NCBI RefSeq assembly: GCF_004797125.1
Contig: NZ_CP038810.1
Span: forward strand, 3,038,001 to 3,102,000
Direction of reading: 5' to 3'
Length of the DNA: 64,000 nt
Source: Flavobacterium sangjuense
GTDB lineage: Bacteria > Bacteroidota > Bacteroidia > Flavobacteriales > Flavobacteriaceae
Shown here: in pieces, positions 1-64,000 of the stretch
How positions within the stretch are numbered: position 1 is the stretch's first letter
How the letters are laid out: each line of letters starts with the position of its first letter
Translations under genes and position numbers: made by a program
The notes under the pieces: model-generated
Told to the model about the DNA's origin: nothing
The model's input: the letters and a program-made list of their open reading frames with translations, nothing else
The model's database searches: none

Positions 1-1
1 T

Positions 2-1270
2 TCTTCTTTTGATAAAAAAGTACCGAGTTTGTTGGACAACAGTCCTAAATCATTAAAAGAATTAAAAGCCAAACGCCAGGAAATTAAAAGTTCAAATGCT
101 ACCAATGTAAAGGAATTATTGAAAGTTGAGCTTCAGGTACAACAGGAATTAAAAGCTTGGTGGCTGCAAAAAATGATTGCTGATGAATTTCCGCTACGCG
201 AAAAAATGACTTGCTTTTGGCATAATCATTTTGTTTCTACTTTTCAAAAAGTGAAAGTAAATCATTGGGTTTACCAACACAATCAAACTCTTAGGGAAAA
301 TGCTTTTGGGAATTTCAAAACACTAACCAAAAAGATGATTCGTACCAATGCTATGGTTCGCTATTTAGACAATGTTGACAATAAAAGAGATAAAATCAAT
401 GAAAATCTAAGTAGAGAATTATTGGAACTTTTCACACTTGGCATTGGCAATTATACCGAAGATGATATTAAAAATGGCGCTAAAGGTTTGGCCGGACTTA
501 ACATAGGTGAAAACGAAGCACAATACAGATCGTTTCAAGAGAACGATGACACGATTACCTATTTTGGAAAAACCGGAAAATTCAAAGCTGATGAAATGAT
601 TGATATCATTTTTGAACAAAAAGCGATTCCTTATTTGATTACACAAAAAATATTGAAATGGTTTATTTATGATACTCCTTCAGAAGAATTGGTTCGTTAT
701 TATGGTGATTATTTTAGAAAAGTGGATTTTGAAATCAAACCGTTATTAACTAAAATATTTACTGAAGAGTTTCCAAAAGACAACGCCGGAAGCAAAATAA
801 AAGACCCGCTGGTTTATATTATACAATTGATGAATGAACTGAATATAGAACAATCAAATCTGAAATTATTGGCTTTTTATTTGAAACAACAAGGAATGGA
901 CTTATTCAATCAACCCAATGTTAAAGGATGGAATGGTGGCAAAGAATGGTTGAGTTCACAAGTGTATTTACAACGAAATAATGCTGCCGATTTATTGTGC
1001 AACGGAAAAAATATAAGCAAAAAAGCACAGTATATGGATAATGAAAATCAGTTGGTAAAAGTTTCCTTAAACTGGACAAAATCGGGCAATAATAAAACTA
1101 TCATAGCCGAACTGCAAAATCGATTACTGTTTCAAGCCGATGAAAATATGCAGAAAGATTGGGAAACGATTTTAAAATACGATTTCAATCCAAAGGCAGA
1201 AGGCGCAGATAACGCTGTGATGCGTTTGTTTAATAACATGATAAAAACACCTGAATTTCAAATAATATAG
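2..1270 (+). CDS. DUF1800 family protein, 5' end outside window
   Basis: The reading frame is open from the first bases of the window, so the gene starts upstream and only its C-terminal part (about 422 codons) is present; the TTG at 29 is an internal codon, not the start. The family is recognised by the FWHNHFVS block (nt 215-238) and the SRELLELFTLG block (nt 410-442) followed by TEDDIKNGAKGL. Its biochemical role is unknown; DUF1800 genes usually sit directly before a DUF1501 gene, as here (2-nt gap, stop at 1270 and ATG at 1273), which implies co-transcription and a shared extracytoplasmic function. Confident in family, not in function. Confidence 0.9.
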   Translation, partial: SSFDKKVPSLLDNSPKSLKELKAKRQEIKSSNATNVKELLKVELQVQQELKAWWLQKMIADEFPLREKMTCFWHNHFVSTFQKVKVNHWVYQHNQTLRENAFGNFKTLTKKMIRTNAMVRYLDNVDNKRDKINENLSRELLELFTLGIGNYTEDDIKNGAKGLAGLNIGENEAQYRSFQENDDTITYFGKTGKFKADEMIDIIFEQKAIPYLITQKILKWFIYDTPSEELVRYYGDYFRKVDFEIKPLLTKIFTEEFPKDNAGSKIKDPLVYIIQLMNELNIEQSNLKLLAFYLKQQGMDLFNQPNVKGWNGGKEWLSSQVYLQRNNAADLLCNGKNISKKAQYMDNENQLVKVSLNWTKSGNNKTIIAELQNRLLFQADENMQKDWETILKYDFNPKAEGADNAVMRLFNNMIKTPEFQII

Positions 1271-1272
1271 TC

Positions 1273-2439
1273 ATGAACAGAAGAAACTTTCTCACGCTCA
1301 CAGGAACATTCACAGGAGGAACATTGCTTCTGCCGAACTTTCTTCATGCTTTTGGTTCGCAATCCAATTTGGTTATTGGTGAACAATGTTTGGTATTCAT
1401 TCAGTTAAATGGTGGTAATGACGGTTTGAATACGTTTATTCCTTTTGAAGATTCGTTATATTATGATTACCGCACCAAAATAGCCTTGGATAAAAACACT
1501 ATTATCAGCAGAAATAAAGGCATGGCGTTTCATCCGTCGCTGAAAGATTTTGCAAACATGCAGCAAAACGGAGATTTAACCGTAATTCAAAATGTGGGTT
1601 ATCCCGAACCAAACCGATCGCATTTCCGAAGTCAGGAAATTTGGCAGACCGCTTCAGATGCTAATCAATATATAAGCAATGGTTGGCTTGGCCGCTATCT
1701 TGATTTGCAATGCAAAGAGCATGAACCAACTGCCGGAGTAAATTTTGATAACATTGATAATTTATCTCTCAAAGGCAATGAGCCAAACTCGATAACGTTA
1801 AAAGATCCAAATCGTTTTAAGATGCGAACTGACAACGATGATATGGTAAAGCTTTCTGATAATCCGCAATTGGATTTTGTGCGTAAGATTGCTAATTCGG
1901 TTTCTGAAGGTTCGGATGACATTCAAAAGGCATTGGCAAAATCAACTTCGGAAATCAATTATCCCAAAACGGGTTTGGGTAAAAATTTAGAATGGATTGC
2001 CCGATTAATAAAAGGCAATCTGAACTCAAAAGTTTATTATACTTCGCAAAACGGTTATGATACGCATGACAATCAAATCAATATTCAGCAACGTAATTTA
2101 ACTGAACTTAATGATGCTATTTATAGTTTTTATACCGAATTAAAAAAAGCACAATTGCTTCAAAATGTTACTTTGGTTGTCTTTTCAGAATTTGGGAGAC
2201 GTGTTAAAGAAAATGGCAATGGAACAGATCACGGAACTGCGGCACCAATGTTTATCATAGGAGGAAATAACAAAGGGAAAATTATTGGCAACAATCCAAA
2301 CCTTGCTGATTTAGATAACGGCGATCTAAAGTATGAAGTTGATTTTAGAAGTGTATATGCCTCTTTGTTACAAAGCAAAATGAATTTTGATTACACAAAA
2401 ATTGGTATTACCAATAAAGTTTTGAATGAATTATTTTAA
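1273..2439 (+). CDS. DUF1501 domain protein with Tat-type signal
   Basis: A 388-aa protein starting MNRRNFL, with a hydrophobic stretch to about residue 27 and a twin-arginine (RR) pair, so probably exported folded by Tat. Family blocks include NGGNDGLNTFIPF, YDTHDNQ and FSEFGRR followed by GTDHGTAAPMF. DUF1501 belongs to the alkaline-phosphatase/sulfatase-like fold group; the D/H residues in the YDTHDN and DHG motifs would suit metal binding, but no substrate is known. It follows the DUF1800 gene by 2 nt and is the last gene of that transcript, since a strong terminator hairpin follows at 2471-2499. Function is inferred only at fold level. Confidence 0.9.
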   Translation: MNRRNFLTLTGTFTGGTLLLPNFLHAFGSQSNLVIGEQCLVFIQLNGGNDGLNTFIPFEDSLYYDYRTKIALDKNTIISRNKGMAFHPSLKDFANMQQNGDLTVIQNVGYPEPNRSHFRSQEIWQTASDANQYISNGWLGRYLDLQCKEHEPTAGVNFDNIDNLSLKGNEPNSITLKDPNRFKMRTDNDDMVKLSDNPQLDFVRKIANSVSEGSDDIQKALAKSTSEINYPKTGLGKNLEWIARLIKGNLNSKVYYTSQNGYDTHDNQINIQQRNLTELNDAIYSFYTELKKAQLLQNVTLVVFSEFGRRVKENGNGTDHGTAAPMFIIGGNNKGKIIGNNPNLADLDNGDLKYEVDFRSVYASLLQSKMNFDYTKIGITNKVLNELF

Positions 2440-2470
2440 TAACTATTCTTCACTTGCAATATTATTTACG

Positions 2471-2499
2471 AAAATCCCCACTAGTGGGGATTTTTTTTA
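2471..2499 (+). terminator. Terminator after DUF1800/DUF1501
   Basis: Perfect stem AAAATCCCC (2471-2479) / GGGGATTTT (2486-2494) around ACTAGT, followed by a T run. It is nearly identical to the hairpin at 5414-5441. Confidence 0.85.
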
Positions 2500-2547
2500 T
2501 AATTTAAACTCGGAATTTTGAAACTACTAACCTTAAACACTAAACAC

Positions 2548-2997
2548 ATGAAAATCTATGATTCATTTGGAATTTTTGATGACATTAAACAAGAGTTCTA
2601 TTTAACTTGTCAACTCACAAATATTGATCCTGATCTTTATGAAATCACAGCTTATTATGACATTTGCAACACAACTCGTTACGCTATTGTAGCAATACTT
2701 CAGACAAAAGATGGAAATGATAAAGATTTAAGCACCTATCCGCCAGACTTTACCTATAAGGTAAGTGATGTAGAATTCACAGATTTAGACCAAAGTTATT
2801 TAACTCCGGGTGATAAAGATATTTTTAGCATACAAAAAGGTGAAACGATTGATGTCATTTTACATCACGGAATTGGCTTTGACCCGATAAATAATGCTTA
2901 TGATGATGATTACATCAAAAACTATAAAGTAGAAACTTATGTCTATTATTCAAAAGGCTCTCCTCCTGGAGCAAGGGGTACAGGTGTATTAACTTAA
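2548..2997 (+). CDS. Hypothetical 149-aa protein before the sensor kinase
   Basis: I do not recognise this protein. I take the start as ATG 2548 (MKIYDSFG), because the longer frame begins at a weak TTG (2518) lying just after the terminator. It has no signal peptide or membrane segment, is acidic, and is rich in aromatic residues and beta-prone segments; near the C-terminus there is a small SPPGARGTG loop. It ends 9 nt before the sensor-kinase gene, so the two are probably co-transcribed with the response regulator. It could be an accessory or input protein of that two-component system, but this rests on position alone. Confidence 0.6.
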   Translation: MKIYDSFGIFDDIKQEFYLTCQLTNIDPDLYEITAYYDICNTTRYAIVAILQTKDGNDKDLSTYPPDFTYKVSDVEFTDLDQSYLTPGDKDIFSIQKGETIDVILHHGIGFDPINNAYDDDYIKNYKVETYVYYSKGSPPGARGTGVLT

Positions 2998-3006
2998 AAA
3001 TCATTA

Positions 3007-4776
3007 ATGAATAAGTGTTTAAAACTTAAAATCATTACAAAGACGGTGGTATTACTTTTTATCACTGTCTTTGCTATGGGGCAAAATAAAAGTTTGAAAA
3101 GTGTTGAAACCACTTTTGAAGATTTAGACTTCAACGAAAGAATAACTGGTTTGCAAAAAATAAACCCAAACCAATTATCTAATGATGACAAAGCTCTTTT
3201 TTATCTTTTATATGGTCAGACTTATTATAAAAACAGCAATGGTGCCAAGGCACTACCCTATTTTATGAAAGCCAAAGACATTTATAAAACACAAAAAAAT
3301 TATGATAAGGTTATCGATATTAACCTTATCATAGTCGAAATGAAAGGACTGACTGACTACAAATACAATGACTACAAATACCTGATTGATGAAGCTGTTG
3401 ATTATGCTACAAAAAGAAATAACATTCCTTTATTGTGTAAAACCTATAAAGAAATAGGTAATAATTTATTTGATTCTGATCCATTAAAAGCAATAGACTA
3501 TTATCAAAAAGCAATCCTTGAAAATAAAAAAGTTAAGGATTCCTTCTTTGAGGCTAATGTGAGGTCAAATATCGGATTAGTATATATTGAAAAATTACAC
3601 AATTATAAATTAGCTCGAAAATATAATGCTTTAGCGTTCGACTATTATCAAAAGCATAAATTGAACTTTAATATTGCCTGTAATTACATTAATCAGGCAG
3701 ATCTTTTTTTAAAGGAAAAAAAATATGACTCTGCCATGATAATGTATAAAAAAGCGGAGGTTCTAGATATAAAAGACAATAATACGAATACCCGAATTAT
3801 CCTGTATGGATATATGGCTGACTTGTATAAGGAGATGAAGGATTATAAAAAAGCTCTGGAATATACCGATAAACAAAAAGTGTATCAAAGCATAAATGAT
3901 GACAACGAACAAGTAAAAGCAATAAGAGATATTGATGCTAAATACCAAACCAAAGAACATAAAGATGAAATAGCCTGGTTAAAAAGTCTTACGAAAAAAG
4001 GTGGAGCGGTAATTGTTTTTTTGGTAGCACTTTTAGTCCTGATTTTTTTAGGATACAAAAACCTCCGCAAAAAGAAAAAAATTGCAGAGCAGGAAAAGTT
4101 AATCGAAACCCAAAAACTTCAAAATGTTCTTCAGGAGCAAGAGCTTCACGAAATAGACAAGTTACTTGAAGGGCAGGAAAAAGAACGCATCAAAATTGCC
4201 AATGACTTACACGATAATCTGGGAAGTTTATTGGCTACACTCAAACTTAATTTTCAAAACCTGAAGAAACAAGATGTAAACAATGATGATGCTGATAATT
4301 TGTTTAATAAAACCGACGAATTAATAGAAGAAGCTTATCAAAAAGTGCGAACAATTGCTCACACCAAAAATGCCGGCGTAATTGCCAATCAAGGTTTGCT
4401 GCCAGCTGTTAGAAACATTGCCAAAAAAATGAATATTCCGGGCAAACTTACTGTTGAAGTTATTCCATTTGGACTTGAAGAACGCTTAGAAAATGCGCTC
4501 GAGGTAACCATTTTCAGAATGATACAAGAATTGCTTACCAACGCCATCAAGCATGCTAATGCTACAGAAATCAGCATACATCTTACCCAACATGATGATA
4601 GCTTAAACATCATCATAGAAGATAATGGAGATGGATTTAATTATAAAAAAATAGATAAGAAAGAAGGCATGGGATTAACCAATATTGAAAAAAAAGTGGA
4701 ACAAATGGGAGGCGTTTTTACTATTGATAGTAAAGAAAAAAGAGGCACTTCCATTCTAATTGACATACCCTTATGA
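3007..4776 (+). CDS. TPR-containing sensor histidine kinase (HisKA_3 type)
   Basis: A 589-aa kinase. Residues 1-25 look like a signal peptide; about 55-310 form a run of TPR-like helical repeats predicted to lie outside the cytoplasmic membrane; residues 333-349 are a single transmembrane helix followed by a charged coiled coil (352-395). The dimerisation/phosphoacceptor motif IANDLHDN carries the likely phospho-His H402. The ATPase domain shows the N box ELLTNAIKHA (508-517), DNGDGF (539-544) and GMGLTN (554-559). It overlaps the response regulator by 4 nt (ATGA), so they are a translationally coupled pair. The signal is unknown. TPR-HisKA_3 kinases are common in Flavobacteriia. Confidence 0.92.
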   Translation: MNKCLKLKIITKTVVLLFITVFAMGQNKSLKSVETTFEDLDFNERITGLQKINPNQLSNDDKALFYLLYGQTYYKNSNGAKALPYFMKAKDIYKTQKNYDKVIDINLIIVEMKGLTDYKYNDYKYLIDEAVDYATKRNNIPLLCKTYKEIGNNLFDSDPLKAIDYYQKAILENKKVKDSFFEANVRSNIGLVYIEKLHNYKLARKYNALAFDYYQKHKLNFNIACNYINQADLFLKEKKYDSAMIMYKKAEVLDIKDNNTNTRIILYGYMADLYKEMKDYKKALEYTDKQKVYQSINDDNEQVKAIRDIDAKYQTKEHKDEIAWLKSLTKKGGAVIVFLVALLVLIFLGYKNLRKKKKIAEQEKLIETQKLQNVLQEQELHEIDKLLEGQEKERIKIANDLHDNLGSLLATLKLNFQNLKKQDVNNDDADNLFNKTDELIEEAYQKVRTIAHTKNAGVIANQGLLPAVRNIAKKMNIPGKLTVEVIPFGLEERLENALEVTIFRMIQELLTNAIKHANATEISIHLTQHDDSLNIIIEDNGDGFNYKKIDKKEGMGLTNIEKKVEQMGGVFTIDSKEKRGTSILIDIPL

Positions 4777-5384
4777 TAACATTAGCTATTGCCGAAGACC
4801 ATCAGGCGCTGATTGATGGCATGAAGTTATTTTTTAAAAACGAAGCTGACATTATGATTGTGGGGGAAGCCAATGATGGTGAAGAACTTATTGAATTGGT
4901 AAAAACTAAAAGACCAAGCGTAGTTATCACTGATATTCGTATGCCAAAATGCGACGGAATCACAGCAACCCGAATCATCAAAAGCCAATTCCCACAAACA
5001 AAAGTTATTGCCTTTAGCATGTTTGACAAAGACGAAGCCATCGAACAGATGAAAGCCGCCGGAGCATCGGGCTATATCATGAAAAATTCCTCATTGCAAA
5101 CCGTACTCGATGCAATTAGAACTGTTGCCCGAAACGAAACTTTTTTTGACGATGCCATTACTGCAAAAGATTCTCAGACTAAAGAAGCGATTATCTTAAG
5201 TTCACGCGAAAAAGAAATTCTCCGATTAGTAGGTGAAGGCAAATCTTCCCAGGAAATCGCAGATGCCTTAAACATTGGAAAATCAACAGTTGACACCCAT
5301 CGTAAAAACATTATAAAGAAATTCAATATTACCGGAAAAAATGATTTTTTGCGATTTGCCGTAGAACGGAAATACGATTTCTAA
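4773..5384 (+). CDS. NarL/FixJ-family response regulator
   Basis: A 203-aa regulator with a receiver domain (1-120; acidic pocket E8/D9, phospho-acceptor D54 in ITDIRMP, conserved K near residue 104) and a LuxR-type helix-turn-helix (about 138-203) containing LSSREKEILRLVGEG and STVDTHRKNI. It starts inside the last codons of the kinase gene and is its cognate output protein by position. It would be phosphorylated by the TPR kinase and bind DNA as a dimer. Its targets are unknown; the tiny genes at 5.6-6.2 kb are the nearest candidates but lie beyond a terminator. Confidence 0.95.
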   Translation: MITLAIAEDHQALIDGMKLFFKNEADIMIVGEANDGEELIELVKTKRPSVVITDIRMPKCDGITATRIIKSQFPQTKVIAFSMFDKDEAIEQMKAAGASGYIMKNSSLQTVLDAIRTVARNETFFDDAITAKDSQTKEAIILSSREKEILRLVGEGKSSQEIADALNIGKSTVDTHRKNIIKKFNITGKNDFLRFAVERKYDF

Positions 5385-5413
5385 CTCAAAAAAAAGCTTA
5401 TTAAAATAATTGA

Positions 5414-5441
5414 AAAATCCCCTCTAGTGGGGATTTTTTTG
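5414..5441 (+). terminator. Terminator of the kinase/regulator operon
   Basis: Stem AAAATCCCC (5414-5422) / GGGGATTTT (5429-5437) with loop TCTAGT and a trailing T run. It differs from the 2471 hairpin by essentially one loop base. Confidence 0.85.
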
Positions 5442-5504
5442 TGCTTTTCGTTTTCGAACTTTGAACTGTTATTATAATTATAACAAAGTGGTTAAGTTAG
5501 AAAT

Positions 5505-5558
5505 CCTGCCCGAAATAATCTCATAGTGGTATTTGAAATTTAAAAAAGGGCAGGTTTT
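5505..5558 (+). terminator. Long-loop hairpin followed by T run, possible sRNA end
   Basis: CCTGCCC (5505-5511) pairs perfectly with GGGCAGG (5548-5554), with flanking A/T pairs extending the stem, and TTTTT follows. The 36-nt loop is long for a normal terminator. It lies about 65 nt after the operon terminator and before any ORF, so it could end a short non-coding RNA or be the leader of the tiny gene at 5596. Confidence 0.35.
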
Positions 5559-5595
5559 TAAATAAATATGATCAAAAGAACAGACAAATTATAGT

Positions 5596-5738
5596 ATGAC
5601 GCTTCTAAAAAAACTAACTAAGATGAACAAAACGTGCTAATCAAATCAAGAAAAACAGCCATAATTATCATTAAAGTTCTTTTAGTATGCTGTGTGATTA
5701 TCATTGGATGGGAACTTTATTTACTGATGGAAAACTAA
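5596..5738 (+). pseudogene. Frameshifted relative of the 44-aa membrane peptide gene
   Basis: ATG 5596 opens MTLLKKLTKM and stops after 14 codons. A second frame from GTG 5634 encodes 34 residues ending at the TAA at 5736-5738, with KTAIIIIKVLLVCC and GWELYLLMEN. Together the two frames align end to end with the intact 44-residue product at 5758 (MKLLK...KTTNVIIKILLAC...GCELYILLKL), as if one frame change separates them. Either this is a decayed tandem duplicate, or GTG 5634 starts a shorter but functional 34-aa membrane peptide. The A7 run in the early frame does not rescue it, because the -1 frame there meets a TAA. Confidence 0.45.
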
Positions 5739-5757
5739 TTTTTTAATTATAAAAATT

Positions 5758-5892
5758 ATGAAACTTCTAAAAATTGATAACAAAAACATGCTGACTACAG
5801 CGGATAAAACCACAAACGTTATTATCAAAATCCTTTTAGCATGTAGCGTAGTTTTAGTAGGATGCGAACTGTATATACTCTTAAAATTATAA
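5758..5892 (+). CDS. 44-aa predicted single-pass membrane peptide
   Basis: A tiny ORF. The product has a basic, polar N-terminus (MKLLKIDNKN) and a hydrophobic segment from about residue 20 to 42 with two Cys (LLACS, VGCE) before a short LKL tail. It is probably an inner-membrane micropeptide; the VGC could be mistaken for a lipobox but lies too close to the C-terminus. The upstream neighbour at 5596-5738 encodes a clearly related sequence, which supports real selection on the C-terminal half. No family is recognised. Confidence 0.5.
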   Translation: MKLLKIDNKNMLTTADKTTNVIIKILLACSVVLVGCELYILLKL

Positions 5893-5903
5893 ATATTCCT
5901 TTC

Positions 5904-5949
5904 AACCCTCTTGTTTTTAATTTGAGACGATTACTACTCCAAGAGGGTT
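5904..5949 (+). promoter_or_regulatory. Hairpin between the 44-aa gene and the 75-aa gene
   Basis: AACCCTCTTG (5904-5913) is perfectly complementary to CAAGAGGGTT (5940-5949), with a 26-nt loop. No T run follows; CGCAAGGATAAAAC leads into the 75-aa gene 30 nt later. It may protect the 3' end of the upstream message or act as a 5' leader structure for the gene at 5980. Confidence 0.4.
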
Positions 5950-5979
5950 CGCAAGGATAAAACTAAAAAACTAGAAATC

Positions 5980-6207
5980 ATGAGTTGGAACAAAGTAGAA
6001 TACAATTGCAGAGCCATATATGAATACCAATTCATTAATGGAGAAAAACCAATGGAACGAAGAATTTTGATACAAGTTATAGCCGAAGAGTTTCCCGATT
6101 TACCCCGAGTGCGAATTGCTTATGCAGTTGACAGATGTATCAACACCGTGGCTGCTCCAATGAGTCCAAGTACCTTTTTGACTTTTGTACAAAGTTATTT
6201 GAGATAA
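5980..6207 (+). CDS. Hypothetical 75-aa protein
   Basis: A small, soluble, uncharacterised protein beginning MSWNKVEYNCRAIYEYQ. It has two Cys (residues 10 and about 53), no signal peptide, and a helix-rich middle (ILIQVIAEEFPDL, VRIAYAVDRCINTV). The start ATG is well placed behind an AACTAGAAATC leader. Nothing nearby explains its role; the only neighbours are the tiny membrane peptides upstream and pepT downstream, which has its own promoter. It may be a flavobacterial orphan. Confidence 0.6.
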   Translation: MSWNKVEYNCRAIYEYQFINGEKPMERRILIQVIAEEFPDLPRVRIAYAVDRCINTVAAPMSPSTFLTFVQSYLR

Positions 6208-6312
6208 TTATAAATTTAGTCGTAGCGAATTACGATACTTTGGAACTCCAAAAGCACAATCAAAACTCATAATTCATTCCGCTCTTCACTCGGGTCATAA
6301 TTCGAAATTAAT

Positions 6313-6320
6313 TATATTTG
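6313..6320 (+). promoter_or_regulatory. Promoter -7 element (TATATTTG) of pepT
   Basis: Matches the Bacteroidota TAnnTTTG consensus 16 nt before ATG 6337, predicting a very short leader. No clear -33 TTTG is seen. Confidence 0.55.
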
Positions 6321-6336
6321 CTGAAAATATAATCAA

Positions 6337-7617
6337 ATGCAACACATTATCGACCGCTTTGTAAGCTACGTCACTATCGATACCGAATCAGATCCAAATT
6401 CTGATACTACACCAAGCACAAAAAAACAATTTGACCTTGCTAATAAACTGGCAGAAGAATTAAAAACCATCGGTCTAAAAGAAGTCACGATTGACAAACA
6501 TGGTTACATCATGGCGACTTTACCTTCTAATGTTGACCACGAAGTTCCAACGATTGGTTTCATTTCCCACTTTGATACAACTCCTGATTTTACAGGTAAA
6601 GATGTAAAACCACAAATAGTTCCTAACTATGATGGTGGCGATATTGTTTTAAACGCAGAACAAAACATCGTTTTATCTCCTAATTATTTCAAAGATTTAT
6701 TGCTTTACAAAGGACAAACCCTAATTACAACCAACGGTTTGACGCTTCTTGGTGCCGATGACAAAGCCGGTATCACCGAGATTGTAACTGCTATAGAATA
6801 TTTAGTCAACAATCCAGAAATCAAGCACGGAAAAATCCGTGTGGGTTTTACACCCGATGAAGAAATTGGTCGTGGTGCTGATTTATTTGATGTGAAAAAG
6901 TTTGGCGCCGATTGGGCTTACACTATGGATGGCAGTCAGATTGGCGAATTAGAATATGAAAACTTTAATGCTGCTGGTGTCAAAATTACTTTCAAAGGAA
7001 AAAGTGTGCATCCGGGTTATGCCAAAGGAAAAATGATAAACTCCATGCTTATCGCGAACGATTTTATCAATGAATTACCAAAGCATGAAACACCACAGGA
7101 AACTAAAGGTTATGAAGGTTTCTTTCACGTAACCGGAATTTCGGGAAGCATCGAAGAAACTAAACTGGATTTGATCATTCGTGACCACGACATGAAAAAA
7201 TTCAAAAAACGCAAGGAGTTAGTTCATGACATTACGAAAAAATTCAACAAAAAATTCGCAAAACAATTCGGTGAAGACATTGTAATCACGACTATCAAAG
7301 ATCAGTATTACAACATGAAAGAGAAGGTTGAACCTGTAATGTTTATTGTTGATTTGGCTGAAAAAGCCATGAAATCATTAGACATAAAACCGTTGATTAA
7401 ACCTATTCGTGGCGGAACAGATGGCTGCCGATTATCGTATATGGGTTTACCGTGCCCGAATATTTTTGCCGGCGGACACAACTTCCACGGAAAATACGAA
7501 TATGTTCCGGTAGAAAGCATGCAAAAAGCAATTGATGTCATTATCAAAATTGCAGAACTTACGGCTACAACAGATTTCTCAAAAACAGAGAAGAAGAAAT
7601 CTAAAAAGAAGAAGTAA
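6337..7617 (+). CDS. pepT: Peptidase T (tripeptide aminopeptidase)
   Basis: A 426-aa M20-family zinc exopeptidase that removes the N-terminal residue of tripeptides in the cytoplasm. Metal and catalytic motifs are all visible: SHFDTTPD (H78, D80), GADDKAG (D141), PDEEIGRG (E175/E176), TMDGS (D198) and near the C-terminus [10 protein letters not shown]. The dimerisation insert carries [12 protein letters not shown]. The last 12 residues form a lysine-rich tail ([11 protein letters not shown]) beyond the usual PepT end. The YdeI-like gene follows 12 nt later and is probably co-transcribed. Confidence 0.97.
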
Positions 7618-7629
7618 TTTTCCATCGCA

Positions 7630-8211
7630 ATGAAAGAAGAAAAACGCATCTGGGACAAAGTCAATCAATGGGAAAATGAATTGAGAATTCTTCGTGAAAT
7701 AATTCAGAAAACCGAATTGGTTGAAACCAATAAATGGGGCGGCGAAGTCTATACTGTCAACAACAAAAACGTGTTGGGAATTGGTGGCTTCAAGAACTAT
7801 TTTGTTATTTGGTTTTGGAATGGTGTGTTTCTAAAAGACGAAGCCAAAGTTTTGGTCAATGCCAATGAAGGTGTAACCAAAGGATTGCGACAATGGCGTT
7901 TTACTTCAGCAGCTGATGTTAATGAGAAACTGGTTTTGCATTATATCAACGAAGCGATTTCTAACGAAAAAGCCGGTCTTTCAATAAAACCCGAAAAGAA
8001 AGAAGCCATGAAATGTGATTTCTTTGAAAGTGAACTCAATAAAGATTCAAAGTTGAACGCAGCTTTTGAAAAATTCAGTCCTTATAAACAAAAAGAATTT
8101 TGGGAATTTATGGCAACAGCCAAGCAGGAAAAAACTAAAGTTACGCGATTAGAGAAAATCAAACCTATGATTATGGAAGGATTGGGTTTGAATGATAAAT
8201 ACAGGAAATAA
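7630..8211 (+). CDS. YdeI/OmpD-associated family protein (DUF1801-like)
   Basis: A 193-aa soluble protein. The N-terminal half (WENELRILREI, KWGGEVYTV, GGFKNYFVIWFWNG) is the DUF1801-like fold; the C-terminal half (FFESELNKDS, FSPYKQKEFWEFM, EKTKVTRLEKI) is the helical YdeI-type tail found in bacteriocin-protection YdeI proteins. No catalytic function is established. It follows pepT by 12 nt and ends before the strong convergent terminator at 8229-8270. Confidence 0.82.
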   Translation: MKEEKRIWDKVNQWENELRILREIIQKTELVETNKWGGEVYTVNNKNVLGIGGFKNYFVIWFWNGVFLKDEAKVLVNANEGVTKGLRQWRFTSAADVNEKLVLHYINEAISNEKAGLSIKPEKKEAMKCDFFESELNKDSKLNAAFEKFSPYKQKEFWEFMATAKQEKTKVTRLEKIKPMIMEGLGLNDKYRK

Positions 8212-8228
8212 TTCATAATTTATAACTG

Positions 8229-8270
8229 TCAAATAAAAAAGCCTCTCGTCTGAGAGGCTTTTTTATTTGA
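8229..8270. terminator. Bidirectional terminator between YdeI-like gene and yajC
   Basis: A perfect 19-bp inverted repeat (arms 8229-8247 and 8252-8270; core GCCTCTC/GAGAGGC) with GTCT loop and A/T flanks giving a T run on both strands. It serves both convergent transcripts. Confidence 0.92.
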
Positions 8271-8546
8271 CTATGCTTTCTTATTCAACGCTGCTGTTAA
8301 TTCTAACGAAATAGCAGAACGCTCAATTTTAAGCTTTCCTGACATGGTTTCGATTACCACTGACGTTTCTGCCAGTTCAGCAATTTTTCCGTGGAAACCA
8401 CTTTTAGTAATGATTTTATCACCCACTTTTAAACCTGCTTCGAATTCTTTTTCTTGTTTGATTTTCTTTTGTTGTGGCCTTATCATAAAGAAATACATAA
8501 CCACAATGATTAATAAAAAAAACGGTAATTGTCCAAATTCTCCCAT
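8271..8546 (-). CDS. yajC: Preprotein translocase subunit YajC
   Basis: A 91-aa protein with one N-terminal transmembrane helix (LPFFLLIIVVMYFFMI) followed by the diagnostic RPQQKKIK and a soluble domain with GDKIITKSGFHGKI. YajC associates with SecDF at the Sec translocon in the inner membrane. It is the last gene of a nusB-DUF1573-yajC transcript, an arrangement usual in Flavobacteriia, and ends at the convergent terminator. Confidence 0.96.
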   Translation of the reverse strand: MGEFGQLPFFLLIIVVMYFFMIRPQQKKIKQEKEFEAGLKVGDKIITKSGFHGKIAELAETSVVIETMSGKLKIERSAISLELTAALNKKA

Positions 8547-8559
8547 AATAATTAATTTT

Positions 8560-9039
8560 TTAGCCCTTTTTAGGCACTTCGATGTTAGCTTTAATTGTTA
8601 ATATTTTGTTTTCTTCTTTTGTATTGCAAATAATGGTTACTGTTTTTGAAGTTTCGCCGTGTTTTCCGGCTGAAGTAAACCATACATGTATTTTTCCCGA
8701 TTCACCAACTTTTATAGGTGTTTTTGGGTAATCAGGAACAGTACATCCACAAGATCCTCTGGCAGATGTAATAATCAAATCGGCTTCGCCAGTATTTTTA
8801 AAGGAAAAATCATATACTGCATTATCTCCTTGTTGAATCGTACCAAAATCATGCTCTTCTTGATCAAAACTCATTATTGGATATTTCCCGTTTGCAGGAA
8901 CCGATTTTGATGGATTTGAAAGATTAACATTATCGGTTGTCCGAATCGTCGGAATCTTTTTGGTATCTTCATTTTTACAAGCAGTAGCTATTATCAACAA
9001 ACCTACTACAAGCAATAAATTGAATTTTCTTGTCATCAT
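8560..9039 (-). CDS. DUF1573 lipoprotein
   Basis: A 159-aa protein with a lipoprotein signal (hydrophobic residues 6-19, then ATAC; lipidated Cys at about 21) and a DUF1573 domain (about 50-150), an immunoglobulin-like fold marked by FDFGTI-type EHDFGTIQQGD, YDFSFKNTGEADL and SARGSCGCTVPDYP. The domain is related to ASPM/SPD-2/Hydin-like folds; its role is unknown. It sits 6 nt after nusB and 13 nt before yajC. Confidence 0.92.
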   Translation of the reverse strand: MMTRKFNLLLVVGLLIIATACKNEDTKKIPTIRTTDNVNLSNPSKSVPANGKYPIMSFDQEEHDFGTIQQGDNAVYDFSFKNTGEADLIITSARGSCGCTVPDYPKTPIKVGESGKIHVWFTSAGKHGETSKTVTIICNTKEENKILTIKANIEVPKKG

Positions 9040-9045
9040 TTATAA

Positions 9046-9984
9046 TTACATTAATCCTCTTCCTGTTTTTTGAATTTTATTTTCGCTTTGAAATTCTTTG
9101 ACCAAATTGTCTAAAATTCCGTTGATAAAAATACTGCTTTTTGGTGTTGAATATTCTTTGGCTAATTCCAAATATTCGTTGATTGTCACTTTGACCGGAA
9201 TTGATGGAAATTTTAAAAACTCACAGATTGCCATTTTCAAAATGATGGTATCAATTTCTGCTATTCTATCCGCATCCCAATTTGGAGTTTTGTCGATGTA
9301 TTCTTTGGCCAATTCAATTTCATTAAGCACCGTTTTTCTAAATAACAAGCTCACAAATTCCTGATCTTCCTGGTCTTTGTACAATTTAGTTACTTTAAAT
9401 TCTGTTCCTTCTGAAATTTGCTTCAACTGTTTTTGAATTTGAGTATTCACCAACGGAATATCGTCAATCCATGTCAATTTATTGTCTTCCAGATATTCGT
9501 ATAACTTCTCATTTGGAGCAATCAGTTCGGTAAACATATCCGCAACAAATTCTTTATCTTCTTCAAAAGAACTTTTTTTGGTGCTCATGTAGTTTTCATA
9601 CAACGAACTTTGCTTGATTTCGTTAAGTAAAATCAAAATATAGTCATCGTTCATCGACCAGTTGTTGATTTTTCTTTTTTCTAAAGCAATACTCAACGAA
9701 TTGCTATCTTCTAATAATTGAAGAACCGCATTGTTGACAAATTTTTTGTTGGGATTTTTTTCTTCTGGTGTAGCTAAATGTTTTTTGCTCGAAGCTTCTA
9801 AAAAGACAACTTCTTTTTTTCTGATTTCAATCAGTGAAGACATCATAATTAAATACAAATCCTGAATACTATCGATACTGTGAAGCAAAAATTTTTCTTC
9901 TTTTTCAATATCATCAGAATTTTTTTGATGTAATGCATAAATGGATTGCATTACTTTTACCCTAATATGTCTTCTGTTTAACAC
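9046..9984 (-). CDS. nusB: Transcription antitermination factor NusB (long form)
   Basis: A 312-aa protein starting MLNRRHIRVKVMQSIYALHQ, the typical RNA-binding N-terminus of Bacteroidota NusB. Classic NusB proteins are about 140 aa; here a long helical insertion separates the N-terminal segment from the NusB core (about 190-300; DRIAEIDTIILKMAICE, KVTINEYLELAKEYS, FINGILD). This long form is normal in the phylum. NusB joins NusE/S10 at boxA in rRNA leaders to prevent termination. First gene of the nusB-DUF1573-yajC operon. Confidence 0.95.
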   Translation of the reverse strand: MLNRRHIRVKVMQSIYALHQKNSDDIEKEEKFLLHSIDSIQDLYLIMMSSLIEIRKKEVVFLEASSKKHLATPEEKNPNKKFVNNAVLQLLEDSNSLSIALEKRKINNWSMNDDYILILLNEIKQSSLYENYMSTKKSSFEEDKEFVADMFTELIAPNEKLYEYLEDNKLTWIDDIPLVNTQIQKQLKQISEGTEFKVTKLYKDQEDQEFVSLLFRKTVLNEIELAKEYIDKTPNWDADRIAEIDTIILKMAICEFLKFPSIPVKVTINEYLELAKEYSTPKSSIFINGILDNLVKEFQSENKIQKTGRGLM

Positions 9985-10066
9985 CTGTAAGAACTTTTAA
10001 AATTAACAAAGCGAAAGAAAATCTTTCGCTTTGCAAAAATAGTAATTATTTTATTTTGAAACGGCT

Positions 10067-11173
10067 TTATTTAGCAGCGTTTTCTTTTTTTCTTTGCGCA
10101 ATTCTGTTTTCGGCAATTTGCATCGCAGCTTGTTGCGTTGTCAAATTATTTTTATCAGCGAAACTGAAAATCTCAAGTGTTGTATTGTAGATGTTTTCTG
10201 TTTTTCTCATTGCTTCACCTTCGGCATACTTAACCAATTCGCCATAAACATTGATAATTCCACCAGCATTTATCAGGAAATCCGGCGCATATGCAATACC
10301 TCTTTCTCTTAGAATCGGTCCGTGAACAGCTTCAACTGCCAACTGATTATTGGCTGCGCCGGCAATTACTTTAGCTTTGATTTTATAAATGGTATCGTCA
10401 TTGATAGTTGCTCCAAGCGCACAAGGTGAATAAATATCAACATCAGCAGCATATAAATCGGCTCCAGTGAAAATTTGGGCACCATATTTTGCTACCATAT
10501 TTTCCATTTTATCCTGATGAATATCCGACACAAAAACAATCGCTCCTTCTTTTGTCAAATGACTAATCAATGTTTCTCCAACATGACCGTTTCCTTGCAC
10601 CAAAACTTTTTTCCCTGCTAAACTATCTGAACCAAACTGGTACTTTGCCGCTGCTTTCATTCCCATATAAACACCATAAGCTGTCACAGGAGAAGGATTA
10701 CCTGAACCACCTTTTTCAATAGAAATTCCGGTAACAAATTTTGTTACTTCATGAATTCTGTCCATATCTTCTGTAGTCGTTCCAACATCTTCTGCAGTGA
10801 TGTATTTTCCGCTTAGCGAATTTACAAACTGACCAAAACGCGTAATCATTTCGGGAGTTTTATCCGTTTTGGCATCGCCAATAATTACGGCTTTTCCGCC
10901 ACCTAGATTTAAACCTGTTATGGCTGACTTATAAGTCATTCCACGTGAAAGACGTAAAACATCATTCAAAGCTTCCCATTCGTTTGTGTAATTCCACATT
11001 CTGGTACCGCCAAGTGCTGGTCCCATTACCGTATTATGGATTCCAATAATTGCTTTTAATCCTGTATCTTTGTCATTACAAAAAACAATTTGTTCGTGAT
11101 TATCAAAAGATAGCTGACCAAAAACGGGATCCATTTTTTTAAGCTCTGCCGGTGTAGTGATTTCTGATGTCAT
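10067..11173 (-). CDS. Leucine dehydrogenase (Glu/Leu/Phe/Val family)
   Basis: A 368-aa NAD-dependent amino-acid dehydrogenase that deaminates branched-chain amino acids reversibly to 2-oxo acids. The substrate site shows MGPALGGTRMW, RGMTYKSAITG (K82) and LGGGKAVIIGD (K94, the expected catalytic Lys); the Rossmann motif is GNGHVGE, with GGSGNPSPVTA and CALGATIND further on. It reads as a monocistronic gene with its own promoter at 11215-11222 and is divergent from the ABC exporter. Family certain; leucine over valine or phenylalanine specificity is inferred from length and similarity. Confidence 0.92.
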   Translation of the reverse strand: MTSEITTPAELKKMDPVFGQLSFDNHEQIVFCNDKDTGLKAIIGIHNTVMGPALGGTRMWNYTNEWEALNDVLRLSRGMTYKSAITGLNLGGGKAVIIGDAKTDKTPEMITRFGQFVNSLSGKYITAEDVGTTTEDMDRIHEVTKFVTGISIEKGGSGNPSPVTAYGVYMGMKAAAKYQFGSDSLAGKKVLVQGNGHVGETLISHLTKEGAIVFVSDIHQDKMENMVAKYGAQIFTGADLYAADVDIYSPCALGATINDDTIYKIKAKVIAGAANNQLAVEAVHGPILRERGIAYAPDFLINAGGIINVYGELVKYAEGEAMRKTENIYNTTLEIFSFADKNNLTTQQAAMQIAENRIAQRKKENAAK

Positions 11174-11214
11174 TTTGTAAATGTATTAATTAAGGCTTTT
11201 TAAAAAAGTCCGTA

Positions 11215-11222
11215 CAAAATTA
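11215..11222 (-). promoter_or_regulatory. Promoter -7 element (TAATTTTG) of leucine dehydrogenase
   Basis: Minus-strand TAnnTTTG match, 42 nt before the start codon. Confidence 0.45.
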
Positions 11223-11367
11223 AAACTTTATTCAATAAAATTCACTAAAATCAGGAATAATTGGCAATTTGTTAATAAAATCAATTTAAATCAAGAATAC
11301 GATAATTTAAGTATTTTTAACGATTTAACACTAAACAGTTTTTAAAATCCCATTTTGTATATTTTCA

Positions 11368-13125
11368 ATGAAAGAACTTCAGTATTTAAACAAATATTTT
11401 GTCAAATATAAATTCCATTTTTTATTAGGAATTATCATAACAATTGTAGCCCAAATTTTTTCACTCTTCACGCCAAAGCTCATTAGCAAATCGTTTGAAG
11501 TCATTGAAGATTTTCACAAAAAAGGTTTGAGCAATGAGGTTGTTAAAACCGAATTAATTCACAATATCTTTTGGATTATTGGCACCACTTTGATTGCCGG
11601 AGTTTTAACGTTCCTTATGCGACAAACTTTGATTGTAATGTCGCGCCATGTTGAGTTTGATTTAAAGAATGAAGTCTTTAAACATTATGAAGTTCTGGAT
11701 CAGAATTTTTACAAACGCAACCGGACCGGCGATTTGATGAACCGCATCAGTGAAGACGTGTCAAAAGTCAGAATGTATGTTGGACCAGCGGTAATGTACA
11801 CTATCAATACATTCATTCGGTTTACAGTTGTTATCATATATATGTATAATGTTTCGCCCCGACTGACATTATATACTATACTGCCGTTACCAATTCTTGC
11901 TTTTATTATTTTCAAACTAAGTCAGGAAATCAATAAGCGAAGTACTATTTTCCAACAATATTTATCAAAGGTTTCGAGTTTTACTCAGGAAATATTTTCC
12001 GGAATTCGTGTCGTAAAAGCCTATGCTTTGGAAAAACAATATCAAAACAATTTAGATGATTTGGCCAAAGAAAGTAAATCCAAAAGTATGAGTTTGGCCG
12101 GAGTGCAATCACTTTTTGGTCCGTTGATGATTGCTTTAATTGGCGTGAGCAACTTAACTGTTATTTATTTTGGCGGAATGATGTATATCGACGGAACCAT
12201 AAAAAGCATTGGAACCATTGCCGAATTTATTTTGTATGTCAATATGCTGACATGGCCTGTGGCTTCTATTGGCTGGGTTTCATCCTTGGTGCAGGAAGCT
12301 GAAGCTTCACAAAAAAGGATTAATGAATTCCTAAAAATTGAACCCGAAATCAAAAACAAAACCACAAAAAAAACAAACATACAAGGCAATATCGAATTCC
12401 GAAATGTGACTTTTACTTATGAAGATACTGAAATTACGGCGCTGCAAAATATTTCATTTACCGTAAAAAGAGGAGAAACTTTAGCAATTTTAGGAAAAAC
12501 CGGTTCGGGGAAATCGAGCATTTTATCTTTGATTACCCGAATGTATGACATCAAAAACGGAACGATAACTATCGATGGCAAAAAGATAGATGAAGTCAAT
12601 TTAAACGACTTGCGAAACAGCATTGGCATTGTGCCGCAGGATGCTTTTCTTTTCTCGGACACGATTAAAAACAACATCAAATTCGGAAAAGAAAATGCCA
12701 CAGACGAAGAAGTAATTGATGCTGCCAAAAAAGCTGTCGTTCACAACAATATTATTCACTTCAAAAAACAATACGAAACCATTTTAGGAGAACGAGGTAT
12801 CACACTTTCGGGTGGTCAAAAGCAACGTGTTTCTATTGCGAGGGCGATTATCAAAAACCCTGAAATATTATTGTTTGATGATTGTCTTTCGGCTGTAGAT
12901 ACCGAAACCGAAGAACAAATTTTGAATAACTTATTAGAAATTTCCAAAGACAAAACCACGATTATTGTCAGTCACCGCGTTTCTTCTGCAAAAAATGCAG
13001 ACAAAATAATTATCCTCGACGAAGGCCAAATCATCCAAGAAGGCACTCATAATCAATTAGTAAACCAAGACGGTTATTATGCCGAATTGTATGCGAAACA
13101 ACTTTCGGAAAAAGAATTAAATTAA
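11368..13125 (+). CDS. ABC exporter half-transporter (permease plus ATPase)
   Basis: A 585-aa fusion: a six-helix type-1 exporter membrane domain (about 1-320) and a nucleotide-binding domain with Walker A GKTGSGKSS (376-384), Q loop PQDAF, signature LSGGQ (480-484), Walker B LLFDD and the SHR switch His (about 536). The residue after the Walker B Asp is Asp rather than the usual catalytic Glu (FDDCLSAVD), as in MdlA/YheI-type subunits. It would act as a dimer in the inner membrane; the substrate is unknown. No partner ABC gene is adjacent. Confidence 0.95.
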   Translation: MKELQYLNKYFVKYKFHFLLGIIITIVAQIFSLFTPKLISKSFEVIEDFHKKGLSNEVVKTELIHNIFWIIGTTLIAGVLTFLMRQTLIVMSRHVEFDLKNEVFKHYEVLDQNFYKRNRTGDLMNRISEDVSKVRMYVGPAVMYTINTFIRFTVVIIYMYNVSPRLTLYTILPLPILAFIIFKLSQEINKRSTIFQQYLSKVSSFTQEIFSGIRVVKAYALEKQYQNNLDDLAKESKSKSMSLAGVQSLFGPLMIALIGVSNLTVIYFGGMMYIDGTIKSIGTIAEFILYVNMLTWPVASIGWVSSLVQEAEASQKRINEFLKIEPEIKNKTTKKTNIQGNIEFRNVTFTYEDTEITALQNISFTVKRGETLAILGKTGSGKSSILSLITRMYDIKNGTITIDGKKIDEVNLNDLRNSIGIVPQDAFLFSDTIKNNIKFGKENATDEEVIDAAKKAVVHNNIIHFKKQYETILGERGITLSGGQKQRVSIARAIIKNPEILLFDDCLSAVDTETEEQILNNLLEISKDKTTIIVSHRVSSAKNADKIIILDEGQIIQEGTHNQLVNQDGYYAELYAKQLSEKELN

Positions 13126-13195
13126 TTGTTGTTTGGTAACGAAAAATTTACCATTTTTGAACTGTTTACAAACACTACTAATTGACCGAAAGAAT

Positions 13196-13573
13196 ATGAG
13201 AGAAAATGATATGTTAGAAAAAGATGAGATTTTTTCTAAAGTTTTAAGAGCAGGAAGAAGAACTTATTTCTTCGATGTGAGAGCAACAAAAGCTGATGAT
13301 TACTACATAACCATTACAGAAAGTAAAAAGTTTACAGAAGAAGATGGTTCTTTTCACTTCAAAAAGCATAAAATTTATTTGTACAAAGAAGACTTCGCTG
13401 CTTTCTCTGAAATTTTAGAAGAAATGACCGCTTATGTTTTGAACCACAAAGGCGAAGAAGTAATCTCTGAAAGACATCAAAAAGACTTCAAAAGAGAATA
13501 CCAACAAGAAACTACGGAAGAGAAACCAACTTCAGAAAAAAGTTTCACAGATATCGATTTTGACGATATTTAA
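13196..13573 (+). CDS. DUF3276 family PUR-domain protein
   Basis: A 125-aa protein; I choose ATG 13196 (MRENDMLEKDEIFSK) over an earlier frame start at 13133, because homologues begin here. The core KVLRAGRRTYFFDVRATK, YITITESKKF and HKIYLYKEDFAAF is the DUF3276 domain, a bacterial relative of the eukaryotic PUR-alpha nucleic-acid-binding fold. The C-terminus is disordered and acidic, ending FTDIDFDDI. It follows the ABC exporter gene by 70 nt and ends at a bidirectional terminator. Nucleic-acid binding is inferred from fold. Confidence 0.88.
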   Translation: MRENDMLEKDEIFSKVLRAGRRTYFFDVRATKADDYYITITESKKFTEEDGSFHFKKHKIYLYKEDFAAFSEILEEMTAYVLNHKGEEVISERHQKDFKREYQQETTEEKPTSEKSFTDIDFDDI

Positions 13574-13596
13574 GAAATAACTAGTAACTAGTGATT

Positions 13597-13629
13597 AGTC
13601 CGAAACTGAAAAGTTTTGGACTTTTTTTT
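13597..13629. terminator. Bidirectional terminator, DUF3276 / CsaA-like
   Basis: AGTCCGAAAC (13597-13606) pairs with GTTTTGGACT (13613-13622) with one G-T wobble; a T8 run follows on the plus strand. It is preceded by a short ACTAGT tandem word. Confidence 0.75.
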
Positions 13630-13966
13630 ATCCTATTCGCAAACCATTCTCAACTTTCAAGTCCGAACTTAGCAAAACAATATCATCTTCGTTTACCGAA
13701 CCCAAAACCAAACATTCGCTCATAAAATTGCCGATTTGTTTCTTTGGGAAATTCACAACAGCAACAATTTGTTTTCCAACTAAAGCTTCTTTTGTGTACC
13801 GTTTTGTAATTTGTGCCGAAGATTTTCTAATTCCGATTTCTGCCCCAAAATCTATCGTCAATTGAAATGCAGGTTTTCTTGCTTGTGGAAAATCATTGAC
13901 TTCCAGTATGGTGCCAATTCGCATTTCTACTTTTTCAAAATCCTGCCAGAAAAGGGTTTGTTCCAT
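13628..13966 (-). CDS. CsaA-like tRNA-binding domain protein
   Basis: A 112-aa single-domain OB-fold protein: FEKVEMRIGTILEVNDFP, KPAFQLTIDFG, KQIVAVVNFPKKQIG and SECLVLGS. The domain matches the free-standing tRNA-binding domain (CsaA/EMAP-II-like) also found at the end of MetRS. CsaA is described as a chaperone with export-related activity in Bacillus; a tRNA-related role is equally possible here. Monocistronic, convergent with the DUF3276 gene. Confidence 0.9.
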   Translation of the reverse strand: MEQTLFWQDFEKVEMRIGTILEVNDFPQARKPAFQLTIDFGAEIGIRKSSAQITKRYTKEALVGKQIVAVVNFPKKQIGNFMSECLVLGSVNEDDIVLLSSDLKVENGLRIG

Positions 13967-14022
13967 AAAAATAGGGTCTGAATAGTTTTTATATAGTCAT
14001 AAATGTAGTAAAAACATTTTAT

Positions 14023-14040
14023 TTTCTTAATTTTAAGAAA
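14023..14040. repeat. 18-bp palindrome before glgA
   Basis: TTTCTTAA-TT-TTAAGAAA, a perfect 8-bp inverted repeat 38 nt upstream of ATG 14078. Being A/T-only it may arise by chance, but its position suits an operator for the glycogen genes. Confidence 0.35.
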
Positions 14041-14077
14041 TTATAAACTGCATAACCTATTAAATCCCATTTTCTTT

Positions 14078-15304
14078 ATGAAAATTGCACTTTTTACTAA
14101 TGAATTTCCACCGAATATTTATGGCGGTGCCGGAGTTCATATTGATTTTCTGAGTCAGGAATTAGCCAAGTTGGGCGATGTTGAAGTACGCTGTTTTGGA
14201 AATCAAGAGGAACATTTAAAATCGATGAACGTTTTAGGTATTCAATCTTCATTAACCAAAATGGAAGATGAAACCAATCCGCATATCAAAATGTTTCATA
14301 ATTTGAGTAAAAATGTGGAAATGTCACAACATACGATGCAAGCTGATGTTGTTCATTGCCATACCTGGTATACACATTTGGCAGGAATATTTTCACGTGA
14401 ATTGTTGCAAATACCTTTAATTCTGACAACACATAGTTTAGAAACCCATCGTCCATGGAAAGTAGAACAATTAGGTAATGGCTATTTTCTTTCCCGTTGG
14501 ATAGAAAATCACGCCTACAATACTGCCGATGGTGTAATTGCTGTCAGCCAACAAATGAAAACCGATGTTGTTGAAGCTTATGGCATAAACCCTGAAAAAG
14601 TAACGGTAATTCATAACGGCATTGATCCTGAATTTTACAAACCAACTTTTGACAATCAGTTATTGGAAGAACTCGGAATAAATCCGACTATTCCTTTTGT
14701 GCTTTTTGTGGGTCGGATTACACGTCAGAAAGGAATCTCACAATTGATTTCGGCAGCGAAATATTTTAATGCAACTTGCCAAATTGTATTGTGTGCCGGT
14801 GCACCGGATACGCCGGAAATAGCTAAAGAAACTGAAGAACTTATTGCCGATTTAAAATCGCAACGCGACGGAATAATTTTAATTTCCGAAATGTTGCCAA
14901 GAGAAAAGGTCAAAGTGCTTTACAGTCATGCCCGCGTTTTTGCCTGTCCATCACTTTATGAGCCTTTTGGCATTATCAATCTGGAAGCATTATCGTGCGA
15001 AACTCCGGTTGTTGGAAGTGCGGTTGGCGGAATTCCTGAAATAATTCAAGAAGGGAAAACAGGGTACTTAATCGAGCTTGAAAGTGTTTCCCGAACCGAT
15101 TTTAATCCAAAAAATCCTGAAGCATTTCAGAAAAATTTTGCAGCAAAAGTCAATCTTTTATTAGATGATGAAAATCTGGCAAACCAGATGGGAAAAGCAG
15201 GAAGAGAAAGGGTTTTAGAAAAATTCAGTTGGGAATCGATTGCAAAAACTACGTTTAACTATTATGAAAAAGTCATTTCCCAATTTGAAAAAGAAAAAGC
15301 TTAA
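14078..15304 (+). CDS. glgA: Glycogen synthase (GT4 family)
   Basis: A 408-aa glycosyltransferase with the two-Rossmann GT-B fold: N-terminal FPPNIYGGAGVHIDFLS and HCHTWYTHLAG, C-terminal FVGRITRQKGI and the donor-binding block SLYEPFGIINLEAL with E residues of the E-x7-E type. It resembles the shorter actinobacterial-type GT4 glycogen synthase rather than the GT5 E. coli GlgA. It would transfer glucose from ADP-glucose (or UDP-glucose) to glycogen or maltosyl acceptors. It lies 26 nt before glgC, so donor synthesis and use are co-expressed. Confidence 0.9.
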   Translation: MKIALFTNEFPPNIYGGAGVHIDFLSQELAKLGDVEVRCFGNQEEHLKSMNVLGIQSSLTKMEDETNPHIKMFHNLSKNVEMSQHTMQADVVHCHTWYTHLAGIFSRELLQIPLILTTHSLETHRPWKVEQLGNGYFLSRWIENHAYNTADGVIAVSQQMKTDVVEAYGINPEKVTVIHNGIDPEFYKPTFDNQLLEELGINPTIPFVLFVGRITRQKGISQLISAAKYFNATCQIVLCAGAPDTPEIAKETEELIADLKSQRDGIILISEMLPREKVKVLYSHARVFACPSLYEPFGIINLEALSCETPVVGSAVGGIPEIIQEGKTGYLIELESVSRTDFNPKNPEAFQKNFAAKVNLLLDDENLANQMGKAGRERVLEKFSWESIAKTTFNYYEKVISQFEKEKA

Positions 15305-15330
15305 TTAAAAATCTAAACAATAATTTAACC

Positions 15331-16605
15331 ATGATAAACAAAAGTACATTAGCTATAATTTTAGGTGGCGGACAAGGCTCAAGATTATCACCATTGACAG
15401 AAAGCCGATCAAAACCAGCCGTTCCAATTGCGGGAAAATATCGTTTAGTTGATATTCCGATTTCCAATTGTATTAATTCTGACATTAAAAGAATGTTTGT
15501 TTTGACCCAATTTAATTCGGCTTCGTTAAACCAACACATCAAAAACACCTATCATTTCAGCCATTTCAGCCTGGCTTTTGTAGATATTTTGGCGGCAGAA
15601 CAAACACCTGATAATCCAACATGGTTTCAGGGAACAGCCGATGCAGTTAGACAATGTATGACTCATTTTATGAATCATGATTTTGATTATGCCTTAATTT
15701 TATCAGGTGACCAATTGTATCAAATGGATTTTAATGAAATGATTAAAGCTCATGAGAAAAGCGGCGCTACCATTTCAATTGCAACCTTACCGGTAACTGC
15801 TAAAGAAGCCCCGGAATTTGGAATTCTGAAAACGGATTCAGAGAATTTTATCTCGTCGTTTATAGAAAAACCTAATGTGAGTTTACTTCCCGAATGGACA
15901 TCAGAAGTGAGTGAAGAGTCAAAAGCGGAAGGGAAACTTTATTTAGCTTCGATGGGAATTTATATTTTCAACCGCGAATTGTTAGTTGAATTAATGAAAA
16001 ACCCTGATACCAAGGATTTTGGAAAAGAAATCATTCCACAAGCCATTGGAAAACAAAAGATACTGAGTTATCAGTACGAAGGATATTGGACAGATATTGG
16101 AAATATTGATTCCTTTTTTGAAGCTAATTTAGGCTTGACCGATGATATTCCAAAATTCAATTTATTCGACAATTCAAGTAAAATTTACACACGCGCAAGA
16201 GTTTTGCCACCATCAAAAATTACGGGTGCCTCTACAGTAGATAAATCTGTTATCGCTGAAGGTTGTATAATAAATGGTACTACTATTGAGCATTCTGTAA
16301 TTGGAATTAGAAGCAGAATTGATTTTGGTTCATCCATCATAAACTCTTATTTAATGGGTAATGATTACTATCAAAATATAGATGAGATTAGGACGAACCA
16401 AATGCATGGAATTATCAATATTGGTATAGGCGAACGTTGCTTTATCAATAACACCATTGTAGATAAAAACTGTAGAATTGGAAATGATGTCCGGCTCAAT
16501 GGCGGCAAACATTTAGAAGACGCAAATACCGATTTGTACACCGTTAAGGACGGAATTATAGTAGTAAAAAAAGGAGCTGTTATACCCGATGGTTTTACAA
16601 TATAA
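15331..16605 (+). CDS. glgC: Glucose-1-phosphate adenylyltransferase
   Basis: A 424-aa ADP-glucose pyrophosphorylase. The N-terminal nucleotidyltransferase domain has GGGQGSRLSPLTESRSKPA (about 11-29) and FQGTADAVRQ; FGILKTDS and FIEKP bind sugar phosphate; the C-terminal left-handed beta-helix (about 300-424) carries the usual hexapeptide repeats and the end VVVKKGAVIPDGFTI. It makes ADP-glucose from ATP and glucose-1-phosphate for the upstream glycogen synthase. Confidence 0.97.
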   Translation: MINKSTLAIILGGGQGSRLSPLTESRSKPAVPIAGKYRLVDIPISNCINSDIKRMFVLTQFNSASLNQHIKNTYHFSHFSLAFVDILAAEQTPDNPTWFQGTADAVRQCMTHFMNHDFDYALILSGDQLYQMDFNEMIKAHEKSGATISIATLPVTAKEAPEFGILKTDSENFISSFIEKPNVSLLPEWTSEVSEESKAEGKLYLASMGIYIFNRELLVELMKNPDTKDFGKEIIPQAIGKQKILSYQYEGYWTDIGNIDSFFEANLGLTDDIPKFNLFDNSSKIYTRARVLPPSKITGASTVDKSVIAEGCIINGTTIEHSVIGIRSRIDFGSSIINSYLMGNDYYQNIDEIRTNQMHGIINIGIGERCFINNTIVDKNCRIGNDVRLNGGKHLEDANTDLYTVKDGIIVVKKGAVIPDGFTI

Positions 16606-16613
16606 AGACAAAA

Positions 16614-16641
16614 AAATCCCGATTACTCGGGATTTCCTTTT
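16614..16641. terminator. Bidirectional terminator, glgC / cytochrome c
   Basis: Perfect stem AAATCCCGA (16614-16622) / TCGGGATTT (16627-16635) with TTAC loop; T-rich on both strands. It lies between converging genes. Confidence 0.85.
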
Positions 16642-16950
16642 TTAATTCATTGTCACGTAGTTGTATATTTTTTGTCCTGCTACGTCATCTAAATGAGCTT
16701 TCTTTTGCATACTTGCAACTATTGGTTTCCATGCTTCTGCAGAAAAATCTTTTGGATCATATAACTTATGACATTTGGCACAATTGTTCTCGTACAAACT
16801 TTTGCCTTCTGCCAGTTCCGGCGTCATTACTGTTGCTATTGAAGCAGTCGGTTCTGTTTTCTTAACTTCTGTTGTTGGAACGCTCGATTTAGACGCACAG
16901 GAATAAATGATTACGGCTAGAACGGATAAGGCAAGTACTTTATATTTCAT
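16642..16950 (-). CDS. Small cytochrome c lipoprotein
   Basis: A 102-aa precursor with a lipoprotein signal ending IIYSC (Cys about 18) and one haem-binding CAKCH motif (about residues 58-62) in YENNCAKCHKLYDP. The distal Met ligand is probably in VASMQKKAH. It should be a lipid-anchored monohaem electron carrier on the periplasmic side. It is monocistronic and convergent with glgC; no oxidase or reductase partner is adjacent. Confidence 0.88.
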   Translation of the reverse strand: MKYKVLALSVLAVIIYSCASKSSVPTTEVKKTEPTASIATVMTPELAEGKSLYENNCAKCHKLYDPKDFSAEAWKPIVASMQKKAHLDDVAGQKIYNYVTMN

Positions 16951-17021
16951 GTTTTTTGTTTTTATTCCGCTGCGCTACATACAATTCGGCTACGCCTCGG
17001 GTTTGGTTTAGGTAAATGTAA

Positions 17022-17050
17022 AAAAAATCCCAACAGTGAAACTATTGGGA
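17022..17050 (-). terminator. Terminator of the PPIase gene
   Basis: Minus-strand hairpin CCCAATAGT / ACTGTTGGG with one mismatch, followed on that strand by TTTTTTTT. Confidence 0.7.
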
Positions 17051-17091
17051 AATTAATCTTAATTAAATCTTAAGGTCTGCTCGCCTAATGA

Positions 17092-18024
17092 CTACTTCAC
17101 ATCCATTAATTCTACATCAAAAACTAAAGTTGCATCAGGCGGAATTACACCACCGGCTCCACTTGAGCCGTATCCTAAATAAGACGGAATAACAAAACGG
17201 GCTTTGTCCCCAACTTGTAACAAAGCAATTCCTTCGTCCCAACCTTCGATTACGTGACCTTTTCCTAAAGGAAATTCAATTGGTTTTTTTCTTGGATAAG
17301 AAGAATCAAATGTTTTTCCGTTTTCTAATTGTCCTGTATAATGAACTGAAACTGTTTTACCGGCTTCTGCTTGCTTTCCGTTTCCTTTTTGGATGAACTT
17401 ATAACGCAAACCACTTTCTGTTTTTTCAAAACCGGCAGCCAATTTTTCCATGGCTTCTTCCGCTAGTTTTTTAGCTTCTGCAATTCTTTTGGCACGTGAA
17501 CCTTCAAATGTTCTGAACGCTTCGATAGCGTTCCATTTTTGCGCTTCGTCTCCTACTCTAACGATTTCAATACTGTCTATCAAATCGCCTTGTGCAACAG
17601 CATCAACAACATCCTGACCTTCTACTACGTTCCCAAAAACAGTGTGTTTTCCATCTAACCAATTCGTTGGAACATGCGTAATAAAAAACTGCGAACCATT
17701 GCTTCCCGGACCAGAGTTTGCCATAGACAAAACACCTGGTTTATCGTGTTTTAAGCTTGGATGAAACTCATCGTCAAAGTTGTAACCCGGACCACCAGTT
17801 CCAATTCCTTGTGGACATCCACCCTGAATCATAAAATCCGGAATTACCCTGTGGAATTTTAATCCGTCGTAATATGGTTTTCCCATTGGTTTTGCTGAAT
17901 TTTCTAATTGCCCTTCGGCTAATCCAACAAAATTACCAACTGTTCCCGGTGTTAAATCATGTGTCAGTTTTACTAAAATCGAACCTTTAGTCGTGTTGAA
18001 TTTAGCATATATTCCGTTTTCCAT
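17092..18024 (-). CDS. Cyclophilin-FKBP fusion peptidyl-prolyl isomerase
   Basis: A 310-aa protein from ATG 18024 ([15 protein letters not shown]); the longer frame start at 18051 would overlap the promoter element. Residues 1 to about 160 are a cyclophilin domain ([35 protein letters not shown]); about 215-310 are an FKBP domain ([47 protein letters not shown]). A charged helical linker joins them. No signal peptide is visible, so it should be a cytoplasmic dual-fold proline isomerase. The two domains are typical of Bacteroidota two-domain PPIases. Confidence 0.93.
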
Positions 18025-18048
18025 AATGTGAATTTTTATTTTGTGGTG

Positions 18049-18056
18049 CAAAGATA
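18049..18056 (-). promoter_or_regulatory. Promoter -7 element (TATCTTTG) of the PPIase gene
   Basis: Minus-strand consensus match 25 nt before ATG 18024. It lies only 13 bp from the oppositely directed element at 18070-18077. Confidence 0.55.
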
Positions 18057-18069
18057 ATATTTAAAATTG

Positions 18070-18077
18070 TAATTTTG
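18070..18077 (+). promoter_or_regulatory. Promoter -7 element (TAATTTTG) of the DUF1569 gene
   Basis: Plus-strand TAnnTTTG match 21 nt before ATG 18099; it covers the TTG at 18075, which argues against that codon as the start. Confidence 0.5.
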
Positions 18078-18098
18078 GTTACCAATAAAAACGAAAAC

Positions 18099-18548
18099 AT
18101 GGGTTCAATTTACAGCAAAGCCGACAATGAAATTGTCATTTCAAGAATCAATAAACTTACACCTGAAAGTAAAGCACAATGGGGAAAAATGACAGTAGAC
18201 CAAATGCTTTCACATTGTCAGGCTCCAATGGATTTTGCCTTTGGAAAAACTCCAATGAGATCTAATTTTATCATGCGCTTATTTGGGAAAATGTTGAAAG
18301 GAAAAGTTTTTAGTTCAACCGAATTCAAGAAAAACAGTCCGACAGCGCCGGCTTTTATCCGAACAGGCACTTATGATTTTGAAGAAACCAAAAATGGGCT
18401 AATCGAAAGAATAGGAGTATTTTCAGATTTGGGACAAAAAGCACTTAAAACTACCAAGCATCCTTTCTTTGGGGAATTGACTTATGACGAATGGAGTCAG
18501 TTGCAGACTATGCATCTTGATCATCATTTAAAACAGTTTGGAGTATAG
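18099..18548 (+). CDS. DUF1569 (DinB-like) protein
   Basis: A 149-aa protein from ATG 18099. It resembles the DUF1569/DinB-like four-helix family: RINKLTPESKAQWGKMTVD, QMLSHCQAPMDFAFG and a C-terminal HLDHHLKQFGV. The conserved His residues (in LSHCQ and HLDHH) are placed as the metal ligands of the DinB superfamily. Cytoplasmic, function unknown. It has its own promoter and is divergent from the PPIase. Confidence 0.8.
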   Translation: MGSIYSKADNEIVISRINKLTPESKAQWGKMTVDQMLSHCQAPMDFAFGKTPMRSNFIMRLFGKMLKGKVFSSTEFKKNSPTAPAFIRTGTYDFEETKNGLIERIGVFSDLGQKALKTTKHPFFGELTYDEWSQLQTMHLDHHLKQFGV

Positions 18549-18560
18549 AAACGTAAAGTC

Positions 18561-18656
18561 CTAGCCCCGATAGAAGTGAAAATCCTGACATTGCTAAAGA
18601 CAATCATGATGAGATTGCTTCGTTCCTCGCAATGACAGATTGTAACGGATAGCGGG
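18561..18656 (-). repeat. Dispersed intergenic repeat, copy A
   Basis: Read on the minus strand it has the blocks CCCGCTATCCG, TCTGTCATTGCGAG, GCAATCTCA, AGGAT and ATCGGGGCTA in the same order as plus-strand copy B at 56979-57058. Both copies keep an ATTGC-N10-GCAAT hairpin. It occupies most of the gap between the DUF1569 gene and trmD. Confidence 0.8.
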
Positions 18657-18678
18657 AAACAGCTACTAAAAAAACTAC

Positions 18679-18686
18679 TATCTTTG
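18679..18686 (+). promoter_or_regulatory. Promoter -7 element (TATCTTTG) abutting trmD
   Basis: A perfect consensus only 4 nt before ATG 18691, so transcription would begin at or next to the start codon, giving a leaderless message. Confidence 0.6.
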
Positions 18687-18690
18687 CACC

Positions 18691-19368
18691 ATGCGAATAG
18701 ACATCATTACCATATTACCTGATTTATTGCGAAGTCCATTTGAAGGCTCAATCATGAAACGCGCCATCGAAAAAGGACTGGTTGAAGTTCATTTTCATAA
18801 TTTGAGAGATTATACCACAAACAAACAAAAAAGCGTTGACGATTATCCTTTTGGCGGTGGTGCCGGAATGGTCATGATGGTTCAGCCGATTGATGATTGC
18901 ATCACGCACTTGAAAAGCCAAAGAAATTACGACGAAATCATATATATGTCGCCTGACGGTGAAACTTTGAACCAGAAAATGGCAAATACCGCTTCGATGT
19001 ATGAAAATATAATTATTCTTTGCGGTCATTATAAAGGTGTTGACCAACGGGTAAGGGATCATTTTATTACCAAAGAAATTTCGATTGGTGATTATGTTTT
19101 GAGTGGCGGAGAAATTGGCGCTATCGTTTTTTGTGATGCTATTATCCGATTAATTCCCGGTGTTTTATCAGATGAGACTTCGGCATTGACAGATAGTTTT
19201 CAGGATAACTTATTATCCGGACCAATTTATACGCGCCCGGCAGATTATAAAGGTTGGAAAGTTCCCGAAGTATTAACCAGTGGTCATTTTGCTAAAATTG
19301 ACAAATGGCGGGAAGACAAGGCATTTGAACATACTAAAAATCGCCGACCGGATTTACTGGAAGAATAA
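18691..19368 (+). CDS. trmD: tRNA (guanine37-N1)-methyltransferase
   Basis: A 225-aa SPOUT enzyme that methylates G37 next to the tRNA anticodon using S-adenosylmethionine, preventing +1 frameshifting. The diagnostic trefoil-knot residues are present: [13 protein letters not shown] (about 55-67), [18 protein letters not shown] and the SAM loop leading to RLIPGVL. Length is standard. It lies 3 nt before the oxidoreductase gene, with rplS next, a partial version of the usual trmD-rplS grouping. Confidence 0.97.
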
Positions 19369-19371
19369 AAT

Positions 19372-20382
19372 ATGGAAAAACCAATAGTTTCTGCAATGCT
19401 TGCCTACGGAATGTCGGGCAAAGTTTTTCATGCACCTTTTTTGGAAACAAATAAAGGATTCGATTTATATGCTGTTCTTGAAAGAAATGAAAAAAAAGCT
19501 GTAAAAGATTATCCTAATATCAAAAGCTACGATTCTATTTCTGATTTATTAGCAGATGAAAAAATCGAATTGGTTGTGGTGAATACTCCAAACGACACTC
19601 ATTTTGATTATGCTAAGTTGGCTTTGGAAGCCAATAAACATGTGCTGATTGAAAAACCCGCAACTACAACTGCTGAAGAATTTCAAGAATTATTGGCTCT
19701 AGCAAAAAAAGTAAACCAAAAAGTACATGTTTACCACAACAGAAGATGGAGCAGTGATATTATGGCTGCAAAACAAATCATCAAATCCGGAAAATTGGGA
19801 GCTGTTGTTGAAATGCATCTTCGCTTTGACCGATACAGACCTGCAATTGGCGTAAAATATTTTAAAGAAACTCCAATTCCAAGTAGCGGAATCTGGTATG
19901 ATTTGGGTTCGCACTTAATTGATCAGGCAATCTCCATTTTTGGAACACCAATAAGTCATTTTGGAATCAAAAATAGCTATCGCGAAAATTCTCAGGTTGA
20001 TGATTTTGGATTTATGCACCTATTATTTCCAAACAAAGTCAACGTATTTATAACAACAAGTCTGCTGATTTCAGATCCGCAACCCGGAATCATAATCCAT
20101 GGAACCAGAGGAAGTTTCGTTAAGGAATTTTGCGACGAACAGGAAAACCAACTTATTAATGGCATGTCACTTTTACATCCTGAATTTGGTCTGGAAAAAC
20201 CAAACAAAGAAGGAAAACTAACTTATTACAACGAAAATGTGCAACAAGTAGTTGAAAGTATTCCGTCGGTTAAAGGTAATTTCAATGCGCTGTTCGATGA
20301 AATTTATCAAAGCATTCGCAACAACAAAGAGTTTTCGGTTGACAATCAAGACATTATAACGCAATTAAAATTATTAGTTTAA
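19372..20382 (+). CDS. Gfo/Idh/MocA family oxidoreductase
   Basis: A 336-aa NAD(P)-dependent dehydrogenase. The N-terminal Rossmann segment AYGMSGKVFHAPFL is the variant found in YdgJ-like members; VVVNTPNDTHF and HVLIEKPATTTAEE give the conserved EKP catalytic Lys motif, and WYDLGSHLIDQA is the C-terminal-domain signature. The substrate is unknown, probably a sugar or cyclitol. It sits between trmD and rplS, separated from trmD by only 3 nt, so its expression may follow trmD. Confidence 0.9.
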   Translation: MEKPIVSAMLAYGMSGKVFHAPFLETNKGFDLYAVLERNEKKAVKDYPNIKSYDSISDLLADEKIELVVVNTPNDTHFDYAKLALEANKHVLIEKPATTTAEEFQELLALAKKVNQKVHVYHNRRWSSDIMAAKQIIKSGKLGAVVEMHLRFDRYRPAIGVKYFKETPIPSSGIWYDLGSHLIDQAISIFGTPISHFGIKNSYRENSQVDDFGFMHLLFPNKVNVFITTSLLISDPQPGIIIHGTRGSFVKEFCDEQENQLINGMSLLHPEFGLEKPNKEGKLTYYNENVQQVVESIPSVKGNFNALFDEIYQSIRNNKEFSVDNQDIITQLKLLV

Positions 20383-20394
20383 CTCAAAAAAACT

Positions 20395-20422
20395 CATAAT
20401 TCATAATTCATAATTCATAATT
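20395..20422. repeat. Four tandem CATAATT units before rplS
   Basis: Four perfect 7-bp units immediately upstream of the -7 element of rplS. Such short repeats may vary in number between strains. Confidence 0.8.
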
Positions 20423-20428
20423 CTTTTT

Positions 20429-20436
20429 TATCTTTG
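20429..20436 (+). promoter_or_regulatory. Promoter -7 element (TATCTTTG) of rplS
   Basis: Consensus match about 73 nt before the rplS start codon, leaving an untranslated leader of about 65 nt. Confidence 0.6.
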
Positions 20437-20508
20437 CCCCCACATTTGACCAACCTCTGGCGAAAACCGTGAATGTTGCTCCGATTTAAAACCATAATAA
20501 TTAGAAAA

Positions 20509-20859
20509 ATGGCAAATTTAGTAGATTTCGTTAATAACGAATTATCAACAAAAAAAGATTTCCCTGCGTTCGGTGCTGGTGATACAATCACAGTTTACTA
20601 CGAAATTAAAGAGGGTGAAAAAACAAGAACTCAGTTTTTCAAAGGAGTTGTAATCCAAAGAAAAGGTGCAGGAATTACTGAAACTTTTACAATCCGTAAA
20701 ATGTCTGGTGCAGTTGGTGTAGAGCGTATCTTCCCGGTAAATATGCCCGCTTTGCAAAAAGTAGAAGTTAACCAAAGAGGTAAAGTTAGAAGAGCTCGTA
20801 TCTACTACTTTAGAGAACTTACTGGTAAAAAAGCAAAAATCAAAGAAAGAAGAAGATAA
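20509..20859 (+). CDS. rplS: 50S ribosomal protein L19
   Basis: A 116-aa protein. I use ATG 20509 ([12 protein letters not shown]); an upstream ATG at 20473 in the same frame would add 12 residues not found in the family. L19 motifs: [46 protein letters not shown] and the basic C-terminus [21 protein letters not shown]. It lies at the 30S-50S interface. A long leader precedes it and a strong terminator follows. Confidence 0.97.
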
Positions 20860-20879
20860 TTCTAAACTTTCTGCTTATA

Positions 20880-20912
20880 AAAAAAGTCCCGATTTCATCG
20901 GGACTTTTTTTA
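20880..20912 (+). terminator. Terminator of rplS
   Basis: Perfect 13-bp stem AAAAAGTCCCGAT / ATCGGGACTTTTT with a 3-nt loop and trailing T run. Confidence 0.92.
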
Positions 20913-21029
20913 TTCTCTCAATTTAAATCTGTAATTTTATCAAATCGACAGTTTTTCAAACTTAAAATGACAATTTCACAATTCAATCGATATCGTGATT
21001 GCAATCAACCAAATTACTGTCATATTATA

Positions 21030-21037
21030 TATATTTG
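21030..21037 (+). promoter_or_regulatory. Promoter -7 element (TATATTTG) of icd
   Basis: Consensus match 36 nt before ATG 21074. Confidence 0.55.
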
Positions 21038-21073
21038 CTATCGCTAAAATTTTAAACGAATAACCTCAACAAT

Positions 21074-22297
21074 ATGGCAAAAATTAAAGTAGCCAATCCA
21101 GTAGTAGAATTGGATGGCGATGAAATGACACGAATTATTTGGAGCTTTATTAAAGAACAACTAATCCTTCCTTATCTGGATTTAGATATCAAATACTACG
21201 ACTTAGGCATAGAGCACAGAGATGCTACTAAAGACCAAGTTACTATCGACTCAGCAGAAGCTATCAAAAAATATAATGTTGGTATCAAATGTGCCACAAT
21301 TACTCCGGACGAAGAAAGAGTAAAAGAATTCAATCTTTCTGAAATGTGGAAATCACCAAACGGAACAATTCGTAACATCGTTGGCGGAACCGTTTTCCGT
21401 GAGCCAATTATCATGAGTAACGTTCCTCGTTATGTTCAAGGTTGGACAAAACCTATTGTTATTGGTCGTCACGCTTTCGGTGATCAATACAAGGCTACAG
21501 ATAAAGTTATCAAAGGAAAAGGAACCTTGACCATGTCATTTACTAACGAAGCGGGAGAAACTACAACTTGGAATGTTTACGACTTTAAAGGTGATGGCGT
21601 TGCAATGTCAATGTATAACACTGACGAAAGCATCTATGGTTTTGCGCATTCTTCTTTTCAAATGGCATTGACTAAAAAATGGCCATTGTATCTTTCTACA
21701 AAAAATACAATCTTAAAAGCATATGACGGAAGATTCAAAGACATCTTTGAAGAAGTGTATCAACAACATTACAAGGCACAATTTGATGCTATTGGAATCA
21801 CATACGAACACCGATTAATTGATGATATGGTAGCTTCGGCAATGAAATGGAACGGTGGATTTGTTTGGGCTTGTAAAAACTATGATGGCGATGTTCAGTC
21901 AGATACTGTTGCTCAGGGATTTGGTTCTTTAGGATTAATGACTTCTGTTTTGGTAACTCCGGACGGAAAAACAGTTGAAGCGGAAGCAGCACACGGAACC
22001 GTAACACGTCATTACAGAGAACACCAAAAAGGCCGTGCGACTTCTACTAATCCAATCGCATCAATCTTTGCATGGACACGTGGATTAGAGCACAGAGGAA
22101 AGTTAGACGGAAACCAGGCTTTAATAGATTTCTGTTTAAAACTGGAGCAAGTTTGTGTGGAAACTGTAGAAAGCGGAAAAATGACTAAAGACTTAGCCAT
22201 GTTGGTGAAACCGGAAGGTTTAACTGCAGCTGATTATTTAACTACGGAAGGTTTCCTTGCAGCAATTAAAGAAAACTTAGATGCTAAATTGGGGTAA
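21074..22297 (+). CDS. icd: NADP-dependent isocitrate dehydrogenase (type II)
   Basis: A 407-aa enzyme converting isocitrate to 2-oxoglutarate in the TCA cycle, producing NADPH. The motifs [32 protein letters not shown], the DDMVA metal site (about residue 250) and the [15 protein letters not shown] cofactor loop mark the eukaryotic-type homodimeric (type II) branch, not the E. coli type or the monomeric form. Own promoter and terminator; monocistronic. Confidence 0.95.
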
Positions 22298-22321
22298 AAA
22301 TTATCTCAGAAATATATTTAT

Positions 22322-22350
22322 AAAAAGGCGGTCTAAAGATCGTCTTTTTT
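22322..22350. terminator. Bidirectional terminator, icd / exported protein
   Basis: AAGGCGGTC / GATCGTCTT stem with G-T wobbles, TAAA loop and T6 on the plus strand; overlaps the stop codon of the convergent gene by 2 nt. Confidence 0.7.
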
Positions 22351-23020
22351 ATTGCCCTAAAATATCAACTTTATTAATGATAATCGTGGCTTTAACATTG
22401 GTAAATAAACCAGAAAGATTATTTCCTACTATTTCTCCTTTATCATTAAAGATAGAAAACTGAGCAGTGTTTGGCGAAATCATACCTTCATTTAGTGCTT
22501 CAATTACCAATAGGTTTTGACCGTTTCTGAGATTCAGTTGAATTTCTCTATAACCACTTTCTAAAGTAATTGCATCAAATATAACTTGATCATTCAGCCA
22601 AATACGAACAACATCTCCATCGGGATCTCCATAATCCTTAAGCGCAAATTTGGCAATGGCTGTCGAACATTTATACGTTGCTAACAGATAATCTTTTTTA
22701 TAATAATCATAAATTTTACCATCCTCAACTTGCTTATTCATTTTATCGGTATACACTTTAGCCGGACTGGCAAATTGCTCTTTTTCAAAGATGCTTTTTT
22801 CTTCTTCGGGTTTTTTCTTTAATAACGAAACACTTTCTCCTAATTTGTCTTTTTTATCAAAAATACTTGGATACGTTATCGCTTTTGAAGATGTGGGAGA
22901 AACTGCCCCTTTTGGATTTGATATTGGAGCAATCGAAATTGTTTTCTTAGGCTGCTCAAATTGAGAGAAGCCCTTGAAGGAAAAAATTACTAAAAATAAA
23001 AAAGCAAAAGCTGCTTTCAT
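22349..23020 (-). CDS. Exported hypothetical protein, 223 aa
   Basis: I do not recognise a named family. There is a clear signal peptide (KAAFAFLFLVIFSFKGFSQ, cleavage near residue 20), then a low-complexity Pro/Ser/Lys region (about 25-95) and a C-terminal beta-rich domain (about 115-223) with DPDGDVVRIWLNDQVIFD and LNLRNGQNLLVIEALNEG. That C-terminal pattern is reminiscent of small secreted beta-sandwich domains that bind ligands, but I cannot assign one. Divergent from the TonB receptor gene with a 134-nt shared upstream region. Confidence 0.7.
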   Translation of the reverse strand: MKAAFAFLFLVIFSFKGFSQFEQPKKTISIAPISNPKGAVSPTSSKAITYPSIFDKKDKLGESVSLLKKKPEEEKSIFEKEQFASPAKVYTDKMNKQVEDGKIYDYYKKDYLLATYKCSTAIAKFALKDYGDPDGDVVRIWLNDQVIFDAITLESGYREIQLNLRNGQNLLVIEALNEGMISPNTAQFSIFNDKGEIVGNNLSGLFTNVKATIIINKVDILGQ

Positions 23021-23115
23021 ATAGGAGATTTATTTAAGTTGTAAAAGTATTTAAAATCAAACCAATAAATTCTTGTAATTAACCAAAAGTTAACAAATGC
23101 TTACAACTTTTAAGC

Positions 23116-23123
23116 TAAATTTG
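23116..23123 (+). promoter_or_regulatory. Promoter -7 element (TAAATTTG) of the TonB receptor gene
   Basis: TAnnTTTG match 31 nt before ATG 23155. Confidence 0.5.
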
Positions 23124-23154
23124 TTAAGCCCATAAAATTTCCAACACAACAATC

Positions 23155-25527
23155 ATGCGAAAAAAAATAAAAATATTATTTTATTTGCTTTTGATTCCCA
23201 CACTACTATTGGGTCAAAAAAAATACACTCTCAGTGGAACTGTCTTTGAAGATAAAAACAAGGAGACACTCATAGGCGCTTCGCTTTATATTACCGAAAC
23301 CAAAACTTCATTCAGCACCAACGAATATGGCTTCTTCTCTATCACGATTCCGGAAGGAGAATATACTGTCACCATCAGTTATATAGGATATAAAACCGTT
23401 GAGGAGAAAATTATATTAAATCAGGATATCAGAAAAAATATACTGCTTGGCGCAAATAATCAGGTATTAGACGAAGTTGTAGTCGTTGGTTATAAAAAAA
23501 GAGTAGATATCCGAAAACCTGAAATGAGTGTCAACAAACTCACTATCCAGGAAATAAAGGAAATGCCTGTTATCTTTGGTGAAGTAGATATCATAAAATC
23601 TATTTTGACATTACCCGGAGTTACCAATGCCGGTGAAGGGCAATCCGGCTTTAATGTTCGTGGTGGTGGTGCAGACCAAAATCTGATACAGCTCGATGAA
23701 GCTACCATTTACAATTCCTCACATCTTTTTGGTCTTTTTTCGGTATTTAATCCTGATGCGATAAAGGATTTGAAACTCTACAAAGGTGGAATTCCTGCAC
23801 GTTATGGAGGAAGATTATCTTCCATACTTGATATTTATCAGAAAGAAGGAAATAAAAATGATTTTCACGTAAATGGTGGCATTGGTCTAATAACGAGTAG
23901 AATACTTGCTGAAGGTCCAATTGTTAAGGACAAAGGCTCTTTTGTAGTTGCCGGAAGAGGTTCTTATGCGCATCTCTTTTTAAAATTATTCAACAATCCC
24001 AACTCGGCTTATTTTTACGACTTGAATACCAAATTGAGTTATTCGCTAAATGAAAAGAACAATATTTATCTATCAGGCTATTTTGGTCGTGATGTTTTTC
24101 AATTGAGCGACAGTTTCAAGAATACGTATGGAAATGCAGTTCTAAACCTCAGGTGGAATCACCTGTTTTCCGACAAGTTGTTTTCCAATCTTTCGCTGAT
24201 TTACTCTGATTATTATTACGGTCTACAATTAGATTTTGTCGGACTTGATTGGGAAAGCGGCATCAAGAATATTAATTTAAAGTATGATTTCAAGCATTAT
24301 TTAACTGATAAATTTAAACTCAATTACGGCATCCATGGCAATTACTACACTTTTAATCCGGGAACCGTAACTCCGACAGGAAAAGATTCGAGTATCAATC
24401 CGGATCAGCTCGCCAGAAAATATGCTTTTGAATCGGCAATTTACGTTGACGCTGAGCATAAGATTACAGAGAATATAGCCCTTTCCTATGGTTTACGTCT
24501 TAGCTCATTTTTAAGGCTGGGACGCCAAACCATGAATATTTACGAAAACAATCAACCTGTTATTTTTAATCCGGAATTTTCTATTTATCAAAGTGCCGAA
24601 CCCATAGATTCCGTTTATTATCAAAGAAACAAGACTATTGCCAAGTTTGACAATCTGGAACCGCGGTTTGCTATTTCATATGCTATCAATGAAAATCAGT
24701 CTGTCAAAGCAAGCTATAACAGAATGTCCCAGTACCTTCATTTAATTTCAAATACGCAATCACCTACTCCACTTGATGTATGGGCTCCGAGTGATCATTA
24801 CCTCAAACCGCAATTACTCGATCAGGTGGCTTTGGGTTATTATCAGAATTTTAAAAACGATGCATATTCATTGGAAACTGAAACCTTTTTCAAAAAAATA
24901 AAGAACCGGATTGACTATATTGATGGTGCCAATCTGATTGCCAATGAAGCCATAGAAAGAGTAGTGCTCAACGGAAGAGCAAGAGCATACGGCCTTGAAG
25001 TGTTATTCAGAAAAAATGAAGGCAGAGCTACAGGTTGGGTATCCTATACACTTTCAAGAACCGAACAGCAAGTGCCGGGAAGAACACCTGAAGAAACCGG
25101 AATCAACAATGGCCGATGGTATAAAACCGGTTTTGATAAAACGCACAACCTGGCAGTTGTTGGAAATTATAAACTGAATGACAAATGGCGCTTTGGTGCT
25201 AATTTTATCCTACAGACAGGACAGCCTGTTACGTTCCCAAATGGTCAATATGTTTACGAAGGGATCACTGTCCCGAGTTACTCCAGTCGTAACGAAGAGA
25301 ATCTTCCGGCCTACCATCGTCTGGATGTTTCAGCAACATTAACTTCGAGAAAAAACAAAAACCGGAAATGGAAATCAGAATGGGTATTTGGAATATACAA
25401 TATCTACCATCGGCAGAATGCCGCTTCCATCACTTTCAGACAAAATGATGAAACGGCAGCAAATGAAGCCGTTCGGCTGACTATTTTCGGTATTGTACCG
25501 AGCGCAACCTATAATATAAAGTTCTAG
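23155..25527 (+). CDS. TonB-dependent receptor with carboxypeptidase-like N-domain
   Basis: A 790-aa outer-membrane protein: signal peptide (1-20), carboxypeptidase-regulatory-like domain (about 22-105; YTLSGTVFEDKNKETLIGAS), plug with LDEVVVVGYKKR and SGFNVRGGGADQNLIQLDE, and a 22-strand barrel to the terminal aromatic SATYNIKF. It imports an unknown substrate using TonB energy. The DUF4249 lipoprotein gene starts 3 nt after its stop, a standard pairing in Bacteroidota, so the two probably form one surface complex. Confidence 0.93.
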   Translation: MRKKIKILFYLLLIPTLLLGQKKYTLSGTVFEDKNKETLIGASLYITETKTSFSTNEYGFFSITIPEGEYTVTISYIGYKTVEEKIILNQDIRKNILLGANNQVLDEVVVVGYKKRVDIRKPEMSVNKLTIQEIKEMPVIFGEVDIIKSILTLPGVTNAGEGQSGFNVRGGGADQNLIQLDEATIYNSSHLFGLFSVFNPDAIKDLKLYKGGIPARYGGRLSSILDIYQKEGNKNDFHVNGGIGLITSRILAEGPIVKDKGSFVVAGRGSYAHLFLKLFNNPNSAYFYDLNTKLSYSLNEKNNIYLSGYFGRDVFQLSDSFKNTYGNAVLNLRWNHLFSDKLFSNLSLIYSDYYYGLQLDFVGLDWESGIKNINLKYDFKHYLTDKFKLNYGIHGNYYTFNPGTVTPTGKDSSINPDQLARKYAFESAIYVDAEHKITENIALSYGLRLSSFLRLGRQTMNIYENNQPVIFNPEFSIYQSAEPIDSVYYQRNKTIAKFDNLEPRFAISYAINENQSVKASYNRMSQYLHLISNTQSPTPLDVWAPSDHYLKPQLLDQVALGYYQNFKNDAYSLETETFFKKIKNRIDYIDGANLIANEAIERVVLNGRARAYGLEVLFRKNEGRATGWVSYTLSRTEQQVPGRTPEETGINNGRWYKTGFDKTHNLAVVGNYKLNDKWRFGANFILQTGQPVTFPNGQYVYEGITVPSYSSRNEENLPAYHRLDVSATLTSRKNKNRKWKSEWVFGIYNIYHRQNAASITFRQNDETAANEAVRLTIFGIVPSATYNIKF

Positions 25528-25530
25528 ATT

Positions 25531-26346
25531 ATGAAAAAGATAAGCATCCTTCTTTTAACCCTCATTTTCTTTACTTCGTGTGAGAAAGTAATTGATGTTG
25601 GTCTCAATACTGGCGAACCCAGATTAGTTGTAGAAGCATCTATCAGATGGTATGAGGGAACCGATGGCAGCCAACAAAAAATAAGGCTGTCCACTACTAC
25701 GGATTATTTTGCCTCAGAAGTTCCTGCAGTTACCGATGCAGTAGTATTTGTTACTAACAGCAGCGGACAGGTTTTTACATTTATACAAAATGAGCTTCCG
25801 GGAACTTACGAATGCAATGATTTTATTCCGGTGGTGAACGAAAACTATACGTTGACCATTTCTTATCAGGGAGAAACCTATACTGCCACTGACGCCTTAC
25901 TTGATACACCAACAATCACTCGTGTTGAACAAAAAAACGATGCCGGTGCACTTGGCAATGAAACCGAGGTTAAGTTCTTTTTCAATGATATCGTTAATGA
26001 GACCAATCACTACTTTATAAGAATTGACGATCCTTACAAGGTTATTCCTGAATATGGCGTTTTGGAAGACCGTTTTTTTCAAAACAATGAAATGTTTGCA
26101 TTGTATTATAGTGAAGATCTAAAGCCCGGTGATACGCTCAAGTGTACACTAAACGGCGTGACACTGAACTATTACAATTATATGAATGTCTTATTAATGC
26201 AGACAGGCACTAACAATATGGGGCCATTTTCGACTCCGCCTTCAACGGTTAGAGGTAATGTGGTAAATCAAACCAATTTTGACAATTTTGCCTTAGGCTA
26301 TTTCAGGCTGAGTAAAACTTCTGTAAACGAATATATCATTCAATAA
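25531..26346 (+). CDS. DUF4249 surface lipoprotein
   Basis: A 271-aa lipoprotein: signal ending FFTSC (Cys about 17), followed by EKVIDVGLNTGEPRLVVEAS, the DUF4249 opening. The body is beta-rich (VTDAVVFVTNSSGQV, YTLTISYQGETYTA, FFFNDIVNETNHYF). DUF4249 proteins accompany TonB receptors and may act as a lid or capture subunit, by analogy with SusD; that role is inferred. Co-transcribed with the preceding receptor. Confidence 0.9.
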   Translation: MKKISILLLTLIFFTSCEKVIDVGLNTGEPRLVVEASIRWYEGTDGSQQKIRLSTTTDYFASEVPAVTDAVVFVTNSSGQVFTFIQNELPGTYECNDFIPVVNENYTLTISYQGETYTATDALLDTPTITRVEQKNDAGALGNETEVKFFFNDIVNETNHYFIRIDDPYKVIPEYGVLEDRFFQNNEMFALYYSEDLKPGDTLKCTLNGVTLNYYNYMNVLLMQTGTNNMGPFSTPPSTVRGNVVNQTNFDNFALGYFRLSKTSVNEYIIQ

Positions 26347-26354
26347 AAAGCTTG

Positions 26355-26413
26355 AAGTTGGAAGTTCTTTTATTTAACGCTAACTTCGTGCTTCCATCTC
26401 TAACTTCTAACTT
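26355..26413. repeat. Imperfect inverted repeat before the thiamine kinase gene
   Basis: AAGTTGGAAGTT (26355-26366) and AACTTCTAACTT (26402-26413) are complementary at 11 of 12 positions. The word style resembles the inverted repeat at 31559-31602. It could terminate the DUF4249 transcript, though no T run follows. Confidence 0.4.
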
Positions 26414-26416
26414 TAA

Positions 26417-27079
26417 ATGTCATCACACCACATCGTTCGCGACGACCAGGAACCAGCTTTAATCATTGCCAATGGTGAAGCCTGCAGTTCAGAATTATTG
26501 GGACAATTATTAGAATGGTCGCCTTTAGTCATCGTTTTAGATTCGGCTATAGAACGTGTTTTAGAATTGGGAATCAAAGTGGATGTATTATTAGGCGATT
26601 TTGACCGAGGTTTTGATATCAATCATTACAAGGAAAAACAATACCCAATTGAAATCGTATATGCTCCAAATCAGGACAAAACCGATTTAGAAAAAGCATT
26701 TGATTATTTAATCGAAAAAGGTCACAAAGCAGCAAATGTTATTTGGGCAACCGGAAGACGTGCCGATCACACCATTACCAATTTAACGAATATTGTCGCC
26801 TACAGAAATCTTTTGAAAGTCGTGATTCTCGATGACCATTCAAAAGTGTATTTGTTGCAAAACAACTTTGAAAAATGGTACACTGCCAATACAATTTTGT
26901 CCTTGATTCCGATTGGAAAAGTAACCGGAATTACCACTAAAAACCTTTTCTATTCTTTAAACAACGAAGACTTAACCATTGGTTACCGAACCGGAAGCAG
27001 TAATCATGTTACCGAAGACGGCATCGTTTCGATAACTCACAAAGAAGGCGATTTATTATTAATGGAATGTTGGGATTAA
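26417..27079 (+). CDS. Thiamine pyrophosphokinase
   Basis: A 220-aa enzyme that converts thiamine to thiamine pyrophosphate with ATP. The N-terminal catalytic domain has ANGEACSSELL, VVLDSAIER, LLGDFDRG (metal and nucleotide binding) and NQDKTDLEKAFDYL, then the family signature GRRADHTITN. The C-terminal beta-sandwich (about 140-220) binds thiamine (GYRTGSSNHVT). No TPP riboswitch is seen upstream. The rlmF gene follows 6 nt later, forming an operon of unrelated functions. Confidence 0.92.
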   Translation: MSSHHIVRDDQEPALIIANGEACSSELLGQLLEWSPLVIVLDSAIERVLELGIKVDVLLGDFDRGFDINHYKEKQYPIEIVYAPNQDKTDLEKAFDYLIEKGHKAANVIWATGRRADHTITNLTNIVAYRNLLKVVILDDHSKVYLLQNNFEKWYTANTILSLIPIGKVTGITTKNLFYSLNNEDLTIGYRTGSSNHVTEDGIVSITHKEGDLLLMECWD

Positions 27080-27085
27080 ACTGAA

Positions 27086-28075
27086 ATGAAAAAAAATCAA
27101 AATACCACAGACTCAAGTCCACAGAGCGAACAGGCGAGGCAAAAATCAGGTTTGCACCCCAGAAATCCTCATCGGTTTCGTTATGATTTTGAACAATTAA
27201 TATCCGCTTGCCCTGAATTAAAAGAGTTTGTTTCTGTGAATGAACACCAAGTAGAGACAATTGATTTCAGTAATCCCGAAGCAGTAAAAGCACTTAACAA
27301 AGCCTTACTCATATCAAATTACGATATTCAAAACTGGGACATTCCTACCGGTTATCTTTGTCCGCCAATTCCCGGGCGCGCTGATTATATTCACTACATC
27401 GCCGATTTATTAGCTACAACTAACAACGGAATTATTCCTGAAGGAGAAAACACAGTTGGTTTGGATATTGGTATTGGTGCCAATTGTATTTATCCAATCA
27501 TTGGAAATTCGGCTTATGGCTGGAGTTTTGTCGGGACAGATATTGACGAAAAAGCGCTTCAGAACTGCAAGAAAATCATAACTAATAATCCAAAGCTAAT
27601 TGATGTTATCAGTTTGCAATCACAAGTAGAATCACGATTTATTTTTAAAAATATCATTCTGCCCGAAGACAAATTTGCTTTTACCATCTGCAATCCGCCA
27701 TTTCATTCGTCGGCTGAAGAAGCTGCGAAAAGTGCCTTGCGAAAAGTCAATACCTTAGAAAATAAGAAATCCGATAAGCCAGTCTTAAACTTTGGTGGAC
27801 AAAACGCTGAACTTTGGTGCAAAGGTGGCGAGATTGGTTTCATCACGCAAATGATTTATGAAAGTGCCAAATATCCAATGCAGTGCTTATGGTTCACAAC
27901 TTTAGTTTCCAAAAAAGACAATCTGAAAAGCATTTATAAAATATTAAACAAAGTCGGTGCTGCAGAAATCAAAACCATCGATATAGCTCAAGGCCAAAAG
28001 ATAAGCCGAATTGTAGCCTGGACATTCCAATCTCCAAAACAACAACAAGATTTTATCAATTCATCAAACACATGA
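27086..28075 (+). CDS. rlmF: 23S rRNA (adenine1618-N6)-methyltransferase
   Basis: A 329-aa SAM-dependent methyltransferase modifying A1618 of 23S rRNA. Hallmarks: N-terminal [32 protein letters not shown] motif [15 protein letters not shown], and the N6-adenine catalytic motif NPPFHSS (about 203-209). The N-terminal 20 residues are polar and disordered. Its ATGA end overlaps the Nudix gene start by 4 nt. Confidence 0.95.
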
Positions 28076-28653
28076 GTAATCCAAAAATCGAAATCCTAAA
28101 AAATGAAATCCTTTCGGATAATTGGTACACACTCCGAAAAGTAACCTACAACTATCTCAAAAAAGATGGCCAATGGGAAACACAATCACGGGAAGCCTAT
28201 GACAGAGGAAATGGCGCCACGATTTTGCTGTATAATAAAAATACAAAAACAATTATCCTGACCCGTCAATTCAGATTACCAACCTATTTAAACGGCAATG
28301 AAACCGGAATGCTGATTGAAGCCTGCGCTGGTTTATTGGATAAAGACAACGCCGAAGAATGCATTCGCAGAGAAACCGAAGAAGAAACCGGCTATAAAAT
28401 TTCATCAGTTGAAAAAATATTTGAAGTTTATATGTCACCTGGTTCGGTAACAGAAATTGTCCACTTTTTTACTGCTGAATATACCAAAGACATGAAAATC
28501 AATGATGGCGGTGGCGTTGCTGATGAGCAGGAAAATATTGAAGTGTTAGAACTTGATTTTGATAAAGCTTATGACATGATAGCATCAGGAGAAATCAAGG
28601 ATGCGAAGACAATTATGTTGTTGCAGCATGCAAAAATTAATTTATGCTGGTAG
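28072..28653 (+). CDS. Nudix hydrolase, NudK-like (GDP-mannose pyrophosphatase)
   Basis: A 193-aa protein with a complete Nudix box ([20 protein letters not shown], then GY) at about 84-105. Other parts ([44 protein letters not shown]) match the ADP-ribose/GDP-mannose pyrophosphatase branch, closest to NudK. It hydrolyses a nucleoside-diphosphate sugar; the exact substrate cannot be told from sequence. Translationally coupled to rlmF. Confidence 0.88.
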
Positions 28654-28753
28654 GGTAAATGTGGTGCAAAAATGTTTTCAGTGTAATTAATCAAGCATTA
28701 CATATACAATTCAAATTTAACCACTTTTTATTCTGTATTAATTCATAACTGCC

Positions 28754-29176
28754 ATGAAACGTATTTTAACTCTTTTCCTTTTGTGTGTATCCATTTGCAC
28801 TTATTCTCAGGAAGCAAACACACTGCAAAATTCATTTTCAAAAGCCAAACAGGAACATAAAAAAGTATTGTTCTTCTTTTCCGGATCCGACTGGTGTTCC
28901 CCTTGCGTAAAATTTAAAAGAAGTTACATCGATTCAGAAGCTTTTAAAGATTTCTCAGCTTCAAATCTTATTGTCTTTAATGCTGATTTTCCGAGACAGA
29001 AAAAAAATGCCTTATCCAAAGAACAAACTTCAGAAAACGAAAAATTAGCCGAAAAATATAACCCAAACGGGTTGTTTCCGTTAATCATTTTATTTGACGA
29101 AAACGGAAAAATAATCCGTAAATGGGAAGAATTACCACAAGAAACAGTTGCTGAATTCATCAGTAATTTGAAATAA
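28754..29176 (+). CDS. Exported thioredoxin-family protein, first gene of DUF4266/DUF3570 cassette
   Basis: A 140-aa precursor: signal peptide 1-19 (TLFLLCVSICTYSQE) and a thioredoxin-like fold with the active site DWCSPCVKF (C48, C51) and NPNGLFPLIILFDENGK with the cis-Pro at the FP pair. Predicted to work as a thiol oxidoreductase in the periplasm. It lies 10 nt before apbE, and the four genes to 31542 are tightly packed on one strand, so it is probably part of one redox module. Confidence 0.88.
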   Translation: MKRILTLFLLCVSICTYSQEANTLQNSFSKAKQEHKKVLFFFSGSDWCSPCVKFKRSYIDSEAFKDFSASNLIVFNADFPRQKKNALSKEQTSENEKLAEKYNPNGLFPLIILFDENGKIIRKWEELPQETVAEFISNLK

Positions 29177-29186
29177 TCAGATAGTT

Positions 29187-30107
29187 ATGCAACTCAAAAA
29201 GCAAACCCGATTAATGGGAAATCAATTTGAATTCACATTGATAGAGCAAAACGAAATCATTGCTCAGGAACTTTTTGAAATTGCCATTGAAGAAATCAGA
29301 AGAATAGAAGCTTTACTGACGACATTTTCAGAAAAAAGCGTAACATACACTATAAACCAAAATGCCGGAATTCAGCCTGTGGCAGTAACCGAAGAAGTTT
29401 TTCAGTTGATAAAAAGAAGCCAGTTTATTTCTAAAATCACGCAAGGTGCATTTGATTTGAGTTATGGCAGCATTGATAAACGATTTTGGAATTTTGATTT
29501 GAATATGACTTCATTGCCTGATGCTGAAACTGCCAAAAAATCGGTTGCGCTGATTAATTACGAGAACATCCTATTGGATGAAAATAATCAAACCGTATTT
29601 TTAAAAAACAAAGGTATGAGGATAGGTTTTGGTGGAATTGGAAAAGGATATGCGGCCGAAATGGCAAAGAAAAAACTATTAGAAAATAACGTTCTAAGCG
29701 GAATTGTAAATGCTTCCGGAGATTTATCTGCCTGGGGTTATCAGGAAAATGGCGAACCTTGGACCATTGGCGTTGCCGATCCAAATCAGAAAAAATCACT
29801 TTTTTCTACGTTCAAAATAACCAACAAAGCTGTGGCAACTTCAGGTAATTACGAGAAGTTTGTGCTTATTGACAACAAACGATATTCGCATACCATTGAC
29901 CCCAAAACAGGTTTTCCTGTTTCGGGTATAAAGAGTGTTACCATTATAGCAGAAAATGCCGAAATCGCAGATGCACTGGCAACTCCTGTAACGGTTATGG
30001 GAATTGCTGTTGGAATGGATTTCATCAACCAATTAAAAACCATAGGCTGTATCATTATTGATGATAATGACAAAACCTATTTTTCTAAAAACATTACTAT
30101 TTCCTAA
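29187..30107 (+). CDS. ApbE-family FAD:protein FMN transferase
   Basis: A 306-aa member of the ApbE family, which attaches FMN from FAD to a Thr or Ser of a target protein. Conserved blocks: TQGAFDLSYGSIDKRFWNF (about 86-104), GFGGIGKGYAAE (about 148-157), GIVNASGDLSAWG (172-184), YSHTIDPKTGFPVSG (233-247) and ADALATPVTVMG. Unlike most ApbE proteins there is no signal peptide; an in-frame TGA at 29169 leaves ATG 29187 as the only usable start. It is therefore predicted to be cytoplasmic, although its neighbours are exported. Confidence 0.93.
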   Translation: MQLKKQTRLMGNQFEFTLIEQNEIIAQELFEIAIEEIRRIEALLTTFSEKSVTYTINQNAGIQPVAVTEEVFQLIKRSQFISKITQGAFDLSYGSIDKRFWNFDLNMTSLPDAETAKKSVALINYENILLDENNQTVFLKNKGMRIGFGGIGKGYAAEMAKKKLLENNVLSGIVNASGDLSAWGYQENGEPWTIGVADPNQKKSLFSTFKITNKAVATSGNYEKFVLIDNKRYSHTIDPKTGFPVSGIKSVTIIAENAEIADALATPVTVMGIAVGMDFINQLKTIGCIIIDDNDKTYFSKNITIS

Positions 30108-30117
30108 ATAAATAATT

Positions 30118-30327
30118 ATGAAGAAGTTTCTTTTAATCCTTATCCTAACCTATTCTCTTTCTTCCTGCGAATCGGTTAAAGAATACCAGAAAGCAAAAAT
30201 TAATGATGCCGAAATGGTATTGACTTCCAAAAAAACCGAAAAATTCGAAAACACTTTTCAACTCTACAGAGAAGGCAGTTCGGGTGCCAATGGTGGCAAA
30301 ACCGGTGGCGGTTGTGGTTGTAATTAA
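30118..30327 (+). CDS. DUF4266 lipoprotein with Gly/Cys-rich tail
   Basis: A 69-aa precursor: hydrophobic signal 3-14, lipobox LSSC (Cys17), short helix KEYQKAKINDAEMVL, then REGSSGANGGKTGGG ending CGCN. The mature part is only about 52 residues. The tail has two Cys (66, 68), suited to metal binding or a disulphide, and the SSGAN stretch loosely recalls the GAT-type flavinylation site but has Asn where Thr would be modified. It starts 10 nt after apbE and ends 12 nt before the DUF3570 gene. Function unknown. Confidence 0.85.
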   Translation: MKKFLLILILTYSLSSCESVKEYQKAKINDAEMVLTSKKTEKFENTFQLYREGSSGANGGKTGGGCGCN

Positions 30328-30339
30328 TAATTTGAACGA

Positions 30340-31542
30340 ATGAAAAAAAGAGTAATTTCAGCAGCAGTTCTTGCACTAATGTTTTCTTTTCAGGCTAAAG
30401 CCCAAAATGATACAATCGCAACAAACTATAAAAAACAAAAACTGAAAATTGAAGAAATCAATTTCATTTCGAGTTACTACACACAAGATGGCGACAATTC
30501 GGCCGTAACTGGTGGCGTTGGAACTGAAAAATTGACTGATATCGCAACTAACCTTGAAGTCATTTTATCTAAAAAAGATAAAAAGAATAACATTCACAGT
30601 TTTGACCTTAATCTTGGTGTTGACAGTTATACTTCGGCTTCATCAGATAAAATTGACCCAAGTTCCGTTTCATCAGCTTCTTATCAGGACGTTAGGGTTT
30701 ATCCTTCTGCCGATTATAATTATACCAATGTGGAAAAGAATTATGGCTTGCATGCCGGTGTTTCTTTCTCTGCCGAGTTTGATTATACTTCAATTGGTGC
30801 CAACATCGGATTTACAAAAACTTCTAAAGACAAAAATCGGGAGTTTTCAGTCAAGGGAATGGCATTTTTTGATACCTGGAAAGTAATCCTGCCCATTGAG
30901 CTGAGGGACGATCCATCAGATAACGAAGCCAATCATTTGGACACAAAGCCGAGGACTTCCTATAATTTAGGATTGACTTTATCTCAGGTTATTAATAAGA
31001 AATTCCAAATTGCACTGCTAGCAGATCTTGGCTATCAGGAAGGATTATTGGCAACCAAATTCAATAGGGTTTACTTTGATGATTTGAGTGTAAATTCGGA
31101 AAAATTGCCTTCAACCCGTATTAAAATTCCGGTTGGCTTAAGAGCAAATTACTTTTTAAATGATCGAATTATTCTGCGTACTTTTTACAGATACTATTAT
31201 GACAATTGGGGAATTAATTCTCATACAATTAGTTTGGAACCAAGCATTAAATTAACCGCTTTTTCTTCCTTGTCATTGCCATATCGTTTTTATGCTCAAA
31301 GTGAAGCCAAATATTTTAAGCCAATCAATCAGCATCAGGCAATTGATGAGTTTTACACCAGCGATTATGATTTGTCTAAATTCAGTAGTAACATGATTGG
31401 ATTAGGCTATCATTTAACCGATAGTGATAAAGGTATTTTTAATATAAAACGAATACATAGCCTGGAATTGCGATATGGTTATTACACCCGAAATAATGGT
31501 CTGGATTCGCACATCATTACGTTAGCATTGCAGTTTAAGTAG
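30340..31542 (+). CDS. DUF3570 outer-membrane beta-barrel-like protein
   Basis: A 400-aa precursor with signal peptide (1-21, ending SFQAKA). The mature N-terminus carries the family signature DGDNSAVTGGVGTEKL (50-65), DSYTSASSDKID (95-106) and SSASYQDVRVYPS (111-123); the rest alternates hydrophobic and polar residues with aromatic girdles and ends in the aromatic-rich strand ALQFK, as an outer-membrane barrel would. Last gene of the thioredoxin-ApbE-DUF4266-DUF3570 cassette. Function unknown. Confidence 0.88.
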   Translation: MKKRVISAAVLALMFSFQAKAQNDTIATNYKKQKLKIEEINFISSYYTQDGDNSAVTGGVGTEKLTDIATNLEVILSKKDKKNNIHSFDLNLGVDSYTSASSDKIDPSSVSSASYQDVRVYPSADYNYTNVEKNYGLHAGVSFSAEFDYTSIGANIGFTKTSKDKNREFSVKGMAFFDTWKVILPIELRDDPSDNEANHLDTKPRTSYNLGLTLSQVINKKFQIALLADLGYQEGLLATKFNRVYFDDLSVNSEKLPSTRIKIPVGLRANYFLNDRIILRTFYRYYYDNWGINSHTISLEPSIKLTAFSSLSLPYRFYAQSEAKYFKPINQHQAIDEFYTSDYDLSKFSSNMIGLGYHLTDSDKGIFNIKRIHSLELRYGYYTRNNGLDSHIITLALQFK

Positions 31543-31558
31543 TTAGCTTAAATATAAA

Positions 31559-31602
31559 TTACAAAGTTAAAAGTATACCGATTTCTGCTTTTAACTTTGT
31601 AA
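31559..31602. repeat. 15-bp perfect inverted repeat before uvrB
   Basis: TTACAAAGTTAAAAG (31559-31573) and CTTTTAACTTTGTAA (31588-31602) with a 14-nt loop. It continues into a degenerate run of 8-9-nt words (AACTTAGCT, ACTTTGTT, ACTCTGCA). No T run, so a weak terminator at best; the hairpin is in the DUF3570-uvrB gap. Confidence 0.75.
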
Positions 31603-31635
31603 CTTAGCTACTTTGTTACTCTGCAACTATAGAAG

Positions 31636-33624
31636 ATGAAATTCCAAGTCGTATCCGATTATAAACCTACCGGCGATCAACCACAAGCGATTGAGAAGCT
31701 TTCCAACGGAATTCTCAATAATGATAAATACCAGACTTTATTGGGTGTTACCGGTTCCGGAAAAACGTTTACCGTTGCCAATGTGATACAAAACATTGAC
31801 AAACCAACTTTAGTTTTAGCACACAACAAAACCTTAGCAGCGCAATTATACTCCGAATTCAAGCAGTTTTTTCCAAACAATTCGGTGCAGTATTTTGTGT
31901 CGTATTATGACTATTACCAACCCGAAGCCTTTATTCCGGTTACGGGAACTTATATCGAAAAAGATTTATCCATCAATGCCGAATTAGAAAAGCTGCGTCT
32001 AAGCACTACTTCTGCCCTGCTTTCGGGTCGTCGTGACATTATTGTAGTTTCTTCGGTTTCGTGTTTGTATGGAATTGGAAATCCGGTAGAATTTCAGAAG
32101 AATGTTGTTTCAATTGCCAAAGGCGAAATTATATCGCGTACCAAATTATTGCATCGTTTAGTGCAAAGTTTATACTCAAGAACCGAAGCCGATTTTACGC
32201 CCGGAACGTTCCGAATTAAAGGCGATACCGTTGATGTTTTTCCGAGTTATGCTGATGAACCGTATCGTGTGCATTTCTTTGGTGATGAAATTGAAGAAAT
32301 AGAAGCCTTTGATGCCAAAAGTTCCAAGGTTATAGAACGCTATGAAAAACTGAATATTTATCCCGCGAATATGTTTGTGACTTCGCCAGATGTATTGCAG
32401 GCTGCTATTTGGGACATCCAACAGGACTTAGTAAAACAAGTCGATTATTTCAAGGAAATTGGGAAACATCTCGAAGCAAAACGTTTGGAAGAACGCACCA
32501 ATTTTGATTTGGAAATGATACGCGAATTGGGTTATTGCTCCGGAATTGAGAACTATTCCCGTTACTTGGACAGACGTTCTCCGGGAACGCGCCCTTTCTG
32601 TTTACTGGATTATTTTCCCGATGATTATTTAATGGTTGTGGACGAAAGCCACGTAACAATTTCACAGGTTCACGCCATGTATGGAGGCGATAGAAGCCGA
32701 AAAGAAAATTTGGTCGAATATGGTTTCCGATTGCCTGCCGCGATGGATAATCGTCCGTTGAAGTTTGAGGAATTTGAAAGCATGCAAAACCAAGTCATTT
32801 ATGTTTCGGCAACGCCTGCTGATTACGAATTAGAAAAATCTGAAGGAATTTATGTTGAGCAGGTTATTCGTCCGACAGGATTATTAGACCCTATTATAGA
32901 AGTACGTCCGAGTCTGAATCAGATTGATGATTTAATAGAAGAAATACAAGTACGTTGCGAAGCTGACGAAAGAGTTTTGGTGACAACTTTAACCAAAAGA
33001 ATGGCGGAAGAACTTACCAAATATCTAACTAAAGTTTCGATTCGTTGTCGTTATATTCATTCCGACGTGGATACTTTGGAGCGTGTAGAAATTATGCAGG
33101 ATTTGCGTAAAGGTTTGTTCGATGTGTTAATTGGAGTGAACTTATTGCGTGAGGGTTTGGATTTACCCGAAGTTTCACTTGTGGCTATTTTAGATGCTGA
33201 CAAAGAAGGTTTCCTTAGAAGCCATCGCTCGTTGACACAAACCGTTGGTCGTGCCGCGCGAAACGTAAACGGGAAAGCGATTATGTATGCTGATAAAATT
33301 ACCAACAGTATGCAAAAAACAATAGACGATACCAATTACCGCCGCGAAAAACAAATAGCTTACAACACTTTGCACAAATTAGAACCAAAAGCACTGAATA
33401 AAAGTTTGGGAAGCGCTTTGGGAAGCAACTCAGTTTCCACACAATACTTTGAAGACAAAATTGCCAAAGCTGCCGAACCCGAAAGTTTGTATTTATCCAA
33501 ACCCGAAATCGAAAAGAAAATCCGTGATGCCCGAAAAGCGATGGAAAAGGCGGCCAAAGATTTGGATTTTATGCAGGCCGCTAAACTGCGTGATGAGATT
33601 AAGAGTTTGCAGGAAAGGATTTAA
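31636..33624 (+). CDS. uvrB: Excinuclease ABC subunit B
   Basis: A 662-aa nucleotide-excision-repair helicase-like protein. Walker A GVTGSGKT (37-44), the damage-inserting beta-hairpin YYDYYQPEAFIP, VDESHVTI (motif II), VLVTTLTKRMAEE and LLREGLDLPEVSL helicase motifs, QTVGRAARN (motif VI) and a C-terminal UVR domain (about 622-660; DFMQAAKLRDEIK) that binds UvrC. Full-length. The GNAT gene begins 12 nt after it. Confidence 0.98.
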   Translation: MKFQVVSDYKPTGDQPQAIEKLSNGILNNDKYQTLLGVTGSGKTFTVANVIQNIDKPTLVLAHNKTLAAQLYSEFKQFFPNNSVQYFVSYYDYYQPEAFIPVTGTYIEKDLSINAELEKLRLSTTSALLSGRRDIIVVSSVSCLYGIGNPVEFQKNVVSIAKGEIISRTKLLHRLVQSLYSRTEADFTPGTFRIKGDTVDVFPSYADEPYRVHFFGDEIEEIEAFDAKSSKVIERYEKLNIYPANMFVTSPDVLQAAIWDIQQDLVKQVDYFKEIGKHLEAKRLEERTNFDLEMIRELGYCSGIENYSRYLDRRSPGTRPFCLLDYFPDDYLMVVDESHVTISQVHAMYGGDRSRKENLVEYGFRLPAAMDNRPLKFEEFESMQNQVIYVSATPADYELEKSEGIYVEQVIRPTGLLDPIIEVRPSLNQIDDLIEEIQVRCEADERVLVTTLTKRMAEELTKYLTKVSIRCRYIHSDVDTLERVEIMQDLRKGLFDVLIGVNLLREGLDLPEVSLVAILDADKEGFLRSHRSLTQTVGRAARNVNGKAIMYADKITNSMQKTIDDTNYRREKQIAYNTLHKLEPKALNKSLGSALGSNSVSTQYFEDKIAKAAEPESLYLSKPEIEKKIRDARKAMEKAAKDLDFMQAAKLRDEIKSLQERI

Positions 33625-33636
33625 TTTAAGATTAAA

Positions 33637-34146
33637 ATGAATTACCATTTCAGAAAGGCGACTTTAGTAGAAATTCCACAAATATGGACTATCATTCAGC
33701 AAGCCATAGCCCGCAGAAAGAATGATGGAAGTCAGCAATGGCAGGATGGCTATCCAAACGAAACCGTTATTCAGCAGGATATCGAAAAAGGTATTGGTTA
33801 TGTTTTACTTGATGACAATACCGTTGCAGGTTATGCTGCTATTCTTTTCAATGACGAACCTGCCTATGAACAGCTAAAAGGAAGCTGGCTGACCAATGGC
33901 GATTTTGTTGTAGTGCATAGAGTTGCTATTTCTGATGACTATTTAGGGAAAGGCTTAGCGCAGAAAATTTTCCTTTTTACGGAAGATTTGGCAATAGACA
34001 ACAACTTCTTCAGCATCAAAGTAGATACTAATTTTGATAACATCCCTATGCTTAAAATTCTTGAAAAATTAGGATATACCTATTGTGGCGAAGTGACATT
34101 CAGAGGTGGTGTTAGAAAAGCTTTTGAGAAAGAATTGTTTAAATAA
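33637..34146 (+). CDS. GNAT-family N-acetyltransferase
   Basis: A 169-aa acetyltransferase fold: RKATLVEIPQIWTIIQQA (N-terminal strand/helix), VLLDDNTVAGYAAILF, VVVHRVAISDDYLGKGLAQKI (acetyl-CoA pyrophosphate loop with the Q/RxxGxG/A-like DYLGKGLA) and a C-terminal LEKLGYTYCGEVTF. Substrate unknown. Downstream of uvrB by 12 nt and followed 7 nt later by the KOW-like gene. Confidence 0.88.
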   Translation: MNYHFRKATLVEIPQIWTIIQQAIARRKNDGSQQWQDGYPNETVIQQDIEKGIGYVLLDDNTVAGYAAILFNDEPAYEQLKGSWLTNGDFVVVHRVAISDDYLGKGLAQKIFLFTEDLAIDNNFFSIKVDTNFDNIPMLKILEKLGYTYCGEVTFRGGVRKAFEKELFK

Positions 34147-34153
34147 TACTTTT

Positions 34154-34333
34154 ATGAAACCGGAAAATCTAAAAGACGGAGATCAATGCAATGTGACTAG
34201 TGGAACACATAAAGGAAAATCCGGCAAAGTCAGAGACATCAATATCAGTAAAACTGGCCACATTACCATTACGGTTGAACAGGAAAATGGTGTCCGATTT
34301 AAAACACTTGGTAAAAATGTGGTGAGGGTTTAA
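34154..34333 (+). CDS. Small KOW-like domain protein, 59 aa
   Basis: A short cytoplasmic protein from ATG 34154 (MKPENLKDGDQC). GDQCNVTSGTHKGKSGKVRDI is the KOW pattern seen in L24, NusG and related RNA/ribosome-binding proteins, followed by a second strand pair (HITITVEQENGVRFKTLGKNVVRV). The longer frame from 34106 overlaps the GNAT gene and is unlikely. RNA or ribosome binding is inferred only from the motif. Confidence 0.75.
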   Translation: MKPENLKDGDQCNVTSGTHKGKSGKVRDINISKTGHITITVEQENGVRFKTLGKNVVRV

Positions 34334-34367
34334 TTTAACTTCTCTTGAAATACTTCAAATATATTTC

Positions 34368-34375
34368 TATTTTTG
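34368..34375 (+). promoter_or_regulatory. Promoter -7 element (TATTTTTG) of the AraC-type gene
   Basis: TAnnTTTG match 43 nt before the TTG start at 34419. Confidence 0.5.
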
Positions 34376-34418
34376 CACCGTAAGTTGTTAAAAATCAAAA
34401 CATAACACACAGCAAGCA

Positions 34419-35222
34419 TTGAGCAGCACTGTCTACATACCGAAAACTAAGTATCTCAAACAAGTGATTCGTTCAATTTGGCAAACTAACTATCAAACTC
34501 GTTATCAACATGAAATTATTATACCTAAAGGAATTGTAGAGATTATTTTTGATTTAGGTGACAGTGCTCCTATTCAAAGCACAATTTATACTAAACATTT
34601 TCAACTTCCAAAGTGTTTCATCAATGGCTTCAATACCCATCCCATTCAGATTAAACTTCCCGAACATCATTTTTTCTTTGGTGTGCAGTTTCATCCGATT
34701 GCCATTAAAGATTTTTTTAAAGTTCCGGCCAGCGAATTCTCAAATCTGGCTATCGATTTAACGCTGCTTTCTCCATCATTTAACTATTTGTGGCATCAAC
34801 TTGCTGAAGCAAAAACATTTGACGAAAGAGTGCTTATTATTTCCAAATGGTTAGAGACAAAAATCATTGAAACACAACCCCGGGATATCTTGCTAAATTC
34901 CTTTTTAGAAAACAACAATCCGCATACTACCATCAAAGAACTTTCGGATACAGTCTTTTATTCGCCAAGACATGTGTCCAGAAAAATTAGTGAACATACC
35001 GGAATGAATTCAGAGCAATTTTTACTCTACAAAAAATACCTTCATGCAGTTCATTTGATGCATCATACTGAACTTTCCTTAACCGAAATTGCCCACGACA
35101 GTAATTTTACCGACCAATCGCATTTTACCAAAACATTCAAGACTTTTACTCAAATTACGCCCAAAGAATACAGACAAAATAAAGGTTTTGTTCCGGGACA
35201 CATCAATAAAGATGTCCGTTAA
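34419..35222 (+). CDS. AraC-family transcriptional regulator, TTG start
   Basis: A 267-aa regulator. The frame has no ATG before about residue 200, and an in-frame TAA at 34389 closes it upstream, so TTG 34419 is the likely start. The N-terminal ligand domain (about 1-150; HEIIIPKGIVEIIFDLGD, FFFGVQFHPIAIKDFF) resembles the DUF6597 type; the C-terminal double helix-turn-helix (about 165-260) has IKELSDTVFYSPRHVSRKI and EIAHDSNFTDQSHFTKTFK. It probably regulates the membrane-protein gene 55 nt downstream. Confidence 0.88.
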   Translation: MSSTVYIPKTKYLKQVIRSIWQTNYQTRYQHEIIIPKGIVEIIFDLGDSAPIQSTIYTKHFQLPKCFINGFNTHPIQIKLPEHHFFFGVQFHPIAIKDFFKVPASEFSNLAIDLTLLSPSFNYLWHQLAEAKTFDERVLIISKWLETKIIETQPRDILLNSFLENNNPHTTIKELSDTVFYSPRHVSRKISEHTGMNSEQFLLYKKYLHAVHLMHHTELSLTEIAHDSNFTDQSHFTKTFKTFTQITPKEYRQNKGFVPGHINKDVR

Positions 35223-35277
35223 ATACAATTTTCAGAGTTGATTAAATATCATTTTTGCATAAAAAAATAATCAAAAA

Positions 35278-35751
35278 ATGAAAACAACTCTTTTATTTGT
35301 TTCAATCAGTCTGGCCAGTGGCTTGTTACTGGTTAATGTGTACAATTCCCTTATTGACACAAGGTCATGGGGAAGTGACTTACCTAATTCTATTGCTGTA
35401 GCAAGAGACTATTTCAAAATGATAAATCCCGGAAATTTTTACAGGATTTTCTCTCCACTCAATCAACTACTGGCTTTATTGTCACTGATTTTGTTTTGGA
35501 AAGTCTCTCCGGCAATCCGGCTATATTTGGGAATTAGCCTGGTGCTCTATGTTTTAGTAGATGCTCTTACGTTCGCTTATTTCTATCCAAGAAATGACAT
35601 CATGTTTAAGACAGCGCAACTGACAGACATCCCAACGCTGAAAAAAGCCTGGTCAGAATGGAATATGATGAATTGGGTGCGCTCCTTACTTTTACTCATA
35701 GGAGTAGTCTTTTCGTATTTGTCTTTGCATAAAATCTACATGCAAAAATAA
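35278..35751 (+). CDS. DUF1772-like four-helix membrane protein
   Basis: A 157-aa integral membrane protein with about four transmembrane helices (LLFVSISLASGLLLVNVY; LNQLLALLSLILFW; LYLGISLVLYVLVDALTFAYF; SLLLLIGVVFSYLSL). The layout and the N-terminal G-x3-VNVYNSL stretch resemble the DUF1772/anthrone-oxygenase-like family. Function unknown. It lies right after the AraC regulator gene and could be its target. Confidence 0.65.
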   Translation: MKTTLLFVSISLASGLLLVNVYNSLIDTRSWGSDLPNSIAVARDYFKMINPGNFYRIFSPLNQLLALLSLILFWKVSPAIRLYLGISLVLYVLVDALTFAYFYPRNDIMFKTAQLTDIPTLKKAWSEWNMMNWVRSLLLLIGVVFSYLSLHKIYMQK

Positions 35752-35768
35752 AACCTTGAGTTTGACAA

Positions 35769-35797
35769 AAAAAGCGCCTCAAATAAGGGTGCTTTTT
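35769..35797. terminator. Bidirectional terminator, membrane protein / TerB-like
   Basis: AAAAAGCGCCT pairs with GGGTGCTTTTT using two G-T wobbles; T-rich on both strands, between converging genes. Confidence 0.75.
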
Positions 35798-35800
35798 ATT

Positions 35801-36202
35801 TTAATTCAACTGCTCCTGGAAAACTTCCAGCAAAAATTCGGGAGAAATTAATTTGGTTGGCGAATCTTGCATCGCTTTTAAAACACGTTTGATAGCATGT
35901 GGATTTAATCCCATATTGATGCCAATTTCGTGGATTTTGTTTTGTTCGCGTTCGTGTAAAACACCGTCACAATGCATCAGCAAAGCCAAACGGTAAAATT
36001 GTTGAATGCGCTCAAACTCCGATTTAATCACAATTGGATATTCTTCCTGATGAAAAAGACTTTTGAAATCACCTTTTTCCACCTGAAGTTCTTCGGCAAT
36101 CATAGCCAAAAAAAGATATTCTCTTTCATGCAATCTTCCGTCAACGACAGAAAACGCAATCATTTCAGATAAAAGAGCCAATCTTTCTTTGTAATCGTTC
36201 AT
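35801..36202 (-). CDS. TerB-like (tellurite-resistance fold) protein
   Basis: A 133-aa all-helical cytoplasmic protein. The two acidic repeats AFSVVDGRLHEREYLFLAMIAEEL and LMHCDGVLHEREQNKIHEIG have the DG-x-HERE pattern of the TerB fold, which binds metal through such acidic residues. Role unknown; many relatives in Flavobacteriia carry no tellurite-resistance genes nearby, as here. Single gene, divergent from the Spy-like gene. Confidence 0.75.
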   Translation of the reverse strand: MNDYKERLALLSEMIAFSVVDGRLHEREYLFLAMIAEELQVEKGDFKSLFHQEEYPIVIKSEFERIQQFYRLALLMHCDGVLHEREQNKIHEIGINMGLNPHAIKRVLKAMQDSPTKLISPEFLLEVFQEQLN

Positions 36203-36317
36203 GCTTTTTAAAAATTTTTAGCTAAAATATAATTTTTTCTTTATGTTTCATCATTGGTTTTAAAAAATGGAGAAAGAATTATTTTTGTTACTTTTACCTC
36301 TTTAAACATCTAAGCTC

Positions 36318-36845
36318 ATGAATACTTTTAAAATGGCGATTATTGGTTTGCTGTTGACTTCTGCAACTGCATTTTCGCAATACAATGATTATTACAATTA
36401 TAACAGAATGGGGCGATCTAACAGAGATTACTCCACAACCTCATCACAACCCTCAGCTGAAGAAATTGAAAAAGCCAAAGCAAAAAAAATTGATCAAATT
36501 ATTGCAAACTTAAAAACCGAGTTAACATTAGACGAACTTCAGACTATTGCTATAAAAAATGAAATTGCTTCAAGTATTAAGAATATAGATATTGTTTCCA
36601 AAAAAGAAATTTCCGATGAAGAAAAATCAAAAGAAATAAAAGCACTTACAGATAGAACAGAAGTTACAATCAACTCCTATTTAAACGCAGCACAAAAAGA
36701 AAAATATAAAGCTTTAATATCCGAAAGCAAGAGCGGTAAGAAAGGCAAAAAAGATAAAAAGACTCGAGGTACCCGAGCCAAAGGCGAACAGAGCGAAGCT
36801 AAAGACGAACAGAACGAAACTAAAGACAAAACGGTCGAAGAATAA
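36318..36845 (+). CDS. Exported charged helical protein, Spy/CpxP-like
   Basis: A 175-aa precursor with signal peptide (1-20, ending ATAFSQ). After a Tyr/Asn-rich stretch (YNDYYNYNRMG) comes a long helical region with LTLDELQTIAIKNEIASSI and NSYLNAAQKEKYKAL, which resembles the LTxxQ-type helices of periplasmic Spy/CpxP chaperones. The last 40 residues are a Lys/Glu-rich disordered tail. I regard the Spy-like reading as plausible, not proven. The esterase gene follows after 17 nt. Confidence 0.6.
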   Translation: MNTFKMAIIGLLLTSATAFSQYNDYYNYNRMGRSNRDYSTTSSQPSAEEIEKAKAKKIDQIIANLKTELTLDELQTIAIKNEIASSIKNIDIVSKKEISDEEKSKEIKALTDRTEVTINSYLNAAQKEKYKALISESKSGKKGKKDKKTRGTRAKGEQSEAKDEQNETKDKTVEE

Positions 36846-36862
36846 ATCTAACAATTACCATT

Positions 36863-37663
36863 TTGAAACAGTTTTTATCATTCCTCTTTTTATTTGTTCT
36901 TTGCAATGCAAATGCACAACAAAGCACAGCTAGTAAGCAAGTTTCTTCCTATACAATTGATGCACCTCAATTAAAAACTTCTAAAAAAATTTGGGTGTAT
37001 TTGCCAAAAAACTACACCGCTTCCACCAAAAAATATCCCGTCATTTACATGCATGATGGTCAAAATTTGTTTGACACCAGCACTGCTCCGTATGGCGAAT
37101 GGAATATTGACGAAACCTTAGACAGCATCAATGCTCAGGTAATTGTCATTGGGATTGAACATGGCGGCGATAAGCGAATAGAGGAATTGACGCCTTATAA
37201 AAATGCCAAATATGGTGGCGGTAAGGCCGATGATTATTTGGATTTTGTTGTCAAAACCCTGAAACCAAAAGTGGACTCCACCTACAGAACCAAGACTAAT
37301 GCAAAAAGCACAGCGATTTTTGGAAGTTCGCTTGGCGGATTGGTTTCGTTTTATGCTGCCATAAAATATCCGGATGTATTCGGAAAAGTAGGTTGCTTCT
37401 CACCTTCTTTTTGGTTTGGCAGAAATGAAATGAATGATTTATTGGCAAAAACCAAAGACTTTCACACCAAAGTTTATTTCCTATGTGGCGATAACGAAGG
37501 CGATGATGATGTTATTCGTGATATGAAAAGGGTAGAACATTGGGTAAACACTAAGCGTTGCGAATGTAAAAAACTAAACAAAGAAGTAATCGTCAAAGGT
37601 GGACAGCACAACGAAAAAATGTGGCGTGAGAATTTTAAAAAGGCGTACCTTTGGCTGTTCTAA
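36863..37663 (+). CDS. Exported esterase of the EsD/IroE-like alpha/beta-hydrolase family, TTG start
   Basis: A 266-aa precursor starting at TTG 36863; no ATG is available before the signal peptide (KQFLSFLFLFVLCNANAQ). Alpha/beta-hydrolase features: YMHDGQNLFD (oxyanion strand), GIEHGGDKR, the nucleophile elbow FGSSLGG (about 149-155) and the catalytic His likely in KGGQHNEKMW near the end. The family includes esterase D and enterobactin-type hydrolases; the substrate is unknown. Located in the periplasm. Confidence 0.85.
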   Translation: MKQFLSFLFLFVLCNANAQQSTASKQVSSYTIDAPQLKTSKKIWVYLPKNYTASTKKYPVIYMHDGQNLFDTSTAPYGEWNIDETLDSINAQVIVIGIEHGGDKRIEELTPYKNAKYGGGKADDYLDFVVKTLKPKVDSTYRTKTNAKSTAIFGSSLGGLVSFYAAIKYPDVFGKVGCFSPSFWFGRNEMNDLLAKTKDFHTKVYFLCGDNEGDDDVIRDMKRVEHWVNTKRCECKKLNKEVIVKGGQHNEKMWRENFKKAYLWLF

Positions 37664-37674
37664 AAACTTAAAAA

Positions 37675-38109
37675 ATGAATAACAACGATATCTTTAAAAA
37701 ACTCCGTGTCGCCTTACAGCTTCGTGATGACCAAATTGTAGAAATCATGCAATTGGTAGATTTCAGAATTTCCGCTGCTGAATTGGGAGCTTTTTTTAGA
37801 AATGCTGATCATCCCAAATATATGGAATGCGGTGATCAGGTGTTGCGTAATTTCCTTAACGGATTAGTAATTCATTTGCGTGGCACGAAAGAAAGTCCAA
37901 AAAATGCTATGGATGTTATCAGACAGAATCAGGATGCCGTAAAGAAAAACATCACGGAAAAACCGAAAGTTGAATTTAAACCTAAGACAGAATTCAAGCC
38001 AAAAACAGATACTAAAAAGAAGCCATTCAATCCAAAGGATAAAAAACCTGCACAAAAAATTCAGGTGGTTGAAAAGGTTCAATACAAAAACGGGAAGAAC
38101 AAAAAATAA
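37675..38109 (+). CDS. DUF1456 family protein with basic tail
   Basis: A 144-aa cytoplasmic protein. The first 70 residues (NDIFKKLRVALQLRDDQI, RISAAELGAFFRNADHPKY, DQVLRNFLNGLVIHLRG) are the DUF1456/YehS domain, normally present in two copies in E. coli YehS; here only one is present, followed by a Lys-rich disordered tail (KPKTEFKPKTEFKPKTD). The basic tail suggests nucleic-acid or membrane contacts. It is 11 nt after the esterase gene and converges on the NHL gene with a 7-nt gap. Confidence 0.8.
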   Translation: MNNNDIFKKLRVALQLRDDQIVEIMQLVDFRISAAELGAFFRNADHPKYMECGDQVLRNFLNGLVIHLRGTKESPKNAMDVIRQNQDAVKKNITEKPKVEFKPKTEFKPKTDTKKKPFNPKDKKPAQKIQVVEKVQYKNGKNKK

Positions 38110-38116
38110 AAAACAC

Positions 38117-39385
38117 TTACTCTTTTACAAACTTACTGACATATTTATCTTCTCCTGAATAAGCTTCCATAATATAGATTCCCTTCGCTAAGTTTTCTAC
38201 ATTTATTGTATTGCTATTTTGAGTTTGAAGGATTATTTTTCCTGAAAGGTCAGTAATGCTAATTTTATCTAAACTGCAATCATTTTCTAGTTGTAATGTA
38301 AGTACAGTTGTAACAGGGTTTGGATAGACTGTAATTTTTGAATCAATATTGTTGTGTGTAACACCAAGTTGTTGTGTGATTTTGCGGATCCTTTCATTGC
38401 TCTGATCCCCTATATATATATTCCCCGCGGAATCAATTGCAACTCCTTCTGGAAAATGAAACTGGGCGGAAACTCCTGCACCATCTGCAAAACCCTGTGT
38501 AGAGCCCGCCAGAGTACTAACTACACCTGTCGGAGTAATTTTCCGGATTTTATTATTATAAGCATCTGCTACATACAAATTGCCTGCGGGATCAGTCGCT
38601 ACTCCAAAAGGATAATAAAATTGAGCTGCTGACCCTGTTCCATCAGCAAAACCTACTGTAGAGCCCGCCAAAGTACTAACCATGCCTGCTGGGGTAATCT
38701 TTCGGATTTTATTGTTTTCACTATCTGCTACATATACATTGCCTGCGGCATCAATTGTCACTCCTCGAGGAGCATTAAACTTCGCTGCAGTTCCAGAACC
38801 ATCTGCAAAACCATATGTAGCGCCTCCCGCCAAGGTACTCACTACACCCGTTGGGGTAATTTTTCGAATTCTGTGGTTAATCAGATCTGCTACATACACA
38901 TTACCTGTGGCATCGGTTACCACTCCAGTAGGACTACAAAACTGAGCGGTAGCGCCCGAACCATTTAAAAAGCCACAAGTTCCCGAACCCGCCAGGGTAC
39001 TAACCACACCCGCCGGAGTGATTTTTCGGATTTTGTTATTTTCAGTATCTGCTACATATACATTACCTGCGGTATCGGTCGCCACTCCAAAAGGATGATA
39101 AAACTGAGCGGAACCTCCTGCACCATCTGAAAAGCCTTGTGTAGAACCTGCCAAAGTACTTACGATACCCGCCGGGGTGATTTTCCGGATTTTGTTGTTC
39201 CAGCCATCCGCTACATACAGATTACCTCCAGCATCGACTGCCACTCCCAAAGGAGAAAAAAACTGAGCTGTGGCGACCGGGCCATCGGCAAAGCCCTGAG
39301 TAGAACCGGCTACAGTCGTTACCTGCTGAGCAGTACTCATAAATGTTGTGACAAAGGCACTTAATAAAAAAATGGCTTTTTTCAT
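38117..39385 (-). CDS. T9SS-secreted NHL-repeat protein
   Basis: A 422-aa precursor: signal peptide (1-19, ending STAQQ), six tandem NHL repeats of about 53 residues (about 20-340), each with the pattern GVATDxAGNVYVADxxNNKIRKI, and a C-terminal type-A sorting domain (about 345-422; YPNPVTTVLTLQL, ISITDLSGKIIL, LAKGIYIMEAYSG). Six repeats make one closed beta-propeller. It should be exported by the type IX system and attached to or released from the cell surface. Binding partner unknown. Confidence 0.93.
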   Translation of the reverse strand: MKKAIFLLSAFVTTFMSTAQQVTTVAGSTQGFADGPVATAQFFSPLGVAVDAGGNLYVADGWNNKIRKITPAGIVSTLAGSTQGFSDGAGGSAQFYHPFGVATDTAGNVYVADTENNKIRKITPAGVVSTLAGSGTCGFLNGSGATAQFCSPTGVVTDATGNVYVADLINHRIRKITPTGVVSTLAGGATYGFADGSGTAAKFNAPRGVTIDAAGNVYVADSENNKIRKITPAGMVSTLAGSTVGFADGTGSAAQFYYPFGVATDPAGNLYVADAYNNKIRKITPTGVVSTLAGSTQGFADGAGVSAQFHFPEGVAIDSAGNIYIGDQSNERIRKITQQLGVTHNNIDSKITVYPNPVTTVLTLQLENDCSLDKISITDLSGKIILQTQNSNTINVENLAKGIYIMEAYSGEDKYVSKFVKE

Positions 39386-39433
39386 ATTTTATTTTGAATG
39401 CTAAAAATATAAAAAAGGAAACTAAATCAAAGC

Positions 39434-39465
39434 AAAAAATCCTGAACTTTCATTCAGGATTTTTT
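39434..39465 (-). terminator. Terminator of folD
   Basis: Perfect 13-bp stem AAAAAATCCTGAA / TTCAGGATTTTTT with a 6-nt loop, immediately after the folD stop codon on the minus strand. Confidence 0.9.
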
Positions 39466-40353
39466 TTATGCTAGTCTTTGTCTTTTCTGTTCTCTTGCCA
39501 ATAAAGTATTTTTCAAAAGCATTGCGATTGTCATCGGTCCAACTCCACCGGGAACAGGTGTTATATAAGATGCTTTTTTGGAAACCGCATCAAAGTCAAC
39601 ATCACCGGTAATTCTATAACCTCTTGCATCATTTTCATCAGCAACACGTGTAATCCCAACGTCAATTACGACTGCATCGTCCTTGATCATTTCGGCTTTC
39701 AGATAATTGGGAACACCAAGAGCTGTGATAATAATATCCGCTTGTGTTGTGATTTGGGCAATGTTCTTAGTATAACTGTGCGTAAGTGTTACGGTTGAAT
39801 TTCCTGGAAAACCTTTTCTTCCCATCAGGATGCTCATTGGTCTTCCCACTATGTGGCTTCTTCCAATGACAACCGTGTGTTTTCCTTTGGTTTCGACATT
39901 GTATCGTTCTAGCAATTCCAGAATTCCAAATGGTGTTGCCGGAATAAAAGTGGTCATATCCAAAGCCATTTTTCCGAAATTCTCCGGATGAAATCCATCG
40001 ACATCTTTACTTGGATCGATTGCCATTAATATTTTTTGGGTGTCAATTTGTTCCGGTAAGGGCAACTGAACAATAAAGCCGTCAATGCTGTCATCGTCAT
40101 TGAGTTCAGCAATTTTCTTAAGCAATTCCGTTTCCGAAGTGGTGCTTGGCATTTTGACTAAAGTCGATTCAAATCCAACTAATTCACAGGCTTTGACTTT
40201 GCTTCCAACATAGGTTAAACTAGCACCATCATTTCCGACAATAACTGCCGCCAAATGTGGCACTTTTTCTCCGTTAGCTTTCATTTTGTTAACCTCAGCC
40301 GTGATTTCGGTTTTGATGTCGTTAGAGATTTTTTTTCCGTCTAATAATTTCAT
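39466..40353 (-). CDS. folD: Bifunctional methylenetetrahydrofolate dehydrogenase/cyclohydrolase
   Basis: A 295-aa enzyme converting 5,10-methylene-THF to 10-formyl-THF through methenyl-THF. Visible: YVGSKVKACE (with the catalytic Lys), DGFIVQLPLPEQID, DVDGFHPENFG, the NADP site VIGRSHIVGRP and the terminal PVPGGVGPMTIAMLL. Length is standard. It lies 54 nt downstream of ffh on the same strand. Confidence 0.97.
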   Translation of the reverse strand: MKLLDGKKISNDIKTEITAEVNKMKANGEKVPHLAAVIVGNDGASLTYVGSKVKACELVGFESTLVKMPSTTSETELLKKIAELNDDDSIDGFIVQLPLPEQIDTQKILMAIDPSKDVDGFHPENFGKMALDMTTFIPATPFGILELLERYNVETKGKHTVVIGRSHIVGRPMSILMGRKGFPGNSTVTLTHSYTKNIAQITTQADIIITALGVPNYLKAEMIKDDAVVIDVGITRVADENDARGYRITGDVDFDAVSKKASYITPVPGGVGPMTIAMLLKNTLLAREQKRQRLA

Positions 40354-40407
40354 TTGTTGTGTTGTTTATATAAATAAAAAAGACGCGAAATATCGCGTCT
40401 CTACATA

Positions 40408-41736
40408 TTATCTCATTCCACCCATCATCTTCATCAGGTTCTTACCGCCGCCGCCTTGCATCATCTTCATCATTTTGCTCATTTGGTCGAATTGCTTCAT
40501 CAGCTGATTAACTTCTTCTATTTTTCTTCCGGAACCTTTTGCGATTCTGGTTTTTCTTTTCATATCGATGATTGCAGGCTTGCTTCTTTCTTTTGGTGTC
40601 ATCGAGTGAATAATCGCTTCAATATGCTTGAATGCGTCATCTTCAATTTCAACATCTTTCAATGCTTTTCCGGCTCCGGGAATCATTCCGACAAGGTCTT
40701 TCATGTTACCCATCTTTTTCACTTGTTGGATTTGGGCTAGGAAATCATCAAAACCAAATTCGTTTTTGGCTATTTTCTTTTGGATTTTTCTCGCTTCTTC
40801 TTCATCATATTGCTCCTGTGCTCTTTCTACCAAAGAAACTACGTCACCCATTCCGAGAATTCTCTCCGCCATACGCGATGGATAGAACACATCGATAGCT
40901 TCCATTTTTTCTCCGGTTCCAATAAATTTGATTGGTTTATCTACAACCGATTTAATAGAAATGGCAGCTCCACCACGAGTATCACCATCTAATTTGGTTA
41001 AAATTACTCCGTCAAAATTTAATCTGTCGTTAAAAGCTTTTGCCGTATTTACCGCATCTTGTCCGGTCATTGCGTCAACAACAAACAAAGTTTCCTGTGG
41101 TTTTACAGCAGCATGAACATTGGCAATCTCGGTCATCATCTCCTCATCAACTGCCAAACGACCAGCGGTATCGATAATTACAACATTAAAGCCATTCGAT
41201 TTGGCATACGCAATCGCTTTAAGCGAAATGTCAACCGGATTTTTATTTTCCGGTTCAGCGTAAACTTCAACGCCAACCTGACCTCCAACAACCTGTAACT
41301 GATTAATCGCCGCAGGACGATAGATATCACAAGCTACTAAAAGCGGTTTTTTATTCTTTTTGGTCTTAAGATAATTGGCTAATTTTCCTGAGAAAGTTGT
41401 TTTCCCTGAACCTTGCAAACCCGACATTAAAATTACGGTTGGATTTCCGGAAAGGTTGATTCCTGTAGCATCACCACCCATTAATTCGGTTAATTCGTCT
41501 TTTACGATTTTAACCAATAATTGTCCCGGTTGCAATGTCGTTAATACATTTTCACCGATTGCTTTTTCTTTAACTCTTGTGGTAAAATCTTTGGCGATTT
41601 TAAAATTAACATCGGCGTCAAGTAAAGCACGACGGACTTCTTTCAAAGTTTCGGCTACATTGACTTCGGTAATTTTTCCATGTCCTTTTAAGATATGGAA
41701 AGCTTTATCTAATTTATCACTTAAATTATTGAACAT
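40408..41736 (-). CDS. ffh: Signal recognition particle protein
   Basis: A 442-aa SRP54 GTPase that binds signal peptides of nascent membrane proteins and docks with FtsY. N-domain ALLDADVNFKI, G-domain P loop GLQGSGKT (106-113), DTAGRLAVDEEM, TKLDGDTRGGAA, and the Met-rich M domain ending in QMSKMMKMMQGGGGKN. Full-length. Followed by folD on the same strand. Confidence 0.98.
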   Translation of the reverse strand: MFNNLSDKLDKAFHILKGHGKITEVNVAETLKEVRRALLDADVNFKIAKDFTTRVKEKAIGENVLTTLQPGQLLVKIVKDELTELMGGDATGINLSGNPTVILMSGLQGSGKTTFSGKLANYLKTKKNKKPLLVACDIYRPAAINQLQVVGGQVGVEVYAEPENKNPVDISLKAIAYAKSNGFNVVIIDTAGRLAVDEEMMTEIANVHAAVKPQETLFVVDAMTGQDAVNTAKAFNDRLNFDGVILTKLDGDTRGGAAISIKSVVDKPIKFIGTGEKMEAIDVFYPSRMAERILGMGDVVSLVERAQEQYDEEEARKIQKKIAKNEFGFDDFLAQIQQVKKMGNMKDLVGMIPGAGKALKDVEIEDDAFKHIEAIIHSMTPKERSKPAIIDMKRKTRIAKGSGRKIEEVNQLMKQFDQMSKMMKMMQGGGGKNLMKMMGGMR

Positions 41737-41809
41737 AGATGACTTTGCTTTTAATGAAGTGCAAATTTAAGGATTTGATTTAGAAATTCTATGATAGAAT
41801 AAATAAAAA

Positions 41810-41837
41810 AACCATCTCGTTTTAGATTGAGATGGTT
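41810..41837 (-). terminator. Terminator of the 154-aa lipoprotein gene
   Basis: Perfect AACCATCTC / GAGATGGTT stem with a 10-nt loop; the minus strand continues into a T run. Confidence 0.8.
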
Positions 41838-41870
41838 TTCAAATACTATTAATTCTTTTTCATGTTTACA

Positions 41871-42335
41871 TTAGTTCTTGGTAAAGACCAAAATATCTGT
41901 CCCACCATTTCCACCGCTTACATCTATTAGAGATATTGTAGTAGCAGTATGGCTAACTACATCCCAATCATCAGTCAAATCTGCAAAGTCAACCGGAGTT
42001 GTAAACCCAATATTAAAATCTAAATCACTGCTTGGATTATCATCATTGCTATCGTCTGAAGTTACAGACCAAGTTCCGGTATAAGTGTTGGTTCCGTTTG
42101 TGGCAGTCAAAACACCTCCTGAAGCAAACGTGAAATTATATCCTGTAAAATGATTGGTTTCATCATTTCCTGAATCTACATAACTGGTAACTCTCCAGGT
42201 ACCGCTTGTAGCAGTATTGATTACCGGTGTTGGATCTCCTCCAGAAGATGAATTATCGTCATCTGAGCTACACATCGAAGCAACGTTTAGCATAAATAGG
42301 GAAAAAAGGGCTGGGATTAAAATTAACTTTTTCAT
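41871..42335 (-). CDS. Lipocalin-like lipoprotein, paralogue of the next gene's C-domain
   Basis: A 154-aa precursor with signal and a Cys in ASMCSSDDD (about residue 22), followed by an acidic, Ser-rich linker. The domain (about 45-154; SGTWRVTSYVDSG, FTGYNFTFASGGVLTA, GTWSVTSDD, DDWDVVSHTATTISL, ILVFTKN) is the same beta-barrel unit as the C-terminal domain of the protein at 42528. An AAGTAGGG motif precedes it at 42401-42420. Function unknown; probably on the cell surface. Confidence 0.75.
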   Translation of the reverse strand: MKKLILIPALFSLFMLNVASMCSSDDDNSSSGGDPTPVINTATSGTWRVTSYVDSGNDETNHFTGYNFTFASGGVLTATNGTNTYTGTWSVTSDDSNDDNPSSDLDFNIGFTTPVDFADLTDDWDVVSHTATTISLIDVSGGNGGTDILVFTKN

Positions 42336-42400
42336 GTTTTTTTTGTTATAGGTTTATAAAATTTTGTTTTGAGTGCGCCTCTTTTATTGAAACAAAAAGC

Positions 42401-42420
42401 AAAAAAAATACCCTACTTAG
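42401..42420 (-). promoter_or_regulatory. AAGTAGGG motif, copy 1, before the 154-aa lipoprotein gene
   Basis: Minus strand reads CTAAGTAGGGTATTTTTTTT, 65 nt before the start codon. Followed by TTTGTTTCAAT, similar to copy 2. Confidence 0.6.
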
Positions 42421-42466
42421 AAATGCAAAATTTCTGTCTTAGGTTTGATAAAAAGTGAAATGAAAA

Positions 42467-42486
42467 AACCAGCACTATGGCTGGTT
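42467..42486 (-). terminator. Terminator of the 341-aa lipoprotein gene
   Basis: AACCAGC / GCTGGTT stem with 6-nt loop and T run on the minus strand. Confidence 0.7.
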
Positions 42487-42527
42487 CTAAGTATTTGCAA
42501 AAAGTTATTTCTAGCTTACAGTTTAAT

Positions 42528-43556
42528 TTAGTTCTTAGTAAAATTCAAATAATGATTGTCACTTCCTCCACCGCTTTCCTCTCTTAATCTCATAGAAGTA
42601 GCCGTAAACTCAAGTACTTTCCAGCCTTCTTCCATTTCCTCTAAAGCTGAGCCATCATAATGTAAATCAAGTCTTTGATATCCATTTTCATCATTTATAT
42701 CCCAATCTCCATTAATAGTAATGCTGTTTTTTATCGCAGTACAAGTTCCGTTTGGATTAAAGTTAAAATTATAGCCGTTGTAATAATTCGTTTGGTCATG
42801 ACCATCTCCGTAGTAATAGGAAACATACCACGAACCAGTTGTCAAAACATCTGATAAGACAAGAGTTCCTGAACTCGTAGTATCACAATCATTAATAACA
42901 TTTTCTATGGCGGACTCAAGTTGTGAATTAGTCGTAATGGCAATATTATCACCGCTTGAATTGGTTAACGTTATCGGAAACACAAATCCAACTATTTCGC
43001 CATCAGTCAAATTATTTACAAAAGTATATAGCTGATTATCGTTTTGCAAAGTGACTGAACTTGCTACCTGATCGTTAGAATTGTAAATATTGATAGAAAT
43101 AGGATAATTAAAATTGATACAGAAAATGTCACGATAAGGGCTATCATCTCCATATCCTGCGATGATACTTTCAAATTCTGCTTCTGTCGCTACATCATGC
43201 TCGTAATAATTTGGATAAACCATGGTAATAGGAAAACCAAAGTGAACTATATCATCATCCGTAGCGCTTTGGTTTTTTATATCCTGAACCGCTTGGAAAT
43301 CGGACTCAGAAACTACATAAACGTATTGACTGTTAACTGTAACGTGTGCCGGCAATTTTATACTACAATTGCTTGTCCCATCTAAAACATTATCGGCAGT
43401 AGTTTCATATTGAGACACTCTACTTATAAGCGAAGATATTGGTGATGATTTGGCAAAACTGTTTTGAGTGTTAAGCGTTATCGTTTCTGATTCGTCCTGA
43501 CACGAAAAAAACGTTAACACAAAAAAATATAGCAACAATAAATAACTCTTTTTCAT
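42528..43556 (-). CDS. Lipoprotein with internal duplication, part of sigma-linked island
   Basis: A 341-aa precursor from ATG 43556 (MKKSYLLLLYFF), with a lipobox-like FFSC at about 18; the longer frame from 43598 would overlap the motif upstream. Two related segments precede the C-terminal domain: one with IVHFGFPITMVYP and EAEFESIIAG, one with IVGFVFPITLTN and NSQLESAIEN. The last about 110 residues (TTGSWYVSYYYGDG, YNGYNFNFNPNGTC, YLNFTKN) match the smaller lipoprotein at 41871. Function unknown. Divergent from the ECF sigma gene. Confidence 0.75.
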   Translation of the reverse strand: MKKSYLLLLYFFVLTFFSCQDESETITLNTQNSFAKSSPISSLISRVSQYETTADNVLDGTSNCSIKLPAHVTVNSQYVYVVSESDFQAVQDIKNQSATDDDIVHFGFPITMVYPNYYEHDVATEAEFESIIAGYGDDSPYRDIFCINFNYPISINIYNSNDQVASSVTLQNDNQLYTFVNNLTDGEIVGFVFPITLTNSSGDNIAITTNSQLESAIENVINDCDTTSSGTLVLSDVLTTGSWYVSYYYGDGHDQTNYYNGYNFNFNPNGTCTAIKNSITINGDWDINDENGYQRLDLHYDGSALEEMEEGWKVLEFTATSMRLREESGGGSDNHYLNFTKN

Positions 43557-43599
43557 GGTATCATAAGCACTTTTGACGTAATTAAAACAAAGTTGCAAT

Positions 43600-43616
43600 A
43601 AAAAACCCTACTTAGG
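43600..43616 (-). promoter_or_regulatory. AAGTAGGG motif, copy 2, before the 341-aa lipoprotein gene
   Basis: Minus strand reads CCTAAGTAGGGTTTTTT, 43 nt before ATG 43556, then TTGC and TTTGTTTTAAT. It lies in the gap shared with the divergent sigma gene. Confidence 0.6.
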
Positions 43617-43660
43617 AAAAAAAAATTAAATTTAAACTCTCGAAAAATTCAAAAAAGTAA

Positions 43661-44182
43661 ATGGAAGAAAACAATTCTGATGGCATCTGTGAAGAATTAA
43701 TTTTTTCAGGTTTTTTTAAAGCTAACGTAAAATCATTACGGAATTACTTGTATTTCAAATTTGGAAACGAGGAAAAAGCTAATGATGTTACGCAAGATTC
43801 CTTTATAAAGCTATGGGAAAACTGCAAAAAAGTACCTTTAGAAAAAGCCAAATCTTATTTATATACTATTGCCAATAATGCTTCATTAAATGAAATAGCA
43901 CATCAAAAAGTAGTTTTAAAATATGCCCAAAATAATGCAGGCAATGATAAAACTAATCTGAATCCGGAGTTTTTGATAGAAGAAGAACAATTCAAACAAA
44001 AACTGGAAAAAGCAATAGAAAAACTAACCGAAGGGCAAAGAACTGCTTTTCTTTTACACCGAATAGAAGGGAAAAAATATCACGAAATTGCAATTATGCT
44101 TGACATCAGCGTTAAAGCAGTTGAAAAAAGAATTCATGGCGCATTAGTTTCTCTACGAGCAGAAATCGAACAGATCAAGTAG
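43661..44182 (+). CDS. ECF RNA polymerase sigma factor (FecI-like)
   Basis: A 173-aa sigma-70 factor with region 2 (NVKSLRNYLYFKFGNEEKA, DVTQDSFIKLWEN) and region 4 (EKLTEGQRTAFLLHRIEGKK, HEIAIMLDISVKAVEKRI). It lacks extra domains, as usual for FecI-like factors held by a FecR-type anti-sigma. The fecR gene follows 31 nt downstream, then a receptor gene, giving a complete surface-signalling unit. Confidence 0.95.
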   Translation: MEENNSDGICEELIFSGFFKANVKSLRNYLYFKFGNEEKANDVTQDSFIKLWENCKKVPLEKAKSYLYTIANNASLNEIAHQKVVLKYAQNNAGNDKTNLNPEFLIEEEQFKQKLEKAIEKLTEGQRTAFLLHRIEGKKYHEIAIMLDISVKAVEKRIHGALVSLRAEIEQIK

Positions 44183-44190
44183 GGTTTTTT
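44175..44190 (+). promoter_or_regulatory. AAGTAGGG motif, copy 3, before fecR
   Basis: Plus strand reads TCAAGTAGGGTTTTTT, 23 nt before ATG 44214 and overlapping the sigma gene stop codon (TAG inside the motif). It matches copies 1 and 2 across AAGTAGGGT. Confidence 0.5.
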
Positions 44191-44213
44191 AAAATTAAAA
44201 TGTTTTTAAACAA

Positions 44214-45122
44214 ATGAATGCAATGGAAGAAAAATACGAATTAGCAAAGTGGTTAGCCGGAGAGATGACTGAAAAGGAACTACAAGCTTTTCAAGAAACT
44301 CCTGAATATCAAACTTACGCCAAAATTGCGGTCTATTCGAGTCAATTGAAAGCTCCTGATTTTGATGCGGATTTGTTATATCAAAATACCATCAGACATA
44401 AAAAAGCAGCTCCAAAAGTTATTCCGTTCTATAAATCAAAATGGATGCGAATTGCTGCTATTTTTGTTGTATTTCTTGGTTTGTCTTTATTCTTTAGAAC
44501 TACAATAACTTCCACAGAAATTGCTAAAAACGGTCAAAAAACAACTTTTTCTTTACCTGATAATTCCGAAATTGTTTTAAATAGCGGTTCCCAAATTCAA
44601 TATAAAAAATGGAATTGGGACAACAACCGTAAACTGGATTTAGATGGAGAAGCTTATTTTAAAGTCGCACACGGAAAAAAATTTCAGGTCAATACAACTC
44701 TCGGAACTGTAACTGTTTTAGGAACACAATTCAACGTTAAAGCCAGAAAAAACCGCTTTGATGTGACTTGTTACGAAGGAAAAGTTAAAGTAAGTTACAA
44801 CAGTAAAGACATAATTATAACGAAAGGAACAGCAGTAACTTTTGAAAACGACTATTTCGACAGAAAAAATATTACTGTCCAAAAACCAGAATGGACAGCC
44901 AATGAAATAGTTTTCAAAAAAGAAAATCTTCAAAGTATCGTTGATGAATTGGAAAGACAATACAGTTGTGAAATTGTTTTAAACAGTAGAGAAAACGCGC
45001 AACTTTTCACCGGAACATTACCGACTAATGATATTAAAACAGCTTTAGATGTTGTCTGCTCCATATTTCATTTAAAAATTTCTAAATTTGATAACACGAA
45101 AATTATTCTAGTGGATATTTAA
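44214..45122 (+). CDS. FecR-family anti-sigma/signal transducer
   Basis: A 302-aa protein with a cytoplasmic N-terminal helical part (1-75; LAKWLAGEMTEKELQAFQE), one transmembrane helix (about 78-94) and a periplasmic FecR domain (about 100-215; TFSLPDNSEIVLNSGS, DLDGEAYFKVAHGKKFQVN, LGTVTVLGTQFNV) plus a C-terminal DUF4974-like domain (about 230-302). It would pass a signal from the receptor at the outer membrane to the sigma factor. ATG 44223 is an alternative start. Overlaps the receptor gene by 1 nt. Confidence 0.94.
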   Translation: MNAMEEKYELAKWLAGEMTEKELQAFQETPEYQTYAKIAVYSSQLKAPDFDADLLYQNTIRHKKAAPKVIPFYKSKWMRIAAIFVVFLGLSLFFRTTITSTEIAKNGQKTTFSLPDNSEIVLNSGSQIQYKKWNWDNNRKLDLDGEAYFKVAHGKKFQVNTTLGTVTVLGTQFNVKARKNRFDVTCYEGKVKVSYNSKDIIITKGTAVTFENDYFDRKNITVQKPEWTANEIVFKKENLQSIVDELERQYSCEIVLNSRENAQLFTGTLPTNDIKTALDVVCSIFHLKISKFDNTKIILVDI

Positions 45123-47644
45123 TGTTTGTCAAAAAAAAACTCTTTTCATTACTGCTTTTTTTTCTTTTTTTGTTTGCTCAAGCGCAACAAGAGAAGGAGC
45201 TTTTTTCTTTAAAAGTAATTTTAGATGAAATTAGTGCAAAGCACCATATCAAATTCAACTATATTGATGAAGAGTTAATCGTCTACCGAATAGCTCATCC
45301 AAAGGAAGACTTATCACTTTCTGAAAAAATTATCTATATCGAATCCAAAACCGGATTGAGAATCAAAAAAATCAGCGAAAATTATTATTCCGTTTACAAT
45401 AATCAAAAGTTAGACAAACCGCTTTGTGGTTATTTGCTCGACGCCGAAATGGGACTTCCTATTGAAAATGCCATCATTAAAATTCTAAACAATAATATCA
45501 GTGTGTTTTCAGATGAAAAAGGCTATTTCGAATTACCGCTTATTTCTGCCAATGCAATTGAAATATCGCATTTAAGCTTTGAAAAAAAAATAATTACTCC
45601 AACAGAATTATATGTTTTGGGCTGTCCCAAAATAAAACTTGTTCCTATAGTTCAAAAATTAGATGAAGTAATTACGCAACGTTATTTGACAACGGGAATT
45701 TCTATAAAACAAGACGGGACACTTGAAATAAAACCACGCAAATTTGGAATCTTACCCGGATTAATTGAACCCGATGTTTTACAAACCATGCAACAAGTTC
45801 CCGGTATTATCAGTGTTGACGAAACCATTTCCAATATTAATGTTCGAGGCGGAACACATGATCAAAATCTTTTCCTATGGAATGGTATTCGAATGTTTCA
45901 AACAGGACATTTTTTTGGATTGATATCGGCTTTCAATCCTTCATTGGCGCAAACTATTACGATAGCCAAAAACGGAAGCTCGGCTTTTTTTGGCGAAAGC
46001 GTTTCAAGTATGGTTGATATTTCTTCCCGAACCAATACGATTGAAAAAACCAACAGCAGTTTTAGTACCAATCTTATCAGTGCTGAGATTTACACTAAAT
46101 TAAAAGTTTCCAAAAATGCGAATCTTACGTTGTCCGTGAGGCGTTCGGTTACCGATTTTTTCAAAACTCCAACCTATCGAAATTACAGTAACAGAATCTT
46201 TCAAAACACCATTATCACTGATTTGAATACCAATGAAATTGTTGATTACAAAAGCAATGTCGAATTTTATTTTTACGATGTTACGACACAATTTCAGCAA
46301 AAAATCGGTCTCAAAAACGAATTGAATATAGATGTCATTGCTATAGAAAACACACTGCATTTTAATCAATCTACATCAGATTTGAACAAAAACAGCAATC
46401 TGGAACAGGAAAATTATGGTGGCACAATCCGATGGAAAACCAATTGGAATACAAAACACAGCACCGAATTTAAAGGCTATTTTTCGAACTATGATTTGAA
46501 TTCGATTAACGAAACACTTGAAAGCAATCAGATTTTGGCCCAAAAAAATCTGGTTCTTGACATCGGATTTCAAGTTAGAAATTCGAATCTGATTTCAAAT
46601 AAAATTACGCTTAATTCCGGTTATCAATTCAATGAAATAGGTGTTACCAATTTTGATGAAATTAATCTGCCATTATTCTCAAGAAAGATTAAAAATGTAT
46701 TGTTGACGCACGTTGGTGTTGCAGAAGCTGTTTTTGAAACCGAAAGCAAAAAGACATTCCTGAAAGGCGGTTTGCGTGCTAATTATTTTGATAAATTCAG
46801 TTTCTTTCTTGTGGAACCGAGAATACAATTCAATCAGGCATTGACTTCTGCACTGCATTTGGAAATTTTAGGTGAGCAAAAAAGTCAAACCCTTTCTCAA
46901 ATTATAGACTTACAACAGGACTTTTTGGGTGTAGAAAAACGAAGATGGACTTTGGCTAACAATTCTACAATTCCGATTCAGAAGAGCAATCAGATTTCTT
47001 TGGGTTTTAATTTTAAAAAAAATAATTGGCTAATAACTTTGGATAATTTTTACAAAAAAATCACCGGAATTACCAGTGGAAGTCAGGGTTTTCAGAACCA
47101 GTTTGAATTGGAAAAAGCAGCTGGCGATTATCAGGTCATCGGTTCAGAATTTTTGATACAAAAATCTTTTAATCAATTTTATACCTGGTTGAGTTATAGT
47201 TACAATGACAACAAATATAATTTTGACCAATTATCAAATACTTCTTTTCCTAACAATTATGATATTACACATGCCTTTTCCTGGGCAGGAATTTATGAAT
47301 GGGAAAAATTGAAATTGGCTTTGGGAGCCAAATGGCATAGCGGAAAACCTATTACAACACCAACATCATTTACAGTATCAGATGCCAATCCGGAAATTAT
47401 TTATAATGCACCTAATAATTCCAGATTGAAGGATTATTTCCAAGTTAATTTTTCGGCTTCAAGAGAATGGAAACTGAAAGACAATATGAGTTTGCAAACG
47501 GCTGTATCGGTACTGAATTTGCTCAATACCAAAAATAGCCTGAATCGTTTTTACAGAGTAAACACAACAGACAATTCGGTAGAAAGTGTTGATACTTATT
47601 CGCTTGAAATGACACCAAACTTTAATGTAAAGTTCAGTTTTTAA
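45122..47644 (+). CDS. TonB-dependent receptor with signalling (STN) domain
   Basis: An 840-aa outer-membrane receptor: signal peptide (1-22), secretin/TonB short N-terminal domain (about 27-95; LDEISAKHHIKFNYIDEEL), carboxypeptidase-like domain (about 100-175), plug (about 200-300; NINVRGGTHDQNLFLWNGI) and barrel to NFNVKFSF. The STN domain is the part that contacts FecR in transducing receptors, so it is the sensor of the sigma-FecR pair with which it is co-transcribed. Cargo unknown. Confidence 0.93.
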   Translation: MFVKKKLFSLLLFFLFLFAQAQQEKELFSLKVILDEISAKHHIKFNYIDEELIVYRIAHPKEDLSLSEKIIYIESKTGLRIKKISENYYSVYNNQKLDKPLCGYLLDAEMGLPIENAIIKILNNNISVFSDEKGYFELPLISANAIEISHLSFEKKIITPTELYVLGCPKIKLVPIVQKLDEVITQRYLTTGISIKQDGTLEIKPRKFGILPGLIEPDVLQTMQQVPGIISVDETISNINVRGGTHDQNLFLWNGIRMFQTGHFFGLISAFNPSLAQTITIAKNGSSAFFGESVSSMVDISSRTNTIEKTNSSFSTNLISAEIYTKLKVSKNANLTLSVRRSVTDFFKTPTYRNYSNRIFQNTIITDLNTNEIVDYKSNVEFYFYDVTTQFQQKIGLKNELNIDVIAIENTLHFNQSTSDLNKNSNLEQENYGGTIRWKTNWNTKHSTEFKGYFSNYDLNSINETLESNQILAQKNLVLDIGFQVRNSNLISNKITLNSGYQFNEIGVTNFDEINLPLFSRKIKNVLLTHVGVAEAVFETESKKTFLKGGLRANYFDKFSFFLVEPRIQFNQALTSALHLEILGEQKSQTLSQIIDLQQDFLGVEKRRWTLANNSTIPIQKSNQISLGFNFKKNNWLITLDNFYKKITGITSGSQGFQNQFELEKAAGDYQVIGSEFLIQKSFNQFYTWLSYSYNDNKYNFDQLSNTSFPNNYDITHAFSWAGIYEWEKLKLALGAKWHSGKPITTPTSFTVSDANPEIIYNAPNNSRLKDYFQVNFSASREWKLKDNMSLQTAVSVLNLLNTKNSLNRFYRVNTTDNSVESVDTYSLEMTPNFNVKFSF

Positions 47645-47652
47645 CATAAAAA

Positions 47653-47674
47653 AAGGCTGGAAAATTCCAACCTT
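47653..47674. terminator. Bidirectional terminator, receptor / argS
   Basis: AAGGCTGGAA / TTCCAACCTT stem with one mismatch, flanked by A and T runs, between converging genes. Confidence 0.75.
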
Positions 47675-47679
47675 ACTTT

Positions 47680-49458
47680 TTACATTCTTTCCGGAACTTC
47701 TATTCCGAGTAGCTTGAAAGCTGATTTTATCGTTTCAGCCACTTTTTGGGAAAGCTGCACTCTGAAAACTTTATTTGTCATATTTTCTTCTCCCAAAATA
47801 GAAACCGATTGATAAAACGAATTGTATTCTTTCACCAATTCATAAGTATAGTTGGCAACCAAAGCCGGCGAATGATTATTGGCTGCGTTTTGAATTACAT
47901 CGGGAAAAAGTTCTATTTGTTTCAGCAATTCTTTTTCTTTTGGATGCAATTCCAATTCGGTAACTGCAAGACTCAAATCAAAATCTGCTTTTCTCAAAAT
48001 GGACTGAATTCGGGCGTAAGTATATTGAATAAACGGACCAGTATTTCCGGCAAAATCAACTGATTCTTCAGGATTAAAAAGGATTTGTTTCTTAGGATCA
48101 ACCTTCAAAATGTAATATTTCAAAGCACCAAGACCAATTGTTTTGAAAAGTTTCGCCTTTTCTTCTTCTGAATAACCTTCTAATTTTCCTAATTCCGTTG
48201 AAATTCTTCCGGCGGTTTCTGTCATTTCTATCATCAAATCATCGGCATCAACAACAGTTCCTTCACGGGATTTCATTTTCCCTGATGGCAATTCCACCAT
48301 TCCGTATGACAAATGAAATAAGCTTTCAGCCCAGTCAAATCCGAGTTTTTTCAGAATTAGAAACAACACTTTAAAGTGATAATCCTGCTCATTTCCAACG
48401 GTGTAAACCATTCCGCCAACATCCGGAAAATCTTTTACTCGTTGAATTGCGGTTCCAATATCCTGAGTCATATAAACCGCTGTTCCATCAGAACGCAACA
48501 CAATTTTTCGGTCTAAACCATCAGGTGTCAAATCAATCCAAACCGAACCATCAGCATCTTTTTCGAAAATGCCTTTTTCCAATCCGAATTGCACGACTTC
48601 TTTTCCTAATAGATATGTATTGCTTTCATAATAATAACTATCGAAATCGACTCCAAGATTTTTATAAGTTTGAGCAAAACCGTCGTAAACCCATTGGTTC
48701 ATGGTTTTCCAAAGTTGGATAACTTCTGGTTTTCCTGCTTCCCAATCGAGTAGCATTTGTTGTGCTTCCTGAATAATTGGCGCTTGTTTTTTTGCTTCGT
48801 CTTCTGTTTTTCCCTGAGAAATTAATTCTGCGATTTGGGCTTTATATTCCTGGTCAAACTTCACATAAAAATTCCCAACCAGCTTGTCACCTTTCAAACC
48901 GACACTTTCAGGTGTTTGTCCGTTGCCAAATTTTTGCCAGGCCAACATCGATTTGCAGATATGAATTCCACGGTCATTGATAATTTGAGTTTTATAGACT
49001 TTTTTTCCTGAAGCCTTTATGATTTCAGAAACAGCATATCCTAAAAGATTATTTCGAACGTGACCAAGATGTAAAGGTTTGTTTGTATTTGGTGATGAAT
49101 ATTCGACCATAACTGCCTTGTCATTTGGCGAAACTGGAACAAAACCAAAGCTTTCATTATCTTTTATTTCCTTAAAAAAATTAAGATAATAATCGTCTGA
49201 AACCACTATGTTTAAGAATCCGGACACTACATTAAAACGGATAACTTCATCAACATTTTCAACTAAATAGGTTCCGATTTTGGTTCCGATTTCAATTGGA
49301 TTGCCTTTGATAACCTTTAATAGTGGAAAAATAACCATAGTAATATCACCTTCAAATTCCTTGCGGGTAATTTGAAATTCAACTCTATCAATAGAAACAT
49401 CAAATAATTGTTGTACTGCTTTTTGAATCGGTAAAGTAAGAATTTGCGAAAGCTTCAT
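47680..49458 (-). CDS. argS: Arginyl-tRNA synthetase
   Basis: A 592-aa class Ia synthetase from ATG 49458 (MKLSQILTLPIQ); an upstream ATG at 49491 gives a non-conserved extension. The HIGH-type motif HLGH in SPNTNKPLHLGHVRNN, the KMSKS-like GKMKSREGTVV, and the C-terminal anticodon-binding DALR-type domain (YTYARIQSILRKA, AFKLLGIEVPERM) are all present. Single gene. Confidence 0.97.
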   Translation of the reverse strand: MKLSQILTLPIQKAVQQLFDVSIDRVEFQITRKEFEGDITMVIFPLLKVIKGNPIEIGTKIGTYLVENVDEVIRFNVVSGFLNIVVSDDYYLNFFKEIKDNESFGFVPVSPNDKAVMVEYSSPNTNKPLHLGHVRNNLLGYAVSEIIKASGKKVYKTQIINDRGIHICKSMLAWQKFGNGQTPESVGLKGDKLVGNFYVKFDQEYKAQIAELISQGKTEDEAKKQAPIIQEAQQMLLDWEAGKPEVIQLWKTMNQWVYDGFAQTYKNLGVDFDSYYYESNTYLLGKEVVQFGLEKGIFEKDADGSVWIDLTPDGLDRKIVLRSDGTAVYMTQDIGTAIQRVKDFPDVGGMVYTVGNEQDYHFKVLFLILKKLGFDWAESLFHLSYGMVELPSGKMKSREGTVVDADDLMIEMTETAGRISTELGKLEGYSEEEKAKLFKTIGLGALKYYILKVDPKKQILFNPEESVDFAGNTGPFIQYTYARIQSILRKADFDLSLAVTELELHPKEKELLKQIELFPDVIQNAANNHSPALVANYTYELVKEYNSFYQSVSILGEENMTNKVFRVQLSQKVAETIKSAFKLLGIEVPERM

Positions 49459-49668
49459 GGTAATTTCTTTTAAGTTGGCAAAGATAAACATTACAAGATA
49501 ATTTTAATAGTAAGAACAATTTATAAAAAAACATAGGTAATAATTCTGTAAGAAATAAATTTTGTAAGTTTTTTATTTGTTAAAATATAAATATTATGCA
49601 TTTCATCGATATTATTTGCTTTTAAACGATATTAGTATCAATATTTGCTTTGTCAAAATCCCCAGATT

Positions 49669-52600
49669 ATGAAAAAGTTATTACTCTTAACCTCAATCAT
49701 GCTATTTACCATTGGCTTTTCTCAGCCAATTTCGGTTAGTACAACCAGTTACACAGTACCACAATTGGTAAACAATGTGCTAATTAATTCACCCTGTGTC
49801 AATGCCACGAATATAACGTGGAGCACGGGATCCAATTTTGGTTCTTCGAATGGAATTGGTTTTTTCCAAAATACAAATCCAGGTTTTCCAATGCAAAGTG
49901 GCGTTGTATTAAGTACCGGTAACGCATTAAATGCTGCTGGTCCAAATACTTCATTACTAAACGACGGTTCAACAGCTTGGTCCGGAGATACTGATTTAGA
50001 AGCGACATTGGCGGCGGCTGGAATTTCTATGGTGTCTAAAAATGCTTCTGTCTTGGAATTTGATTTTACGCCTATTTCCTCAAATTTCAGTTTTGATTTT
50101 ATTTTTGCTTCTGAAGAGTATGGAAATTTTCAGTGTTTATATTCTGATGCTTTTGCCTTTTTGTTGACTAATATGACAACCGGAGTCACAACTAACTTGG
50201 CTGTTGTACCTAGCACAAATACGCCTATATCAGTTGTGACTATTAGAGATTTTTCATACAACTCTTCTTGTCCATCAGTAAATGCCGGATATTTTGGTAG
50301 TTTTAATGGTGGTTCTGGTGCTGCAAATTCAGCTACTAATTTTAACGGTCAAACTAAAGTTTTAACAGCGGCTTCTTCATTAACTGTTGGTGTTCCATAC
50401 CATATTAAATTGGTAATTGCAGATAGATCAGATCCACAGTCAGATTCGTCAATATTTATTTCTTCTGACAGTTTTAATATTGGTCAGGATGTATTAGGTT
50501 TAGATTTAACCGTTGCTGGTGGTAATGCATTATGTTATGGAACAAATCACACTCTCGACACCGGGTTAAGTACTTCTAATCATACATTTGTTTGGAAAAA
50601 AGATGGTGCCGTTTTGCCTGGAGAAGTTGGTTCAACTTTAACAGTTAATCAGGCTGGCACTTATGAAGTAACGTATACTAATATTTTTAGTACTTGTTTA
50701 CCAATAACGGATTCGGTTACTATAGAATATTATCCTGAAATAACCTCTCCGAATCCAAATAATCTTTATAAATGTGATTCTGGTGCTGCTTCATATACTT
50801 ACAATTTGGATTTAAATACATCAAGAGTAAAACAAGGTTTAGATCCAGCAACCAGTGTTTCTTATTTTATATCTCAAAGTGGCGCGGATAATAATATAAA
50901 TCCGCTCCCATTGCTGTATAATAGCCCGAGTGGACAGACAATATATGTTAGAATTCAGTTGCCAAATAGCAGTTGTTATACTGTTAAAACATTTCAATTA
51001 CTGGTTTCTCCTGGACCAGTTGCTAATACTCCTCCAGATTTAACATTATGTGCAATCACACAAGGTCAAGTTAGCGCTCGTTTTAATCTTAATTTACAAA
51101 GAACTCTGATTTTAAATGGTCAGTCATCTACAATAAATATTGTTAGTTATTATACCTCACTAAATGATGCCAATAACGGAATTAATCCTATAGCTAATTT
51201 ATCTTCATTCAGCTCCTTTGGACAAACAATCTATGTTAGGGTTCAAAATGTTGGTGATTCGGCATGCTTCAGTATTACAAGTTTTAATCTTATCGTTAAT
51301 CCGTTGCCAATTGTTGATGTCCTTGAAGATGTAATAGTGTGTACCAGTTATACTTTACTTCCCTTAACAAATGGAAATTATTTTACGGCAATAAATGGTG
51401 GTGGAACCCCATTAAATGCTGGGGATGTAATTACAGAAACACAAACTGTTTACATATTTAATCAACCCGGAGGACCAGGCGCTTGTGGGTCTAATAGTTC
51501 ATTTAGAGTTACTATTATTGATGAGCCTTCACTAACACCTCAAAATGTAACAAGTTGTGGTAATTATACTTTGCCAAGTTTAGAGTTTGGAAAGTATTAT
51601 ACCGGACCTGGAGCAACTGGTACAGAAATTCCTTCAGGAACTGTAATAGCTGCATCTCAACTAATATATTATTATTTTACGACCACGACTCCGCCGATTT
51701 GTATTGTGGATTCTAGTTTTACAGTTACTATTGTTCCTAATATTGAAGTTGGTACCAGACCTGATGCCTTTGAATGTACTTCTTACACTTTACCAGCATT
51801 ATCATTAGGGAATTATTTTACCGCTCCTGGTGGAACAGGAACTCAATTAGCAGTAGGAACTGCCATAACAACCAGCCAAACTATATATGTCTATGCAACT
51901 ACAACCGGAACAACACCATGTAGTGATGAAGATGCTTTTGATGTTTTTATTGGAATGCCACAACCAGCAGATATTTCACAATGTAATGGCTATACTTTAC
52001 CCGTACTTCCTATAGGAAACTATTATACCGGTCCAAGTGGAACCGGAACACAAATTCCTGCTGGTACAGAAATAAATGATAATTCAACCATTTATATATA
52101 TGCACAAACAGCAAGTGGATCAAACAATTGCACTGACAATTTACATTTTACACTAACTTTTGCTCAACCTCCAATTGATGTAATTGCTGATGTTTCTGTT
52201 TGTGAAACTTATACGCTACCGTCATTAACAAATGGTGAATACTTTACAGATATTGAAGGAAATGGAACAATGCTTTATCCTGGTGATGTTATCCTTTCAA
52301 CTCAAACAATCTATATCTTTAAAAGGTTAAATGCAACTTGTTTTAATCAAAATAGTTTTACTGTTACGATTAATCCATTACCGGCTATTGACTCTCGTTC
52401 TGATATTGATATTTGCGACCAATATGTATTGACGCCTTTAACTGTAGGAGATTATTACACCGGACCGAATGCAACCGGGACATTAATTGCACCGAATACC
52501 GTTATAACTTCTTCTCAATTAATTTATATTTATGCTATTTCAAATACTACTCCTGCATGTAGTATCCAAAATACTTTTCAAATAAATGTCTTTTCAACAA

Positions 52601-54282
52601 CAGCAGATTCGACACCAAACGTTACCGCTTGTGATAGTTATACTTTACCTGCTTTAACACCTAATAATCGCTATTACACTGCATCTGGTGGACCAACCGG
52701 CACCGGAACAGAGATTCCTGTTGGCACTGTAATCACTTCAAGTCAGACAATATATATATTCAAAGAATCTTTAATTAGAACCTCTTTTTCATGTCTTGAT
52801 GAAACCTCATTCACAGTAACTATTAATAACACTCCAGTAATTGCTCCTATTGCAAATGTCAAAGTTTGTAATTCCTATACTTTGCCTCCATTGGCTATCG
52901 GGGATTATTATACGGATGTAAATGCATCCGGAACTTTATTACACGCAGGTGATGTTTTGACTTCTTCACAGATACTATATATTTATGCACATACTGCAAC
53001 ATCACCAGATTGCTCAACTGAAAGACGTCTTACAGTTACCATTTTTAATGTTGATACTTTACCAAATGTTACTATTTGTGAAAACTATACGCTACCAACT
53101 TTAACCGTAGGCAGATTTTTCACTGGTCCAGGTGGGACGGGAATAGAGCTTTCTTCAGGCACCGTTATCAATACCTCAATGATTGTTTATGTCTATGGCT
53201 CATCTCCATTTGATCCTAAATGTAGTGATGAAACCTCATTTACCGTGACTATTATTGATACACCCGTTGCGAATTCAGTTCCTGTAAGTTTGAGAACTAC
53301 CTGTGATACAGATGGCACTAATGATGGAATAACAAATTTCAACTTGTCAACCTTATCAGCTGCAGTTCTGGGAACTCAGACAGGTAGTGAATTTAGTGTC
53401 ACTTACTATGAAAGTTTGGCAAACGCAACGACCGCATCAAACCCAATAACATCTACTACTCAAACCGTTGTTTATGTTAGAGTTAGTAATTCATTGGCAC
53501 CAAATTGTTATGATGTAAAACCGATAACTATTATTGTAAATAAACTTCCGGAACCAACACCTGTTGATGGAATAATTTGTATAGATAGTGAAACCGGAGC
53601 ATTACTAAATCCTTATACTATGTATAGTGGATTAAGTACTGGGACACATAGATTTGTCTGGACGAATGAAACCGGGAATACCGTTGGAACCGCAAGTAAT
53701 TATCAGGCGACTGTACCAGGAGTATTTACTTTAGTTGCAACCATTAATGCTACAGGTTGTGCTTCTGAACCGGTAAATGTTACTGTTTCCCCATCTGAAC
53801 CTGCTATCGTAACCTACGAAGTAAGCCAAGATTTTGCAGATAATCAATCAATTACCGTAACAGCAACCGGTCAGGGAAATAATTTTGAATACCAATTAGA
53901 TAATGGCCCGTTTCAGGACAGTAATGTTTTTGAACATGTTTCATCCGGAATTCATACTGTAACCGTTAGAGATAAATATGGTTGTGGAAGCACCTCTATT
54001 CAAGCTTTGGTTGTAAACTATCCTAAATACTTTACGCCAAATGGTGACGGCTACAACGACTCATGGAATATCCAGGATTTATCAGGTCAATCAAGTGCCA
54101 GCATTGTAATTTATGACCGTTATGGCAAAATACTTACCCAAATAAAACCAAGTAATAGCGGTTGGGACGGAACCTATAATGGTCGCTTAATGCCTTCTGA
54201 TGACTATTGGTTTAGTGTTTCCTATATCGATGAAAATCAAGTCAGCCAGGAATTTAGAGCCCATTTCGCCATGAAGCGATAA
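49669..54282 (+). CDS. Giant T9SS type-B surface adhesin with nine tandem repeats
   Basis: A 1537-aa precursor from ATG 49669 (MKKLLLLTSIM). Order: signal peptide (1-18); choice-of-anchor-L domain (about 25-265; FDFIFASEEYGNFQC, GFPMQSGVVLSTGN); Ig-like part; two segments with TIYVR; nine tandem units of about 72 residues, each with C-x-SYTLPxL, YYTGPxGTGT and SQTIYIYA; Ig-like segments; and a type-B sorting domain (YPKYFTPNGDGYNDSW, VIYDRYGKIL, GRLMPSDDYWF). Type-B domains send SprB-like adhesins through T9SS. Paired Cys at unit starts and ends suggest a disulphide in each unit. Confidence 0.92.
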   Translation: MKKLLLLTSIMLFTIGFSQPISVSTTSYTVPQLVNNVLINSPCVNATNITWSTGSNFGSSNGIGFFQNTNPGFPMQSGVVLSTGNALNAAGPNTSLLNDGSTAWSGDTDLEATLAAAGISMVSKNASVLEFDFTPISSNFSFDFIFASEEYGNFQCLYSDAFAFLLTNMTTGVTTNLAVVPSTNTPISVVTIRDFSYNSSCPSVNAGYFGSFNGGSGAANSATNFNGQTKVLTAASSLTVGVPYHIKLVIADRSDPQSDSSIFISSDSFNIGQDVLGLDLTVAGGNALCYGTNHTLDTGLSTSNHTFVWKKDGAVLPGEVGSTLTVNQAGTYEVTYTNIFSTCLPITDSVTIEYYPEITSPNPNNLYKCDSGAASYTYNLDLNTSRVKQGLDPATSVSYFISQSGADNNINPLPLLYNSPSGQTIYVRIQLPNSSCYTVKTFQLLVSPGPVANTPPDLTLCAITQGQVSARFNLNLQRTLILNGQSSTINIVSYYTSLNDANNGINPIANLSSFSSFGQTIYVRVQNVGDSACFSITSFNLIVNPLPIVDVLEDVIVCTSYTLLPLTNGNYFTAINGGGTPLNAGDVITETQTVYIFNQPGGPGACGSNSSFRVTIIDEPSLTPQNVTSCGNYTLPSLEFGKYYTGPGATGTEIPSGTVIAASQLIYYYFTTTTPPICIVDSSFTVTIVPNIEVGTRPDAFECTSYTLPALSLGNYFTAPGGTGTQLAVGTAITTSQTIYVYATTTGTTPCSDEDAFDVFIGMPQPADISQCNGYTLPVLPIGNYYTGPSGTGTQIPAGTEINDNSTIYIYAQTASGSNNCTDNLHFTLTFAQPPIDVIADVSVCETYTLPSLTNGEYFTDIEGNGTMLYPGDVILSTQTIYIFKRLNATCFNQNSFTVTINPLPAIDSRSDIDICDQYVLTPLTVGDYYTGPNATGTLIAPNTVITSSQLIYIYAISNTTPACSIQNTFQINVFSTTADSTPNVTACDSYTLPALTPNNRYYTASGGPTGTGTEIPVGTVITSSQTIYIFKESLIRTSFSCLDETSFTVTINNTPVIAPIANVKVCNSYTLPPLAIGDYYTDVNASGTLLHAGDVLTSSQILYIYAHTATSPDCSTERRLTVTIFNVDTLPNVTICENYTLPTLTVGRFFTGPGGTGIELSSGTVINTSMIVYVYGSSPFDPKCSDETSFTVTIIDTPVANSVPVSLRTTCDTDGTNDGITNFNLSTLSAAVLGTQTGSEFSVTYYESLANATTASNPITSTTQTVVYVRVSNSLAPNCYDVKPITIIVNKLPEPTPVDGIICIDSETGALLNPYTMYSGLSTGTHRFVWTNETGNTVGTASNYQATVPGVFTLVATINATGCASEPVNVTVSPSEPAIVTYEVSQDFADNQSITVTATGQGNNFEYQLDNGPFQDSNVFEHVSSGIHTVTVRDKYGCGSTSIQALVVNYPKYFTPNGDGYNDSWNIQDLSGQSSASIVIYDRYGKILTQIKPSNSGWDGTYNGRLMPSDDYWFSVSYIDENQVSQEFRAHFAMKR
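51310..53275 (+). repeat. Nine coding repeats in the adhesin gene
   Basis: Nine copies of an approximately 215-nt unit (about 72 codons). The copies are diverged in DNA but conserved in protein pattern, so this is an old protein-level expansion and not a CRISPR or recent tandem array. Confidence 0.85.
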
Positions 54283-54304
54283 CCTACATAATACCTACTT
54301 TATG

Positions 54305-54335
54305 AAAACTCCCGAAAATATTGGGAGTTTTTTTT
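54305..54335 (+). terminator. Terminator of the adhesin gene
   Basis: Perfect AAAACTCCC / GGGAGTTTT stem, 9-nt loop and T8. Confidence 0.88.
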
Positions 54336-54404
54336 GTTAAAATTTGTAACAAGTTAACCCTTTTAAAGTCTACTTAGGCATCAAATAAATAACCATCAAA
54401 CATC

Positions 54405-56867
54405 ATGAAGTTTAAAATTTTACTACTTAGCTTATTAAGTACCATTTCTTTTCTGCAAGCCCAAAATTCAAATCAAGGAGCATTTGCATTGGGAAGCATA
54501 TCCGGAAAAGTAATCGACAAGAGTTCAAGTCAACCGATTCCTTACGTTAATGTTAGTGTTAAATTGGATGGAAAAGTTGTCACCGGTGGAATTACACAAG
54601 ACAATGGAAGCTTTTCAATAAAGAACCTTGAACTAAAACAATATGTTGTCGAGTTCCAGTTTATGGGTTACAAAACACAAACAGTCTCTGTAAATTTAAA
54701 TGACGCTACCAAAAATGTCAATCTAAATACTATTTCACTCGAAGAGGAAGCTGTTCAACTGGAAGGTGTTGAGATTGTTAGTGAACGTTCCACTGTTGTT
54801 CAAAAAATAGACCGAAAAGTAATCAATATTGGAAAAGATTTGATTGCTTCTGGAAATACCGCATCTGAAATCATGAATAATATTCCAACTGTTAGTGTCG
54901 ATCCACAAACAAAGGAACTTAGCTTAAGAGGAAACTCTAATGTAAGAGTCTTGATTGACGGGAAACCATCGAACATTGATTCAGCACAATTGTTACAACA
55001 AATTCCGTCATCTTCTATCAAACAAATCGAATTGATTACTAATCCTTCAGCCAAGTACAATCCGGAAGGAATGAGCGGAATTATCAATATCATTTTGCAT
55101 AAAAACTCACAGCAAGGCTTTAACGGAAGTATCAACTCAGGTGTAACTTTCGGAGTTACGCCAAAAGTAAATTCGGCTTTAAACCTTAACTACAAAGTTG
55201 GGAAAGTGAATTTCTATACTAATTACGGCTTCAATCACGGTAAAAATGAAAACCATGGTTATATTGATAGTTTCAGACCAACATTAGAAAATCATCAGGA
55301 TTTTGGAGGTTCTAATCTGAACACTTCACACCTAATTAAATTAGGAATGGATTATTACATCAATGAAAAAAACACCATTTCCTTTTATACCAGCCAAAAC
55401 ATTGTAAATGGTGGCGGTATTGGTTTTACCAATGTTAATTACAGTGATTTGCTGTTGAGAGATTCCAGACAAACTTCTGATTCAGAAACTGATAACCATA
55501 CCCAAACTTATGATTTGGCGTATAAGCATGATTTCACCAAAAAAGGGGAAACCTTAGATTTTCAGGCCAATTTTTCGAATACAGACAGCCCGGAAAACAG
55601 CGATTATGAATACACGCAAACCAATCCAACTTCAACAAGATTCACCAATAACGATATTGCACGTGATACGGATTACTTACAAATCAACGTGGATTATGTA
55701 AATCCGTTGTCTGAATCCGTTAAATTGGAAATTGGTGCTGAAACGCGTCTTCAAAAAATCACTAACGATTTTGTTGAAACCGTAAGCGAGCCATCACTAT
55801 CATACAACAGACTTGGACATTCAAATTTCGAATTCACCAGAAATATCCATTCGTTTTATACAAACATTGGAAAGCAATGGAAAAAATGGAGCGTTCAGGC
55901 CGGAGTAAGATTAGAGCAATATGAAATTGATGGTGATTTTTCCAATGTTGTAACCTCATCTAATCCAACTGAAAACATCAATGATCAAAGTACTATAAAA
56001 GACGATATCTTCTCAATTTACCCATCATTGTTTTTCAATTACAAAGCAAGTGACAAAGACTCTTTTAATTTTAACTTTTCAAGACGTGTTGACCGCCCAA
56101 GCATTGGCCAAATTAGCCCAATAAGAGAATGGACAACACCATTAGTAGAATCAAGAGGAAATCCTTCATTAGAACCACAATTCACCAATTCATTTGAAAC
56201 AAATTACACCAGAACAACCAAAATAGGTTCAATCACTGCAGGTGTATTCTTCAGACAAATCAATGATGAAATCAGTAGAGTCATTTACAAAAACCCGGAT
56301 AATAACAATCAGGACATTATCTCATATGACAATTTTGACGACAACCATGCTATAGGTGCGGAAGTCTCTGCGAATTTAAAATTGACCAAATGGTGGTCTG
56401 TAAATGCCAGCTCTGATGCTTACTTTAAAACGGTTCGAGGAACTGTCCAAAATGCTAACTCGGGTTTACAAGAAAGAGCCGAAGCAGATGTAGTTATTTT
56501 TAATGCCAGAATGAACAATAACTTTGTAGCAACAAAAAAATTGAGATTCAATTTATTTGGTATGTACAGAGGAAAAGATTTAGGCTTACAATTCGAAAGA
56601 AAACCAATGTACAAAATGGATATTGGTTCAACTTATACCATCCTAAAAGGAAAAGGAAGCATTACGGCCAGACTAAATGATGTTTTTCAAACCATGCACT
56701 TCGGATTTGACGGAAGCATTCCTTATCGTCAGGCCGGAGCATTTTACTGGGAAAGTAGAACTTTCTACTTAGGATTCAATTATATGTTTGGTGGTGGAAA
56801 AAACAGCGCAATGCAACGCAAGCAAAGAGATCAAAATGAAACACAAAGTGGTGGAGGCCTTTTATAA
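54405..56867 (+). CDS. TonB-type receptor of the OMP_b-brl_3 class
   Basis: An 820-aa outer-membrane protein: signal peptide (1-19), carboxypeptidase-like domain (about 30-115; GKVIDKSSSQPIPYVNVSV), plug-like region (NIPTVSVDPQTKELSLRGNSNVRVLIDGKPS region about 160-200) and a barrel with Asp/Asn-rich loops, ending in a polar tail (RDQNETQSGGGLL). This class has a barrel but only weak TonB-box features and often no SusD partner. Cargo unknown. Its own terminator follows. Confidence 0.9.
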   Translation: MKFKILLLSLLSTISFLQAQNSNQGAFALGSISGKVIDKSSSQPIPYVNVSVKLDGKVVTGGITQDNGSFSIKNLELKQYVVEFQFMGYKTQTVSVNLNDATKNVNLNTISLEEEAVQLEGVEIVSERSTVVQKIDRKVINIGKDLIASGNTASEIMNNIPTVSVDPQTKELSLRGNSNVRVLIDGKPSNIDSAQLLQQIPSSSIKQIELITNPSAKYNPEGMSGIINIILHKNSQQGFNGSINSGVTFGVTPKVNSALNLNYKVGKVNFYTNYGFNHGKNENHGYIDSFRPTLENHQDFGGSNLNTSHLIKLGMDYYINEKNTISFYTSQNIVNGGGIGFTNVNYSDLLLRDSRQTSDSETDNHTQTYDLAYKHDFTKKGETLDFQANFSNTDSPENSDYEYTQTNPTSTRFTNNDIARDTDYLQINVDYVNPLSESVKLEIGAETRLQKITNDFVETVSEPSLSYNRLGHSNFEFTRNIHSFYTNIGKQWKKWSVQAGVRLEQYEIDGDFSNVVTSSNPTENINDQSTIKDDIFSIYPSLFFNYKASDKDSFNFNFSRRVDRPSIGQISPIREWTTPLVESRGNPSLEPQFTNSFETNYTRTTKIGSITAGVFFRQINDEISRVIYKNPDNNNQDIISYDNFDDNHAIGAEVSANLKLTKWWSVNASSDAYFKTVRGTVQNANSGLQERAEADVVIFNARMNNNFVATKKLRFNLFGMYRGKDLGLQFERKPMYKMDIGSTYTILKGKGSITARLNDVFQTMHFGFDGSIPYRQAGAFYWESRTFYLGFNYMFGGGKNSAMQRKQRDQNETQSGGGLL

Positions 56868-56898
56868 TCATCACAAATTATTTGAATAGTTATTAATG

Positions 56899-56930
56899 AA
56901 AAAGCCATCCGTGAAAAGATGGCTTTTTTT
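56899..56930 (+). terminator. Terminator of the OMP gene
   Basis: Perfect AAAAAGCCATC / GATGGCTTTTT stem with 8-nt loop. Confidence 0.88.
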
Positions 56931-56978
56931 ATTTTTATGTTTTAGGAGCACAGTATCTCGCTATTTAAGGACACTTTC

Positions 56979-57058
56979 TCCCGCTGTCCGCTCTATCTGT
57001 CATTGCGAGCTTGCGAGGCAATCTCACAATAACAGGATGCCGCTCCCATCGGGGCTAA
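56979..57058 (+). repeat. Dispersed intergenic repeat, copy B
   Basis: Blocks CCCGCTGTCCG, TCTGTCATTGCGAG, GCAATCTCA, AGGAT and ATCGGGGCTAA in the same order as copy A at 18561-18656 (opposite strand). Located between the OMP terminator and the fabH stop codon. Confidence 0.8.
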
Positions 57059-57065
57059 AGACAGC

Positions 57066-58070
57066 CTACCACTTTATTATAGCACTTGCCCAGGTAAATC
57101 CACTACCAAAAGCAGCTAGGACAACCGTATCACCTTTCTTTATTTTTCCTTGTTCCCATGCTTCGGTTAAAGCAATCGGAATAGAAGCTGCTGTCGTATT
57201 TCCGTATTTTTGAATGTTATTGAAAACCTTGTCATCACTCAAACCAAATTTCTTTTGGATAAATTGTGAAATTCTCAAATTTGCCTGATGCGGAATCAAC
57301 ATATCAATATCAGACACGGCTAAATTATTAGCCTGCAATCCTTCGTTAATCACTTCACTAAAACGAACCACTGCATTTTTGAAAACAAATTGTCCGTTCA
57401 TATAAGGAAAATAACTCTCATCTTCCGGATTGTTATCTGCCAAAATATCAGTAACCCATCTTCCTCCCATTCCCGGAGCTAAAACCGCCAATTCCTTAGC
57501 ATGCTCTCCTTCTGAATGCAAATGTGTGGAAAGAATTCCGCTATCATCATCGCTTCTGCTCAAAACCGCAGCTCCTGCTCCATCTCCAAAAATCACCGAA
57601 ACAGCTCTACCGCGATCAGTCATATCCAATCCTAGTGACTGCACTTCGGAAGCAACTACCAAAATGTTTTTATACATTCCGGTTTTGATAAATTGATCCG
57701 CAACAGAAAGTGCGTATACAAAACCCGAACATTGATTCCGAATATCCAAAGCGCCAATGGTTTTCAAGCCTAATTCCTTTTGCAAAGCAACGCCCGGACC
57801 GGGAAAATAATAATCGGGAGAAATGGTGGCAAAAACGATAAAGTCTATATCGTCATAGGATATTTTGGAACGCTCAATAGCAATTTTCGATGCTTTTACA
57901 CCCATTGAGGTTGTCGTATCCTGACCACGAACTATGTGCCTTCTTTCCTGAATTCCGGTTCTTTCCTGAATCCATTCATCATTCGTATCCATTATTTTAG
58001 ATAAATCATCATTGGTAACTACATTATCGGGAACATAAAATCCTAAACCTGATATTTTGGAATGAAACAT
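57066..58070 (-). CDS. fabH: 3-oxoacyl-ACP synthase III
   Basis: A 334-aa KASIII that condenses a short acyl-CoA with malonyl-ACP to start fatty-acid synthesis. Catalytic triad visible: C114 in IRNQCSGF, H261 in LIPHQANLR and N291 in YGNTTAAS, with FGDGAGAAVL typical of the thiolase fold. No clustered acpP or other fab genes are adjacent. Since Flavobacteriia often carry several FabH-like enzymes, this copy may be a non-essential paralogue with other acyl preference. Confidence 0.94.
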   Translation of the reverse strand: MFHSKISGLGFYVPDNVVTNDDLSKIMDTNDEWIQERTGIQERRHIVRGQDTTTSMGVKASKIAIERSKISYDDIDFIVFATISPDYYFPGPGVALQKELGLKTIGALDIRNQCSGFVYALSVADQFIKTGMYKNILVVASEVQSLGLDMTDRGRAVSVIFGDGAGAAVLSRSDDDSGILSTHLHSEGEHAKELAVLAPGMGGRWVTDILADNNPEDESYFPYMNGQFVFKNAVVRFSEVINEGLQANNLAVSDIDMLIPHQANLRISQFIQKKFGLSDDKVFNNIQKYGNTTAASIPIALTEAWEQGKIKKGDTVVLAAFGSGFTWASAIIKW

Positions 58071-58116
58071 AATTTCTATTTAATTGTTAAAAAACACCAT
58101 GCTAAATTAAACATTT

Positions 58117-59040
58117 TTAAGGCTTCTTTTTCAAGTAAATTTCACTGCCTATTGAAACCTCAACCTCACTTTCAAAAAAAATAGTTTTATTGTTATGAAT
58201 AGCTTCAACCAGGCAATGATTTCCTAAAAAATAAGATTTTACAACTTCAGCTTTTAAATCTGATTTTTCTACTATCATCAATTGACTTGGATAAATAAGC
58301 TCAGTTTTTCCATCAATTTCAATTTCATTTACATCGCCAAAAAGTGATGCTATGTATTTGTTTTTTGGATTGTCATAAATGCTTTTTGGATTTCCTTCTT
58401 CGATGCTTTTTCCATCTCTCAGAACCAAAACGTCAGCTGCAAAAGAAAGCACATCTGAACTGTCATGCGTAGCAAAAATAGTGGTGATTTGTTTCTCTTT
58501 TAAATACCCAAAGAGTTTTCGGCGTAGGCTGTTTTTTCTGAAATTATCGATATGACTAAAAGGTTCATCCAATAATAAAACCTCGGGCTCAAGTGCCAAA
58601 ACTCTTGCTAATGCTACGCGCTGCATTTGTCCACCACTTAAATTTTTTGCTTTTATATTGGCATAATCCGTCATTTCGACGATTTCTAATAGTTCGGCAA
58701 TGCGCTCTTTTTTTTGTTCCGGATAAAAGTTCGAAAGGTATTTTCCAACATTTTCGGCTACGGTAATAAATGGCATCAAATCAAAATCCTGTGCCAGATA
58801 TTTCATGAAATCCATTCCCGGAATAAGATTGTATTTTGGGCCTAAAACTTCGACATCATTCCAAAATAATTGCCCATCATCTAAGTCATACAATCCATAA
58901 ATAAGCTTAAGCAAAGTGCTCTTCCCGCAACCACTTTCTCCAATAATTGCTAGATTCTTTCCTTTTTCTAGTTCAAAAGAAATGGAGTTGATGGTTGGCT
59001 TTTCCTGATAAGAAAATGAAATGTTTCTGACTTTTAGCAT
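58117..59040 (-). CDS. ABC transporter ATP-binding protein
   Basis: A 307-aa stand-alone ATPase: Walker A GESGCGKST (about 34-42), signature LSGGQMQRVALAR, Walker B VLLLDEPFSHID, and switch ATHDSSDVL. The C-terminal 80 residues (about 225-307; GDVNEIEIDG, YFLGNHCLVEAIHNN) form a regulatory domain like that of FbpC/PotA-type importers. The permease and binding protein are not in the window, so the partner is elsewhere or unknown. Confidence 0.92.
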   Translation of the reverse strand: MLKVRNISFSYQEKPTINSISFELEKGKNLAIIGESGCGKSTLLKLIYGLYDLDDGQLFWNDVEVLGPKYNLIPGMDFMKYLAQDFDLMPFITVAENVGKYLSNFYPEQKKERIAELLEIVEMTDYANIKAKNLSGGQMQRVALARVLALEPEVLLLDEPFSHIDNFRKNSLRRKLFGYLKEKQITTIFATHDSSDVLSFAADVLVLRDGKSIEEGNPKSIYDNPKNKYIASLFGDVNEIEIDGKTELIYPSQLMIVEKSDLKAEVVKSYFLGNHCLVEAIHNNKTIFFESEVEVSIGSEIYLKKKP

Positions 59041-59180
59041 AGCTTAGCTTAATTTACAAAATTGAGCAATCTAAAATGAAATTAAAAATATATTTGAGAA
59101 ACTATTTATAACTATAACGTTGTAGGTCTATAACTAACAGATTTTGAGCTATGTTTTTTAGGAATTTGTGAAATTAGGCA

Positions 59181-59188
59181 TACATTTG
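59181..59188 (+). promoter_or_regulatory. Promoter -7 element (TACATTTG) of the C1q-like gene
   Basis: TAnnTTTG match 21 nt before ATG 59210. Confidence 0.5.
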
Positions 59189-59209
59189 CCTTGAATATCC
59201 GGACGATTT

Positions 59210-60976
59210 ATGAAATTGAAAATCTACATAACTATACTTTTACTTTTAGCAATAAATGCTTCTTATGCACAAGTTGGCATTGGAACCACTTCTCCTAATG
59301 CATCATCTATGCTGGACATTACCTCAACCAATAGTGGTCTGCTAATTCCCAGAGTTTCTTTAGTCAGCACAAGTGATGTAACAACAATCGCTTCTCCAAT
59401 AACTTCATTGTTAGTTTACAATTCTGGTTTTGCTCCAAATGGTTATTATTACTGGAATGGTTCGCTTTGGGTTCAATTAGCTGTTGGCTCCAATGCAGAT
59501 TGGTCACTAACCGGAAACACAGGAACAAGCAGTGCTACAAATTTCTTAGGAACAACGGATAATGTGGATATTGTTTTTAAAAGGTTTAACATAAGGGCTG
59601 GTTATATTGGAGACCCAACGTATAATCTTTCTACGTTTGATTCCAATAACGGGAATACCTCTTTTGGTGGTAATTCACTCGTCAATCCTACAGTAAATGT
59701 CGGTTCACAAACTGGTGTGCGTAATACAGCTTTTGGTGTAAATGTTATGCCAGGGCTTACAACTGGCCAGCGAAACTCGGGAGTTGGCGATTTTGCCTTA
59801 TTCTCAACCACTACAGGGAATGAAAATACCGCTGTAGGAGTTGGTGCATTATTTTCAAATACCATTTCGAGCGGGCAAACTGCTTTCGGGAGGAATGCAT
59901 TGACTTCTTTTAATGGCCCCAATACAGCTAATATTGGTAATACTGCGGTTGGTTTTTCTGCTCTTAGGAATACCGTTAGCGGAATATCGAATACTGCTAT
60001 TGGTTATGAAGCGTTACGGAATACAACGGGTAGCGGAAATGTAGGTGTAGGATTCCAGGCGGGAAGATTGGAAACAGGAAGCAACAAACTTTATATAGAA
60101 AACACCAATGCCGATGCGAATAACGCATTAATTTATGGTGAGTTTGATAACAATATTGTGAGGGTAAATGGAACTTTACAAATAAGTAATCCGGCTTCTG
60201 CTCCGGGATATTCACTCCCAATCGTAAGAGGAACGAGCGGTTATGTTTTACAGACTAATGGTGCAGGAGCAACTTCTTGGGCAGACCCAACAACTTTATC
60301 TATTACTGAAACCGACCCACAGGTTTCATCGGTAACAACAAACGTTGTCCCAAAATGGAACGGAACTACTTTAGTTGATGGTGTGATGACTGACGACGGA
60401 ACTAATGTTGGCGTTGGAGTTACTCCAAGCACAGGGAATAAACTGGAGGTAAACGGAAAAACAAAAACCACCAATTTTCAAATGACAACCGGAGCTGCAA
60501 CCAACTATATTTTACAAAGTGATGCCGCAGGAAATGCTTCCTGGGCAATACCAAACAATACACTTTCGGTTGTTCGTACCACAATGAGTGGCGCTATTGA
60601 CCAGGCGCTAACAACTGGTGGTTGGCAAAAAGTAACTTTTAACAATGTTGTTTTTGATACAAATGCGGAATTTAATACCGGCACTAATCGATTTGTTGCA
60701 GCTAAAGCAGGGTACTATGAAGTGAATGCAGGATTTCATATTAAAACAAATACCAGCACTAACCTCTTTTCAATTGGAGTTCGTGTCAATAATGGTTTGT
60801 ATCAGGAAACCGGAGGTAATCATACCGGAAGCGGGATTGCCTCAAGAAATATAAATTGTATTGTAAACTTAGCCGTTGGTGATTATGTAGAAATTTTTGT
60901 TGAAAACACCTTATCAGGTGCATTAATCGATGGCTATTCAGGGAAAACATTTTTTGAAGTAAAACAAATAAAATAA
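59210..60976 (+). CDS. Exported protein with repetitive shaft and C1q-like C-terminal domain
   Basis: A 588-aa precursor with signal peptide (1-20, ending ASYAQ). Residues about 120-320 are Gly/Asn-rich repeats (GNTAVGFSALRNTVSG, NTAIGYEALRNTTGSG), the pattern of trimeric fibre or tail-spike shafts. After a spacer (about 320-450) the last about 135 residues form a compact domain: FNTGTNRFVAAKAGYYEVNA, FSIGVRVNNGLY, VNLAVGDYVEIFVENT, GYSGKTFFEV, matching the C1q/TNF jelly-roll pattern. A trimer with a fibrous stalk and head is therefore likely. No T9SS tail. Ligand unknown. Confidence 0.75.
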   Translation: MKLKIYITILLLLAINASYAQVGIGTTSPNASSMLDITSTNSGLLIPRVSLVSTSDVTTIASPITSLLVYNSGFAPNGYYYWNGSLWVQLAVGSNADWSLTGNTGTSSATNFLGTTDNVDIVFKRFNIRAGYIGDPTYNLSTFDSNNGNTSFGGNSLVNPTVNVGSQTGVRNTAFGVNVMPGLTTGQRNSGVGDFALFSTTTGNENTAVGVGALFSNTISSGQTAFGRNALTSFNGPNTANIGNTAVGFSALRNTVSGISNTAIGYEALRNTTGSGNVGVGFQAGRLETGSNKLYIENTNADANNALIYGEFDNNIVRVNGTLQISNPASAPGYSLPIVRGTSGYVLQTNGAGATSWADPTTLSITETDPQVSSVTTNVVPKWNGTTLVDGVMTDDGTNVGVGVTPSTGNKLEVNGKTKTTNFQMTTGAATNYILQSDAAGNASWAIPNNTLSVVRTTMSGAIDQALTTGGWQKVTFNNVVFDTNAEFNTGTNRFVAAKAGYYEVNAGFHIKTNTSTNLFSIGVRVNNGLYQETGGNHTGSGIASRNINCIVNLAVGDYVEIFVENTLSGALIDGYSGKTFFEVKQIK

Positions 60977-61010
60977 AAAAAAGCCGTCTCTTTCAAGACA
61001 GCTTTTCTTT
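60976..61010. terminator. Bidirectional terminator, C1q-like / OmpA-like
   Basis: AAAGC-GTCT / AGAC-GCTTT stem with one internal mismatch and T runs in both directions. Confidence 0.75.
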
Positions 61011-61026
61011 TTATAAACTTCAGAAA

Positions 61027-61722
61027 TTATTTTCCTGCTTCTTTTTGAGCATCCTGAACCATTTTTTCGTTGGCTGTGATAGCAAATTCAACACGACGGT
61101 TTTGACTTCTTCCTTCAGCAGTATCATTTGTTGCAATCGGATCAGCAATTCCTAAACCAGTTGTAGTGAAACGTGAAGAACTAATTCCTTTTCCAGCTAA
61201 ATAACTTTTAACCGAAGCCGCTCTTTGTCCTGAAAGTGTTAGGTTATATTCAGGCGTTCCAGTGCTGTCAGTATAGCCATAAATTTGAATGTTGGTATCA
61301 GGATATTGATTAAAAACAGGAACCAATTTATCCAAATTAGCTTTAGCAGTTGTAGTCAAAGTTGATTTATTTGTATCAAAACGAACTGCATTCTCTCCCA
61401 ATACTAATTTAATTCCTTCTCCTACTCTTTCTACTTGTGCACCAGGCAAAGCTGTTTCAATCTCTCGAGCTTGTTTATCCATTTTGTTACCAATTACACC
61501 ACCGGCAACTCCACCAATTACACCACCAAGAACAGCACCAAGTGCGCCATTTCCTCCTTTACCAATATTATTACCTAAAATCCCACCGATAACGGCTCCA
61601 CCAGCAGCTCCAATTACGGCTCCACGTTGCGTTTTATTTGAGTTTTTTACAGCTTCACAACCTGTGAAGAAACTTCCTAAAAGGAAAAGACTTGCCAAAG
61701 CAACTATTTTTATATTTTTCAT
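61027..61722 (-). CDS. OmpA-family lipoprotein with glycine zipper
   Basis: A 231-aa precursor: lipoprotein signal ending FFTGC (about Cys 22), a glycine-zipper membrane segment (about 34-82; GAVIGAAGGAVIGGILG, GAVLGGVIGGVAGG) and an OmpA-type peptidoglycan-binding domain (about 105-215; IQIYGYTDSTGTPEYN, LSGQRAASVKSYL, GRSQNRRVEFAI). It should tie the outer membrane to the cell wall. It is upstream of the lipocalin-like gene's neighbour by 13 nt: the lipocalin gene precedes it on the same strand, so they may be co-transcribed. Confidence 0.93.
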   Translation of the reverse strand: MKNIKIVALASLFLLGSFFTGCEAVKNSNKTQRGAVIGAAGGAVIGGILGNNIGKGGNGALGAVLGGVIGGVAGGVIGNKMDKQAREIETALPGAQVERVGEGIKLVLGENAVRFDTNKSTLTTTAKANLDKLVPVFNQYPDTNIQIYGYTDSTGTPEYNLTLSGQRAASVKSYLAGKGISSSRFTTTGLGIADPIATNDTAEGRSQNRRVEFAITANEKMVQDAQKEAGK

Positions 61723-61735
61723 AATGATTTTATAT

Positions 61736-62206
61736 TTAATTTCTATTGAATTGGTAAACTACAGCTGTTGCTGTTCCAACAACATCAATCTGGTCAATAA
61801 GCTGGAAGGAATTGTCTGTTATGTTGGCAACTTTTAAAACATAACCATCTTTTACTTTTCTTGCTTTAGATTCATCTAAAATTTTCAGAATAAATTGCCC
61901 ATCTTTATTGACAAACCAAGTAATTGGTGTACTGTAAGATGTACATTTTGGGCTGTTAAGTGAGAAGTTTCCCTTGTTGTTGTTTGAAACAAATTTCCAT
62001 TTACTTCCAACAAAACATTGTGAATCAGCCAACTCAAAGGAGTTCACTTTTATCATACTTGAATTAGGATAAGTAACAGAGGTAATAGTCCAGTTTCCTT
62101 TCATCGCAACCTGTGTTTTAGAATCCAATTTGGTTTCGGTAGCCGATTTTGATTTACAAGATAAAATCAAAACTGACAATACACTTATTAAAATAATTTT
62201 TTTCAT
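61736..62206 (-). CDS. Lipocalin-like lipoprotein
   Basis: A 156-aa precursor: signal ending LILSC (Cys about 17), then a beta-barrel domain with MKGNWTITSVTYPNSSM, GSKWKFVSNNNKG, ITWFVNKDGQFILKIL and QLIDQIDV, typical of the lipocalin-like domains in Flavobacteriia. The Cys pair (FVGS preceded by QC, and SPKC) may form a disulphide. First gene of a short transcript with the OmpA-like gene 13 nt downstream; divergent from htpG. Confidence 0.82.
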   Translation of the reverse strand: MKKIILISVLSVLILSCKSKSATETKLDSKTQVAMKGNWTITSVTYPNSSMIKVNSFELADSQCFVGSKWKFVSNNNKGNFSLNSPKCTSYSTPITWFVNKDGQFILKILDESKARKVKDGYVLKVANITDNSFQLIDQIDVVGTATAVVYQFNRN

Positions 62207-62274
62207 TCTTATTAAAATTTATAATTAATTACTACAAATATACGCCGATTTTTAATTTGGAATTTACATTATAC

Positions 62275-62310
62275 TGTAGAATTGTTACAGAATTATTGTA
62301 GAATTGTTAC
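62275..62310. repeat. Direct repeat TGTAGAATTGTTAC x2 ahead of htpG
   Basis: Two identical 14-mers (62275-62288 and 62297-62310) with a 22-bp period, i.e. about two helical turns, in the gap between divergent lipocalin and htpG genes. This spacing would place two protein copies on one DNA face. Confidence 0.8.
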
Positions 62311-62318
62311 TACGTCAA

Positions 62319-62352
62319 TTTGTCATAACTTGTACAATTGGTATTAGTTTTG
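62319..62352 (+). promoter_or_regulatory. Promoter of htpG: -33 TTTG and -7 TAGTTTTG
   Basis: TTTG (62319-62322) and TAGTTTTG (62345-62352) match the Bacteroidota primary-sigma consensus with a 22-bp spacer, 42 nt before ATG 62395. Confidence 0.6.
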
Positions 62353-62394
62353 ACTAGTCAGAATTCAAAATCGTTTAATCTAAAAAATATAAAT

Positions 62395-64000
62395 ATGACA
62401 ACAGGAAAAATTAATGTATCCGTAGAAAACATCTTTCCACTGATTAAGAAGTTTTTATACAATGACCACGAAATTTTCTTGCGTGAATTAGTATCAAATG
62501 CAACCGACGCCACACTAAAATTAAAGCATTTAACCAGTATTGGTGAAGCCAAAGTCGAATATGGCAACCCAATCATAGAAGTTAAAATTGACAAAGAAGG
62601 CAAAAAACTCCACCTCATCGATCAAGGTTTGGGAATGACTGCCGAAGAAGTTGAGAAATACATCAACCAAATCGCTTTCTCCGGAGCTGAAGAATTCCTT
62701 GAAAAATATAAAGACTCTGCCAAAGATTCAGGAATCATTGGTCACTTCGGACTTGGATTTTATTCTGCCTTTATGGTCGCTTCCAAAGTGGAAATTATCA
62801 CCAAATCATACAAAGACGAACCGGCAGCACATTGGACGTGTGACGGAAGTCCGGAATTTACTTTAGTTCCATCTGACAAAACGGAAAGAGGAACAGAAAT
62901 CATTCTTCACATTGCGGAAGATTCCTTAGAATTTTTAGAAGATTTTAAAATCCGTGAATTGTTGACCAAATACAACAAGTTCATGCCGATTCCAATCAAA
63001 TTCGGAACAAGAACTGAAAAAATTGAGCAAAAAAAAGGCGAATCTGTTGCTGAAGAAGACAAGGACAATATTTTCACTGAAGTGGAAGTCGATAACATCA
63101 TCAACAATCCAAATCCGGCATGGACAAAACAACCGGTTGATCTGACTGATGAAGATTATAAAGATTTCTATCGCGAATTGTATCCAATGCAGTTTGAAGA
63201 TCCATTATTCAACATTCATTTGAATGTGGATTATCCGTTCAACCTTACCGGAATTTTATATTTCCCAAAAATGTCTGCCGATTTGCAATTGCAAAAAGAC
63301 AAAATCCAGATGTACCAAAACCAGGTTTTTGTTACTGATAACGTAGAAGGAATTGTTCCTGAGTTTTTAGGCATGCTGAAAGGTGTGATTGATTCTCCGG
63401 ATATTCCATTGAACGTTTCGCGTTCGGGTTTACAGGCAGATAGTAATGTGAAAAAAATCTCGAATTATATCACACGAAAAGTAGCTGATAAACTGAAATC
63501 ATTATTCACTGAAAACCGTGAAGACTTCGAGCAAAAATGGAATGATATAAAAATCGTATTGGAATACGGAATGCTTTCGGAGCCAAAATTCTATGAAAAA
63601 TCAGCAGACTTTATTTTATATCCAACAGTTGATGACAAATATTACACCTTAGCCGAATTGAAAGAAGCTTTGACAGCAAACCAAACCGACAAAAAAGGAA
63701 AATTGGTTGTCTTATATGCTTCCAATAAAGATGCACAACACGGTTATATTGACATTGCCAAAGAAAAAGGATATGAAGTGTTGTTATTGGATTCACCTAT
63801 CGTTTCTCACTTAATCCAGAAACTGGAAAGCGATAATGAGAACCTGACTTTTGTTCGTGTCGATTCTGACCATATAGACAAACTAATTCAGAAAGAGGAA
63901 ACTCAGATTTCTAAATTATCGGAAGATGAGTCAACACAATTGAAAACGGTTTTAGAAGAAATTGTACCAAAAACAAATTACTCTGTTCAGTTGGAAGCAA
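62395..64000 (+). CDS. htpG: Hsp90-family molecular chaperone, 3' end outside window
   Basis: The frame is open from ATG 62395 to the window end (535 codons; full proteins are about 630 aa). The N-terminal GHKL ATPase motifs are visible: FLRELVSNATDATLKLKHL (E and N for nucleotide binding), HLIDQGLGMT, and IGHFGLGFYSAFMVA. Middle domain with the conserved Arg in SRSGLQADS (part of LNVSRSGLQADS). Folds and stabilises client proteins in the cytoplasm. Preceded by a consensus promoter and the 22-bp-period repeat. Confidence 0.96.
   Translation, partial: MTTGKINVSVENIFPLIKKFLYNDHEIFLRELVSNATDATLKLKHLTSIGEAKVEYGNPIIEVKIDKEGKKLHLIDQGLGMTAEEVEKYINQIAFSGAEEFLEKYKDSAKDSGIIGHFGLGFYSAFMVASKVEIITKSYKDEPAAHWTCDGSPEFTLVPSDKTERGTEIILHIAEDSLEFLEDFKIRELLTKYNKFMPIPIKFGTRTEKIEQKKGESVAEEDKDNIFTEVEVDNIINNPNPAWTKQPVDLTDEDYKDFYRELYPMQFEDPLFNIHLNVDYPFNLTGILYFPKMSADLQLQKDKIQMYQNQVFVTDNVEGIVPEFLGMLKGVIDSPDIPLNVSRSGLQADSNVKKISNYITRKVADKLKSLFTENREDFEQKWNDIKIVLEYGMLSEPKFYEKSADFILYPTVDDKYYTLAELKEALTANQTDKKGKLVVLYASNKDAQHGYIDIAKEKGYEVLLLDSPIVSHLIQKLESDNENLTFVRVDSDHIDKLIQKEETQISKLSEDESTQLKTVLEEIVPKTNYSVQLEA

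Follow-up and report, generated by a model that had tools for sequence, protein, structure and literature searches.

The closest described relative of the gene cluster reported here is the 'DsbD' flavinylation system, under which name the cassette itself has already been published (PMC8238504). In the cluster counts given there, DUF3570 is found in 227 of 285 DsbD clusters, DUF4266 in 221 and a thioredoxin-like gene in 183, and 316 clusters carry ApbE, DUF3570, DUF4266 and a thioredoxin-like gene without DsbD. The parts of that source dealing with this system propose a hybrid thiol/flavin electron transfer, describe the ApbE target motif as '[S/T]GA[S/T]-like', and show that DUF3570 of Chlorobium luteolum is flavinylated by its ApbE (Meheust et al. 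2021). ApbE enzymes that act in the cytosol are also known and, in the account of PMC12052999, modify cytosolic or fused fumarate reductases.

The Flavobacterium sangjuense locus lies in a 64,000 nt stretch of DNA, the whole of which is referred to here as the window. It resembles the DsbD-type system, as far as this is described in PMC8238504, in gene composition, with ApbE, DUF3570 (the ApbE substrate there), a thioredoxin-like gene (PF13899) and DUF4266 in one cluster. It differs in that DsbD is not adjacent, [S/T]SAS replaces [S/T]GA[S/T], ApbE has no signal peptide and the flavin loop is predicted to be on the outer side. New here are the lack of a signal peptide on ApbE, the altered acceptor motif and the side of the barrel on which the flavins are predicted to lie. 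A preliminary description of this DNA had listed four tightly packed genes on the same strand, with gaps of 10, 10 and 12 nt, for an exported CSPC thioredoxin, an ApbE, a DUF4266 lipoprotein ending CGCN and an exported DUF3570 protein. The coordinates bear out this arrangement, in the order thioredoxin, ApbE, DUF4266, DUF3570, and the Pfam matches and reading of the sequences agree on the identities (Table 1). No Bacteroidetes-type promoter consensus was seen 5′ of the thioredoxin gene in positions 28601–28760.

Table 1. Cassette genes and predicted features, by position in the window (gene limits from the ORF list).
Feature	Position	Strand	Support
Exported thioredoxin-like protein, 140 aa	28754..29176	+	Pfam Thioredoxin_7, 8.4e-10
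ApbE FAD:protein FMN transferase, 306 aa	29187..30107	+	Pfam 2.5e-75; without signal peptide or lipobox
DUF4266 lipoprotein, 69 aa, lipobox Cys17 at 30166-30168	30118..30327	+	Pfam 1.3e-18
Terminal Cys-Gly-Cys of DUF4266	30313..30321	+	CGC in 172/173 proteins
DUF3570, 400 aa, predicted 16-strand outer-membrane beta-barrel	30340..31542	+	Pfam 3.1e-35; AlphaFold
Loop residues 98-116 with both sites, between strands 3 and 4	30631..30687	+	AlphaFold; low local confidence
Predicted flavinylation site 1, T98-S-A-S101, preceded by Asp95	30631..30642	+	[S/T]SAS in 80/80 named loci, Asp in 79/80
Predicted flavinylation site 2, S111-S-A-S114, without Asp	30670..30681	+	[S/T]SAS in 75/80 named loci

In a genome survey of the kind proposed in the preliminary description, the four genes are regularly adjacent. 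The order thioredoxin-ApbE-DUF4266-DUF3570 is seen in 32 of 40 loci around DUF4266 matches outside Chlorobiaceae (counted by eye), one of the 32 being a thioredoxin-ApbE fusion. Of 61 genomes of the genus, 39 have DUF4266 and exactly these also have DUF3570; all 39 encode an ApbE somewhere. In the phylum (296 genomes), 83 genomes have DUF4266 and 86 have DUF3570, the latter including all 83 when the two genome lists were matched up by eye. A further set of 80 named loci, chosen by DUF3570 similarity, has DUF4266 in all 80, thioredoxin in 79 (a contig end cuts the remaining locus) and ApbE in 78. Both genomes without ApbE in the cassette encode one elsewhere, and in the one of these loci where the N-terminus of that ApbE was read it carries no signal peptide. 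The grouping is not due to chance. The DUF4266 and DUF3570 cassette is also kept in Chlorobiaceae.

The genome holds one ApbE and one DUF3570. The earlier observation that the window has no usual flavinylated target can be extended: searches of the complete genome for FMN_bind, DUF2271 and NqrB/RnfD gave no match. By analogy with the tested Chlorobium homologue, the ApbE target is more likely to be the DUF3570 barrel. Its putative acceptor sites, TSAS and SSAS, are homologous to the published [S/T]GA[S/T] positions with the Gly replaced in both, and the final residue of site 2 is Ser in 80/80 named loci. If these sites are used, the ApbE target motif would be widened to [S/T]SA[S/T] and missed substrates could be found by motif search.

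The DUF4266 protein matches the PF14086 profile and has an LSSC lipobox, one predicted helix and a Gly-rich tail with a C-terminal CXC. The CGC at the C-terminus is followed by N, G or AK in 172 of 173 DUF4266 proteins, the exception being the broken gene of locus L134. The acceptor motif [S/T][G/S/A]A[S/T] does not occur in the last 45 residues of any of the 173 (155 distinct), so, judged from its sequence, the lipoprotein is more likely to be a thiol partner than a flavin carrier. The preliminary description had envisaged a flavin-linked envelope redox module with the ApbE target possibly within the cassette. A module with an in-cassette target is retained, since C. luteolum DUF3570 is flavinylated (PMC8238504), but that target would be the barrel, and the lipoprotein is dropped as flavin carrier.

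The DUF3570 protein has a signal peptide (AKA|Q, by eye), contains no cysteines, and is modelled by AlphaFold with pLDDT 87.4 and pTM 0.80 as a barrel of 16 strands (counted by eye). The prediction thus combines a signal peptide, a closed even-stranded barrel and an aromatic residue near the C-terminus, as in an outer-membrane barrel. No relative in the PDB was found by sequence up to E 1. PDB barrels match the model end to end, with Foldseek TM-scores of 0.28–0.45 by query length among the 50 matches listed, and the nearest solved barrel is therefore uninformative on function. The loop carrying both sites is on the long-loop side of the model and, following the usual topology rule for outer-membrane proteins, is presumably extracellular. 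Conserved columns (≥3 bits) also fall mainly on the loop (outer) side, 69 of 78, with p 6e-5 for all positions and 0.007 for strand positions alone. In this model the flavins seem to be placed on the outward-facing surface of the cell, which is a new point.

Both the PF02424 profile and the catalytic residues are present in the window ApbE, which aligns with FmnB (7esa) over TSGxYE, HxxDPKTG and the Asp of DALAT; the residues were assigned by eye from the FmnB triad named in PMC12052999. The domain starts inside the first dozen residues, and the signal peptide or lipobox of a periplasmic lipoprotein ApbE is absent by an N-terminal hydropathy rule. By the same rule, the named loci (78 of the 80 have ApbE, with 79 frames between them) are signal-less in 78 frames, as are 15/15 Chlorobiaceae loci with ApbE (from 20 fetched) and 20 of 38 phylum loci with ApbE. 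The other 18 have a signal peptide, so that the compartment is not fixed across the DsbD-type system. A signal peptide is also present on 19 of 20 ApbEs that were chosen within the genus from outside the cassette. On the tree, three changes of signal-peptide state are needed, with or without the long-branched row L193. No simple link between the ApbE signal peptide and the site-2 motif was apparent when Chlorobiaceae, the large signal-less clade and the others were read side by side.

Given the missing signal peptide, flavin attachment is predicted in the cytosol, and the cassette ApbE seems to act within the cell on a barrel that has yet to be exported, also a new point. Among open-licence papers in PMC, none was found that describes a cytosolic ApbE acting on an exported protein. 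The Klebsiella pneumoniae ApbE acting on fumarate reductase, as presented in PMC12052999, is likewise signal-less and cytosolic, but its substrate is a soluble cytosolic enzyme, whereas that of the window ApbE would be an exported outer-membrane barrel.

The exported thioredoxin has its active site, C48-S-P-C51, at 28895–28906 and a signal peptide of approximately residues 1–18 (by eye). Its nearest NCBIfam models are DsbH (far below cut-off), TsoB and DsbD, all below cut-offs, and its only PDB sequence match is 2ju5. A single DsbD, of 666 aa, is encoded in the genome, outside the cluster, with the only DsbD_TM match at C1:2652470, ∼415 kb from the cassette.

We favour, with a probability of about 0.55, a reading of the cassette as an outer-membrane electron relay of the DsbD type, running from thiols to flavins. 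Cytosolic ApbE would take FMN from FAD and attach it to the DUF3570 precursor at S101 and S114, a target taken from the tested Chlorobium homologue and a compartment taken from the missing signal peptide. Sec would then export the precursor, and the predicted 16-strand barrel would fold in the outer membrane with both flavins in the outer-side loop. DsbD, encoded elsewhere, would draw electrons from thioredoxin in the cytosol and pass them to the exported CSPC thioredoxin. The latter would reduce the terminal CGC of DUF4266, and the flexible tail, in a role that we infer, would hand the electrons to the DUF3570 flavins. From the flavins, electrons may go to an acceptor on the cell surface or beyond it, which might, speculatively, be ferric iron; both the direction of flow and the acceptor are ones that we infer. 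Counting against the relay are the Gly missing at both window sites, the absence of Asp from site 2, the distance to DsbD and, for the outer side, its derivation from a topology rule and the low confidence with which the flavin loop is modelled. In addition, if the flavins are on the outer side, a periplasmic dithiol would somehow have to reach them; threading of the tail through the barrel was looked at in an AlphaFold model of a DUF4266-DUF3570 read-through pseudo-fusion, where the tail has pLDDT <50 and shows no sign of docking.

A fuller version, in which cytosolic ApbE attaches two FMNs covalently to the barrel precursor ahead of its export by Sec and the lipoprotein dithiol feeds the surface flavins, as a cytochrome-free outer-membrane conduit needing no periplasmic FAD, is tentative and falls somewhat short of even odds. 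If true, covalent flavin attachment would precede Sec export, solving the access of ApbE to FAD in these bacteria, and many Bacteroidota and Chlorobiaceae would own a haem-free electron route to the cell surface. In MtrCAB porin-cytochrome conduits, electrons cross the outer membrane via a barrel. The DUF3570 barrel would do the same, but would use flavins and a dithiol where those conduits have haems; no CxxCH is present in the four cassette proteins (read by eye).

Cytosolic loading is opposed by the 18/38 phylum loci with an ApbE signal peptide and by locus L065, where a thioredoxin-ApbE fusion with a signal peptide places ApbE outside the cytosol. The same loci favour an ordinary DsbD-type system, in which some unrecognised export route takes ApbE to the periplasm, where DUF3570 is modified as in the signal-peptide relatives. 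This is unlikely for the window, where the domain motif begins 8–30 residues past the first start codon, as it does in 75 of 78 named loci, so that a signal peptide either has no room or is not seen; the three exceptions are L130, whose frame is cut by the contig end, L134, where the gene is broken, and L142, whose frame is over-extended. A programmed frameshift giving a thioredoxin-ApbE fusion is excluded, since the offset in frame from one gene to the other is 1, 2 or 0 depending on the locus (by hand). An ApbE that modifies a cytosolic protein, with unrelated neighbours, would fit the known cytosolic enzymes (PMC12052999). It is very improbable given the co-occurrence of ApbE with DUF3570, the conserved acceptor serines and the genome-wide lack of FMN_bind, DUF2271 and NqrB/RnfD matches, the target families that the search covered.

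Electron flow could also be reversed, from the CGC dithiol to the DUF3570 flavins and on to oxygen or quinone, with the thioredoxin making disulphides. The thiol oxidases Erv2 and Ero1 have a mobile Cys-x-Cys beside a flavin, and the mobile C-terminal Cys-x-Cys of DUF4266 beside the barrel flavins would resemble the Erv2p disulphide shuttle, with Ero1 and QSOX as further parallels. The cassette nevertheless differs in that none of its four proteins matches an Erv/Ero FAD domain in Pfam at E 0.001, in FMN that would be covalent on a barrel, and in a direction that is probably opposite. Retention of the cassette in Chlorobiaceae, which are anaerobes, makes such an oxidase still less plausible, as do the DsbH, TsoB and DsbD models nearest to the thioredoxin. 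The published clusters described in PMC8238504 carry DsbD, a reductive donor, and overall a thiol oxidase is quite doubtful.

Another reading is metal handling, in which the DUF4266 CGC would bind metal and the flavin barrel would reduce metals at the surface for their uptake or efflux. It is suggested by the fetched flanks, where 21 of the 80 named loci have a family with a VIT1 transporter and where RND, cation-ATPase and Haem_bd families are each seen repeatedly, in 11–12 loci; 25 clusters with VIT1 are given in PMC8238504. No such gene was recognised by eye among the window ORFs at 24–37 kb, and the fetched flanks of 59/80 named loci are without the VIT1 family. Metal handling is not a likely explanation by itself; it is compatible with the relay as its acceptor step. 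Elsewhere in the genus, the PepSY/DUF2271 flavinylation system of locus L191 also pairs an ApbE with a dedicated substrate other than FMN_bind, but that ApbE has a signal peptide and its neighbour is a PepSY-flavodoxin reductase.

The cassette comprises four plus-strand genes separated by 10, 10 and 12 nt, the products of which match Pfam Thioredoxin_7, ApbE, DUF4266 and DUF3570, bearing out the arrangement given in the preliminary description. It is flanked by a Nudix gene (5′) and uvrB (3′, recognised by eye). In the open literature found, only Meheust et al. 2021 name DUF4266 or DUF3570, and that article (PMC8238504) describes this cassette as the 'DsbD system'. The cassette and its main substrate were thus already known, and the preliminary description had spotted the system correctly. 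There, DUF3570 of Chlorobium luteolum is flavinylated by its own ApbE at two [S/T]GA[S/T] sites. The earlier guess that the target lies within the cassette thus stands for the DUF3570 barrel, which is the flavin carrier, and falls for DUF4266, as no acceptor motif occurs in the last 45 residues of 173 proteins. Sequence and prediction support three variant features: a putatively cytosolic ApbE, a Ser-variant motif and a predicted outer-side flavin loop.

The host genome (3.13 Mb, single contig) encodes one ApbE, one DUF4266, one DUF3570 and one DsbD_TM protein (666 aa). FMN_bind, DUF2271 and NqrB/RnfD, the substrate families searched for, have no match anywhere in it, which extends genome-wide, for these families, the earlier remark that the window holds no usual flavinylated target. 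DUF4266 and DUF3570 are present in the same 39 of 61 genus genomes, all with ApbE, part of the co-occurrence proposed earlier as a check. FMN_bind is found in 8/61. Of the 53/61 genomes with ApbE, 11 have neither the cassette nor FMN_bind and the other 42 have at least one of the two; in the one of these 11 examined, PepSY and DUF2271 lie around ApbE.

Locations of features in the window and in numbered relative loci (L)
Feature	Location	Sequence	Position
Cassette	window 28754-31542
DUF3570 site 1	residues 98-101	TSAS	after Asp95
DUF3570 site 2	residues 111-114	SSAS
Thioredoxin-ApbE fusion	L065:6500-7930
Tandem DUF3570 genes	L144:6001-8430
Receptor and lipoprotein-like genes	window 23155-26346
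130-aa protein	L121:3733-4125

Among 80 relative loci (the best 80 of 581 by DUF3570 similarity), [S/T]SAS is found at site 1 in 80 and at site 2 in 75, and the final Ser is kept at both sites in all. Chlorobiaceae DUF3570 (25 proteins, 20 loci; family labelled from the FMO protein in 5/5 genomes tested) have [S/T]GAS at site 1 (25/25) and SGAS at site 2 (16/25), and 40 others from the phylum have [S/T]SAS at site 1 (35/40) and [S/T]GAS at site 2 (11/40). On these counts the Gly to Ser change is, at the sequence level, a stable lineage variant. A Gly to Ala change at the same position of a different substrate is reported to cut flavinylation by about half (PMC12052999). L144 carries its tandem DUF3570 pair in a single cassette, and three Chlorobiaceae stretches (L173, L165, L167) have multiple DUF3570 and/or DUF4266 genes.

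Signal peptides were sought in the longest reading frame, as a hydrophobic segment N-terminal to the ApbE domain, by a simple hydropathy rule rather than SignalP. By this rule the window ApbE has none. Of the 38 phylum loci that include ApbE, 20 likewise lack a signal and 18 have one. Among 20 Chlorobiaceae loci, 5 show no ApbE in the stretch and the other 15 all have a signal-less one. Signals are also missing in 78 of 79 frames from 78 of the 80 relative loci. The lone frame above the cut (L142) is over-extended, with the usual domain start further on; ApbE is cut by a contig end in L130 and broken in two in L134. Of 20 non-cassette ApbEs picked from the genus, 19 have a signal, the exception being a divergent protein (L193). 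One genome (G257) has both cassette types, with and without the signal. No discussion of the location of cassette ApbE was found in the passages of PMC8238504 consulted.

In a tree of 95 rows, signal-less ApbEs form a clade of 41 (100/99), a Chlorobiaceae clade of 15, and the single rows L051 and L193. Three changes of signal state remain after removal of L193, and three are forced by well-supported branches; the change at L051 is less sure, since that row and the adjacent L065 both sit on long branches. The natural fusion in L065 has a single signal peptide, which would place ApbE outside the cytosol, and adjoins DUF4266 and DUF3570. Two cassettes (L112, L136) have no ApbE between thioredoxin and DUF4266 and ApbE elsewhere in the genome; of these two displaced ApbEs, the one whose N-terminus was read has no signal.

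The C. luteolum pair was cloned in E. coli by a strategy similar to signal-peptide-truncated constructs, and its DUF3570 was mostly in the pellet, yet flavinylated (PMC8238504). On this evidence, cytosolic flavinylation of such a chain is possible. The FMN-modified chain would then pass through Sec, on which a 2011 study of conjugated preproteins reportedly bears.

Of 173 DUF4266 proteins (155 distinct), 172 have a terminal CGC followed by N, G or AK, and the DUF4266 tail is disordered in an AlphaFold model of DUF4266 read through into DUF3570. CxPC is found in 112 of 113 thioredoxins, those of the 80 loci having been selected by the pattern GSDWCxxC. From conservation and chemistry we infer a relay that would run from thioredoxin via CGC to FMN, in line with the redox cycling of the DUF4266 CXC suggested in PMC8238504.

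Flanks of the 80 loci include a family containing VIT1 transporters (21/80) and RND, cation-ATPase and Haem_bd families (11-12 each), assigned by Pfam on one member each and, for RND, by eye only; none of these was recognised by eye beside the window's cassette. The window also encodes an outer-membrane receptor of the TonB-plug/carboxypeptidase-regulatory-like type and, after it, a lipoprotein-like protein with no Pfam match. Relatives of the receptor are found upstream of the cassette in 7 of the 80 loci, and relatives of the lipoprotein-like protein in 6. The family of the 130-aa L121 protein, with no Pfam match, is upstream in 20/80, many of them Chryseobacterium.
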